A DNA stretch of 42,426 nt from Methanimicrococcus sp. OttesenSCG-928-J09 (GTDB lineage: Archaea; Halobacteriota; Methanosarcinia; Methanosarcinales; Methanosarcinaceae). The position numbers were made by a program, and so were the translations under genes. The DNA is taken from assembly GCA_030266245.1 (NCBI GenBank), contig JAJDHP010000007.1, positions 1 to 42,426 on the forward strand, given 5' to 3'. A model generated the notes under the pieces. The model worked only from the letters and a program-made list of their open reading frames with translations. It made no database searches and had not been told where the DNA came from. This document shows positions 1-42,426 of the stretch, one piece after another (position 1 is the first letter of the stretch; each line of letters opens with the position of its first letter).

Positions 1-758
1 ACAGCATCTGTACCGAAAGCCCAAGCAGTTGCACCATCGGCTGCAGTATGCCATCCTTTGAAAGCAACATTTTTACCTGTAATTACAGGATCTGCGCCAA
101 CAGGCTGAGAGGGTAAAGCATTGCCGTTGAATAAGATTAATTGTTCAGATAAAACCATTGCACCTGCATCTGCATTAACTCCGCCGCTCGTTGCAATATC
201 ATAAGTCACGTCAACTGTAAAGATTGCATAAAGATAAGTAGAACGAGAGAGGGTATCTTTGTCAAAATCCCAGGGAGTCATTGTACTAAGATCAAGGCTT
301 TGAAGCTGATCTTGAGAAAGGGTTGAATCGAACGCATACCATCCTTGGAAATCAACAGCTTTCCCCGGAATTGACGGAGCATCGGGTTTGGGCACTGTAC
401 TGCCGCTACGGGCGTAACCATTAACCTTTGAAGGAGCATCCGCACCGGCTCCACCACTTGTTTTTGTATCATAATAATAATTATAGTACGGTTTACCGCC
501 TCCGCCGGAGCGAGAGATGCTTGTAGTTGAACCAACAGATTCTGTTTCCCCGGGTTCACTTACCGTAATATCATCATCAATGGGGTCCAGATCCGCACTG
601 AAACCGCCTGAATCTTTTGCCGGCTCAGACGGCCCAAAAATATTTTTAAAAATCGGTACATTGTAGCCTTCATGGGCTGCATAAGATGCCGCAGCACAGC
701 CGACTAAAAGAACGGCAACTACGGCAATCAAAATGATTTGATTTCTTGTGAATTTCAT
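1..758 (-). CDS. Surface protein with InlB/Listeria-Bacteroides-type repeats (partial, C-terminus off the left edge)
   Basis: The frame opens at ATG 758-756 with a GAGGGG ribosome binding site four bases upstream and stays open to base 1, so at least 252 residues are present. The N-terminus (MKFTRNQIILIAVVAVLLVG, then Cys) is a signal segment with a lipobox-like LVGC, so the protein is exported and may be lipid-anchored. After a low-complexity acidic, Gly/Ser-rich linker come two blocks with the Listeria-Bacteroides (InlB B) repeat signature: VDFQGWYAFD with WDFDKDTL and YLYAIFTV, then VAFKGWHTAADG with WAFGTDA. Such repeats occur in cell-surface adhesins; the ligand is unknown. A TATA-like box lies about 240 bases upstream. 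Gene presence is clear; function is limited to 'surface protein'. Confidence 0.8.
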   Translation of the reverse strand, partial: MKFTRNQIILIAVVAVLLVGCAAASYAAHEGYNVPIFKNIFGPSEPAKDSGGFSADLDPIDDDITVSEPGETESVGSTTSISRSGGGGKPYYNYYYDTKTSGGAGADAPSKVNGYARSGSTVPKPDAPSIPGKAVDFQGWYAFDSTLSQDQLQSLDLSTMTPWDFDKDTLSRSTYLYAIFTVDVTYDIATSGGVNADAGAMVLSEQLILFNGNALPSQPVGADPVITGKNVAFKGWHTAADGATAWAFGTDA

Positions 759-1278
759 AAAACCCCTCAATATGGATTTTCGAACATTAGTTTTGTTTTC
801 CGTACATAATGAAAAACAATGACAAATTGTACGTTTCATCCTTATTTTAAAGATTCACAGAAAAATTGAAAAGAACATTAACCCCGTATTTTTCAATTTC
901 CCCAGTCATAACCATCAAAATAACGAACGTCAAGTTGACACATTAAAAGTATCAACTAATCAAAATAACGTAACTAAAAGTAAAATGGGGAAACGAGATA
1001 TATAAATCATGTGGTGGCGGAACAATATAAAAAAGATTAGAGGATTGAAAACAATATTATAAAATGAATATATAGGATCAATAGAATTAACAGAGACAAA
1101 TATAATTAAGAATGATTAACATTATCTACCGAAAATCGCATCCAATGATGAAAAAAGAATAAATGATTATGAGAACTATACAAAAATAAAGCAGAATTTG
1201 CCAAAAAAAGATTGAAAGCAAAATCAAAAAATATCAAAGATTTGTTAAAAAAAATAAAAGAAGAGAAATATTCACCCG
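759..1278. other. AT-rich spacer without a gene
   Basis: No convincing reading frame. It contains a short inverted repeat (CGTACA at 801-806 with TGTACG at 828-833) in the leader of the leftmost gene and a TATA-like box at 999-1006. The right end is the downstream flank of the neighbouring lipoprotein gene, where the minus strand has a T-rich tract (about 1245-1260) that could end transcription. Confidence 0.5.
999..1006 (-). promoter_or_regulatory. TATA box candidate for the leftmost surface-protein gene
   Basis: On the minus strand the sequence reads TTTATATA, matching the archaeal consensus. Transcription from it would give a leader of roughly 215 bases before ATG 758. It is position-only evidence; no BRE was scored. 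Confidence 0.35.
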
Positions 1279-2052
1279 TCATTTTGATTCAATCAATTCA
1301 AATGTAACCTTTACAGTATAAGTAACGCTTTCCGGTTTAAATGTGTAAGACTGCGATGAAGAATTATTATACACTTCATTTCCGCCTGTTGTAATAACAA
1401 ATGAAGAAACAGCATATCCGTTATCAGGAACAGGCTCAAAAGTGACATTTTCATCAATATAAACTGCAACAAAATCTTTCATTTTGACATCATAAGTTCC
1501 TTCATTATCTGTCAACTTCAAATATCCGTTAGAACCGATATCCATGTCAATAGCAGCAGCAGCCAGGATGAAAATGTCATAGGATTTATTGTCATCAGCA
1601 ACAGTAACGGTTAAACTCGGTGTTGTCGGATCAGCGTTGCCTGGCTGAAAAGAAGCTGCTGAATTGTCAGCAATGGAAACCGTAACAACATTATCAGAAA
1701 CAACAGGGCGTGCGGAAATAATCTTTCCATCATATGTTTCTGAGACATCTACCGTTTTATTAAAAGTCAAAACCAAATCATTTCCTTCGACTTCTTTTGC
1801 CGGAACATACATGTAAAAACGGGGGTTTGCGTTTTCGGGATAAGTATCCCAAAGTATTATTGATTGTGTGCCGAATTGAGCGGAAAAACCAAGGGTAGCC
1901 TTCGGCTGAGTAACATTTGAAGAATTGTTGTTTGTTCCAATATCTGTTCCGTTTGATAAATCATCTCCGTTCTTAAGACATCCCGAACCGGCAAGACCAA
2001 TAACTGCCAAAAGGATGACAAAAACTAAAATGAGCTGCTTTTTAGAAATCAT
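1279..2052 (-). CDS. Exported lipoprotein of unknown function
   Basis: About 257 residues from ATG 2052 (a GTG three codons upstream at 2061 is also possible; neither has a clear ribosome binding site). The N-terminus MISKKQLILVFVILLAVIG is followed by LAGSGC, a typical archaeal lipoprotein end, then a Ser/Asn/Thr-rich linker with NGT and NSS sequons. The rest is beta-rich. The last 50 or so residues (VTFEPVPDNGYAVSSFVI, then YTFKPESVTYTVKVTFE) resemble the divergent InlB B-repeat fold. It lies next to another InlB-repeat surface gene on the same strand, separated by 520 bases, so both may belong to the cell-envelope set. I do not recognise the central domain. Confidence 0.75.
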   Translation of the reverse strand: MISKKQLILVFVILLAVIGLAGSGCLKNGDDLSNGTDIGTNNNSSNVTQPKATLGFSAQFGTQSIILWDTYPENANPRFYMYVPAKEVEGNDLVLTFNKTVDVSETYDGKIISARPVVSDNVVTVSIADNSAASFQPGNADPTTPSLTVTVADDNKSYDIFILAAAAIDMDIGSNGYLKLTDNEGTYDVKMKDFVAVYIDENVTFEPVPDNGYAVSSFVITTGGNEVYNNSSSQSYTFKPESVTYTVKVTFELIESK

Positions 2053-2126
2053 ATATATCACTGAAGAATATCACTGAAGAGGAGAGAATTACTGTATTTT
2101 ACTGCATTATATTGTATTAATACTGT

Positions 2127-2549
2127 TTAGTAAACATCATTCTCATCAAAAACCTTCTCGCCGACAACTTTTCCGTCAACGGTTCGATAGAAACAGGATT
2201 TATAACCATTATGACAGGCGCCGCCGGTTTGTTCAATAAAAAGCAAAAGACAGTCTGCGTCGCAGTCAAAACGAATTTCTTTAACATTTTGGAAATGTCC
2301 TGATGTTTCACCTTTTTTCCAAAGAGATTGGCGGCTGCGGCTCCAATAATGCGCGATTTTTGTTTCAAGTGTCAGCTTCAAAGATTCTTCGTTCATGTAA
2401 GCGAACATCAAAACCTCTTTTGTTTCGGCATCTTGAACGATTGCCGGGATTAAGCCGTTTTCAAATTTGAGAGTTGAAATATCGACGGCATTAAAACCTG
2501 TATCTTCTAAGGAATAAAGTTTCTTACAGCCGCATTTTGAGTTTTTCAT
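2127..2549 (-). CDS. hisI: Phosphoribosyl-AMP cyclohydrolase HisI
   Basis: This cytoplasmic enzyme opens the adenine ring of phosphoribosyl-AMP, the third step of histidine synthesis. The 140-residue protein has the family hallmarks: [11 protein letters not shown], then [19 protein letters not shown], then the metal-binding CDADC and [12 protein letters not shown]. The N-terminus carries an extra Cys-containing stretch (KCGCKK). It is a stand-alone HisI without a fused HisE domain and no other his gene lies in the window. It is transcribed divergently from the gene at 2647; the 97-base spacer holds a TATATAT stretch near 2572-2580. Confidence 0.93.
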
Positions 2550-2646
2550 GACAGAAAAGCCGCTTGCGGACTATATATATGTTTCGATTTTGAAAAAATC
2601 GCAAGCCGCATATAATAAAGCGTGTTTTGTATGATTGTGAAAGACA

Positions 2647-3450
2647 ATGGCTTCGAATTTCACAACAGGCATCCCTGAAATCGACCGTTTAACAGGGAGC
2701 AAAATCGGAAACGGATCGTTTCTCCTGGTCAGCGGAAACGATGATGAAGGGATGTCTGCTTTTCTGGCAGAAATTGAGAAATCTAATGGGAGGTCTGTCG
2801 GAGAAGAAAAACCAAAAGCAAACGGCTGCGTGATTCAAAAGGTTTTGGCCTGCGGCGAAATAACCGCAATTGAAGCACGCGGCGGTTTCAATAAGCCGCA
2901 AAAAATAGAAACATTCAGTCAACCGGAATCTGAAAGGGCCGAGAAGGTTGAAAAAGCTGAAAAAGCCGGAAGAAACGGAAAAACTGAAAACGCTGAAAAC
3001 ACTGAAAAAATCGATAACGAATTGGAAATCATTCTTTTCATTGAAAATATCAGCGAATTGTTTCAAAACCAAAAACCCCTTGAAAAATACTCTGTGAAAA
3101 CCATCGAAAACCGAATTGTCTCCTTTATTGAGGAAATGAAAAAGGAAATCGAAAAACAAAACGACAAAGAAAATATACACCAATCTACAGAAGGCGTCCG
3201 GTACATCATTATCGGATGTCTTCACAAACATATTTTATCAAAACGAACGGAAAATCGGCTGATTCATTTATCGGACAGTTACTTCCAATTCAAAATGAAA
3301 GAACGGAACGGAAACTTTGAACGGGAAATCAGAATTTACAAATATAAAAGCAACGAAGTCGGCGGAGCGGGAGGAGCCGGCGGAAATATATTAAAATACA
3401 CGATTGAAAGCGGTAAAATTCAAATCGAAAATAAAAAAAGAATTTATTAA
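2647..3450 (+). CDS. Degenerate RecA-superfamily (KaiC/RadA-like) protein, probably ATPase-dead
   Basis: The N-terminus TTGIPEIDRLTGSKIGNGSF followed by LLVSGNDDEG has the KaiC/RadA layout (G-I-P-E-I-D-x-L, then a strand leading into the P-loop). The Walker A position reads SGNDDEGMSAF, lacking the GxGK(S/T) lysine. A possible Walker B-like strand (EIILFIENISEL) follows a highly charged Lys/Glu insertion around residues 95-125, and another hydrophobic strand (RYIIIGCLHKH) lies near residue 190. The C-terminus has a short Gly/Ala tract. It starts the run leading to marker 9, 59 bases downstream. The role is unknown; it could be a regulatory or scaffold paralogue. The start ATG has only a weak upstream ribosome binding site. 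Confidence 0.65.
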   Translation: MASNFTTGIPEIDRLTGSKIGNGSFLLVSGNDDEGMSAFLAEIEKSNGRSVGEEKPKANGCVIQKVLACGEITAIEARGGFNKPQKIETFSQPESERAEKVEKAEKAGRNGKTENAENTEKIDNELEIILFIENISELFQNQKPLEKYSVKTIENRIVSFIEEMKKEIEKQNDKENIHQSTEGVRYIIIGCLHKHILSKRTENRLIHLSDSYFQFKMKERNGNFEREIRIYKYKSNEVGGAGGAGGNILKYTIESGKIQIENKKRIY

Positions 3451-3466
3451 GGAGATTCTCTTTTAA

Positions 3467-3503
3467 TTCCCCTATTATTACAATTTATGTATACCCAGGG
3501 GAA
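3467..3503 (+). promoter_or_regulatory. Inverted repeat covering the ribosome binding site of the marker 9 gene
   Basis: TTCCCCT (3467-3473) is complementary to AGGGGAA (3497-3503), and AGGGG is the ribosome binding site for ATG 3510. Folding would hide the site in the mRNA. Confidence 0.3.
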
Positions 3504-3509
3504 AAAATA

Positions 3510-4673
3510 ATGGAAAACTTATTTGATTTAAAAACAGGCGACATAAAAATACAGAATCCGATTGCATTATCGGCAATGGCAGGAATAACAGACGCAGCAT
3601 TTGCAGCCGCTCACGCTAAAAATGCGGGACTGGTTGTTCTCGGCGCATTTAATTTAGATGAAGAATCCCAGACTGCCGGCAAAGAAGCAGCAGCGCGCGG
3701 CAGAACCGAATTTACAGCAGGAGAAGCGGCAACCAATGACATTTTCATTCGAATCGAAAATGAAATTGATGCTGCCGCTGAAAAAATGCCTGGAACCGTT
3801 ATCGCAATCAGTGTCAGAAGTTCGGGAATTGAACCACTGATTAAAGCGGCCGAACTCATAAAAAGCAAAAACGTGATCATGGAACTGGATGTCCACTGCC
3901 GTCAGCCCGAATTTACGGAACGCGGATTGGGACAATCTCTTTTGAAAGATACAACGAAACTTGCGGAAACAATTCAAAAAATAAAAGAAACGGGCGTTGT
4001 TCTTTCCGTTAAATTCAGAACAAATGTTGTAAATCCCGCAATGGCCGCAGAATTTTTCGATGCGTCCGGCGCAGATATAATCCATGCCGATGCAATGATC
4101 GAAGGAAAAGGAGCAGATCATGAAGCAATCGCTGAAATCAGAAATGTGACTAAAAAAATTCTGATTGCTAATAATTCGGTAGATGATTTTGATTCCGCCG
4201 TTGACTTTTTTACAAGCGGCGCAGATATGGTTTCCGTTGCCCGCGCTGCTGCTGATGACTCTGAATTTATTCCGCATCTGGTTCAAAAAATCACAGAGTA
4301 TCAAAAAGAAACCGGATGGTACAACGCGCCGAAACACGTTTGTAAACACGGCGATAACCGCGGATTAACATTCTGCTGTCCGCCCGTCAAATATTGCGGT
4401 CTGCTCAAAAGAATTGAAAGCGTCGGCTTCACGCCCGAAGAATTCATTCAGCTGAAACAAGAATCAGTCAGAGGAACACCACTTGAACAAGGAAAAGATA
4501 CCTGTTTCGGAAGCCTTGTTTGGTGCTGTAAGGGAACAAAACCCTGCTACTACCGCGATGCAACGCTTTCACAGCTCGGAATTCCGGTTGATGAATATAT
4601 GAGAATGAAAAAAGAACTGGCCGATAAAATTGTCAGTGCAATCGATGAAAAGAATGCGGCTGCTCAGCAATAA
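3510..4673 (+). CDS. Methanogenesis marker 9 protein (TIM-barrel, Cys-rich C-terminus)
   Basis: 387 residues. Residues 1-260 look like a dihydrouridine-synthase-type TIM barrel (IALSAMAGITDAAFA at the start; SGADIIHADAM; ILIANNSVDDFDSAVDFFTSGADMVSVARA near the phosphate-binding end). Residues 270-360 form the Cys-rich methanogenesis-marker-9 domain: HVCKHGDNRGLTFCCPPVKYC, then DTCFGSLVWCCKGTKPCYYRD, about ten cysteines that could bind metal. Marker 9 is restricted to methanogens and relatives and its reaction is not established. AGGGG lies nine bases before the ATG. It is followed at 39 bases by a CitG-like gene and then by DUF447, suggesting a shared cofactor-related job. Confidence 0.85.
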   Translation: MENLFDLKTGDIKIQNPIALSAMAGITDAAFAAAHAKNAGLVVLGAFNLDEESQTAGKEAAARGRTEFTAGEAATNDIFIRIENEIDAAAEKMPGTVIAISVRSSGIEPLIKAAELIKSKNVIMELDVHCRQPEFTERGLGQSLLKDTTKLAETIQKIKETGVVLSVKFRTNVVNPAMAAEFFDASGADIIHADAMIEGKGADHEAIAEIRNVTKKILIANNSVDDFDSAVDFFTSGADMVSVARAAADDSEFIPHLVQKITEYQKETGWYNAPKHVCKHGDNRGLTFCCPPVKYCGLLKRIESVGFTPEEFIQLKQESVRGTPLEQGKDTCFGSLVWCCKGTKPCYYRDATLSQLGIPVDEYMRMKKELADKIVSAIDEKNAAAQQ

Positions 4674-4712
4674 GCAGCAATAAACATTAAATAAAAACAA
4701 AAGCGGGATGAG

Positions 4713-5732
4713 ATGAAACAGATTCAAACAGCCGAAGATATCGCGTCGGCGGCAATTCTTTCAATGATGCTGGAAGTTTCAGCTTATCCGAAACCCGGAA
4801 ATGTTCACCGACGAAACGATTTTTCCGACACTTCTTTTGAACACTTTTTAGCTTCAGCTTCAGCGGTTCAGCCTGTTTATTTAAAGGGCGCAGCAATCAA
4901 ACCGAATCAGCCAACATCCGGATTTGGACCGCTTTTCTATGAAGCTGTTTTCAGAAGCAAAGAAGCACAAAGCGGCGGCAACACTCATTTCGGCACATTT
5001 ATTCTGCTGATACCGCTTGTAATAGCAGCCGGGCAGATTGCAGCTGAAAAAGATGAAAGCAGCATAAGAAAAAGAAAAGAAGGAAAGGATAAAAAACTGA
5101 ATTTTGAAATCATTCAAAAAGCGGCAGAGATTTGCCGCAGAACAGCTCCAGAGGACGCTATTTGTTTCTACAAAGCATTTCAATTGCTGACAATTCCGGT
5201 TCAAGAACCCGAAAAAGACAGCGAAGATTTTGATTTGGATTTAACAAATCCGGCCGCTGTTGATGTGATTCGGCAAAGAGAAATTCCTCTTTTTGACATC
5301 ATGGCATTAGGCGCAGCGCGCGATATGGTCGCTGCCGAATGGACCAACGGCTTTGAAAAGACGGAGCAGTTCGCTCAAAAGCTTTTGAAAAACAAAGAGT
5401 GGTTTGACAAAAACCCGAAAAAGAGATTCGGAAGCTCAATAAACAGTGCTGTTGTTTACACATTCGTAGAAATGTTGGCAAAATATCCGGATACGTTTAT
5501 TGAAGCGAAACAGGGTCAAAAGAAGGCTTTAAAAGTTCAGAAAGAAGCGGCGAAAATTTTGAAAATATCGGGAAAGAAGAATAAAAAGAATTCGAAAAAC
5601 TTGAAAAAAATAATGCCTGAACTTCAAAAATTTGATAAAAAACTAGACAAAAAGAAATTGAACCCGGGATCGACCGCTGATATTGCAGCCGTCGGCATAT
5701 TTATTGCGCTGCTGAGCGGATTGAAGATATAA
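4713..5732 (+). CDS. CitG/MdcB-like triphosphoribosyl-dephospho-CoA synthase family protein
   Basis: 339 residues. The start (IASAAILSMMLEVSAYPKPG, then NVHRRNDFSDTSFEHFL) is the signature of the CitG/MdcB family, which transfers the ribosyl triphosphate of ATP to dephospho-CoA. Further family features are SGGNTHFGTFILLIPL near residue 90, FDIMALGAARDMVAAEW near residue 195, and the C-terminal NPGSTADIAAVGIFIALL. A Lys-rich insertion precedes the end (about residues 265-315). No citrate or malonate decarboxylase is nearby, so the archaeal members probably use another substrate; placement between marker 9 and DUF447 suggests a C1-carrier or cofactor role. It starts 39 bases after marker 9. Confidence 0.8.
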   Translation: MKQIQTAEDIASAAILSMMLEVSAYPKPGNVHRRNDFSDTSFEHFLASASAVQPVYLKGAAIKPNQPTSGFGPLFYEAVFRSKEAQSGGNTHFGTFILLIPLVIAAGQIAAEKDESSIRKRKEGKDKKLNFEIIQKAAEICRRTAPEDAICFYKAFQLLTIPVQEPEKDSEDFDLDLTNPAAVDVIRQREIPLFDIMALGAARDMVAAEWTNGFEKTEQFAQKLLKNKEWFDKNPKKRFGSSINSAVVYTFVEMLAKYPDTFIEAKQGQKKALKVQKEAAKILKISGKKNKKNSKNLKKIMPELQKFDKKLDKKKLNPGSTADIAAVGIFIALLSGLKI

Positions 5733-5797
5733 AAAGTAAAAAAGGCATAGAATAAGAATTTAAAGTAAATAAAAGTAAAAAGTTAAAGAGGCGCGGC

Positions 5798-6475
5798 ATG
5801 GAAGAAACGGCAGAAAATTTAAAACAGCTGGCAAAATTCGGTATATCTGAAGGCATTTCAGAAATCATTCTGACAACGCGAAATGATTCTGCCGCCGAAA
5901 CAAAAGCGAATGCCGCCCCGTTCGGAATCATATGGAAAAACAATAAAATGTTTCTTCGCTTATTCAAAGGTTCAAAAACATATGAAAACCTGATGCGAGA
6001 AGATTATTTCGCGGCAAATATGACAGATGACGCCGTATTATATGCAAAATCCACTTTTTACGATTTGGAAGCCGAAGAATTCGACGACGTGCTTCACATA
6101 ACCGAAATTGGAAATGAAAACACCAAGATTTCAATTTCCGTTCCTGTTTTAAAAAAGGCCGACAGATTCGTTTTATTCAAATGCGTCAGCCGTTTGGAAG
6201 CCTCAGATTCAGTCATCATCGACATTGAGCCGATAGAATATTTTGTATTAAATGCTGAAAAAGAAGGATTCGTCTTCAATCGCGGCTTTCATTCAGTCAT
6301 TGAAGCCTGTATTCATTTGACGCGATACGAATTAACAAAAGGCCCGACACATGTTGATTTAATTCGTCATCACCAAAAAATCATTCAGCGCTGCGGCCGT
6401 AAAAATGATAAAGCCGGGTTTTCGATTGTTCGCCGAAAACTAATGGAAATCGAAGCCGGTGAAGACAAATTGTAA
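5798..6475 (+). CDS. DUF447 family flavin-binding protein
   Basis: 225 residues. The pattern FGISEGISEIILTTRNDS, then NAAPFGIIW, KMFLRLFKGSKTYENLMRE and DYFAANMTDDAVLYAKST is that of the archaeal DUF447 family, whose structures show an FMN-binding split barrel like flavin reductases. The C-terminal region (IEACIHLTRYELTKGPTHVD to the end) is the helical part. The start ATG follows AGAGGCGCGGC, with GAGG near the expected distance. It is the last gene of the marker 9/CitG-like/DUF447 series. From memory, CitG-like and DUF447 homologues also occur in tetrahydromethanopterin gene clusters of methylotrophic bacteria, which would fit a pterin-linked role; the reaction is unknown. Confidence 0.8.
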   Translation: MEETAENLKQLAKFGISEGISEIILTTRNDSAAETKANAAPFGIIWKNNKMFLRLFKGSKTYENLMREDYFAANMTDDAVLYAKSTFYDLEAEEFDDVLHITEIGNENTKISISVPVLKKADRFVLFKCVSRLEASDSVIIDIEPIEYFVLNAEKEGFVFNRGFHSVIEACIHLTRYELTKGPTHVDLIRHHQKIIQRCGRKNDKAGFSIVRRKLMEIEAGEDKL

Positions 6476-6532
6476 AAACAACACCGAATCATTTGATTTT
6501 TTACGAAGGATCACTTTTTTATGACAAATGAA

Positions 6533-6602
6533 AGTCCGAATACGACCGCAAAACGAGATTTCGCGAGCGCAGCGAGTGAAATTGAGGTTGCGGATTCGGA
6601 CT
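6533..6602 (+). repeat. Repeat C, copy 1: 70-bp palindromic element
   Basis: AGTCCGAAT (6533-6541) and ATTCGGACT (6594-6602) are perfect inverted ends. Inside, CCGCAA pairs with TTGCGG and ATTTC with GAAAT, giving one long imperfect hairpin. A near-identical copy in opposite orientation is at 28502-28571. It lies just downstream of the DUF447 gene and 75 bases before a repeat A copy. It resembles REP/MITE-like palindromic units. Confidence 0.75.
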
Positions 6603-6677
6603 ATTAATTCAATGAAAAATCAAAAAGGACAAATTGATTTCAGCCCCATCTAATTGTTTTCCTTCAAATTTGTCTGA

Positions 6678-6896
6678 TTATATGCACCTGCCGAACGCAA
6701 AACTAATTGATACGGCTACCTTACTATTGCTGTTACAGATTGCTACCTGCCATTGCCGTTACAGATTGCTACCTGCCGTTGCCGTTACAGATTGCTACCT
6801 ACTGTTGCCGCTTCCGGTCTGCTGCCTTATTGATGCTGTTACTGCTACTGCCAACACACCTCGCACGCGTGCGAGCCGCACAAACTTTAAAAAAAC
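6678..6896 (+). repeat. Repeat A, copy 1 (contains 3 x 26-bp tandem)
   Basis: The left end reads TATGCACCTGCCGAACGCAA then AACTAATTG, and the right end CGCACGCGTGCGAGCCGCAC followed by AAACTTTAAAAAAAC. Between them is a CTG/CCG-rich variable interior with three 26-base units built on TTGCCGTTACAGATTGCTAC (6726-6803). The same end sequences recur at 11662, 11885, 14510, 17848 and 28131. The leucine-rich frames across it look like by-products of composition. It lies between convergent genes. Confidence 0.75.
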
Positions 6897-6946
6897 AATA
6901 AAAGCAACCAAGAATTTCGCAGATTTAAAAAAAGATTGCAATCCGA

Positions 6947-7693
6947 TTAAGAATTACTGTCCTTCGCATTTTTTTTCTGAATAATATCAATAATTTCGCC
7001 GAGATTATTCAATTTATAATCGGGCTCAAAATAGAAATCACGGTCGTGATCGTTTCGATCTCCGTAAGCGGCGTAGGCGGTTGTCATTCCAAGTTTTTTC
7101 GCCGGCGCAATGTCGCGGCGTAAACTGTCGCCGATATACATTGATTCAACCGGTTTTGCTTTTGAGCGGTTCAGCGCAAATTCAAAGGCGCCCAAATCGG
7201 GTTTCTTTTTGCCGGACATATCGTAAGCAATCACGTCGTCCACAAGATTGTCCAGCTTCACGCGCTTCATACGGCGGAACGCATTTTCAGTGTCGGCATC
7301 GGTTACAATGACAAAAGAACAGCCCATATCTTTGACGGTTTCAATTGTTTCTCTGACACCGTCATAAAGCTCGACATTTTCAACCTTAACATCTTCATAA
7401 ATACAGCAGCATTCTTCAAAAAGAGAATCGGTAAAGACATATTTTTCTTTCAGATAATCTTCAATATTTTCCAAACTCTCAAAACCGTAAATACCGCGAA
7501 GGAAATAGGAAAGCATTTCATGTGGTTCGCCTGTCCCGATTTTGTCAACGACAGCCGCACAAGCTTTGACTTTCGCATGAACAAAATCAAAAAGAGTGTT
7601 GTCCATATCCGAAAAGATGTATTGAATTTCTTGCTCTTTCTTTTTGTGCTCTTGCCTTTCTTGCTCTCGTCCTTGTTTTCCGTTTTCTGCCAT
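6947..7693 (-). CDS. HAD-superfamily hydrolase (phosphatase-like)
   Basis: 248 residues from ATG 7693; an in-frame TTG at 7726 was not chosen because it lacks a ribosome binding site and adds non-conserved residues. All HAD motifs are visible: motif I FSDMDNTLFDF (D29, D31), motif II FVIVTDAD, the motif III lysine in GKKKPDLGAFEFAL, and motif IV YIGDSLRRDI. The alpha-helical cap sits between motifs I and II. The N-terminus is a charged Lys/Glu/Gln tail. HAD proteins of this type usually dephosphorylate small metabolites; the substrate cannot be read. A TATA box (CCTTTATAAG) lies about 50 bases upstream. The closest neighbour, an MBL-fold gene, is on the same strand upstream. Confidence 0.85.
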   Translation of the reverse strand: MAENGKQGREQERQEHKKKEQEIQYIFSDMDNTLFDFVHAKVKACAAVVDKIGTGEPHEMLSYFLRGIYGFESLENIEDYLKEKYVFTDSLFEECCCIYEDVKVENVELYDGVRETIETVKDMGCSFVIVTDADTENAFRRMKRVKLDNLVDDVIAYDMSGKKKPDLGAFEFALNRSKAKPVESMYIGDSLRRDIAPAKKLGMTTAYAAYGDRNDHDRDFYFEPDYKLNNLGEIIDIIQKKNAKDSNS

Positions 7694-7741
7694 AAAATCC
7701 CTGTTTTTACAAATAGAATAAATCAATGATTTCCGACAACC

Positions 7742-7749
7742 TTATAAAG
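7742..7749 (-). promoter_or_regulatory. TATA box for the HAD hydrolase gene
   Basis: The minus strand reads CCTTTATAAG about 50 bases before ATG 7693. This predicts a transcription start near 7720 and a leader of some 25-30 bases, which supports the ATG 7693 start. Confidence 0.5.
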
Positions 7750-7809
7750 GTATCGAAATTTCAAAAAAAAGGATGAAGAGACATCAGGTCAACAGTCTGA
7801 CCAAATGCA

Positions 7810-8787
7810 TCAGACAAAAAGTTCTTCACCGACATCCAAACAATTCAAACAGCCGCTGATTTCACCGTCTTCGTCCAGCCGGCAAATTTTGCGGTACGGC
7901 TCCCCAAGCGGTTCTTGTCCCAACGGATAAGTGCCGTAATGCATCGGAATCAAATGCTTGGCATTTAAAATTTCAGCTGCTTTGACTGCTTCTTCGGGTG
8001 AAATATGCGCGGAACCCGCGATGGATCGGGGCGTGTAAGCGCCGATGGGCATGATCGCGTAATCAATTGACGGGAACAATTCCGCAATTTCTTCGAAATG
8101 ATTTCCCCATGCAGTGTCGCCGCCGAAATAAATTGTTTTGTCATTGCTCTGAATGATAAAACTGCCCCAAAGCGTATTGTTGCTGTCGAAAACATGCATT
8201 CTAGACCAATGGAAACTCGGCAGGAAATAAACATCGACGCCGGGCTTTGTTTTATATTTTTGGAACCATCCGGCTTCCTGATAGTTTTTCGTGAAATATT
8301 TCACATAACTGCGGCCGTTCAGAGGCAGCAGCGCCTGCGTTTTTTGATTTCCTTTGAAAATTTTGCGAAGCGAACGCGTATCAGCGTGATCGTGATGCAT
8401 GTGAGAAATTAAAACGTAATCAGTGTACTTCAATTTATCAACATCGCAAGGAACAGGAACCAAACGCGTGCGTGTCGGGAAACTGTAATAAGACGGATCG
8501 GTCAGAAATGTCACGCCGCCAAGACGAATGAAAAAGGAAGCGTGGCCGAGCCAAACAATCATATCTTCATCGGATTCAGTAAAATCATCATTAATACAGA
8601 AACCGGCGCGATACGTATCGTTTTTACGCTCTTCGCGCTGCGGATTATGAAATCTGGATTTTACAAAATGAAGCATGCTGATTTGAGAAGGACGCTCGTT
8701 CAAAAAAGAACGTCCCTTCATCGGATTTCCGGGCCAGTCTTCTTTAATAATCGGTAAATCCGGATTTGAAACATATTTAATTGCCAA
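7810..8787 (-). CDS. MBL-fold metal-dependent hydrolase (UlaG/NAPE-PLD-like)
   Basis: 325 residues. The metallo-beta-lactamase zinc motif is SHMHHDH (H129, H131, D133, H134). Further ligands are in FGGDTAWGNHF and IPMHYGTYPLG. The start of the fold is MIVWLGHASFFIRLGGVTFL then TDP, typical of the UlaG/NAPE-PLD-like group, and MPIGAYTP with AHISPEEAV is also characteristic. I chose the TTG start at 8787 because AAGGTG lies seven bases ahead and there is no ATG nearby. Such enzymes cleave phosphodiesters, lactones or phospholipids; the substrate here is unknown. Divergent from the Isf-like gene across 247 very AT-rich bases. Confidence 0.88.
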   Translation of the reverse strand: MAIKYVSNPDLPIIKEDWPGNPMKGRSFLNERPSQISMLHFVKSRFHNPQREERKNDTYRAGFCINDDFTESDEDMIVWLGHASFFIRLGGVTFLTDPSYYSFPTRTRLVPVPCDVDKLKYTDYVLISHMHHDHADTRSLRKIFKGNQKTQALLPLNGRSYVKYFTKNYQEAGWFQKYKTKPGVDVYFLPSFHWSRMHVFDSNNTLWGSFIIQSNDKTIYFGGDTAWGNHFEEIAELFPSIDYAIMPIGAYTPRSIAGSAHISPEEAVKAAEILNAKHLIPMHYGTYPLGQEPLGEPYRKICRLDEDGEISGCLNCLDVGEELFV

Positions 8788-9034
8788 AATTACACCTTTG
8801 TTTTCGTTTTTTGTTTTTCATTTTTATGTTAATGTTATTTCATTTTTTATTTTCGTTTTGTTTCGCTTTGTTTTTTATTTAAATTTAATTTTGCTTTATT
8901 AATTTATGATAAATTAAAATAATGTAAATAAAAAAATAGAATATATACTTTAAGAAGTTTCGGATAGCAAATATTTATAATAATGCTTGTTTCTGAATAA
9001 AACGTTTTTAAGAGGATTATTTGGAGGATTAAAA

Positions 9035-9586
9035 ATGAAAGTGATTGGTATTTTAGGAAGTGCACGCGATGAGGGAAGCACAAGCCGTCTGATGAAAGAA
9101 ATGATGAAACCGGCAGAAGAGATGGGTGCCGAAACAAAAACGTACAATTTGGCGAAAATGAACATCGGTGCTTGCTTCGGTTGTGAAGCCTGCCGAAAAA
9201 CAGGAAGCTGTGTTCGCAAAGATGATATGCATATTTTATATGACGAATTGAAAAACGCTGACGCGATTGTTATCGGAACGCCGATTTATATGGGCGAAAT
9301 GACAGGTCAGCTGAAAACATTTATCGATCGCTGCTTCGCGTTAAAAGATGCCGAACGAAACTCGCTTCTTCCGGCCGGCAAGAAGCTGGGAATTGTCATT
9401 ACGCAAGGCGCACCGATGCCGGAACACTATGCAAAGTCGCCTGAGCGAATCGAATACATTTTCCAAGGCTACGGTTGCATTCCCACAGGATGTGTCACGG
9501 CTGTAAGCGTTCATAACAAGGAAGAATTGTTAAAAGACGAAGTGATTATGGAAAAAGCGCGTGAGCTCGGCAAACAGTTAATATAA
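9035..9586 (+). CDS. Iron-sulfur flavoprotein (Isf) family, NADPH-dependent FMN reductase fold
   Basis: 183 residues from ATG 9035, preceded by GGAGG at seven bases; an upstream in-frame start at 8987 has no such site. The N-terminus MKVIGILGSARDEGSTSRLM is the flavodoxin-like FMN phosphate-binding loop. The motif CFGCEACRKTGSC gives cysteines 47, 50, 53 and 59, the compact CX2CX2CX5C that holds the 4Fe-4S cluster in Methanosarcina Isf. GTPIYMGEMTGQLKTFIDRC is the conserved flavodoxin segment. Isf passes electrons from ferredoxin and is linked to oxygen or peroxide reduction in methanogens. It lies 61 bases before nifB on the same strand. Confidence 0.87.
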   Translation: MKVIGILGSARDEGSTSRLMKEMMKPAEEMGAETKTYNLAKMNIGACFGCEACRKTGSCVRKDDMHILYDELKNADAIVIGTPIYMGEMTGQLKTFIDRCFALKDAERNSLLPAGKKLGIVITQGAPMPEHYAKSPERIEYIFQGYGCIPTGCVTAVSVHNKEELLKDEVIMEKARELGKQLI

Positions 9587-9647
9587 ATACAAAATATAAA
9601 CACAAGACACAGAAAATAAAAACAGATATTAAAAACGAGGTGGCAAT

Positions 9648-10562
9648 TTGAAAGAATGTATCAGCGACGACATGAAGAGAAAGATTTCCGAGCATCCGTG
9701 CTATTCTCCCGAAGCGCAGCACAAATTCGGAAGGCTTCATTTGGCTGTCGCGCCGTCATGCAATATCCAATGCAACTATTGCGATCGAAAATTTGACTGT
9801 GTCAATGAGAGCAGACCCGGAGTTGCAAGCGAGGTGCTGTCACCTCAGGAAGCGCTGGAGCGAACAACGCGTATTTTGGAAAAAAATCCTTACATCAGCG
9901 TCATCGGCATCGCCGGTCCCGGAGATCCGTTAGACAATGACGAAACTTTTGAAACATTCCGCTTGATTCGTGAAAAGTTTCCGGATATCACACTCTGCAT
10001 CAGTACAAACGGATTGCTGCTGTCCGACCGATTTGAAGAACTGGCTGCGTCAAATGTGGAAACGCTGACGGTGACAATGAATGCGTTCGATCCTGAAATT
10101 CAAAAAGGAATTATCAGCATGGTTTATTACGGCGGCAAAAAATACGAAGGAAGAGAAGCCGCCGAACTTTTAATTCAAAAACAATTGGAAGGAATTGAAA
10201 AAGCCGTCGAAGCCGGAATGACGGTCAAAATCAACACCGTTCTCATTCCCGGAATCAATGACAAGCATATTGTCGACCTGGCGAAAAAAATGAACGGACT
10301 CGGCGTTTACATTATGAATGTGATGCCGTTGATTAATCAGGCCGCTTTTGCCGACAAAGTTCCGCCGACGGAGCAGGAAAGAGAAGCGATTCAAGACGCG
10401 TGCGCGCCGTATGTAAAGCAAATGAGACACTGTCGCCAATGCCGGTCAGATGCTTACGGTCTGCTCGGAAATGATTTGTCCGTTAAAAAACCGGAAAAGA
10501 AAGAAGGCGGAACGGAATTGAAAACGATTACCGCGCCGATAATTAAAAACAGTGAAGAATAA
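9648..10562 (+). CDS. nifB: NifB-type radical SAM protein
   Basis: 304 residues. The radical SAM motif is CNIQCNYC (C38, C42, C45) followed by DRKFDCVNESRPGV, characteristic of NifB. GIAGPGDPLDN and FPDITLCISTNGLLL are further NifB blocks, and the end has CRQCRSDAYGLLG. It is the short archaeal form without a NifX-like C-terminal domain. NifB makes the 8Fe precursor of nitrogenase cofactor; many methanogens keep it without other nif genes, and no nifHDK is in this window. The start is TTG with GAGGTGG just upstream; no in-frame ATG is near. It is followed after 10 bases by the marker 2 gene, so the two are probably co-transcribed. Confidence 0.93.
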   Translation: MKECISDDMKRKISEHPCYSPEAQHKFGRLHLAVAPSCNIQCNYCDRKFDCVNESRPGVASEVLSPQEALERTTRILEKNPYISVIGIAGPGDPLDNDETFETFRLIREKFPDITLCISTNGLLLSDRFEELAASNVETLTVTMNAFDPEIQKGIISMVYYGGKKYEGREAAELLIQKQLEGIEKAVEAGMTVKINTVLIPGINDKHIVDLAKKMNGLGVYIMNVMPLINQAAFADKVPPTEQEREAIQDACAPYVKQMRHCRQCRSDAYGLLGNDLSVKKPEKKEGGTELKTITAPIIKNSEE

Positions 10563-10572
10563 GAGGAAAACG

Positions 10573-11583
10573 ATGCCGAACTCAACCAATTCAAACAGCC
10601 TTTCGGATTTACAAAAACTCGCCGAATCCATTCGCACTTTTGAAGGCACTTCCCGAAAAGAACCAATCGCATCCGTTTCAGAAATTTTTAAAGAGGTCGC
10701 CGACGCTTACGGCGGCTGCGTTGCTGATTTCGGCGACGACGCGGCGGCGATTGACATCGGAAATGGTGATGTGATTTTGCTTGCGGCAGACGGCATTTGG
10801 GGGAGATTGATTGAAAAAAGCCCGTGGTGGGCCGGATTCACTTCCGTCATTGTTAATATTAATGACATCATCGCAATGGGCGGACGCCCGCTTGCTATGG
10901 TGGATGTTGTGTCGTCAACCGATTCGGAAACGTTTAAAGAAATATTTAAGGGAATGGCAGAAGGTGTCAAAAAGTTCGGCGTTCCTGTTGTCGGCGGCCA
11001 CACACACCCCGAAGGCGAAAAATCCCTTTCTGTTGCAATCATCGGCATCGCAAAAAAGGATCAAATTATTCGAAGCGATACGGCAAAACCCGGCGACCTT
11101 GTGATTTATGCGATTGACACGGACGGCAGAACCGGACCGAATTCACCGTACAGTTTTGAATCCGTTTCATCAAAAACACCGGAAGTTCTTCGAAAGATGT
11201 ATGAAGCGCCGCAAATCGTAGGACAGCGCCAATTGGCAACCGCCGGCAAAGACATCAGCAATCCCGGAATCATCGGAACGCTTGGAATGCTTTGTGAAAC
11301 AAGCGGTGTCGGCGCCAATATTCGATTGGCTGATATTGTCATTCCTGAAAACCCTGAAATCACAATTGAAAAATGGGTTTTAATGCACCCAGGAACCGGA
11401 TTTGTGTTAACGGCATCGCCTGACAAAGCAGATGAATGTATTCGAGTTCTTCAAGAAGGCAAAATGACGGCAGCCGTTTGCGGAGAAATAACGGAAGATA
11501 AAAAAATTGTCATTAATGACGGAAATAATGCAGCAATTGTATTTGATTTTGAGAAAGATAAAATCACGGGAATTAAAAAATAA
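10573..11583 (+). CDS. Methanogenesis marker 2 protein (AIR synthase/PurM-like)
   Basis: 336 residues from ATG 10573, with AAGAGG seven bases upstream; a GTG start at 10552 would overlap nifB and is less likely. The PurM/ThiL/SelD-type ATP-binding fold shows as CVADFGDDAAAIDIGNGDVI, SVIVNINDIIAMGGRPLAMV, VVGGHTHPEGEKSLSVAIIG, and the C-terminal NPGIIGTLGMLCETSGVGA. This matches the AIR synthase-related methanogenesis marker 2, found in methanogens; the reaction is not established. The 10-base spacing from nifB suggests coupled translation. Downstream comes a repeat-filled spacer with no clear hairpin terminator. Confidence 0.87.
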   Translation: MPNSTNSNSLSDLQKLAESIRTFEGTSRKEPIASVSEIFKEVADAYGGCVADFGDDAAAIDIGNGDVILLAADGIWGRLIEKSPWWAGFTSVIVNINDIIAMGGRPLAMVDVVSSTDSETFKEIFKGMAEGVKKFGVPVVGGHTHPEGEKSLSVAIIGIAKKDQIIRSDTAKPGDLVIYAIDTDGRTGPNSPYSFESVSSKTPEVLRKMYEAPQIVGQRQLATAGKDISNPGIIGTLGMLCETSGVGANIRLADIVIPENPEITIEKWVLMHPGTGFVLTASPDKADECIRVLQEGKMTAAVCGEITEDKKIVINDGNNAAIVFDFEKDKITGIKK

Positions 11584-11661
11584 GACTAGAATTAACTTAC
11601 AATTTAATGAAAATTCGTTTACTTCAAATTCCGGCAGCTATTGTTTTTATTTAATTTCATT

Positions 11662-11860
11662 TACTATAATGTACCTGCCCATGCAAAACGAATTGGCACA
11701 ACTGCCCCTACATCTTTTCGTTTTGCTGCTGCTACCTTACTGTTGCCGTTACAGATTACTACCTTACCAATTCTGTTTGCCATATGTACCTACCGATTCC
11801 GTTCAAACACCCGCCATTCGCGCGCGAACTGCATCATTTTTTACAAAATTAATGAAGCAT
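11662..11860 (+). repeat. Repeat A, copy 2
   Basis: The left end TACTATAATGTACCTGCCCA continues ATGCAAAACGAATTGGCA; the right end is CGCGCGCGAACTGCATC followed by ATTTTTTACAAAA. The interior is CTGCTGCTACC/TTACTGTTGCCG-rich. It is directly followed by copy 3 in the same orientation, so two elements are in tandem. The overlapping plus-strand frames change register between copies and are not credible genes. Confidence 0.75.
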
Positions 11861-11884
11861 CCGCACGTTTTTTCATTTCTTTTT

Positions 11885-12359
11885 TTATATTTACCTGCCC
11901 ATGCAAAATTAATTGGCAGTGGGAGGGCGGTGTTTGTTTCCACTTGGGTCAGGTTTCTGTTTCCGATTGGAGTCAGGTTTCTGTTTCCGATTGGAGTCAG
12001 GTTTCTGTTTCCGATTGGAGTCAGGTTTCCGTTGCCACTTGGAGTCAGGTTACTGTTTCCGATTGGAGTCAGGTTTCTGTTTCCGATTGGAGTCAGGTTT
12101 CTGTTTCCGATTGGAGTCAGGTTTCTGTTTCCGATTGGAGTCAGGTTTCTGTTTCCGATTGGAGTCAGGTTTCTGTTTCCGATTGGAGTCAGGTTTCTGT
12201 TTCCGATTGGAGTCAGGTTTCCGTTTTGCAGCGGGAGGGCGGTGTTTAAGAAAAATCGCTTCGCGATTTTTAGCGGCTACGCCACAGTAGTATATAACGC
12301 TGTCACTTTGCATATAACGTCGTCATCCGCGCGCGAGCTGCTGCAATTTTTTAAAAAAA
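11885..12359 (+). repeat. Repeat A, copy 3 (carries the 24-bp minisatellite)
   Basis: It starts TTACCTGCCCATGCAAAATT then AATTGGCA and ends CCGCGCGCGAGCTGCTGC with AATTTTTTAAAAAAAT, matching the ends of the other copies. Its interior is replaced by the tandem array at 11945-12216, flanked by GGGAGGGCGGTGTTT on both sides. A hairpin AAAAATCGC/GCGATTTTT lies at 12251-12271. Confidence 0.7.
11945..12216. repeat. 24-bp tandem repeat array, about 11 units
   Basis: The unit is AGTCAGGTTTCTGTTTCCGA plus TTGG, repeated about 11 times with a partial unit at the end. Most units are identical; the fourth and fifth have substitutions (CCGTTGCCACTTGG; GGTTACTG). The unit length is a multiple of three and contains no stop in several frames, so long frames appear on both strands without indicating a gene. 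Direct copies of GGGAGGGCGGTGTTT flank the array (11921-11935 and about 12232-12246). There are no spacers, so this is not a CRISPR. Confidence 0.9.
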
Positions 12360-12496
12360 TAGATGAAAAAGCAAACTTGTTTTTTCGATAAAGACAGGAC
12401 ACATAAATAAAAAACGAACCATCGTAAGTAAAAAAGATAAGAGATATAAGCTGAATATGAACTTTAATATAACGGACTTAACTTAATCATTGAGTT

Positions 12497-13237
12497 ATGG
12501 AACCGATGGCAACTCTTATTGTGATAGGAATTTTGTCAAGTGTTTTTATATTCGGGTTAAAGACGGGGATTGGCTGCGGTTTTTCAAAAACCGGCTGGAA
12601 TGTTGTGTTTGTCTTGTGTCTTTTATACTTCGTTATTGCGCTTGTGGCGGGTTATTTCATGGATGCGATTGATGTCACATCCTTTATGAGTTCACCGTTA
12701 GCGGCTGCAATTCATATTACGCTTGCTTTGTTCTTATTGGGCGGCGGTATTGTCACAATGAAAAAGTGGCATTCCGGCTGTGATGTATCGAATAAAACTT
12801 TTTTAATCATGGTTTTACCGTGTCCGGTCTGTATGGCCGCGCTTCTTGTTTCATGTGTTGCTCTTTCAACTGTCGTTGATTTCAGCGGACTTGTCATTGG
12901 CGCGCTCGTCGGCGTTGTCTTTGTCATTTCAATTTTGGTCACGACCTTTGTAATGAAAAATTTGAGCAAAATCACGAAGAAACTGCATATCAACTTTGAC
13001 GGAACACCTGACACGCTCGGCGCGATCATGGTTTTTATCGGTCTCTTCTATCTGATTGCGGCAATAATGATTCCGGCATACATCAACGCAAGTTCTGCGC
13101 GTTCAAACATACCTGTATCATTTGGGACACCTGAGCTTGTTGCTTTATTCGGCATGATTCTTTTGATTTCCTTCGGAGCGGTACTGACAATTTCCGCAGA
13201 CAGAAGCCGTGAAAAAAGTATGAGTAGAAAGCACTGA
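12497..13237 (+). CDS. DUF2162 family putative transporter
   Basis: 246 residues, a multi-pass membrane protein with about seven hydrophobic segments: TLIVIGILSSVFIFGLKTG, VVFVLCLLYFVIALVAGYF, ITLALFLLGGGIVTM, LIMVLPCPVCMAALLVSCVA, LVIGALVGVVFVISILVTTF, AIMVFIGLFYLIAAIMI and LVALFGMILLISFGAVLTI. The CPVC motif inside a membrane segment is notable (CPCPVC-type metal or thiol site possible). The layout matches the DUF2162 predicted transporters of methanogens. It precedes a MotA/TolQ/ExbB gene and a DUF2149 gene, a set I recall being found near cobN-like genes in Methanosarcina. The substrate is not known. The ATG at 12497 is chosen; ATG 12506 is also possible. Confidence 0.75.
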   Translation: MEPMATLIVIGILSSVFIFGLKTGIGCGFSKTGWNVVFVLCLLYFVIALVAGYFMDAIDVTSFMSSPLAAAIHITLALFLLGGGIVTMKKWHSGCDVSNKTFLIMVLPCPVCMAALLVSCVALSTVVDFSGLVIGALVGVVFVISILVTTFVMKNLSKITKKLHINFDGTPDTLGAIMVFIGLFYLIAAIMIPAYINASSARSNIPVSFGTPELVALFGMILLISFGAVLTISADRSREKSMSRKH

Positions 13238-13360
13238 AGACAGAACAGAAATAAAAAAATTAAATTAAAATTTTAATGAAAACCTTAGGTTTTGGAATTT
13301 AGGGAAACTAAGGATTTAAAGAGATTTAAAAAGGGAATTCACACAGAGTAGGGGAATATT

Positions 13361-14029
13361 ATGGCAGAAATTGCATTATTATCTGATTTTGGATCAACCG
13401 TATCGTACATTACGTATATTTTTTCAAATTCGTTGTTGTACCCGGTTATGATTATATTGATTTTGCTGGTTATTTTATCATTAATTTTAGCCGGCGAATT
13501 TATTACGGAATACACACGCCGCCGCCGCGATCACGCGGTTTTGGAAAAAGAGACGCACCGCCTTTCAAAACTTATGAAATCTTCGGCATCTGAAGAAAGT
13601 AAAAATAAAGAAGCAGCATCTGTTTTAAGAGAATTAGCGGACAGCCAAACCCAAATGGTCGCTGCTTTTGCAAAGGATGCGGCTTCATCTGTTGAAGAAG
13701 GCGATGTCAATCACGTTGAAAAGATTGCTGATGATTATGAAGTCCGTATGATGAAAAGAACAGAAAAAACCAGAATTATTACAACCGTTGGCCCGATGCT
13801 CGGTTTGATGGGAACTTTAATTCCGCTCGGCCCTGCTTTGATCGGTTTGACGGACGGAAATATTGATGAGCTTGCTACAAACCTTGTAATTGCGTTTGCG
13901 ACAACAGTTATCGGTTTATTTGTTGCCGGCATCAGTTTCTGCTTGACCACAATCCGCAACCGCTGGTATTGGCAGGATATGATTGACATGGATTACATCA
14001 TTGATGCGCTGGGAGAGAAAAAGGAATGA
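13361..14029 (+). CDS. MotA/TolQ/ExbB proton channel family protein
   Basis: 222 residues. Three membrane segments: residues 25-50 (YPVMIILILLVILSLILAG), about 140-165 (TVGPMLGLMGTLIPLGPALI) and 172-200 (LVIAFATTVIGLFVAGISF). The last two form the conserved TolQ/ExbB core. A long charged cytoplasmic region separates segment one from two. TolQ/ExbB subunits form proton channels that energise partner proteins across the envelope. AGGGG precedes the ATG by seven bases. Its stop overlaps the next start (ATGA), so translation with DUF2149 is coupled; DUF2149 may act as the ExbD-like partner. Confidence 0.9.
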   Translation: MAEIALLSDFGSTVSYITYIFSNSLLYPVMIILILLVILSLILAGEFITEYTRRRRDHAVLEKETHRLSKLMKSSASEESKNKEAASVLRELADSQTQMVAAFAKDAASSVEEGDVNHVEKIADDYEVRMMKRTEKTRIITTVGPMLGLMGTLIPLGPALIGLTDGNIDELATNLVIAFATTVIGLFVAGISFCLTTIRNRWYWQDMIDMDYIIDALGEKKE

Positions 14030-14427
14030 GCCGTCACACCAGAAGAACAAAGCGCGGTTCAGTTTTTGCAGGCAGCACAGTTGACAACCCGATGAACAGT
14101 GTCGGCAACGTTTTTGACGTCGCGATGGTTTTTTCAGTAGCCTTGTTGGTTGCGCTTGTCATGTCGGCCGGACTTTCAGAACTTTTAACCGACCAGGATG
14201 TCACAATCGTTAAAAATCCGGGACAAGAAAACATGCAGATCATCCAAAAGACCGAAGAAGGTATTGAAATCATGGAAATCAATGCTGAAGAACAGATAGG
14301 CGGCGGTATCGGCGACGTTCTCGGAACAGCCTATCGTTTAGAAGACGGCCGCGTGATTTATGTGCCGGAAGGCAATGAAACAATCGGCGGTTCGAACACG
14401 ACTGCCGGTAATGGAACATTGAGTTAA
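14026..14427 (+). CDS. DUF2149 family protein, probable ExbD-like partner
   Basis: 133 residues, overlapping the ExbB-like gene by 4 bases. A basic N-terminus (MSRHTRRTKRG) leads into NPMNSVGNVFDVAMVFSVAL with one membrane segment (residues about 34-52), then a soluble domain expected outside the cell, including GTAYRLEDGRVIYVPEG and sequons NET, NTT and NGT. The topology (short cytoplasmic N-terminus, one helix, external domain) is that of ExbD/TolR, and the pair order ExbB-ExbD is typical. An aspartate in the helix start (FDVAMVF) fits a proton path. DUF2149 is known from methanogens; the ExbD analogy is inference. Confidence 0.8.
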   Translation: MSRHTRRTKRGSVFAGSTVDNPMNSVGNVFDVAMVFSVALLVALVMSAGLSELLTDQDVTIVKNPGQENMQIIQKTEEGIEIMEINAEEQIGGGIGDVLGTAYRLEDGRVIYVPEGNETIGGSNTTAGNGTLS

Positions 14428-14475
14428 TCATTGAGATTAACTCCTTTTTTTTGTTTTTTACTTTTTTATTCTTTT
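14421..14475 (+). terminator. Hairpin and T-tract terminator after DUF2149
   Basis: GAGTTAATC (14421-14429) pairs perfectly with GATTAACTC (14435-14443) around the loop ATTGA, followed by CTTTTTTTTG and further T-runs. The stop codon of DUF2149 (14425-14427) is inside the stem. Confidence 0.8.
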
Positions 14476-14509
14476 TCCGGATGTCATAAAACCCGAGGGA
14501 GACTTTTTG

Positions 14510-14694
14510 ATTTTGTCAAAAGCTGTGCGGCTCGCGCGTGCGGGGGGTCGCAGGAACGGAAGCGGTAAGGCAGCAGGCAACAAGCAGACTAAGTTAGCAG
14601 CAGCAAACAGAAACAGTAAGATAACAGCAGCAAATCGGAATTGGCAAGGCGTGTAGCAAATTAGTTTTGCATTGGCAGGTGCATTTAATTATAG
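14510..14694 (-). repeat. Repeat A, copy 4
   Basis: Read on the minus strand it begins CTATAATTAAATGCACCTGC then CAATGCAAAACTAATTTG and ends CGCACGCGCGAGCCGCACAG then CTTTTGACAAAATC. The interior is rich in TGCTGCTAAC/TTACTGTTTC. It lies between convergent genes. Confidence 0.75.
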
Positions 14695-14853
14695 AAAGAA
14701 ATGAAAACATCGGAAAACACTGATGACAGCAGTAAAAACAAATAAGAATGAAATAGGATTTTCTATGAGATAAGAAAGAAATGAAAACATCGGAAAACAC
14801 TGATGACAGCAGTAAAAACAAATAAGAATGAAATAGGATTTTCTATGAGATAA
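14694..14853. repeat. Exact 80-bp tandem duplication
   Basis: The segment beginning GAAAGAAATGAAAACATCGG occurs at 14694-14773 and again at 14774-14853 with no difference seen. It abuts the left end of repeat A copy 4. Confidence 0.9.
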
Positions 14854-14921
14854 AAAAGAGATGAAAAAAAGAGGTGATTAATTCGCCTTTATCATATTTT
14901 TAAAAATACGAAAAAAGAAGA

Positions 14922-15224
14922 TCAGCTTTCCAGCCAATTTTTCATTTCCTGTTTCATAAATTTCTCGGCTTCCAAAACATTATCAAGCGGTCCGCGAAGT
15001 GCGATAACGGGTGTTTGAGCGATTTCGGGTTCTGTGATTGAAATTAATCGGTCAACGACTTCCAAATCAAACATATCAACCATATCTACGATGATAGACA
15101 TCGGAACACCCATTGGAACAACCAGATCGTAAAGTTCTGCAAGTGATTCGTTTTCGCCTGAAATTTCTGCTAATTCGAAGCGTTTTCTGCTGATTAAATC
15201 ATGAAGTGATAATACTTTTGTCAT
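14922..15224 (-). CDS. Small conserved-looking protein of unknown function
   Basis: 100 residues, acidic, no membrane segment or Cys motif. The sequence reads like a folded helical protein (MTKVLSLHDLISRKRFELAE; LYDLVVPMGVPMSIIVDMVD; LEVVDRLISITEPEIAQTPV; IALRGPLDNVLEAEKFMKQE). ACGGGAT precedes the ATG at the expected distance. I do not recognise the family; it has the feel of the short methanogen-specific DUFs. It lies convergent to the DUF2149 operon across a repeat element and divergent from the DUF5611 gene. Confidence 0.7.
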   Translation of the reverse strand: MTKVLSLHDLISRKRFELAEISGENESLAELYDLVVPMGVPMSIIVDMVDMFDLEVVDRLISITEPEIAQTPVIALRGPLDNVLEAEKFMKQEMKNWLES

Positions 15225-15340
15225 AAATATCCCGTTGTTTTTAATTTAAATTTCAATTCCCTTTAATTTCTCATAAATACATCTTTACCTATTAAAACCA
15301 TAACGATTCAATCACAACATAATAGAAGATAATAAAAGAA

Positions 15341-15398
15341 AGCTTTGAACCAGTGGGTTCAAATCCCGCTTGAGGCTTTTACCCATGGGTTCAAAGCT
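15341..15398. repeat. tRNA-Thr 3' fragment inside an inverted repeat
   Basis: GGGTTCAAATCCCGCTTGAG plus GCT (15355-15377) repeats the T-arm and 3' acceptor strand of the tRNA-Thr at 16031-16102. It is enclosed by perfect 11-base inverted repeats AGCTTTGAACC (15341-15351) and GGTTCAAAGCT (15388-15398). The 5' two thirds of a tRNA are missing, so it is not a gene. It may be a remnant attachment site or a tRNA-derived palindrome. Confidence 0.75.
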
Positions 15399-15556
15399 TC
15401 AAAAAAACAAAAAATGAAAAAAGAAAAAAATGGGAATCAAGAAGATAAAAATGAGAATCAAGAAAGATAAAAAACGAGAAAGCACCTTTAAAATCATAAA
15501 AAATGAGAAAGATTCAAAAAGAATGAAGCAGTATTGGAAATAAAAAAGGTGAAATA

Positions 15557-15871
15557 ATGCAGGAATACAAATTAAAACGCGGTTTTACGCCCGACATTGA
15601 AAGAATGAGAGATTTGCTGACAGAATGCTTCGGTACTGAAATTAAAGAAGCGGACGGTAAATTAACAACTTCTTACGGTGTTTTAAAAGAAATCAATGTT
15701 TGGATGAACGCTAAAAAACTCTGTGTTGACACTGTTGCTGACAGCACTGTCACTGACGACGCTGTCATTTTGGATTCAAACAAACGCTTCAGAACCTTTT
15801 TGGACAAAGGAACCGGTTATTCTTCCAAAGACCGTATCAAAAATGCGAAAAAAGAAGTCGGCGGCGAATAA
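15557..15871 (+). CDS. DUF5611 family protein
   Basis: 104 residues, soluble and charged, beginning MQEYKLKRGFTPDIERMRDL and containing LTECFGTEIKEADGKLTTSY, then YGVLKEINVWMNAKKLCVDT. This resembles the small DUF5611 proteins conserved in methanogens. The second half (AVILDSNKRFRTFLDKGTGY) is typical of the family. Its function is unknown. AGGTGA lies five bases before the ATG. The gene sits between a partial tRNA-Thr copy and the full tRNA-Thr. Confidence 0.7.
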   Translation: MQEYKLKRGFTPDIERMRDLLTECFGTEIKEADGKLTTSYGVLKEINVWMNAKKLCVDTVADSTVTDDAVILDSNKRFRTFLDKGTGYSSKDRIKNAKKEVGGE

Positions 15872-15911
15872 TTTAGTTTGACATTCATTTTTCAAAATTG
15901 ATTAAATAAAG

Positions 15912-15970
15912 AGACTCCGCCAAGGAAAATACCAAAAGATTAATATTAGAGATATTCCTTTTTGGAGTCT
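15912..15970 (+). other. Long imperfect hairpin between DUF5611 and tRNA-Thr
   Basis: AGACTCC (15912-15918) pairs with GGAGTCT (15964-15970), and inside CCAAGGAA pairs with TTCC...TTTTTGG. There is no clear T-run after it, so it may be an mRNA 3' structure, a processing signal or a small structured RNA. Confidence 0.4.
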
Positions 15971-16030
15971 GCTTGATTTCATTTTTAGAAGTCTTGCAAA
16001 ACTGTTTTCAATTATAAAAAATAGACGAGC

Positions 16031-16102
16031 GCCTCAATGGCTTAGGGGTATAGCACTTCCTTGGTAAGGAAGAGGTCGCGGGTTCAAATCCCGCTTGAGG
16101 CT
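16031..16102 (+). tRNA. tRNA-Thr (anticodon GGU)
   Basis: A 72-base cloverleaf: acceptor GCCTCAA/TTGAGGC, anticodon stem CTTCC/GGAAG with loop TTGGTAA (anticodon GGT), T-arm GCGGG-TTCAAAT-CCCGC, discriminator T as expected for archaeal tRNA-Thr. CCA is not encoded and no intron is seen. A T-rich run (CTTTTTCTTTAATTTTTT) follows directly and probably ends transcription. Its 3' part is duplicated at 15355-15377. Confidence 0.95.
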
Positions 16103-16191
16103 CTTTTTCTTTAATTTTTTAATTTATTATTAAAACAAAAGAGATGAAATCTTGTACTTTCAATCTCACCCTTCAATTTCATTTTCCGGTT

Positions 16192-16341
16192 TTATGCAAC
16201 CGAATAGATTCTGACACTCGGCTCAGACTTCCAGAGGTTTTTTAACCCGACATAAACATCATTTTTAAACAAATCGCTTGAAAGGTAGTCATTCGCTTCT
16301 TCAGTGCTGCTGAATCCATGAAGAAACTGCAAGTAATCGTA
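16192..16341 (-). pseudogene. C-terminal remnant of a small protein gene
   Basis: On the minus strand about 49 codons ending in a stop read like real protein: YDYLQFLHGFSSTEEANDYL, then SSDLFKNDVYVGLKNLWKSE and PSVRIYSVA. Upstream the frame dissolves into Phe/Ser low complexity without a ribosome binding site, so the N-terminal part seems lost. The ending has the look of an antibiotic-biosynthesis-monooxygenase-type (ABM) ferredoxin fold, but that is a weak impression. Confidence 0.4.
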
Positions 16342-16483
16342 AAAAGAGAAACTGAATGAAAAACGGAAATAAGAAACAAAAAAAGCGAGAGAAACTAAAA
16401 ACGGATAAAACACAGTCTCTTGTATTTCATCCGTTATTAATTAAATCTGTTTTTGAATTGTCAGATATTAAATGTCGTGATTT

Positions 16484-16687
16484 TTACATTTTTTCTTTTG
16501 CGTACCAGATGCCGACTGCGCCGATAATCAAAAGAACGAGACCGATAATCATTGCTGCGACTTCATTGCCGACAACATAGGAAAGTGACCAAATGCTGAA
16601 GTAGGCAAGTGCACCAAGAATTAAGACAATCGCGCCGATAACAGCTACAATCGCTGCAATATATGTTACAATTTCTTTGTTTTCCAT
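16484..16687 (-). CDS. Small two-helix membrane protein
   Basis: 67 residues from ATG 16687, chosen because GAGGT lies seven bases upstream; the longer frame to 16717 has no start signal. Two membrane segments, YIAAIVAVIGAIVLILGALA and VAAMIIGLVLLIIGAVGIWY, are joined by a short loop, with a charged C-terminus (AKEKM). It is not homologous enough by eye to name. A TATA-like stretch lies just upstream, implying a short leader. The nearby gene at 16906 also encodes a two-helix membrane protein but diverges in sequence. Confidence 0.7.
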   Translation of the reverse strand: MENKEIVTYIAAIVAVIGAIVLILGALAYFSIWSLSYVVGNEVAAMIIGLVLLIIGAVGIWYAKEKM

Positions 16688-16715
16688 AATAATTACCTCT
16701 GCCGAATTTCTCGGC

Positions 16716-16727
16716 AAATATATATTT
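16716..16727 (-). promoter_or_regulatory. TATA box for the small membrane protein
   Basis: AAATATATATTT, about 35 bases before ATG 16687, predicts a transcription start some 10 bases ahead of the start codon. Confidence 0.45.
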
Positions 16728-16905
16728 AGAAAGATGAATAGATAAATGTTACTGAAATAATTATTTCCACTGGAGAAAATAACAAATAGTAGATCAGTAC
16801 AAACAAAAAAACAAATTGATAAAGAGGAATAAATAAAAAATCGGCAATAAATTTAAATATAAATGAAAAAAGAATCATCTGCCTAATAAAAACTGAGGTA
16901 TAATT

Positions 16906-17130
16906 ATGACAGAAATAAATAAAGGTTTAATCTTGCTTCTTGAATTGATTATTGCAGTCAGTGCAATTCTCTTTTTAGCCGGTTTGTATGTCGGTATTTT
17001 TGGATCTTCCGCGATTCCGATTACATCCGAAACAGGTATTGTCTCCGGCGCTGTTCTGATATTGATCAGCGGATTTATGTTAGCATTTTATTCTTCAAAA
17101 GAAGATGCAGCGAAAGATGCCATTGCTTAA
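16906..17130 (+). CDS. Small two-helix membrane protein
   Basis: 74 residues. Segments LILLLELIIAVSAILFLAGL and GIVSGAVLILISGFMLAFYS span the membrane; the tail (SSKEDAAKDAIA) is charged. GAGGT lies seven bases before the ATG. It is divergent from the other two-helix gene at 16484-16687. No family is recognised; the function is unknown. Confidence 0.7.
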   Translation: MTEINKGLILLLELIIAVSAILFLAGLYVGIFGSSAIPITSETGIVSGAVLILISGFMLAFYSSKEDAAKDAIA

Positions 17131-17189
17131 TTTTGGATAAACAAAAAAAATCATATTAAAAGATAATCAAAAAGGTAAAAGAGACAACA

Positions 17190-17210
17190 GTTGGGGGCAA
17201 AACCCCCAAC
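17190..17210. terminator. GC-rich hairpin between the membrane-protein gene and tRNA-His
   Basis: GTTGGGGG (17190-17197) pairs with CCCCCAAC (17203-17210), loop CAAAA. On the plus strand CTTTTTATTTA follows nine bases later, so it could end transcription from the gene at 16906; it could also mark the end of the minus-strand tRNA-His transcript. Confidence 0.6.
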
Positions 17211-17232
17211 ACCAACGTCTTTTTATTTAGAG

Positions 17233-17305
17233 GGCCGGGACCGAGAATCGAACTCGGGTCAAAGCCTCCACAGGGCTTCAGGATAACCTTTACCCCACCC
17301 CGGCC
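17233..17305 (-). tRNA. tRNA-His (anticodon GUG)
   Basis: On the minus strand: acceptor GCCGGGG/TCCCGGC, anticodon stem AAGCC/GGCTT with loop CTGTGGA (anticodon GTG), T-arm CCGAG-TTCGATT-CTCGG. The extra G at position -1 (17305) opposite C73 (17233) is encoded, the identity element of tRNA-His. CCA is not encoded. Confidence 0.93.
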
Positions 17306-17486
17306 ACTTTGTATTTAAAATTGTTTTTGCTTGATTTTCGAAAAGCGGAAAGAGAAAAGTCAAGAGCGCTTTTTCGAAAGCACTCCATAAAACCTTTTTT
17401 TTAATATAAATCTTTCGAAGAACGAAAATCGGAAAACTGAAAAACGCTTTTTGAAAAACACAAAGTAGAAAAATAAAGAAAAGGGT

Positions 17487-17711
17487 TTATTGCTTTGATT
17501 TTTCAGCCCATTCTTCATCAGACATAGATAAATCTTTGTCGCCGTAAATTCTCATTCTTTCGAATGTCAAAATTTTGCGGGTCACTAATTTTCTTTTGCC
17601 GCACCATCCGGCTTCGGGATAATTTTCACTGACAAAAGCGACCAGCTCGTCGTCAGTCATTTTTTCCATTTTATCCTGAAGTTCAAGTAAATGTTTTGCA
17701 CCGTCATCCAT
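17487..17711 (-). CDS. Small acidic protein of unknown function
   Basis: 74 residues from ATG 17711, which has GGAG eight bases upstream; the frame could also start at ATG 17729, which has none. The sequence (MDDGAKHLLELQDKMEKMTD; DELVAFVSENYPEAGWCGKR; KLVTRKILTFERMRIYGDKD) looks helical and soluble, with one cysteine. I do not recognise it. It lies upstream of tRNA-His on the same strand. Confidence 0.65.
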   Translation of the reverse strand: MDDGAKHLLELQDKMEKMTDDELVAFVSENYPEAGWCGKRKLVTRKILTFERMRIYGDKDLSMSDEEWAEKSKQ

Positions 17712-17847
17712 ATTTGATTCTCCGCACATTTGAATATTAAAAGGAATGAATAATGGTTTGAGAATTATTTAAAGGCTTTCAGTAAAAAAGAATGTAAAAA
17801 ACGTGATGCAAAAAACAGACATAAAAAAAGAGGTTCGATTTATGTTA

Positions 17848-17986
17848 TTTTTTAAAATTTGTTATGTACGCGCACGCAGATTGCCGGCAGAAGCAGCAGG
17901 AATGCAAACAGCAGACAGCAACAGCAAAACAGAAACAATAAGGTAGCTGTGGCAATTAGTTTTGCGTGGGCAGGTACATTATAGTA
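17848..17986 (-). repeat. Repeat A, copy 5
   Basis: Read on the minus strand it begins ACTATAATGTACCTGCCCAC then GCAAAACTAATTGCCACAGC and ends GCGTGCGCGTACATAAC with AAATTTTAAAAAATAAC. The interior is CTGTTGCTGTCTGCTG-rich. It is the shortest copy. A repeat B copy begins about 145 bases away on its left-end side, as it does for copy 6. Confidence 0.7.
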
Positions 17987-18130
17987 AATGAAAATTAACG
18001 TCGTGTTTGGGATTTGAATAAGGAATAAAGTAAAACAATTGGGTTCCATTTTTAAGGCGTTAGTCGATAAAAATCATGAAGCATTTTTTTGAAAATTAAT
18101 GGATATTTGAACTTTTATTTTTGAACAAAA

Positions 18131-18340
18131 CGAAACATCGGGTTTTCATCAAAATCCAAAAAAAAGCGAAACGCCATTTTTCCGATGAAAGTTGTTTTTT
18201 GGATTTTAGAAAAGGGGCGTTTTGGGTTGAAAAAATTTTAAAAATGGATGTTTAGGTTTTTCCAAAAATTGTAAAAATCGAAGGCAGATTCTTTAAAATT
18301 TCATAAAAATGCTGCTGATCACGCGCGCGGGCAGAAAATT
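18131..18340 (+). repeat. Repeat B, copy 1
   Basis: It starts CGAAACATCGGG and includes GAAACGCC, CCGATGAAAG, GGCGTTTTG and ATGTTTAGGTTTTTCCAAAA; the far end contains CACGCGCGCGGGCAG. It matches 28591-28860 over about 145 bases in the same order and spacing. CATCGG/CCGATG and AAACGCC/GGCGTTT interleave as in an H-type pseudoknot. This copy also has a perfect 13-base inverted repeat, AAAATCCAAAAAA (18151-18163) with TTTTTTGGATTTT (18195-18207). No gene overlaps it. Confidence 0.7.
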
Positions 18341-18392
18341 GAAAGAGAAAAAGAGAAATGGAAAAGAAAAAAAGAAATGAAAGCCGAAACCA

Positions 18393-18671
18393 TTACTCGG
18401 CTTTGAAAAACAATGCGCAATGACACATGCCGTCGCGTTCGATTTCTTCTTCGTGATAAATGCAGGGGCAAATGATTTTGCGGTCTTCCTGCTTGTCGCC
18501 GAGCACAATACGACACGGGCAATATTGAGCGCCATACTGTTCACGACGTTTTGCCAATCCTTCGTAAACCAAATCCAATTCTTCCGGATCAGGATTTAAT
18601 CTGAATCCTTTTTTTGCAGCGTATTTTTCAGCGTATAGACGCACTTTTTCCTTAGTTTCTTCGAATGTCAT
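18393..18671 (-). CDS. Ferredoxin:thioredoxin reductase catalytic subunit-like protein
   Basis: 92 residues. The three Cys pairs CPC (51, 53), CPC (68, 70) and CHC (83, 85) are the FTR beta-subunit pattern, binding a 4Fe-4S cluster next to a redox disulfide. The rest (LNPDPEELDLVYEGLAKRRE; QYGAQYCPCRIVLG) fits the family. In methanogens such enzymes reduce thioredoxin-type partners with ferredoxin electrons; no thioredoxin gene is adjacent. AGGTGG lies five bases before the ATG. It is divergent from the DUF1638 gene across 260 bases that hold a GAATTCCGA/TCGGAATTC inverted repeat (18735-18766). Confidence 0.88.
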   Translation of the reverse strand: MTFEETKEKVRLYAEKYAAKKGFRLNPDPEELDLVYEGLAKRREQYGAQYCPCRIVLGDKQEDRKIICPCIYHEEEIERDGMCHCALFFKAE

Positions 18672-18734
18672 AATGCCACCTGATTTATTTCGTTTTATTT
18701 GCTGATTACTAATTCAGTTATTTTTTCGTTTAAA

Positions 18735-18766
18735 GAATTCCGATTAAGGCTGTATGTTCGGAATTC
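18735..18766. promoter_or_regulatory. Inverted repeat in the FTR/DUF1638 divergent spacer
   Basis: GAATTCCGA (18735-18743) and TCGGAATTC (18758-18766) are perfect inverted copies 14 bases apart, about 65 bases upstream of the FTR start. It could be an operator or a hairpin in the FTR leader. Confidence 0.35.
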
Positions 18767-18931
18767 AAAATAGTGGGATATAAAATTGTTAATAAATAAA
18801 AATCCGCTAAGATAATTAAGGGTTCCGTTGACCCGGTGAAAATGCAGCAAATCCATAAACCCATATAGAAATAAAACGTTTAGAAGAATTACTAAAAACA
18901 AAGGATTATCAAAAAACAAAGAGGGATTTAA

Positions 18932-19732
18932 ATGGCGACTATCGGAATTGTGTCCTGCAGAATTTTTGAAGACGAATTAACTTTTTTGATGAAAAAAGAA
19001 CAGGAAAAGAAAACGCGTCTCATTTTAATTGAAACTGACTTTACCGAAACAATCGAAAAGAAATTCAATTTTGAAAAGATCGTTTACGAAAAAATTCAGG
19101 CGGATGAATTGGAAAACAAACTCAAAGAGCCGGCAGATGCGGAAGATACAATCGTCCTTCAATTGATAGAATTTTCAATGGAAGCACATCCCGAAAGGAT
19201 TAAAGATATGGTCTATGACAAAATTCAGGATCTGCAAAGCTATGTCAGCGGCATTTTGGTTTTCTACGGTCTTTGCGGCAACGTTCTCGGGAATGTTGAC
19301 AACGATCTCAGCACACCCGACTGTCCGGTCCGCATTCTGCGCGATGAAGACGGCGATATCGGTGACGACTGTATTTGTATTTCAATCGGAAGCCGTAAAA
19401 AATATGTCCATATCATCAGAACAGACGGAAAAGAAGGAACATATTTCCTGACACCGATGCAGGCGGCGCACTGGCGCGAAATCGCATATGCAAGCGCGCT
19501 TACACCCGACCCCAATGACGATGAAATGCTCAAAATGGTTTTTGAATATTCCAACTACAAAAATGTCGGAAAAGTGTCAACCGGACTTCAATATGAAGAA
19601 AATTATGACCAAGTCGTGGATGACTTTTCAAACAGATTTAATTTAAAAATACTGGAATATGAAGGAAATTCTTCCATTATCGAAAATTCATTTGAAAGAT
19701 TTATGAAATCGCTGAAAAGTAATTCAGCTTGA
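18932..19732 (+). CDS. DUF1638 family protein
   Basis: 266 residues, soluble. The start (MATIGIVSCRIFEDELTFLM), the central VSGILVFYGLCGNVLGNVDN and the following CPVRILRDEDGDIGDDCICI match the DUF1638 family, common in Methanosarcinales and often near corrinoid methyltransferase genes; its biochemical role is not known. Cysteines in SCRIF, GLCG, DCPV and DDCIC could bind a metal or corrinoid. GAGGG lies seven bases before the ATG. No methyltransferase gene is in this window. It has its own spacer on both sides, so it is probably monocistronic. Confidence 0.78.
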   Translation: MATIGIVSCRIFEDELTFLMKKEQEKKTRLILIETDFTETIEKKFNFEKIVYEKIQADELENKLKEPADAEDTIVLQLIEFSMEAHPERIKDMVYDKIQDLQSYVSGILVFYGLCGNVLGNVDNDLSTPDCPVRILRDEDGDIGDDCICISIGSRKKYVHIIRTDGKEGTYFLTPMQAAHWREIAYASALTPDPNDDEMLKMVFEYSNYKNVGKVSTGLQYEENYDQVVDDFSNRFNLKILEYEGNSSIIENSFERFMKSLKSNSA

Positions 19733-20178
19733 ATTTCATTTTGAGACTAAGTGGGACTTAAAAATTAATTTATTAGATTTCCTGCCTTAATATCTACCTT
19801 AATAAACACTTAATTTAATCCCCATCAAACTCTTAAATTAATCCTTCAAACTCTTAATTAATCCTATCAAACCCTTATAAAACCCGGAATCTTCATTAAA
19901 TTAAATCATTAAAAACGAATCCATGATTTAAAATAAAAAATCGGGATAAATTCGGCTGTTTTTATCTTTTTTGAAAAAATAAACCAGAGCGGATGAGGCG
20001 ACAGGATTTTGAGCGAATAAAACAATTATGCAAATATAACTTTTTCAGCATAAAGCATGGGTAAATTTATTAACCAGTTTGATTCATCAATCTTTGAGTA
20101 ATGTTTTTTAATCTTGATTTTCTCTTATTGACTTTAAAATTTCAAAATTTTATCAATTAATTCTAAGGATATTTTAAA
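19733..20178. other. Spacer upstream of gatE with short degenerate repeats
   Basis: No gene seen. At about 19800-19880 the motif ATCC..TCAAACTCTTAA recurs three times with a period near 28 bases. The rest is AT-rich with no clear hairpin or TATA box that I would defend. Confidence 0.5.
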
Positions 20179-22095
20179 ATGAGTCACGAAACGAAAACAA
20201 TCCCTGACTATGATTATGAAGCACTCGGCTTGATGGTCGGTCTTGAAATTCACCAGCAGGTAGATTCGCCGACAAAACTTCACTGCCGCTGCCCGAATAT
20301 TTACAGGGAGCCGGAAGAATCGACACATGAAATCAGAAGATACTTGCGTCCCAAAGCGAATAATTTAGGAATGATGGACCGCGCTGTCGTTGAACAGACG
20401 CAGGCCAACCGCCAGAGCCGATACATGGTTTTTGATACGACTTGTTTAGGCGACATTGATGAAGCAGGACCTGTTCCTGTCAGTCCCGAAGCTTTAAAAA
20501 CAACACTTGAAGTTTCCAAGCTTCTTCACATGGTTCCTGCCGACAAAGCGCATGTCATGAGAAAAATTATCGTTGACGGATCAGGTCCCGGCGGTTTTCA
20601 GAGAACCACTTTTATTGCCGGCAACGGCTGGATTGAAACAAAATCCGGAAAATGCCGTGTCGCCAGTTTATGCTTAGAAGAAGAATCGGCACCGAGAATG
20701 GAAGAAACGGATGAATATATTGTCTTTTCATTAGACCGTCTCGGAATTCCGCTGATTGAAATCGCAACCGAACCGGATATCAGAACGCCGGAACAAGCTT
20801 TTGAAGTCGCGTCCTACCTCGGAATGGCACTTCGCTCAACAGGCGGTGTCAAAAGAGGCATCGGTACAATTCGTCAGGATGTCAATGTTTCCATCAGAGA
20901 AGGAACGCGCGTTGAAATGAAAGGTGTTCAGGCTTTGTCCATGATCGATGAAATTGTCAAGCGTGAAATATTCAGACAGCTGGCGCTCATTGATATCAAA
21001 AATGAATTGAATGCAAAAGGCGCATCTGTTGACACAACGATGTATGATGTGACTGAAATTTTTGCAGAAACGAAATCGAAAGTGATTATTAACAGCGCCA
21101 AAAATAGAAAAATTGTGGCAATCCGCTTAAAAGGATTTGACGGCTACATCGGCCGCGAAGTCCAGCCCGGCAGAAGACTCGGAACAGAATTATCTGAAAA
21201 AGCAAAAGCTGTCGGCGTTTCCGGTTTATTCCATACAGATGAACTTCCCAATTACGGCATTACTGCCGAAGAAGTCGCCAAATTAAGAGAAGCTGTCGGC
21301 GCTGTCGCTGATGACGCTGTCATTATGATTTCAGGAAGAGAAGCTGTTGTTAAAAGAGCTATGGAATCTGTTATTTCAAGAGCGGAACAGGTTTTAATTA
21401 CAATTCCGCAGGAAACGAGATATGCGCAGCCGGACGGTAACACATCTTACATGAGACCGCTTCCCGGCGCTGCCAGAATGTATCCGGAAACAGACCTTCC
21501 GACATTTGTAATCAGCCGTCAGGAATACAGAGATTTGCCTGTGCCCGAGCTTTTAACGGACAAAGCTGAGCGCTACATGAAAGAGTATGGCATCAATCAG
21601 GAATTTGCCGATTCGATTGCTTTTTCAAAATACATGAAACTCTTTGAAAAGCTGGCTGAAAAATACAAGGGCAATGATTCTGTGACCGCGACGCTTTTAG
21701 CAAGAACTTTTACCGGCATTTTACCCGAATTGAAAAGAGAAGGTTTGAATATTGATTCAATCACAAATCTTCAGTTTGAAGAAATGTTTGATATGATTGC
21801 CGAAGGAAAGCTTCCCAAAGATGCTTCCCGCAGTATTTTAGTAATTATCTGCAATGAATCCGGCTGCTGTATTGCCGAAGCCGCTGAAAAACTCGGTGTC
21901 GGCTCGGTTGACAAGAAAGAAATTGAAGAATATATCGATTCGGTTGTTGCCGACAAGAAAGATTTCATCGCTGAAAAAGGACCTGCGGCAGTAGGGCCTC
22001 TCATGGGAATCGTCATGGAGAAATACCGCGGCAAAATCGAAGGAAAAGAAGTCAGCGCAATGTTAAAAGAAAGAATTGATAAGATGACGAAATGA
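20179..22095 (+). CDS. gatE: Glutamyl-tRNA(Gln) amidotransferase subunit E (GatE)
   Basis: 638 residues, full length. GatE with GatD converts Glu-tRNA(Gln) to Gln-tRNA(Gln) in archaea. Family features: LMVGLEIHQQVDSPTKLHCR at the start, RQSRYMVFDTTCLGDIDEAG, IVDGSGPGGFQRTTFIAGNG, DRLGIPLIEIATEPDIRTPE, and GTIRQDVNVSIREG with RVEMKGVQ, the GatB/E catalytic core. An archaeal AspRS-like insertion (about residues 290-420) and the YqeY-like C-terminal tail domain (residues about 500-638) follow. gatD is not adjacent here. The start ATG is preceded by AAGGAT. Confidence 0.95.
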   Translation: MSHETKTIPDYDYEALGLMVGLEIHQQVDSPTKLHCRCPNIYREPEESTHEIRRYLRPKANNLGMMDRAVVEQTQANRQSRYMVFDTTCLGDIDEAGPVPVSPEALKTTLEVSKLLHMVPADKAHVMRKIIVDGSGPGGFQRTTFIAGNGWIETKSGKCRVASLCLEEESAPRMEETDEYIVFSLDRLGIPLIEIATEPDIRTPEQAFEVASYLGMALRSTGGVKRGIGTIRQDVNVSIREGTRVEMKGVQALSMIDEIVKREIFRQLALIDIKNELNAKGASVDTTMYDVTEIFAETKSKVIINSAKNRKIVAIRLKGFDGYIGREVQPGRRLGTELSEKAKAVGVSGLFHTDELPNYGITAEEVAKLREAVGAVADDAVIMISGREAVVKRAMESVISRAEQVLITIPQETRYAQPDGNTSYMRPLPGAARMYPETDLPTFVISRQEYRDLPVPELLTDKAERYMKEYGINQEFADSIAFSKYMKLFEKLAEKYKGNDSVTATLLARTFTGILPELKREGLNIDSITNLQFEEMFDMIAEGKLPKDASRSILVIICNESGCCIAEAAEKLGVGSVDKKEIEEYIDSVVADKKDFIAEKGPAAVGPLMGIVMEKYRGKIEGKEVSAMLKERIDKMTK

Positions 22096-22145
22096 TTTAT
22101 TTCATTTCGGATTCTTCTAATTTTATTTAAGATTTTTTTTCTATA
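22088..22145 (+). terminator. Hairpin terminator overlapping the gatE stop
   Basis: CGAAATGA (22088-22095) pairs with TCATTTCG (22102-22109); T-rich sequence (GATTTTTTTTC) follows about 25 bases later. The stop codon lies in the stem. Confidence 0.6.
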
Positions 22146-22464
22146 TTCTTATTTTCATTTCGTTTTTTGTTTTAGTTTCAGTTTTTATTTCAATTTTATT
22201 TTCAGTAATTTCTATTTTATTTTCAGTAATTTCTATTTTTATGATTTAATTTGAAAAACGATGAGTTATTGAAATAATGTAAATGCTAGCAATTAAAACA
22301 AAAGGCGATCGGCTCAAAAATGATGAAATAAATTAGATTTGCTAGCAGCAAATAATATGAAAAAATAGAGAACAAATGGATAATAATGGATGAAAACAGA
22401 ATAAAAACAGTAAAAATAAAACGAATAAAAAAGAAAATCAGCAAAAAAGAATGGAATTGAAAGC
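22096..22464. other. AT-rich spacer with two TGCTAGCA sites
   Basis: No gene. It holds a 21-base tandem pair built on TTCAGTAATTTCTATTTTA (about 22200-22241) and two copies of the site found again beyond the neighbouring RHH gene: TGCTAGCAATT (22284-22294) and ATTTGCTAGCAGCAAAT (22337-22353), the second inside a palindrome. Confidence 0.5.
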
Positions 22465-22914
22465 TTACCAAAACTGGTACCACTTCTTCTTTTTAGCATC
22501 TTCAAGCTCAAGTGTCTTCTTTTCAACTTGATTGATAAGTGTTTGAACTTGGGCGATATGCATTTTTGTTGTGTTGTCGCGTTCTAGGATCTGGTCGTCT
22601 TTTGTTTGCAGCTGATGATTGAGTGCGGCAATCTGAGCGTCTTTAATATCCAGCTGTTTTAAAAGTGCGGTGACATATTCCTGAGAAACGACATCGCCGT
22701 CATCTTCGTCCAGATATTTTTCAAGCGCTTTTGTAACGATGACCGCTTTGGATTCCGGGATGTTGTCTAACTTATTATGGAGTTCTGTAGATATCCGGAC
22801 ATTCAATTGTTTTTTACCATCTGATTTTGTACTATCATCTGATTTGGAATTTTTTTCGGCCGCGTTTAAATCATCGCGTTTGCCGTTGTCGTTTGAATCG
22901 GAAGTATCAGTCAT
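22465..22914 (-). CDS. Ribbon-helix-helix DNA-binding protein with C-terminal coiled coil
   Basis: 149 residues. An acidic/polar tail (1-34) is followed by a CopG/MetJ-like ribbon-helix-helix (KKQLNVRISTELHNKLDNIP, then ESKAVIVTKALEKYLDE, residues 34-70) and a long coiled coil (residues 77-140, LLKQLDIKDAQIAALNHQLQ and so on) ending in KKKKWYQFW. Small RHH plus coiled-coil proteins of this kind are found in plasmid and phage segregation or copy-control modules and as autorepressors. A TATA box lies about 50 bases upstream. Many CTAGCAA/TTGCTAG sites flank the gene on both sides and are candidate binding sites (inference). No partner gene is seen. Confidence 0.8.
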   Translation of the reverse strand: MTDTSDSNDNGKRDDLNAAEKNSKSDDSTKSDGKKQLNVRISTELHNKLDNIPESKAVIVTKALEKYLDEDDGDVVSQEYVTALLKQLDIKDAQIAALNHQLQTKDDQILERDNTTKMHIAQVQTLINQVEKKTLELEDAKKKKWYQFW

Positions 22915-22958
22915 AATTACAAATCCGTTGTGTATAAGTCTATCAAAATACTACATCT

Positions 22959-22968
22959 TTATATATAA
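22959..22968 (-). promoter_or_regulatory. TATA box of the RHH gene
   Basis: TTATATATAA lies 45-55 bases before ATG 22914, giving a predicted leader of about 20-25 bases. Confidence 0.5.
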
Positions 22969-24175
22969 TTGTTATTTTGCGTTCCGAACAGTGTGGCGGC
23001 CGGAAACGGCAAAAATATCAAAATGCTGCAAAAAGCAATCAAAATGAAAGAATTTGATAGCACCCTTAATTAAAGATAGAATTTCATTCATAGATTAATA
23101 GATAATCCTATAAAAGTTTTGCAGCCCATACTAAAAAATAGAATTATGGAAAAGAGAAATCTGCTCCAAATAAAAAATAATGAATTCCCGGAATATTTTG
23201 AATCAAATGATAACAAAAATAATATAACATTTGCTATAAGAAGCTAGCAAATAGAGATATAATGGAAAACAACAGCAACTGGCACAAATCAAAAATAGAT
23301 AGATTACATACAGAGATGTGAAAACTAGCAAATTAATAGATTTCACTTCATTTTGCTAGAATTCCAAGAAATTCTTGTGCTAGATTTAAAAACGGCAACA
23401 AAGGAAAGAAAACTATTTGTCAAATAGCGGATCGGATAAAGACTGCTGCATTTTTGATGCAAAATGATAGGAAATTATAACACTTTGAAAAAAGGCGATA
23501 AATTTCTAGCAATTTCTTAAAAATTGTGCTATATTTGGCTAGATTTTGCGATAAGTATATATCCGATTGAAACATATTATGGATTTGTCAGCGTTGGGTT
23601 GTAATAGTTATTAACTCAACCGGACTCGAAAAATCTTTGAATTGGAAGAAATGTGTGAAAAGAGAAAAGGATGATTTGTGGCGAATTATCCTTTTCTGAT
23701 TCTAATTCCATTCGACTCTTTTAAAAACAACTGAATTAAATCGAATTAAAAAAGTGTTTTCGACAAGAACAAAGGTTCTTGTATTGAAAAACCGTTAAAA
23801 TGTATTATACTGATATTGTATTTAGCTTTTGTGGTCGATTCTGTCGTCAGCTAATTTTATAACAGAGAAAGAAAAAAATAAACGGCTGACTAAAAAGCAG
23901 TAGAAGAAGAGGTAAAATTTACAATAATTTACAATTTTTTCAATTATTTTCAATTCAACCATTTAATTCAACCATTTAATTCAATAGGTAAAACGGTATT
24001 TCCAAATAAATCCGGCAAAATGAGTTAAAAAAACAAAATTGCAGACCCAAATTATCGGATCATACCTACAGATTTACATAAATAATCATTTTAAGAAAAA
24101 TTCAGTGTCCGCAGCAGATAGCATTTCTAAAAAACATATCATTTTCACAGAAAATCATTACATTTTCAATCACAG
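22969..24175. other. Gene-free AT-rich region with recurrent CTAGCAA/TTGCTAG sites and hairpins
   Basis: No convincing gene in about 1.2 kb. CTAGCAA or TTGCTAG-like sites occur at 23243, 23325, 23354, 23379, 23506 and near 23530-23541, some paired as inverted repeats (TTGCTA...TAGCAA at 23231-23250). CTATTTGTCAAATAG (23413-23427) is a near-perfect palindrome. ACAAGAAC/GTTCTTGT (23763-23782) is a tight hairpin. The spacing is irregular. It could be regulatory, centromere-like or origin-like; no cdc6/orc1 gene is in the window. Confidence 0.5.
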
Positions 24176-24178
24176 AAG

Positions 24179-24187
24179 TTATATATT
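24179..24187 (+). promoter_or_regulatory. TATA-like box upstream of carB
   Basis: TTATATATT precedes carB by over 600 bases. If it drives carB the leader would be about 590 bases. It could instead serve the poorly supported open frame at 24276-24782. Confidence 0.3.
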
Positions 24188-24692
24188 GGAACGATAATCA
24201 ATCTGCTTTTAGAGACTTATCAACAGGGAAATTGCTGCTGAGTCTTTAAAAATTCGAAAGAGATTGAAAAGAACCATGACCCGTAAAATGACAACTGATG
24301 AAAAATTAAGTTGCGGGTATTTTATCGAACCGATACGTTTGACAATACCTGATTCATTGGAGGGGAAAGTATCGAAAAAACACAAAACGTTTTTTTATAG
24401 TCATAAAAAACCAATGGAAATCTCATTTTTCCATATGTTATTTTTGTCTATATCTGTTCTATTAACATCTTTATTAACACCCGTTTTTTCTATTTTTCAT
24501 TCATGTTCCGCTCATTTCCCATCTTCAGTTTTTTCGTATTTTATCCATATTTTTTCAACCGCCATTCCACCGTCCGGAATTTATGCAAAACATTTAATTT
24601 CAAAGACAGGTGGCGTGCTAGAAAAATATAGCAGCAAAAATCCGCTCAATATTTCGCTTAAATTACCTTACAATACCACCTACACTACCTAC

Positions 24693-24722
24693 AATACTAA
24701 TATCCTGTACAATATTAGTATT
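24693..24722 (+). promoter_or_regulatory. Hairpin in the carB leader
   Basis: AATACTAATAT (24693-24703) pairs perfectly with ATATTAGTATT (24712-24722) around CCTGTACA. It lies 80 bases before the carB start and is flanked by many short CAATAC/TACA motifs. It may be an operator or an RNA control element. Confidence 0.4.
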
Positions 24723-24802
24723 CCATACAGTATAGCATTCACAACAAGTATTCACAATACTTTCATTTACAAAAATTCATAAAATTGAAAATTGGTGACA
24801 AC

Positions 24803-27800
24803 ATGCCGAAACGAGACGACGTCAAAAGAGTATTATTAATTGGATCCGGCCCGATTACAATCGGTCAGGCAGCAGAATTTGACTTTTCAGGAACTCAAGC
24901 GTGCCGCGCGCTTAAGGAAGAAGGTCTCGAAGTCGTATTGGTCAACTCGAACCCGGCAACAATCATGACAGATCCCGAAACGGCGGATGTCGTTTATGTT
25001 GAACCGATCAATGCTGAAATTATTGAAAAAATCATTGCGAAGGAAAAACCCGACAGCATTATTGCAGGTATCGGCGGTCAAACCGGTTTAAACATGACAA
25101 CAGAACTCGCCGAAAAAGGAATTCTGGAAAAATACGGTGTCAAACTTCTCGGAACGCAAGTTGAATCTATTAAAAATACAGAAGATCGCGAGCTTTTCAA
25201 AGAACTTATGATGAGCATCGGCGAACGCGTCCCACGCAGTAAAGCTGTCACAACAATGGAAGAAGTCGAAGAAACAATCAAAGAATTCGGCCTTCCGTTA
25301 ATTATCAGACCGGCATACACACTCGGCGGCGCAGGCGGCGGCATCGCCCATACACGCGAAGAACTCTTTGAGATTTCCGAAAAAGGATTTAAGAAGAGCC
25401 GCATTCACCAGCTTCTGATTGAAGAAAGTGTTCTCGGCTGGGAAGAAATTGAATTTGAAGTCATGCGTGACAAAAATGATACTTGCATTGTCATCTGTAC
25501 AATGGAAAACATTGACCCGATGGGAATCCATACCGGTGAATCAATGGTTGTCGCCCCGATTTTAACGATGCCTGAAGAAGATATTAAAATGCTTCGCGCA
25601 GCATCAATGAGAATTTTAAGAGCGCTTAATATCGAAGGCGGCTGTAATATTCAGTTGGCCTACAATCCCGAAAACAGTGATTACAGAATTATTGAAGTGA
25701 ATCCGCGTGTTTCCAGATCTTCCGCCTTAGCCTCCAAAGCAACCGGATTTCCGATTGCCCGCGCAACTGCTAAGATTGCAATCGGTAAAACGCTTGATGA
25801 AATTGTCAAAGGCGTAGAAGTCGGCTCTGACAACTGGGAGCCGACCGTTAATTATGTCGTTGCAAAAGTTGCCCGCTGGCCTTTTGATAAATTTACATCA
25901 GCAGACCGCACCTTAACAACCGCAATGAAAAGCACCGGCGAAGTAATGGCAATCGGCGGCTGTGTTGAAGACACCCTTCAAAAAGCAATTCGCGGACTTG
26001 ACATCGGCAAACACATTGACGAATATTCCTGGAACGATGAAGAAATCGAAAATCTTCTCAGGACACCGACAGATGAGCGCCTTTTCGTTATTATTTATGC
26101 TTTAAAGAATGGCTATTCCGTTAAAGCAATCTCTGACTGGACAAAAATTAATCCGTTCTTCATTGAAAAAATCAACAACTTTGTCTCCTTTGAAAAGACA
26201 CTTAAAGAAAGCAAAGAAAAAGACCTCACGAAAGAAGTTCTGGCTGAAGCTAAAAGACTCGGCTTCACAGATGAAAGAATCAGTGAATTAACAGGCAAAC
26301 CGCGCGAAGAAATAACAGACCTGCGCCTTAGCAGCGGCATGGAAGCTTCTTACCGCATGGTCGATTCCTGTGCCGAAGAACTGGAATCATTTACACCTTA
26401 CTATTATACTGAGTACGGCGTTGAAAACTTATCAAAATCCAACGATACAGAAAAGATTTTGATTCTCGGCGCCGGTCCGATTCGTATCGGCCAGGGAATT
26501 GAGTTTGACTACTGTACCGTTCACGCTGTGAAAGCGCTGAGAGAAGAAGGTATTGAAACTCATATCGTTAACAACAATCCGGAAACCGTTTCAACCGACT
26601 ATGACACTTCCGACAAACTTTTCTTTGAACCGCTGACGCTTGAAGATGTCATGAATGTGATTGAAAAAGAAAAGCCGTCCGGCGTTTTGGTTCAGTTCGG
26701 TGGCCAGACTTCCGTCAACCTTGCGATTCCGCTTGAAAAAGAATTGAAGAGACGTGGTCTTAAAACAAAGATTTTAGGAACATCACCGGAAAGCATGGAC
26801 ATGGCCGAAGACCGTGAGAGATTCAACGTGCTGATGAGCGATATCGGCATTTTGCAGCCTGAAGCGGGATATGCAACTTCCGAACAGCAGGCATTTGAAA
26901 TTGCAGAAAAGATCAGCTATCCGGTTTTGGTTCGACCGTCTTACGTTCTCGGCGGCCGCGCGATGGAAATTGTTTATGACCGCGACGAACTGGAAAAATA
27001 CATCAAAGAAGCGGCTCGCGTCACCCACGATCACCCGATTTTAATTGACGACTTTTTAGAAGGCGCCCGCGAAATTGATGTTGATGCAGTTTGTGACGGC
27101 ACAGATGTTTTCATCGGTGCAATTATGGAACACATTGAAGAAGCCGGCATTCACTCGGGCGACTCTGCTTGTGTGATTCCGCCGCAGACTTTGTCTGAAG
27201 ACATTTTAGAAATCGTCAGAGATTACACGAGAAAGATTGCGCTTGCTTTGAATGTGAAAGGTATGGTCAACATTCAGATGGCTGAGCAGAACGGCAAAGT
27301 CTACGTTTTGGAAGCCAATCCGCGTTCCAGCCGAACTGTTCCGTTTGTTTCAAAGGCAATCGGCCTTCCGCTGGCAAAAATCGCCGCTAAAGTTATGATC
27401 GGCAAATCTTTGAAAGACCAGGGTTATATCGCTGAAAAAGAGCCGCAAATCAAACATGTGGCTGTCAAAGAAGTTATCCTTCCCTTTGACAAACTCCCCG
27501 GTGCTGACCCGCTCTTAAGCCCTGAAATGAAGAGTACGGGTGAAGTCATGGGTATTGACTACAGCTATGATTTGGCGTTCTACAAGGCAGAAATGGCGGC
27601 AGACAACACACTCCCGCTCGAGGGCACTGTCTTTATGTCTATCCGTGACAAAGACAAAGAAGAAATGCTTGAAGTTGCCAAAGAAATGACCGGCGTCGGA
27701 TTAAAAATGATCGGAACCAAGGGAACTGCCGAGTTCATGGAAAAGAACGGTGTTTCAATGGACATCGTTTTAAAAGTCCATGAAGGTACGCCCAACGTGA

Positions 27801-28027
27801 TTGACCGTGTCAGAAAGAATGAAGTCAATTTGATTATCAACACGCCGACCGAGAAAACAAAAGCACGCCGTGACGGCTCAAGAATCCGCCGCTCAGCTGT
27901 CGATTACGGTGTTCCGTACATCACGACACTCCAGAGCGCCAAGATTTCAGGAAAGGCAATTATGGCGGCAAAAGAGAAAGAAATGACAATAAAATCCATT
28001 CAGGAATATAACAGAGACAATTCATAA
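24803..28027 (+). CDS. carB: Carbamoyl-phosphate synthase large subunit CarB
   Basis: 1074 residues from ATG 24803, preceded by GGTGA; an in-frame TTG at 24785 was rejected because homologues start MPKR. Two homologous synthetase halves begin LLIGSGPITIGQAAEFDFSG and LILGAGPIRIGQGIEFDYCT, each with an ATP-grasp domain (SIIAGIGGQTGLN / GVLVQFGGQTSVNLA; IIRPAYTLGGAGGG / LVRPSYVLGGRAMEI; EVNPRVSRSSALASKATG / EANPRSSRTVPFVSKAIG). The MGS-like regulatory domain occupies about residues 930-1074. It makes carbamoyl phosphate for pyrimidines and arginine with CarA as glutaminase. carA is not adjacent. The upstream region is unusually long and structured. Confidence 0.97.
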   Translation: MPKRDDVKRVLLIGSGPITIGQAAEFDFSGTQACRALKEEGLEVVLVNSNPATIMTDPETADVVYVEPINAEIIEKIIAKEKPDSIIAGIGGQTGLNMTTELAEKGILEKYGVKLLGTQVESIKNTEDRELFKELMMSIGERVPRSKAVTTMEEVEETIKEFGLPLIIRPAYTLGGAGGGIAHTREELFEISEKGFKKSRIHQLLIEESVLGWEEIEFEVMRDKNDTCIVICTMENIDPMGIHTGESMVVAPILTMPEEDIKMLRAASMRILRALNIEGGCNIQLAYNPENSDYRIIEVNPRVSRSSALASKATGFPIARATAKIAIGKTLDEIVKGVEVGSDNWEPTVNYVVAKVARWPFDKFTSADRTLTTAMKSTGEVMAIGGCVEDTLQKAIRGLDIGKHIDEYSWNDEEIENLLRTPTDERLFVIIYALKNGYSVKAISDWTKINPFFIEKINNFVSFEKTLKESKEKDLTKEVLAEAKRLGFTDERISELTGKPREEITDLRLSSGMEASYRMVDSCAEELESFTPYYYTEYGVENLSKSNDTEKILILGAGPIRIGQGIEFDYCTVHAVKALREEGIETHIVNNNPETVSTDYDTSDKLFFEPLTLEDVMNVIEKEKPSGVLVQFGGQTSVNLAIPLEKELKRRGLKTKILGTSPESMDMAEDRERFNVLMSDIGILQPEAGYATSEQQAFEIAEKISYPVLVRPSYVLGGRAMEIVYDRDELEKYIKEAARVTHDHPILIDDFLEGAREIDVDAVCDGTDVFIGAIMEHIEEAGIHSGDSACVIPPQTLSEDILEIVRDYTRKIALALNVKGMVNIQMAEQNGKVYVLEANPRSSRTVPFVSKAIGLPLAKIAAKVMIGKSLKDQGYIAEKEPQIKHVAVKEVILPFDKLPGADPLLSPEMKSTGEVMGIDYSYDLAFYKAEMAADNTLPLEGTVFMSIRDKDKEEMLEVAKEMTGVGLKMIGTKGTAEFMEKNGVSMDIVLKVHEGTPNVIDRVRKNEVNLIINTPTEKTKARRDGSRIRRSAVDYGVPYITTLQSAKISGKAIMAAKEKEMTIKSIQEYNRDNS

Positions 28028-28080
28028 GGAATTGTCTTCTTTTTTCTTTTTATTCTCTTTTTTTCATTCATTTTTTGTTT
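28016..28080 (+). terminator. Hairpin and T-tract terminator of carB
   Basis: GACAATTC (28016-28023) pairs with GAATTGTC (28029-28036), loop ATAAG, followed by TTCTTTTTTCTTTTTATTC. The carB stop codon (28025-28027) is in the loop. Confidence 0.8.
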
Positions 28081-28130
28081 TTTATTCGGTTGTTTATTTT
28101 TTCTATTTTCGATAAAATCCGAGTCCGTTT

Positions 28131-28440
28131 TTTGCAAAATTTAAATTAAAACTTGTGCGGCTCGCGCGTGCGTAGCGGGTTGCAGATAGCAGCAACGAGC
28201 GATGATGGACAGCAAAGTAGAAGCAGGCAAATGCAAACGGCAAGGTAGCAGTTAGCAAATGAAAACAGTAAGGTAGCTGTGCCACGTTCGCGCAGCGAAC
28301 GGAATACTCAAAAAGAAAGCAGATGCATATGGAAGGCAGCTGACAGTAGAAGTTAGTGTTAGCAGCAGTTAGTGCCAGCAGCAACGGAATAAGTAAGATA
28401 GCTGTACATAGCACGCGTTCGGTAGGTGCATATAGTAAAA
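28131..28440 (-). repeat. Repeat A, copy 6 (longest standard copy)
   Basis: Read on the minus strand it starts TTTTACTATATGCACCTACC then GAACGCGTGC and ends CTACGCACGCGCGAGCCGCA followed by CAAGTTTTAATTTAAATTTTG. The interior has several CAGCTATCTTACTTATTCCG / CAGCTACCTTACTGTTTTC-type units, with CTGCTG runs and a CGTTCGCTGCGCGAACG palindrome. Repeat C copy 2 and repeat B copy 2 follow on the right. Confidence 0.75.
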
Positions 28441-28501
28441 CAAATTAAAATAAAATGGGAGCAAGAATGCATAAAAGATATTGTATTTCCATTTAATTAA
28501 T

Positions 28502-28571
28502 GGTCCGAATCCGCAACCTCAATTTCACTCGCTGCGCTCATGAAATCTCGTTTTGCGGTCGTTTATGGACT
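28502..28571 (-). repeat. Repeat C, copy 2
   Basis: Reverse complement of the element at 6533-6602 with only a handful of differences (about 90% by eye). GGTCCGAAT and the end near TATGGAC are its ends; the left end is conserved and the right one has diverged. It lies between repeat A copy 6 and repeat B copy 2. Confidence 0.75.
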
Positions 28572-28590
28572 TTTCTATTAATTAAGTGAA

Positions 28591-28860
28591 CGAAACATCG
28601 TTTTTTCAATTAAATTTCAAAAAAAATGAAACGCCGTTTTTTCGATGAAAGGTGTTTTTTCGGGTTTTGGAAAAAGGGCGTTTGGTTTGAAAAGTTTTTT
28701 AAAACGGATGTTTAGGTTTTCCCAAAAATTGAAAATTTGAATTCCGGTTCTGAATAATTGAAAAAGAAGAGATAATTTTCAAACATAAAACCGACCTGAG
28801 TTTTTTGCTTATTTTGAAAAATTGACACCGTTCGCGCGCGCAGACAGCGCCAAAAAAGCA
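28591..28860 (+). repeat. Repeat B, copy 2
   Basis: Same ordered blocks as 18131-18340: CGAAACATCG, GAAACGCC, CGATGAAAG, GGCGTTTGG and GGATGTTTAGGTTTTCCCAA, with nearly identical spacing (33, 14 and 34 bases between the four pairing blocks). The right end again has a CGCGCGCGC stretch (about 28833-28842). The 13-base inverted repeat of copy 1 is not conserved. Confidence 0.7.
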
Positions 28861-28935
28861 ATCGAGAGCAGACCAATAGAAGAAGATAGAAAAAATTAAC
28901 AAAATGATAGCATTCGCTAAATCAAATCATTATTT

Positions 28936-29002
28936 TTAAAAAAAGAGAAGAGTAAAACGGTTTTAAAACCGTTTCACAAATTGAATCAATAATATGATTC
29001 AA
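28936..29002 (-). terminator. Double-hairpin terminator of hdrED
   Basis: Downstream of hdrD, the minus strand carries TTGAATCA/TGATTCAA (28981-29002), then AAACGGTTTTAAAACCGTTT (28955-28974), a perfect palindrome, then TACTCTTCTCTTTTTTTAAA. Strong intrinsic-type terminator. Confidence 0.8.
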
Positions 29003-29007
29003 CAAAA

Positions 29008-30300
29008 TTAATCTTTAACGTTGCTTAAACCGAGTGCGCGGGCACTGATTTCAACGATGTCTTCAATGACGATGTCAGCGCGCGGGTTGTCTTCTGCCAA
29101 AAGGGCGTCGCGTCCGTCAGAGAGGTTTCTCTTACAGAACGGGCAAGCCTGAGCGAAGATGTTGGTCTGCGTCTTTTGTTCGCCTTCAGGGTAAAGAACT
29201 TCCATTGCGTCGCCAACTCTTGCTTTTGCAATTGAAAGAGCGAGTTCGGGCATACCGGCTTTCACACCGCCGCCGGCACCGCAGCATCTCTGGTATGCTC
29301 TGTTGCGGTCCATTTCGACGTATTCCATGCCGGGCATGCTCTGGAGAACCTTTCTGGGTTCTTCATAAACACCGACGTGGCGGCCGAGGTGGCACGGGTC
29401 GTGGTATGTAACAATTTTGTCTTCGCCGTAGGGTTTCTGCACCCATTCAACTTCTCCTGCTTCAATCTTTTCAGCAAGGAACTGTGAAACGTGCATGACC
29501 TTAAAGGGAGTTTCTTCGCCAAGAAGTCTGGGCCAGTCAACGAGAGATGCTCTGAAACATCCGGAGCAAGCATAGAGAACGGTTTTTGCGCCCTTTGCTT
29601 TAATCTTTTCAACGTTGGACTGCGCGAGTCTCTTCGGAAGGTCTTCTTCTTTGAAGTACTGACCGGTTCTGATCAAAACGGAACCGCAGCAGGCTTCTTC
29701 TTCGCCGAGTGTACAGAATTCAACACCGAGTTTGTTCAAAACACGGGCGGTTGAAACGGCGAGGTTGGTCTGCTTCATACCGGCTGTACAGCCCATGAAG
29801 TAGAGAATGTCTGCTTTGTCAGCGATTTTAACATCATCAGGAATCCAGCTTAAACGGTTTTCTTTCGGCTCGTTGTAGGAGTTGAAAGTGTCGCTGATGA
29901 TTTTAGGCATTGTACCCTGCTTGCCGTAAGGACCTGTGCCTCTCTTCACAAGGTTGGCGCGCATGGCTTCCCAGAGTTCGACGGTGTTGATACCGGCTTC
30001 ACAAACAGTTGCGCAAATACCGCAGGTTGTACAGCCGTGAACATCGTCCTTGAATTCAACGAATTGTTCTTCCGGAATTTCTTTGGGACCGAAAAGTGTT
30101 GCCCACATACCGTAGGATTTGTCAACAAAGCGTTTCCAGCGGTAAATTTTGTCGCGCGGGGAAAGACCGGGGCGGAAGCCTGAACCTTCATAGGTCGGGC
30201 ACCATTCGGCGCACTCACCGCAGCGCATACAGCCGTCAAGTTCCATGAGCTGAACAGCTGTTAAATTTGTCATCTTAAGTGACGGTTCTCTTCTTGCCAT
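29008..30300 (-). CDS. hdrD: Heterodisulfide reductase subunit D (HdrD)
   Basis: 430 residues, cytoplasmic catalytic subunit bound to the membrane through HdrE. It reduces CoM-S-S-CoB, the final electron-accepting step. Two 4Fe-4S motifs lie near the N-terminus: [11 protein letters not shown] (C24-C34) and [11 protein letters not shown] (C90-C100). Two CCG domains follow: [12 protein letters not shown] with CSGC, and [12 protein letters not shown] with CPFC, the second built for the noncubane active-site cluster. Length and order match Methanosarcina HdrD (fused HdrC/HdrB). It starts at ATG 30300, sharing one base with the hdrE stop (TAATG), and its ribosome binding site GGAGG lies inside the hdrE end, so translation is coupled. 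Confidence 0.95.
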
Positions 30301-31145
30301 TAATGTTCGCCTCCTTTGTTAACGATCATTGTCAGCGGTGCCGTAATCATGTGGATGTACTTGCTGTACGGGATGAATGCGAAACCGACGAAGAGTGCAA
30401 GAACGCTGTGCGTTAATGCGATTTCCTGAACGTAGGTTAAGAACGGGGACAAGCCGCCGAGCGTCCAGATCAGATAATCATAGAAAATAAAGTCATATCC
30501 GGTAAAGTCAGTGATGCCGATTGCGATATATCTGCCTGCGTGAGCGACAAAACCGGTCACGATGACGATAACCAATGTGACGAGCAAAATTGCATCGTAA
30601 GAGTTGGTGTTTTCTCTGACTTTGGAGATAAAGAGTCTGCGTGCGACTGCGATAATCACACCGAGGAAAAGTAAGTAACCGAGCAATTGGTTCGGAAGCT
30701 GAAGGAACTGTCTGAACCATTCAGGTTCAATAAAGTGAATGCCGACCATGTGAATAAGTTCAACGGCGAACATTAAACCGGACAAAGAGAAAAGACCCAT
30801 CCATCCGATAAAGATACACATGTGCATGAACCAGCGGAGCGGGTCTGCGCGTGCAGTTCTGCGTAAAAGAAGAACATCAAAAACCAAAGTAACTAAAATG
30901 TTCTGACCGTGGTGGACAGAATGCGCTCTAAGTTGTTTCCAATACGCTTTTAAGAAGATGACGATGCTACCGATAAATCCGTGTTTTCCTTCTTCCGGGT
31001 CGAGACCCCATGCGAGGGAACCCTGACCCCACTTGCGGACGTTAAAGTAAAGCCCGAGAACAAGAAGGAGGATAGCAAGGATAGATGTGGTCATCATAAC
31101 GACGAACGTAATCGAAACGCCGGAAATGCCTGAAAAATAATCCAT
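30300..31145 (-). CDS. hdrE: Heterodisulfide reductase subunit E, membrane cytochrome b (HdrE)
   Basis: 281 residues. Five or so membrane helices ([98 protein letters not shown]). Histidines in HSVHH, WFMHM, FVAHAG and LTHSVL are heme-b ligand candidates as in NarI-type cytochromes. It takes electrons from reduced methanophenazine to HdrD and helps build the proton gradient. GGAG lies eight bases before ATG 31145. The order hdrE-hdrD is that of Methanosarcinales. A TATA-like box at 31518 suggests a leader of about 350 bases. Confidence 0.93.
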
Positions 31146-31805
31146 TATTAATTCTCCATTTTATTTTTTGAAAGCAAATGACTCTGATGCCTGCCGGAAG
31201 TCATCCAACCAAACCACCAATCAAACCCCAATCAAACCATTAAAAACGATTTAATGGAAAATGACTAAGGGGAAATGACCAATGGAAAATGATTAATGAT
31301 GACAATACACAACAAAATCGGCATCAACCAAACTACAATAATTATGATAATTGAACGTAGCGTTCAGCTCAATCGCTCGTTAAACGAAAGATCAATAAAA
31401 CGCAAACGATTGAACGACTGTTATGTTCTACCAAGTCACCCCTCCCCCTTTTAAAGAAGAAAATGACCCGAATCGACGAAGTCGATGATAGAAGATATAG
31501 GCACTTTGTATCGATTATATTTAAATATTATCACTCGTCAATTGCCTAAAAATTCAGCCGCATATGCAGAAAAAGAAGACTCATCGCCGTATTTTTATGA
31601 TGAACAATAATGAAGAATTTTCGAGATATGAAATAAGTTTTAGAGCGGCGAGAAGGAAACAGCGAGAAATACGATTAATAAACCGAATAAAAACGACAAG
31701 TAAAAACGATAAATAAAAACGACAAACAAATACAATTAATAAAATTCAAAGAGAACGATTAATAAAACATGATTTAAAAAAATATAGAAAATAAAAATAA
31801 GAAAA
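31146..31805 (-). promoter_or_regulatory. Long hdrED upstream region with TATA box
   Basis: No gene. On the minus strand a perfect TTTAAATA (31518-31525) predicts a start near 31493 and a leader of about 350 bases. That leader contains a G-rich tract (GGGGGAGGGGTGAC, about 31436-31449) and a TGAACGCTACGTTCA hairpin (31352-31366), with further GAACG/CGTTC motifs at 31351-31420. Energy genes with long structured leaders are often post-transcriptionally controlled. The stretch 31530-31805 is plain AT-rich. Confidence 0.4.
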
Positions 31806-31806
31806 A

Positions 31807-31824
31807 TTGCCGGCGAACCGGCAA
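31807..31824 (-). terminator. Terminator of the CobN-like gene
   Basis: On the minus strand TTGCCGG-TTCG-CCGGCAA is followed by TTTTTCTTATTTTTATTTTC. The GC-rich stem with UUCG loop and T-tract is a strong terminator just after the stop at 31850. Confidence 0.85.
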
Positions 31825-31849
31825 CCTCAATTTGTTTTCATTTCACGTA

Positions 31850-34800
31850 TTATATATTGCGCCTTCTCGAGCCGTAGAAAATGGCGCCGACAATAATCAC
31901 AACGAAAGCGATTGCGATAATGCTTGACGTTGAGAAGGTCGGGTTTTGGATGAAGTCGCGAACTGAATTGACGGCTTTTGTGACTGTCATTTCAAACCCG
32001 TTGACTTCATTGACAGGTGTTCCTGAAACATCGCCGTCCGTTCCGACACCGGCGCTTTCGCCTTGTTCGGGGTTTTCTTCGCCTTCGTCACTGCCTTCAC
32101 CGTCGGCAGGATCGCCGGCTTCAACTGCTGTTGCGGTACCGTAGCCGCTTCCCGACGAAGAAGAGGAGGATTTTGTTTCAAGTTGCGGCTTATCACGTTC
32201 AGTCGCTTGTTTCACAATTTCCCAATACTTTTCTTCCTGATCCGGCGTTAATCCGAGAACAGCCATTTGACCGGCAACGAATGAATCCAAAGCCGGATTT
32301 CCGCAGCTGTGGTGACAGCAGGCAACGCCGTTTTCTAACACAGATTTGACATATGCTTCTGCCAATTGCTGTTTTTGAGCATCGGTTGCATCCCAGTAGC
32401 CTGTACGAATTGCTTCCATCATTCTGGCAGTCATAGACTGGTAAGAGTAGGAGAAAGCTTCCTTACCTTCGAGTCTGCCGCTTTCAACATAAGTTTTCAG
32501 AACTTCACTCCATAATTCATTACTCACCAGTTCGCCATCTGTCGCAACCGCCCATCCGTAAAGATTTTCGATGAATTCGGCAAACATTGTACTTCCCGAA
32601 TAACCTGCTGCTTCCATTGCTTCAATCCATTTCGGATTCAAATACCGAGAAGCCATATCTTTCATTAATGCTTCCTGCATCGTACTGATAACTTTGTCCC
32701 CGGCTTTGAAGTTGTCAATATTACTGGTATCCGCCATGTACATTTTTGGCAGTTTTCCGCCGTATTGTTTAGAAACCATGTTCATAACGCCGTAATACTG
32801 GAAAACATCATCATTATCCAGTGAATCATAGAGATTAGAAGATGAAGCAAAAAGCGAAGCATCGGTTCTTGCCAGCATCTGTTTGAGAGATTCCTGCATT
32901 GCCCGCTTCATAGCTAAACTGTTTGCATCATCGCCGCCCCAGAAATCATTATTGTAAACATACCCCATTTTAGAGAGATACAAATCAGCAATATCCTGCT
33001 GTGAAGTTTCATCATTCCACATGCCGCTGGAACTGATGAGATTACCGGTCCCGATTTCATATGTCCCCAACTGCTGAGCAAAGGTTCTGGCTTGAGCAAG
33101 CTTCTTAAGGTCGTCATCACTCAATCCCAAATTCTCATCTTTATTTACTTTTTGAAGAATCTTATAGATGTCATCTGTATTTGTTTTTATATTATTCTTA
33201 ACCCCTTTATTAACATCGCTTGCAGGATCAGTATGATTGTAAACATTCTTAATCGCCTGATCAATATACAATAACGCTTTGGGGAAACCATCCCGCATAC
33301 CTGCCGTATTGTAAACGATGTCAATTCTCGGACGAACTTTCTGAGTTCCGTCACTGAGAGTAACAATGAAAATATTTTCATCATCACTCTTGTAATCACT
33401 GTAATTCACAATTTTGCCGCCTTTAAAAGTGCCTGTTCCTGTGTATTGGTTGCCGCTCCATTGAGGCTCGCAGCCAAGCAGATAATAGATACATGCTTCC
33501 AAAGCACCTTCATCACGAATATATTCAACACCGAACCGCATGAAAGAAACAGTTTCGGGGAATTCATCAAACTCTTCATAATAAGAAGCAAGCATTTGTT
33601 CACCCATTGCTTTTCCGACTTTCCATGCAGCAGGGGTCGGATAAGTATCCGGATCAATACCATAGAAATTGCGACCGGTCGGCAAAACTGACGGATTTTG
33701 AATCGGGTCATTTCCGGATGTCGGAGAGATATACCCGCCGGACAAAGCACTCAAAAGGGATTGAGTCTCGGCATTACCGCAAGCTTTTAAGTTATCAGCA
33801 TATCTGTCACGGCCGGAACCGGTAACAAAATCAATTGAATCTTGATTAATCCAAGTTTGTTCTTGATAATTGTTAACATTATAATGAATTGTCAAAGCTT
33901 TATCAGTCGCTTGTTCCGCCGTATACCCATAATAAAGTGATTTGGAATCATCAGATGCTTTTAAAATGTCAACCACCTCGTCCACAAATTTATCAAAGCG
34001 GTCCTCATAAGATAGAAGATCATCATCTGAAAGTGCTTGGGCCGCTTCCAATCCGCCTTTGTGGAACACCATGAAACTGATGTCATAAATACCCGAATCT
34101 GCCCATTTATCAGAAACCCCCGAAACTTGGCTGAAATTTTTCTTCCAAGCATCTTTAAGATACGACCTCATCTTCGTGTCATCCTCAGGATATTGCTCGC
34201 ATCCTAAATCATAGTACATAATCGGACCGCGAATAAACAGTTCGATAAACTGCCTTTGATCTGCCGTACCGCCGAGTGTAGCATCCAGTGCATCATTGAT
34301 TATTTGATGATCTGTTTTTCCGCCTGCTTCTTTAGCACGAACATAAGCAACCACAAATTCATCAACATCTTTGTCACATTTTCCATTATAATAAGTTCCG
34401 ATTACCTCTTTTCCGGTTTTGTCATACATATAAACGACTTCAGAAGGAATAATATCACCATTGAAGTAAACTTCTTTGATAATTTCTTCGAAACGGAAAT
34501 TACCCCACATCGACCGAACCATGCTTGCCGCCTGCTCATCTGTCGGAGATTGCCCGTAAATATGCATACCAAGCGGAATCGCGCTTTCCATTACAGAATC
34601 CAAATAATTGTGAACCTGATTTTTGATAAAAGCTGTAAATTCGTCATCGTTCAGCCCCTTCATATATGAAGCAAGAACGACTCTCTTTGCAGCTTCTATT
34701 TCGACAGCAGATTTACCGGCTTTTTTGGCATCAGATTCCGCTTTAGAAAGATCTTTTGAGATAGATTCATTGTATTTGCTGAAATCCATTGCTGCATACA

Positions 34801-37800
34801 CGGATTCTATTTTGAAGAGATAATCATCAATAATCACTTGGCGATAAGCAGCAGATAATTCAGTACCGCCGCCGTAAGCAACATGCTTAGTATAGCTTTG
34901 GATAGCAGATTCTAATTCCAAAACTTCACCGTACAAGCCGCTTCGAACCAAAGGCGGCGTCAAATGGTCGATAATCAGTGCATCGCCTCTCATTTCAGCC
35001 GTCAGCCCTTCACCGACATTTGCAACAATATACGGATAAATATTTGGAAGTTTACCAATTAAATTTGGACCCCAATCCATATCTTTTTGAAGACCGACAG
35101 CAGTTCCCGGAAGCCACTCTTGTGTTCCGTGTGTTCCGAAATGAATCACAGCATCAGGCGTCCAGTCCTTATTTTGAATATTCCATATATCGTCTTTATC
35201 TAATCCTTTATTGAGCCAAAGATAAAAAGCAACATATTGATGTGTTGGCGCCATGTCGCCATGGTAGTCAACACTTGAAACGGAACCTAAATCACCTTCA
35301 ATTGCCTGCGTACTTGCCAATGCACGATCGGGCTGCGGCATTATCCAAACATCACCGGTCTGAATGCATGGGAAAACAAAATAACGCATTCCCCTATATG
35401 CAGGGTTTCCGTTACCAAGAATTCCGTCTGTATCCTCCCAAATCATACCGCTTTGGTCTTTTGAAAGTTCACCGGTCCATGGAGTTCCCCAGGTTTTATT
35501 CAGCTCATCACTTAATTCTTGAGGAAGAGCACCTTCATCCAGCCAAATTTTGTAATCATCAACAGGCATCAAACGGCAGCCCCACCAATCTTTGGGGTTA
35601 TTGCCGGCTTCAAGATAATCAATATAATCCTGAACCATGGTTTTTAAAACGCCGGGTGCATGAGAACCGACATTTATTCCTTGAGACCACATCAACCGAC
35701 GCAGATTTTCTTCTGTTAAAACCTTTTTACGCCACTCATCATCTGATTGATCCGTTTTATATACATAATCGTATTTTCCGGGAGTTGAAGATTCCGCAGC
35801 GTAAGGCAATTTATTATAATCAATATTATATCCGCCCAAATCTACATTTTCACCCAAAGTTCTATTATAAACAGAATAACTTCCTGTTTTTCTCATATTT
35901 TCAAGAAGTCCGTCTTGATTTGACGCACCGGTGAAACTGGTAATGACATCCATATAATTTGCTCCGATATCGGCTTTCCCCGGAGGGTAGTTGTAATACA
36001 AGAGAGCAATATCTTTGTCAGCGTTATCTTTTTGTTTCAAATGAGCCCAAGCTGCTGCTCTTTCAGCAGCCCATTCAATTTGTTCAGGGTAGCCGACAGA
36101 ACCGCGGTTCATATGACCTAAAACAATAAAATCAAAAATGCCGTCACGATTCGGCGACAGTGTCATGCGGCTGAGACCCGAACTTTGAATCATGCTGTTT
36201 CGATCACTGATGACATCAGAACCGTGATCTTTAACATTATAAGTTGAGAAAATACCTTTAATAACTGAAATATCCATGGTTTCCAGTTGACGAATACCTT
36301 CATAGTAATTCCAGTAATTCAATCCGAAATTCTTAATGGAAACCGCGGCATCAATCTGTCGAAGTTCTCCGGTATTCGGATCAGTCCAAGTATAATAATC
36401 AGGAATGTTGTCATATGTTTCATATCCGACAATGACATTTACATTTTGACTTTCTAAAGCACGAATCAAGTCATCGGTTCCGGAACCGATGTCGGACAGG
36501 AACATCCAAATTCCAACAGTAGGGTTTTCAGAATTATAACCATTTGTTTTATACCAGCTCATGTAATTGTCCAGCTCATCGAAATGAATACGCTGTCCTT
36601 CAGCATTTAAATGGTAATAACCGATATTGGATTGAGCCGCAAAATATTTTGTATATTCCCAAGATGTGATGCGTTTGCTTTCAACAATCTTAAAAGAATT
36701 GCCGGTACTCTGCTTTAAGATATAATGAAGAAAACGCATGCTTCTTTCAGATCCGTCTGCATCAACACCAAAATTGATGTTGCGAACTCCTTCATTAACT
36801 TCTGTTGGGAAATTAAGCATTGGACCACTCATAATCTTGCTGCCGATTCCAAAAGATGGTGTGCCATCTGATTTCGGATAGATTACAATTCCGAATTTAT
36901 CCGTAGGAATTGACAGATAAGAAGCGTGGCTATATTCGTGAGATAAATCAGACCGCAAAGGATTATCAGAAACTTTGAAATAAAAACCATCTAAGATGAG
37001 ATAATCATATTTTTTCTCATTCAAAATTTTATTTAGATGTGTGATTTGTTCCAAATCAGCCTGTGTTTGTCCATCACCCATTGTTGTGTTAAAAGAGGGT
37101 TCAATCGTAAAATTCAAAAAACCGCCGTAAACGCTATTCTCGTATATTTTAAGATACTGAGTCAAATTAGTCGTTTGATCACCAATGTATAAAACTTCAA
37201 TTTTTCGAAGACCTTTTATCTCTTTTTGAAGTTCATCAGGGATTTGTTTCGCATTCAGCCGATCTTGATCAATAAATGAAGCAGCTTCAATTAAGAATCG
37301 GTCACCCCAAATCAAAGAAGCTGTTTTATCTGACACAACCATTGACTGAGTATAGAATTTGTAAAGAGCGGACTTATCCTGATCTTCCTTTTCAGCAAAT
37401 GATTTATTAAAATATTCAGGCGGATGAACATAATTTTCCATTGAAATCAATTTTGTTTTGTTTTCAGATGCCTGGGCTGCTTTTAATGCCCCTTCAATAT
37501 CTTTGTATTCACCAAACATATCAAAGAAAATAACATCATAATTGCTGAATTCCCCATCGCTTGCCATTTTTAAAAGAGCAGGATTGATAGCCGTTGTATT
37601 CATTTCATAGCCGGAAACATAAACAAAATCATAATAGCCGCCGTAATACATGTCATTGACCGCAAGTTCAGCCCCTTTCAATTCTGAACTTCCGACATAC
37701 AAAATATTAATACGCTGGTCTTTCGGAACTTTAACAACAACATTGCAAGTCATTTCAAATTTAGACGAACTTGTTAAATCTGTAACTGTTGCTGTTATTT

Positions 37801-40129
37801 TTGCTGTTCCGGGTGCTTTGAAAGTCAATTTGCCATTACTTACAGAAACAACATTAGTGTTGCTTGACTTCCAACCAATCATATTATCTGAATTAAACGG
37901 ACGGATTGTATAATCTAAAGTCAAAGATGAGACTTCACCGTATGTTGCCGAAATACGGGAATCGGATAAAGAAACATATGCAACAGGAGGATAAACATAC
38001 AAATCGTGTAAAACGGATACATCAGGGTATTGATCGGAAGTGCCTTCGATAAATGCATATCCTTGTTTATGCGTTCGAACAACACCATTTTTATCAACAG
38101 TTGCAACGGATTCATCATCTGATGTCCAGACAAAATTCTGATTGTTAATTTTGGGGTCAATTTCAATCTTATACCAAGAATTAACAGGCCAGTCCATAAG
38201 CTCATCAATTTCAATTTCATCATCAAAAACTTCTGCAGGAACTAATAAGCGATATGCTTCTTTTAAATCATAAAGTACAGAAACAATTTCCAAAGAATCA
38301 ACGGTTTCAGAATCCGCATGGAATTTGTCAATGACTGATTGAGCTGCGGTCATTTTTTCGTTGAATTGATTCCATGAATCGGCAGTATAATCATTTTCAT
38401 CCAATTTTGAAAAAACATAAACCGAATTTCGAAGAGCTTCTTTTTCCAATTCACCGGATTCGATTAACGCATCGAAGAGATCTGAATAATAAAACGATGG
38501 TTGATCCATGTCGTTAAAAGGACGATTTTTCAAATAAGAATACCAAAACTTGCCGAAAGATTGTTCGGGCGGAACATCCGATAAATCTTCTTTGTAATCT
38601 GCCGGATTGAAATAAGGCTGATTTTCATCCATCAGGAAATTATACAGACCTTCGCCCCAAACAAATTGGTGACTGTAATTTTTCTTATGTTCCGCAGAAA
38701 TCAGAGATGGAAGATTATGATTAATATTTACAGCACCGGTTTCCCGGATGCTTTTCTGCAGATCCGGAAGAAAACTGCTGTCTGATGAAGCGATTAAAAA
38801 CAGATAGAAGGCATCATATTGAGTAGAAGAAGAAATGAATGCATTACGTGAACTTGTAGCTGTTCCTCCGATAAGATCGCAGTCATAGAACTTGGAATCG
38901 TCATAGACAAACATTTCAGGTACATTTCTTGAAACATTTTCTTTCGGAGCAAAAATTGTAAAATACGGACCGGATTTAATTTTAATGGTGCCGGAAACAG
39001 AGTCGGAGAATTTAGCAATAATTTCTGCCGTACCGCTTGCCTTAAGATCAACAATTCCGAAATCGTCCGGCTCTGCAACAGCATTGTTATCAGAACTCCA
39101 CTCTAATGCAGGAGAAACTCTTGATAAACCCATCTGTGTAAAAACCATTGGTTTTAATGCTTCAACGCTTCCTATTTTTCGCTGGATCGTATCATCTTTA
39201 AATTGAATAGAAGTTATGCCGTCTACAGCGGCTTCATTATAAAGTGCCTGTTTGAGGTTATGCAAAGCGGAAATGCAATCAAGAACGGAAATATCTTCTT
39301 GATTCAAGACGGATTTCGCTTGTGTTAACTCGCTGCCTGAATACCCTATAGAATCCGCTTTTTTAATCATTTTTTCTAATGCCGCTTGTGCATAAAGAGG
39401 AGTTAAAGAATCACTTGTAAAATCGCTGTCATAGTAAGTTTCCAATATTTGTGAAAGCACTTCATCACTGATATTTTCAGAAATAAAATTATAATCATTC
39501 CACCCTGCGATAAAAGAGATATCAAAAAAGTCAGGAATATAAGCAGGTGCAACAGAAGGGTCAGCCGCAGGCTGAATTTGTTGAGAAGTAAAAAGCGGAA
39601 TACCGTTTTCATGAGCATCTATAAAATTTAAGTAAGACAAATCAGAATTCCAAAAAGCTGCTTTATTAAGAATTGGAATAAAAACAATATCATAAGCAGA
39701 CAAATCCATAAGGTTCATAAAATCTGTATTTAAATATCCGGTAGAGGTATAATTTACAAATTCATTATTTTCTCCGGAAATTGGACCGATAATTAAAACT
39801 TCCAATTTGTCGCCTGCGATAACAACATCACATATTTTTTGTGCCCAATCATCTTTGTCCCAATAATAAACGGTTGTTGTTCCCGGCTGAGCCGCAGTTA
39901 TTTTATTGCCATTAATTTCCAAAACGGCCGGATTGTCAGATTCTATTTCTGTTACGCCTGCGGGTAAGTCGAGTGTAAAAGACTCACCTTCAAACAAATA
40001 GATACGAGTTGAATATTCTGTTTCTGCCAATGCATTTCCGGAAAACAGAACAAACAAAAGACACAGTATAAAACCAAAATAAATTAATCGTGATGTTAAA
40101 AGACTTATTTTAGATAACGAAAAAACCAT
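31850..40129 (-). CDS. Giant secreted, membrane-anchored CobN-like protein with Ig-like domains
   Basis: 2759 residues. A signal peptide (1-36, ending NALA) precedes four bacterial Ig-like (Big2-type) domains at about 37-105, 303-387, 638-716 and 717-802. Flavodoxin/CobN-N-terminus-like modules lie between them and from 805 (RINILYVGSSEL; YDVIFFDMFGEY). The CobN/magnesium-chelatase H-type core spans about 1190-2640: IALLYYNYPPGKADIG (1374), HFGTHGTQEWLPG (1663), IIDHLTPPLVRSGLYGE (1719) and CCHHSCGNP near the end. A Ser/Gly/Glu linker and one helix (SIIAIAFVVIIVGAIFYG, then RRRNI) anchor the C-terminus. Cytosolic CobN is 1200-1300 residues and inserts cobalt in corrins with CobST; here the core is predicted to face outside, where ATP is absent. 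Pore, carrier or tetrapyrrole-binding use is inference. GGGGAG precedes the ATG. Confidence 0.88.
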   Translation of the reverse strand: MVFSLSKISLLTSRLIYFGFILCLLFVLFSGNALAETEYSTRIYLFEGESFTLDLPAGVTEIESDNPAVLEINGNKITAAQPGTTTVYYWDKDDWAQKICDVVIAGDKLEVLIIGPISGENNEFVNYTSTGYLNTDFMNLMDLSAYDIVFIPILNKAAFWNSDLSYLNFIDAHENGIPLFTSQQIQPAADPSVAPAYIPDFFDISFIAGWNDYNFISENISDEVLSQILETYYDSDFTSDSLTPLYAQAALEKMIKKADSIGYSGSELTQAKSVLNQEDISVLDCISALHNLKQALYNEAAVDGITSIQFKDDTIQRKIGSVEALKPMVFTQMGLSRVSPALEWSSDNNAVAEPDDFGIVDLKASGTAEIIAKFSDSVSGTIKIKSGPYFTIFAPKENVSRNVPEMFVYDDSKFYDCDLIGGTATSSRNAFISSSTQYDAFYLFLIASSDSSFLPDLQKSIRETGAVNINHNLPSLISAEHKKNYSHQFVWGEGLYNFLMDENQPYFNPADYKEDLSDVPPEQSFGKFWYSYLKNRPFNDMDQPSFYYSDLFDALIESGELEKEALRNSVYVFSKLDENDYTADSWNQFNEKMTAAQSVIDKFHADSETVDSLEIVSVLYDLKEAYRLLVPAEVFDDEIEIDELMDWPVNSWYKIEIDPKINNQNFVWTSDDESVATVDKNGVVRTHKQGYAFIEGTSDQYPDVSVLHDLYVYPPVAYVSLSDSRISATYGEVSSLTLDYTIRPFNSDNMIGWKSSNTNVVSVSNGKLTFKAPGTAKITATVTDLTSSSKFEMTCNVVVKVPKDQRINILYVGSSELKGAELAVNDMYYGGYYDFVYVSGYEMNTTAINPALLKMASDGEFSNYDVIFFDMFGEYKDIEGALKAAQASENKTKLISMENYVHPPEYFNKSFAEKEDQDKSALYKFYTQSMVVSDKTASLIWGDRFLIEAASFIDQDRLNAKQIPDELQKEIKGLRKIEVLYIGDQTTNLTQYLKIYENSVYGGFLNFTIEPSFNTTMGDGQTQADLEQITHLNKILNEKKYDYLILDGFYFKVSDNPLRSDLSHEYSHASYLSIPTDKFGIVIYPKSDGTPSFGIGSKIMSGPMLNFPTEVNEGVRNINFGVDADGSERSMRFLHYILKQSTGNSFKIVESKRITSWEYTKYFAAQSNIGYYHLNAEGQRIHFDELDNYMSWYKTNGYNSENPTVGIWMFLSDIGSGTDDLIRALESQNVNVIVGYETYDNIPDYYTWTDPNTGELRQIDAAVSIKNFGLNYWNYYEGIRQLETMDISVIKGIFSTYNVKDHGSDVISDRNSMIQSSGLSRMTLSPNRDGIFDFIVLGHMNRGSVGYPEQIEWAAERAAAWAHLKQKDNADKDIALLYYNYPPGKADIGANYMDVITSFTGASNQDGLLENMRKTGSYSVYNRTLGENVDLGGYNIDYNKLPYAAESSTPGKYDYVYKTDQSDDEWRKKVLTEENLRRLMWSQGINVGSHAPGVLKTMVQDYIDYLEAGNNPKDWWGCRLMPVDDYKIWLDEGALPQELSDELNKTWGTPWTGELSKDQSGMIWEDTDGILGNGNPAYRGMRYFVFPCIQTGDVWIMPQPDRALASTQAIEGDLGSVSSVDYHGDMAPTHQYVAFYLWLNKGLDKDDIWNIQNKDWTPDAVIHFGTHGTQEWLPGTAVGLQKDMDWGPNLIGKLPNIYPYIVANVGEGLTAEMRGDALIIDHLTPPLVRSGLYGEVLELESAIQSYTKHVAYGGGTELSAAYRQVIIDDYLFKIESVYAAMDFSKYNESISKDLSKAESDAKKAGKSAVEIEAAKRVVLASYMKGLNDDEFTAFIKNQVHNYLDSVMESAIPLGMHIYGQSPTDEQAASMVRSMWGNFRFEEIIKEVYFNGDIIPSEVVYMYDKTGKEVIGTYYNGKCDKDVDEFVVAYVRAKEAGGKTDHQIINDALDATLGGTADQRQFIELFIRGPIMYYDLGCEQYPEDDTKMRSYLKDAWKKNFSQVSGVSDKWADSGIYDISFMVFHKGGLEAAQALSDDDLLSYEDRFDKFVDEVVDILKASDDSKSLYYGYTAEQATDKALTIHYNVNNYQEQTWINQDSIDFVTGSGRDRYADNLKACGNAETQSLLSALSGGYISPTSGNDPIQNPSVLPTGRNFYGIDPDTYPTPAAWKVGKAMGEQMLASYYEEFDEFPETVSFMRFGVEYIRDEGALEACIYYLLGCEPQWSGNQYTGTGTFKGGKIVNYSDYKSDDENIFIVTLSDGTQKVRPRIDIVYNTAGMRDGFPKALLYIDQAIKNVYNHTDPASDVNKGVKNNIKTNTDDIYKILQKVNKDENLGLSDDDLKKLAQARTFAQQLGTYEIGTGNLISSSGMWNDETSQQDIADLYLSKMGYVYNNDFWGGDDANSLAMKRAMQESLKQMLARTDASLFASSSNLYDSLDNDDVFQYYGVMNMVSKQYGGKLPKMYMADTSNIDNFKAGDKVISTMQEALMKDMASRYLNPKWIEAMEAAGYSGSTMFAEFIENLYGWAVATDGELVSNELWSEVLKTYVESGRLEGKEAFSYSYQSMTARMMEAIRTGYWDATDAQKQQLAEAYVKSVLENGVACCHHSCGNPALDSFVAGQMAVLGLTPDQEEKYWEIVKQATERDKPQLETKSSSSSSGSGYGTATAVEAGDPADGEGSDEGEENPEQGESAGVGTDGDVSGTPVNEVNGFEMTVTKAVNSVRDFIQNPTFSTSSIIAIAFVVIIVGAIFYGSRRRNI

Positions 40130-40239
40130 AATTTAATCTCCCCTTATTGAATGAATAATTGATAAATTTGATGAAATTAATTTGAATAATTATTGAAACC
40201 GAATTCATAGTCGGAGAAAATCAAAGACAAAAGATTTTG

Positions 40240-40283
40240 AGATAAAAAATAAAAATAAAATCCGAATTTCTTCGAATTTTATT
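40240..40283 (-). terminator. Hairpin between the small module gene and the CobN-like gene
   Basis: AATAAAAT.CGAA pairs with TTCG.ATTTTATT (40254-40283, one mismatch), followed on the minus strand by GGATTTTATTTTTATTTTTT. It could act as a partial terminator so that the small gene is made in excess of the giant one. Confidence 0.55.
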
Positions 40284-40302
40284 ATGTTTGGAGTCCAAAA
40301 AT

Positions 40303-40944
40303 TCAGGACTTAAATTCAGTTACCAAAAGCTCAGCCATTTCCAAGGATTGAGCAGTCGTTGCTGTTCCCCATGGACCGACAGCATCATAGTTGTCAAAGA
40401 AATCAGCTGTAAAAGCGGTATCATAGTATGGGTTTCCATAACTGCCGACAATCACATAATTGCCAATGCTGTCTAAAACATAGTTTCCTCTTCTGTCAAC
40501 CTGATAAATCGGGCAAACTTCAGATAATTCAGCTGTGTCTCGGATTGTAAATCCTTGAGGCATCCAGCAGGTTTCGTCGTCATAACCGGTTCGAACAGAC
40601 ACCAAAAGTTTGCCATCTTCAGCTGCATTTGTTGCATATGTTGCAAATTCGACTTTGTACATGTTGACCATGTCAAAGAAAACGATGTCATAACCTGAAT
40701 ATGATGAATTCATTATGTTCCACAGTGTTGTACTGGGATTTGCCCAATCGTTGCCGTAGCCCATGATTGTCGTAGTTTCATATGTGTAATTTGTACCATT
40801 CACTTCAACAGTTCCGTTTGGTAATGCGTAAGCATCCCAGCCAGTTCCGACATACAGAATGTTAACATCTGCTGCACTTGCAGGAGCAAGAGCGACTATG
40901 AAAAGTGCCGTTAAAACGGCACTGAAAAGTAATGTTCTTTTCAT
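40303..40944 (-). CDS. Secreted single-module CobN N-terminal-like protein
   Basis: 213 residues from ATG 40944 with GAGGT seven bases ahead; the frame extends further upstream but without a start signal. The N-terminus (MKRTLLFSAVLTALFIVALA, then PASAAD) is a signal peptide. The mature part begins DVNILYVGTGWDAY and has YDIVFFDMVNMYK and a KLLVSVRTGYDDE block, matching the third module of the CobN-like giant (RINILYVGSSEL; YDVIFFDMFGEY). There is no C-terminal membrane anchor, so it should be released or held by partners. Sequons NGT, NYT and NSS suggest surface glycosylation. It lies 173 bases upstream of the giant, same strand, separated by terminator-like hairpins. Proposed role: soluble ligand-binding partner (inference). 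Confidence 0.8.
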   Translation of the reverse strand: MKRTLLFSAVLTALFIVALAPASAADVNILYVGTGWDAYALPNGTVEVNGTNYTYETTTIMGYGNDWANPSTTLWNIMNSSYSGYDIVFFDMVNMYKVEFATYATNAAEDGKLLVSVRTGYDDETCWMPQGFTIRDTAELSEVCPIYQVDRRGNYVLDSIGNYVIVGSYGNPYYDTAFTADFFDNYDAVGPWGTATTAQSLEMAELLVTEFKS

Positions 40945-41180
40945 TATGTTTACCTCTGAGGTTTCAATAAAAATTAACAAAACATTCCAAACAATCCCGT
41001 TTCTTCCCACAACCCCAAAATCAGCCGAAGTATTTTTTTCAAAAACATCGGCCAGAGGGTTGGGGGAATTGATTGGGACAGAAATTTCCGGCTTCCCTTC
41101 AAAAAGGGAAGGAATCAAAACTTTTGAAAAATTTGAGAAAGAAAAACAATTGAAAAAAAAGAATCAAGTCCAGGAAAATC

Positions 41181-41294
41181 TATATAAATCGAAAATCCTT
41201 ATTAGGCATTGTTCTTATTTTACGATTGTAAGTCAATTTTTCTCAAGCAAATCTTGGGTTTGATTCGGCCGTGCGGGAACACGGTCGGATTTTT
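41181..41294 (+). ncRNA. Possible small RNA: TATA box and hairpin terminator with no ORF
   Basis: TATATAAA (41181-41188) is followed about 75 bases later by a GC-rich hairpin (CGGCCGTG with CACGGTCG, 41263-41283) and GATTTTTCTTTTTTTATC. No protein gene lies upstream for this terminator to serve. A start near 41210 would give an RNA of about 80-85 bases. The TATA sequence reads TTTATATA on the other strand and could instead serve the gene at 40944. Confidence 0.35.
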
Positions 41295-41455
41295 CTTTTT
41301 TTATCTGAATTGTTCTGTTTTAGTTTCGATATTCAATTTCGCCGCCCAGCTCATTGAAGAACTGCTTTCTCTCTGAAAGATGAAGACGACACATGTTTAT
41401 TCTGAATTTTTTTGGAAATTTATTCTAATTTTATTCCGAACAAATCTGACAGAGC

Positions 41456-41610
41456 GACAGGCACCAAATTTTCAAACATTCGAATCCTTTGCCGCCGCAT
41501 TTGGCTCTGCACAAATTAGGATGGATCGGGCTGCAAAAGGGGGCATCGAAACCAAATTTCACCAAATGGCGGCAAAGGGTGCAAATGTTTGAAACTTAAT
41601 TGTGTCTGTC
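41456..41610. repeat. MITE-like inverted-repeat element (155 bp)
   Basis: Left arm GACAGGCACCAAATTTTCAA, then ACATT and CCTTTGCCGCC..ATTTGG (41456-41504). Right arm CCAAATGGCGGCAAAGG..GCAAATGTTTGAAA up to CTGTC (41561-41610). The arms are complementary over about 45 bases with a few mismatches and a G-rich 55-base core. No transposase is seen, and no second copy in the window. Confidence 0.6.
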
Positions 41611-42000
41611 ATTTTTTGACAAAGCAGCAAATTTGTGTATTGAATTTGCATTTTGACAACTGCATTTTATTTTTTGACAAATTGTCTTTTGACTCATTTT
41701 AACAAATCACAATTTGTCAATGCTTGCCGGCGTTACCGGCAGAAAAAAGCATGAAGAAATCGGAAAGAAATTTATAGATTCTAACCCTTTTTCAACATGC
41801 CTCTTTGCTTTACGTGTACTGCGAACGAGGTTTTTTGATCTTGACCGGTTCGAACGGTCAAGGTCTTTCTCGATTATTTTGAATAATTCTGTTTTTGAAT
41901 TCAGGAAAGCAATCCGACGGATAATATTGCCGGACTTTGAAAGATGCAAACAAAATTGCATCAAGCGAGCGGTAAAAAGAGTTTATGTAACTCAACCCCC
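41611..42000. other. Region with repeated TTTTGACAA motif and two GC hairpins
   Basis: TTTTGACAA occurs near 41613, 41653 and 41676, with an inverted copy near 41712. TGCCGG/CCGGCA (about 41725-41741) and CTTGACCG/CGGTCAAG (41840-41862) are tight hairpins. Overlapping open frames on both strands have no ribosome binding site and no recognisable protein features. Confidence 0.4.
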
Positions 42001-42308
42001 GTAACAAACTATTTTCCTGTAAAACGATTTTATTGAAGAACTCGGCAAACCAACCGATAAATCAAGTAAAATTGTTGAAATAATCAAAGAATTTTGTAAT
42101 ATATAAGTTTATGGAAAGAATGAATAAATCGTAAACGGATTAATTCAAAAACAATACTAAATAATGAAAATGCAAAAAAACAGAAAAGAAAAATGAAAAT
42201 ATATCACATTTAAGAGAATTAAAATATCCAAAAAAGGAAATGAATCACACCTATCAAAATAATAAAATATCTTCATTCGCTTTTTGATGAATATCCGGAA
42301 AAGAAAAC

Positions 42309-42426
42309 ATGGAAAACGAGAACGCTTCAAACAAAAATATAGAAAATGAGAATGCTGCAAACGAGGACATTCAAAACGAAAACGGCAAAACCTTGCCGAA
42401 CATCAGAATCGTTTTAGTGGAACCGC
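42309..42426 (+). CDS. SpoU/TrmJ-like RNA methyltransferase (partial, N-terminus only)
   Basis: The frame from ATG 42309 runs off the right edge after 39 residues. A repetitive Asn/Glu tail (MENENASNKNIENENAANED) is followed by LPNIRIVLVEP, the first strand of TrmJ-type SpoU methyltransferases, which 2'-O-methylate tRNA position 32 and normally continue with P-G-N-(I/V)-G-A-V-A-R-A-M. A TATA-like TAATATATAA is at 42098-42107. The identification rests on one short strand. Confidence 0.5.
   Translation, partial: MENENASNKNIENENAANEDIQNENGKTLPNIRIVLVEP

Follow-up and report, generated by a model that had tools for sequence, protein, structure and literature searches.

The window analysed here, a stretch of 42,426 nt from Methanimicrococcus sp. 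OttesenSCG-928-J09, carries a gene for a giant CobN-like protein, a gene for a small secreted protein upstream of it, and a three-gene module, T-U-V (12497-14427), which lies 17 kb from the giant gene on the opposite strand (Table 1). M. blatticola, Ca. M. labiotermitis and Ca. M. odontotermitis belong to the same genus.

The reading frame of the giant is unbroken, and its core matches the CobN-Mg_chel profile (PF02514) over nearly the full length (profile positions 34-1089 of 1090; 661 bits against a cut-off of 24.5), by which the giant is, on sequence grounds, a member of the class I chelatase superfamily. Its predicted signal peptide, read by inspection as MVFSLSKISLLTSRLIYFGFILCLLFVLFSGNALA with cleavage before E, has a hydrophobicity of 2.5, and the C-terminal transmembrane helix is followed by the short basic tail GSRRRNI. 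Membrane segments at both the N- and the C-terminus, as in HmuS, are indicated by hydrophobicity. PF02368 (Big_2) was matched in two stretches, and further Ig-like parts flank aa 662-700. Signal peptide, Ig-like domains, complete CobN-type core and C-terminal anchor had been described in an earlier sequence-only reading of this DNA, and ORF, Pfam and hydrophobicity analyses confirm them.

Table 1. Positions in the window of the giant, the small secreted protein, the T-U-V module and the empty CobN site
Feature	Position	Strand	Evidence
Giant anchored CobN-like protein P0001, 2759 aa	31850..40129	-	ORF; Pfam CobN-Mg_chel
Giant: N-terminal signal peptide, aa 1-35	40025..40129	-	Hydrophobic stretch ending ALA before E; by inspection
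Giant: head-like module 1, aa ~104-183	39580..39820	-	Independent profile, domain E 7e-4
Giant: best Big_2 Ig-like stretch, aa 662-700	38030..38146	-	Pfam PF02368 E 4.9e-16
Giant: head module, aa ~805-898	37436..37717	-	Independent profile, domain E 2e-13
Giant: CobN/Mg-chelatase domain, aa 1163-2585	32375..36643	-	Pfam CobN-Mg_chel E 4.9e-198
Giant: His1667 in IHFGTHG, counterpart of HmuS His538	35129..35131	-	Alignment; conserved in all rows
Giant: DNDD, aa 2438-2441; Asp2441 at HmuS His1209 position	32807..32818	-	Alignment
Giant: CCHHSC motif, aa 2604-2609, juxtamembrane	32303..32320	-	26-row alignment
Giant: C-terminal membrane anchor, aa 2735-2752	31874..31927	-	Sequence; hydrophobicity 2.9
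Small secreted protein P0002, 213 aa, one head-like module	40303..40944	-	ORF and profile match
T: DUF2162 membrane protein, invariant PCPxC in hydrophobic stretch	12497..13237	+	Pfam E 3.1e-49; alignment; model pLDDT 85
U: MotA/TolQ/ExbB proton-channel homologue, HmuU-like	13361..14029	+	Pfam E 1.2e-10
V: DUF2149, single TM with conserved Asp, HmuV homologue	14026..14427	+	Pfam E 8.8e-29; alignment with HmuV
Empty site where sister species hold a T-U-V-linked CobN	14428..14921	.	Synteny

The modules preceding the core were compared by a profile built from CobN heads, from which the sequences of the window and the small proteins had been left out. In the giant it matched aa 806-896 (2e-13) and aa 120-181 (7e-4), and in P0002, which has a signal peptide and no anchor, aa 27-110 (domain E 8.7e-4, full sequence 3.4e-4). 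The likeness of P0002 to a CobN head module is weak though significant; the earlier view of it as a secreted single-module paralogue therefore stands as to secretion and the one head-like module, and only weakly as to paralogy. A P0002 homologue follows the CobN of Methanofrustulum in locus L025. Two other candidates were rejected: a further head module at aa 976-1091 of the giant, to which the independent profile gives no support, and P0004, a small secreted protein at the second CobN locus, for which profile comparison gave a probability of 1.7%.

The last ~70 residues are near-identical in both giants of this genome (window 31850-32060; L004:9339-9550), against an identity of ~43-54% over the remainder, a pattern suggestive of gene conversion or of strong selection acting on the anchor. 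HdrD-like and HdrE/NarI-gamma-like genes (29008-31145) lie on the same strand directly downstream of the giant; they adjoin no other family locus searched and were set aside as incidental.

An anchored family and its T-U-V partners

Genome contigs were searched for family members with an alignment of the CobN core. Apart from the giant, the window genome holds a second anchored CobN of 2043 aa (L004:9339-15470), and the remaining genomes of the genus hold one or two each; PF02514 proteins occur in 52 of 61 Methanosarcinaceae genomes. Nearly all of the ~95 collected homologues, which range from about 1200 to over 2700 aa (the frame around one match in genome G045 reaches 3346 aa), share a hydrophobic stretch at the N-terminus and a TM segment at the C-terminus, with CC.H.C, invariant in a 26-row alignment, just before the latter. 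The residues of the active site and of CCHHxC are almost invariant across archaea and bacteria. We define here a T-U-V-linked family, the DNDD family, by DNDD, CC[HDE]H.C, a signal peptide and a C-terminal anchor; all of these features are found in the giant, which also belongs to the clade and has T-U-V in its genome, with the adjacency broken. Since nearly all homologues carry both the signal stretch and the C-terminal TM segment, an outside location appears to be the rule in the DNDD family, and the extracytoplasmic placement of the giant in the sequence-only reading is supported. The DNDD family is a widespread and poorly studied group of class I chelatase-type proteins, predicted to be extracytoplasmic and C-terminally anchored, with the giant as a member.

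In the tree, the giant, its own paralogue and a rumen relative form one group (100/100), whose sister consists of M. blatticola and related T-U-V-linked CobNs (100/100), and the giant and the T-U-V-linked CobNs of the genus together join the T-U-V-linked copies of Methanosarcina (100/100). HmuS and cytosolic CobN fall outside this clade, and the DNDD family is sister group to both. Of 79 named loci, about half have T-U-V immediately before CobN, some of the others being without it at least partly since contigs or flanks end; the T-U-V-CobN loci span Methanosarcina, Methanolobus, ANME archaea, Nitrospira, Trichlorobacter and Caldimicrobium. A CobN follows within 4.5 kb downstream in 46 of 64 DUF2149 matches. 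Among the 61 Methanosarcinaceae genomes, DUF2149 and CobN occur together in 51, CobN alone in one, DUF2149 alone in none and neither of them in nine (Fisher p 6e-10, a value that ignores kinship).

In the window, the block from a HAD hydrolase to methanogenesis marker 2, T, U and V is kept, as are the downstream genes to DUF1638 and GatE; compared with sister genomes, the CobN that should follow V is missing. In four sister genomes a CobN stands directly behind T-U-V (one of these CobN genes being divided between two contigs), and in Ca. M. odontotermitis (L110) the site has likewise lost its CobN. No CobN remnant was found at the empty site of the window, which contains a perfect 80-bp tandem duplication (14693-14852). 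Because CobN has been lost at T-U-V and the giant is a phylogenetic cousin of the lost gene, we infer that the role of T-U-V partner passed to the giant or to its paralogue. Family membership and T-U-V partnership of the giant are the claims that we hold with high confidence; neither the T-U-V context nor the second anchored CobN was part of the sequence-only reading, which is partly supported as a whole.

Several observations were made at other loci. One CobN of Ca. M. odontotermitis (L020:6319-12474) is open only with two in-frame TAG codons read through, which in this pyrrolysine-using clade may be sense codons rather than marks of a broken gene. The second anchored-CobN group of the genus (L015, L018 and L019) adjoins a flavoprotein gene (Pfam Flavoprotein, AfpA-like) and is without T-U-V. 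A contig filed as Ca. Nitrosotalea (L056) carries a CobN and a CbiM close to those of ANME-type archaea (CbiM 90% identical), and is probably misbinned. In Methanosarcina loci a gene for an ArsR-like regulator points away from T-U-V in divergent orientation, and CobN is often followed by an FmdE-like gene (L033, L038, L043, L046, L094); metal-responsive control by way of these neighbours is possible.

The active site beside those of HmuS and CobN

HmuS (PDB 9d26) is the best solved match of the giant (phmmer E 1.1e-73). The family profile scored HmuS at 871 bits, CobN at 729 and ChlH at 709, and Foldseek with a model of the core returned HmuS at E 3e-30, with CobN and ChlH also matched. This model is of mixed quality (pLDDT 62.6), being good only in the C-terminal 490 residues; with the corrin/metal-site fragment of CobN 9fpc it gave a TM of 0.90 and an rmsd of 2.8 Å. 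The giant keeps the dyad of the superfamily, His1667 (HmuS His538) and Glu1707 (HmuS Glu577). Where HmuS has LSLDHxxEFMGG, the giant has SLDNDDVFQYYG, in which Asp2441 takes the place of the axial His1209; HmuS His1209, Glu1212, Gln1198 and Trp1202 correspond to Asp, Gln, Ser and Tyr. The active site thereby resembles that of CobN (LDSDD..Q, in the family LDNDD..Q) rather than that of HmuS (LSLDH..E). The HGR heme ligand of the HmuS Met79/His254 site is absent from the aligned neck region of the giant, where the Met79 position is ambiguous by one residue, and the Met-rich insertion of HmuS has no counterpart (1.7% Met in aa 1880-2110). Because dyad and DNDD are conserved, the heme residues of HmuS are missing and the core model matches as described, the pocket frame is predicted to be kept, with a centre of the CobN type rather than the heme type. 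The retained chelatase fold and pocket that the sequence-only reading had proposed to seek by structure prediction against CobN and ChlH are borne out by the dyad and the CobN fragment.

In Bacteroides, HmuS is a heme dechelatase anchored in the membrane (PMC12583661). Like the giant, HmuS/BtuS of Bacteroides and Porphyromonas is an extracytoplasmic, anchored protein of class I chelatase fold that keeps both dyad residues and a C-terminal Cys pair, a partial motif which the giant shares with HmuS only among the reference proteins and which reads CC[HDE]HTC in the family of the giant and CSxFVC in HmuS; unlike HmuS, the giant has extra Ig and head modules. The operons are also alike in their MotA/ExbB and DUF2149 genes: Porphyromonas hmuYRSTUV encodes HmuY, a receptor, CobN (HmuS), a hypothetical protein (HmuT), MotA/ExbB (HmuU) and DUF2149 (HmuV) (PMC10434189), and the arrangement is the same in hmu loci carried by plasmids of Bacteroides and Aureibacter. 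In T-U-V-CobN, however, DUF2162 replaces HmuT, which has no match to DUF2162, and neither HmuY nor HmuR was seen. CobN of CobNST (PDB 7c6o, 9uk9, 9fpc) shares with the giant the fold, the LD.DD..Q motif and the corrin/metal fragment, but it is cytosolic, has neither anchor nor any counterpart of CCHHSC, uses the ATPase CobST and forms a separate branch of the tree. A bacterial likeness to the family is found on plasmid pSZ77 of Trichlorobacter lovleyi, with DUF2162-MotA-DUF2149-CobN, DNDD and CC.HTC and likewise without CobST (PMC3403914); it differs by its TonB receptors, own ExbBD-TonB and cobalamin riboswitches and by having no Ig domains. The CobN-like BtuS proteins of Methanosarcina barkeri (MSBRM_0518 and MSBRM_1640), seen by proteomics, belong to the same archaeal family, and their authors propose heme-iron reuse (PMC10846266). 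The earlier statement that no known member fits an outside location is therefore contradicted by HmuS, by BtuS and by anchored CobN-like proteins that are routine in Methanosarcinaceae.

Substrate, energy and function

In five of nine bacterial loci (L091, L093, L097, L098 and L100) a cobalamin riboswitch leads the T-U-V-CobN operon, as it also does in T. lovleyi, while two HmuY-linked (hmu) loci showed none, and an RNA-family search of the window returned tRNAs only. CbiM-N-Q-O and cobalamin genes adjoin CobN in ANME-1-type loci and in Caldimicrobium, and in Runella CobN is surrounded by a Hyp nickel-hydrogenase cluster, with T replaced by a NicO/UreH-like permease. Because of these riboswitches and neighbours, the bacterial and ANME context points to a cobalt or nickel substrate, which we consider somewhat more probable than iron; no cobalt, nickel or cobalamin genes were found flanking the family in Methanosarcinaceae loci.

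Class I chelatases require an AAA+ motor (PMC7689651). In the six genomes of the genus, of which that of the window is 58% complete, TIGR02442 gave no match over its curated cut-off and PF01078 matches were weak and partial, so that the CobST/ChlID partners for which the sequence-only reading had proposed a search were not found over cut-off. Since no such motor was found over cut-off, ATP is not supplied outside the cell and U/V resemble ExbB/ExbD, the chelatase might be driven by protons through U/V, a proposal that we rate as somewhat short of probable. We know of no TonB receptors in archaea, and T. lovleyi has a separate exbB-exbD-tonB in the same cluster as T-U-V-CobN, so U/V would not simply be a TonB energiser.

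The best reading, in our view, is that T-U-V powers an extracytoplasmic (de)chelatase whose substrate is a tetrapyrrole of cobalt or nickel, and to this we give slightly less than an even chance; its family and partners are well supported, and substrate, direction and energy coupling are what we infer. Metal-tetrapyrroles would be captured by the additional head-like modules, and by the secreted protein with its single head, and handed on to the core. The core would distort the ring and extract its metal, which is most likely cobalt or nickel held in a ring of the corrinoid, F430 or porphyrin type. Proton flow through the ExbB/ExbD-like pair U/V would drive this work in place of the ATP motor CobST, which is unable to act outside the cell, and the freed ion would pass over CCHHxC to T (PCPxC) or to importers of the CbiM type (CbiM is present in 6/6 genus genomes) and enter the cell. 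Removal of the metal, rather than insertion or mere binding, is about evenly balanced.

An HmuS-type heme dechelatase, by which the giant would strip heme from host or diet of its iron at the cell surface and FeoB would import the Fe(II), would agree with HmuS as best solved match, with the homology of U and V to HmuU and HmuV, with FeoB in 5/6 genus genomes, with the heme that guts offer and with the change of the M. barkeri homologues with iron source (PMC10846266). We consider it unlikely, given the four replaced HmuS residues, the missing His-Gly-Arg ligand and Met-rich insertion, a T that is DUF2162 and not HmuT, the unseen HmuY/HmuR and the cobalamin regulation of bacterial relatives. 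Rather unlikely, too, is that the giant binds or remodels corrinoids or other tetrapyrroles at the surface without metal removal, for hand-over to an importer, or inserts cobalt late into metal-free corrinoids outside the cell. Such roles would suit the CobN-like active site and corrin fragment fold, the riboswitches and TonB receptors around bacterial relatives and the FecCD-family permeases of all six genus genomes (G000-G005), but insertion would have no CobST motor, and in such archaea CbiX inserts cobalt early. Early insertion by CbiX is described for haloarchaea (PMC8305020). Moreover, published genomes of the gut clade encode the full cobalamin and heme pathways, and transporters for B12 and heme are reported to be absent from them (PMC11362671). 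A surface tetrapyrrole or metal role, as first suggested from the sequence, is supported, whereas the cobamide scavenging attached to it is doubtful in view of these genomes, a doubt to which the FecCD permeases run counter.

That a degenerate fold survives in a structural or adhesive role at the surface, as Ig-like domains and the big variation in size might suggest, is improbable beside the almost invariant active-site and CCHHxC residues and the strict co-occurrence with DUF2149. That the giant is a normal cytosolic subunit of cobaltochelatase whose ends were misjudged, for which annotation as CobN by homology speaks, is hardly credible: signal peptide and anchor are conserved in nearly all homologues, CobST was not found over cut-off, and the giant falls far below the NCBIfam CobN equivalog cut-offs (best 668.5 bits against 1619; TIGR02257 330 against 822).

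The reading as a T-U-V-powered (de)chelatase is itself weakened because the cobalt/nickel context comes from other lineages, the giant and T-U-V are far apart on opposite strands, the M. barkeri homologues respond to iron source, the fold search with the T model gave no significant match and the core model is of mixed quality. It is also weakened because, to our knowledge, proton coupling of a chelatase is unproven anywhere. Quite tentatively, we generalise that T-U-V-CobN could be, in archaea and bacteria alike, a pmf-driven system that dechelates metal-tetrapyrroles outside the cytoplasm and imports the metal, with an ExbB/ExbD-like motor doing the work of the AAA+ ATPase of classical class I chelatases; on this view HmuS, not a TonB receptor, would draw its power from HmuUV, and gut methanogens would have added multi-head capture modules.

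HmuS (PMC12583661), the BtuS-like proteins of M. barkeri (PMC10846266) and a CobN without CobST in T. lovleyi (PMC3403914) are already known. Provisionally, the archaeal T-U-V link, the DNDD/CCHHxC family, the cross-phylum riboswitch association, the Ig and multiple head modules of the gut clade and the secreted head protein appear undescribed in the open-licence literature. Many archaea, according to the 2025 HmuS paper, have HmuS/CobN/ChlH homologues of unclear use without complete hmu operons (PMC12583661), and the anchored member with a CobN-like active site, tied to a proton-channel module in most Methanosarcinaceae, gives a testable answer to this question. If right, it would show by what means anaerobic archaea obtain cobalt, nickel or iron bound in tetrapyrroles, and how a chelatase can operate in a place without ATP.
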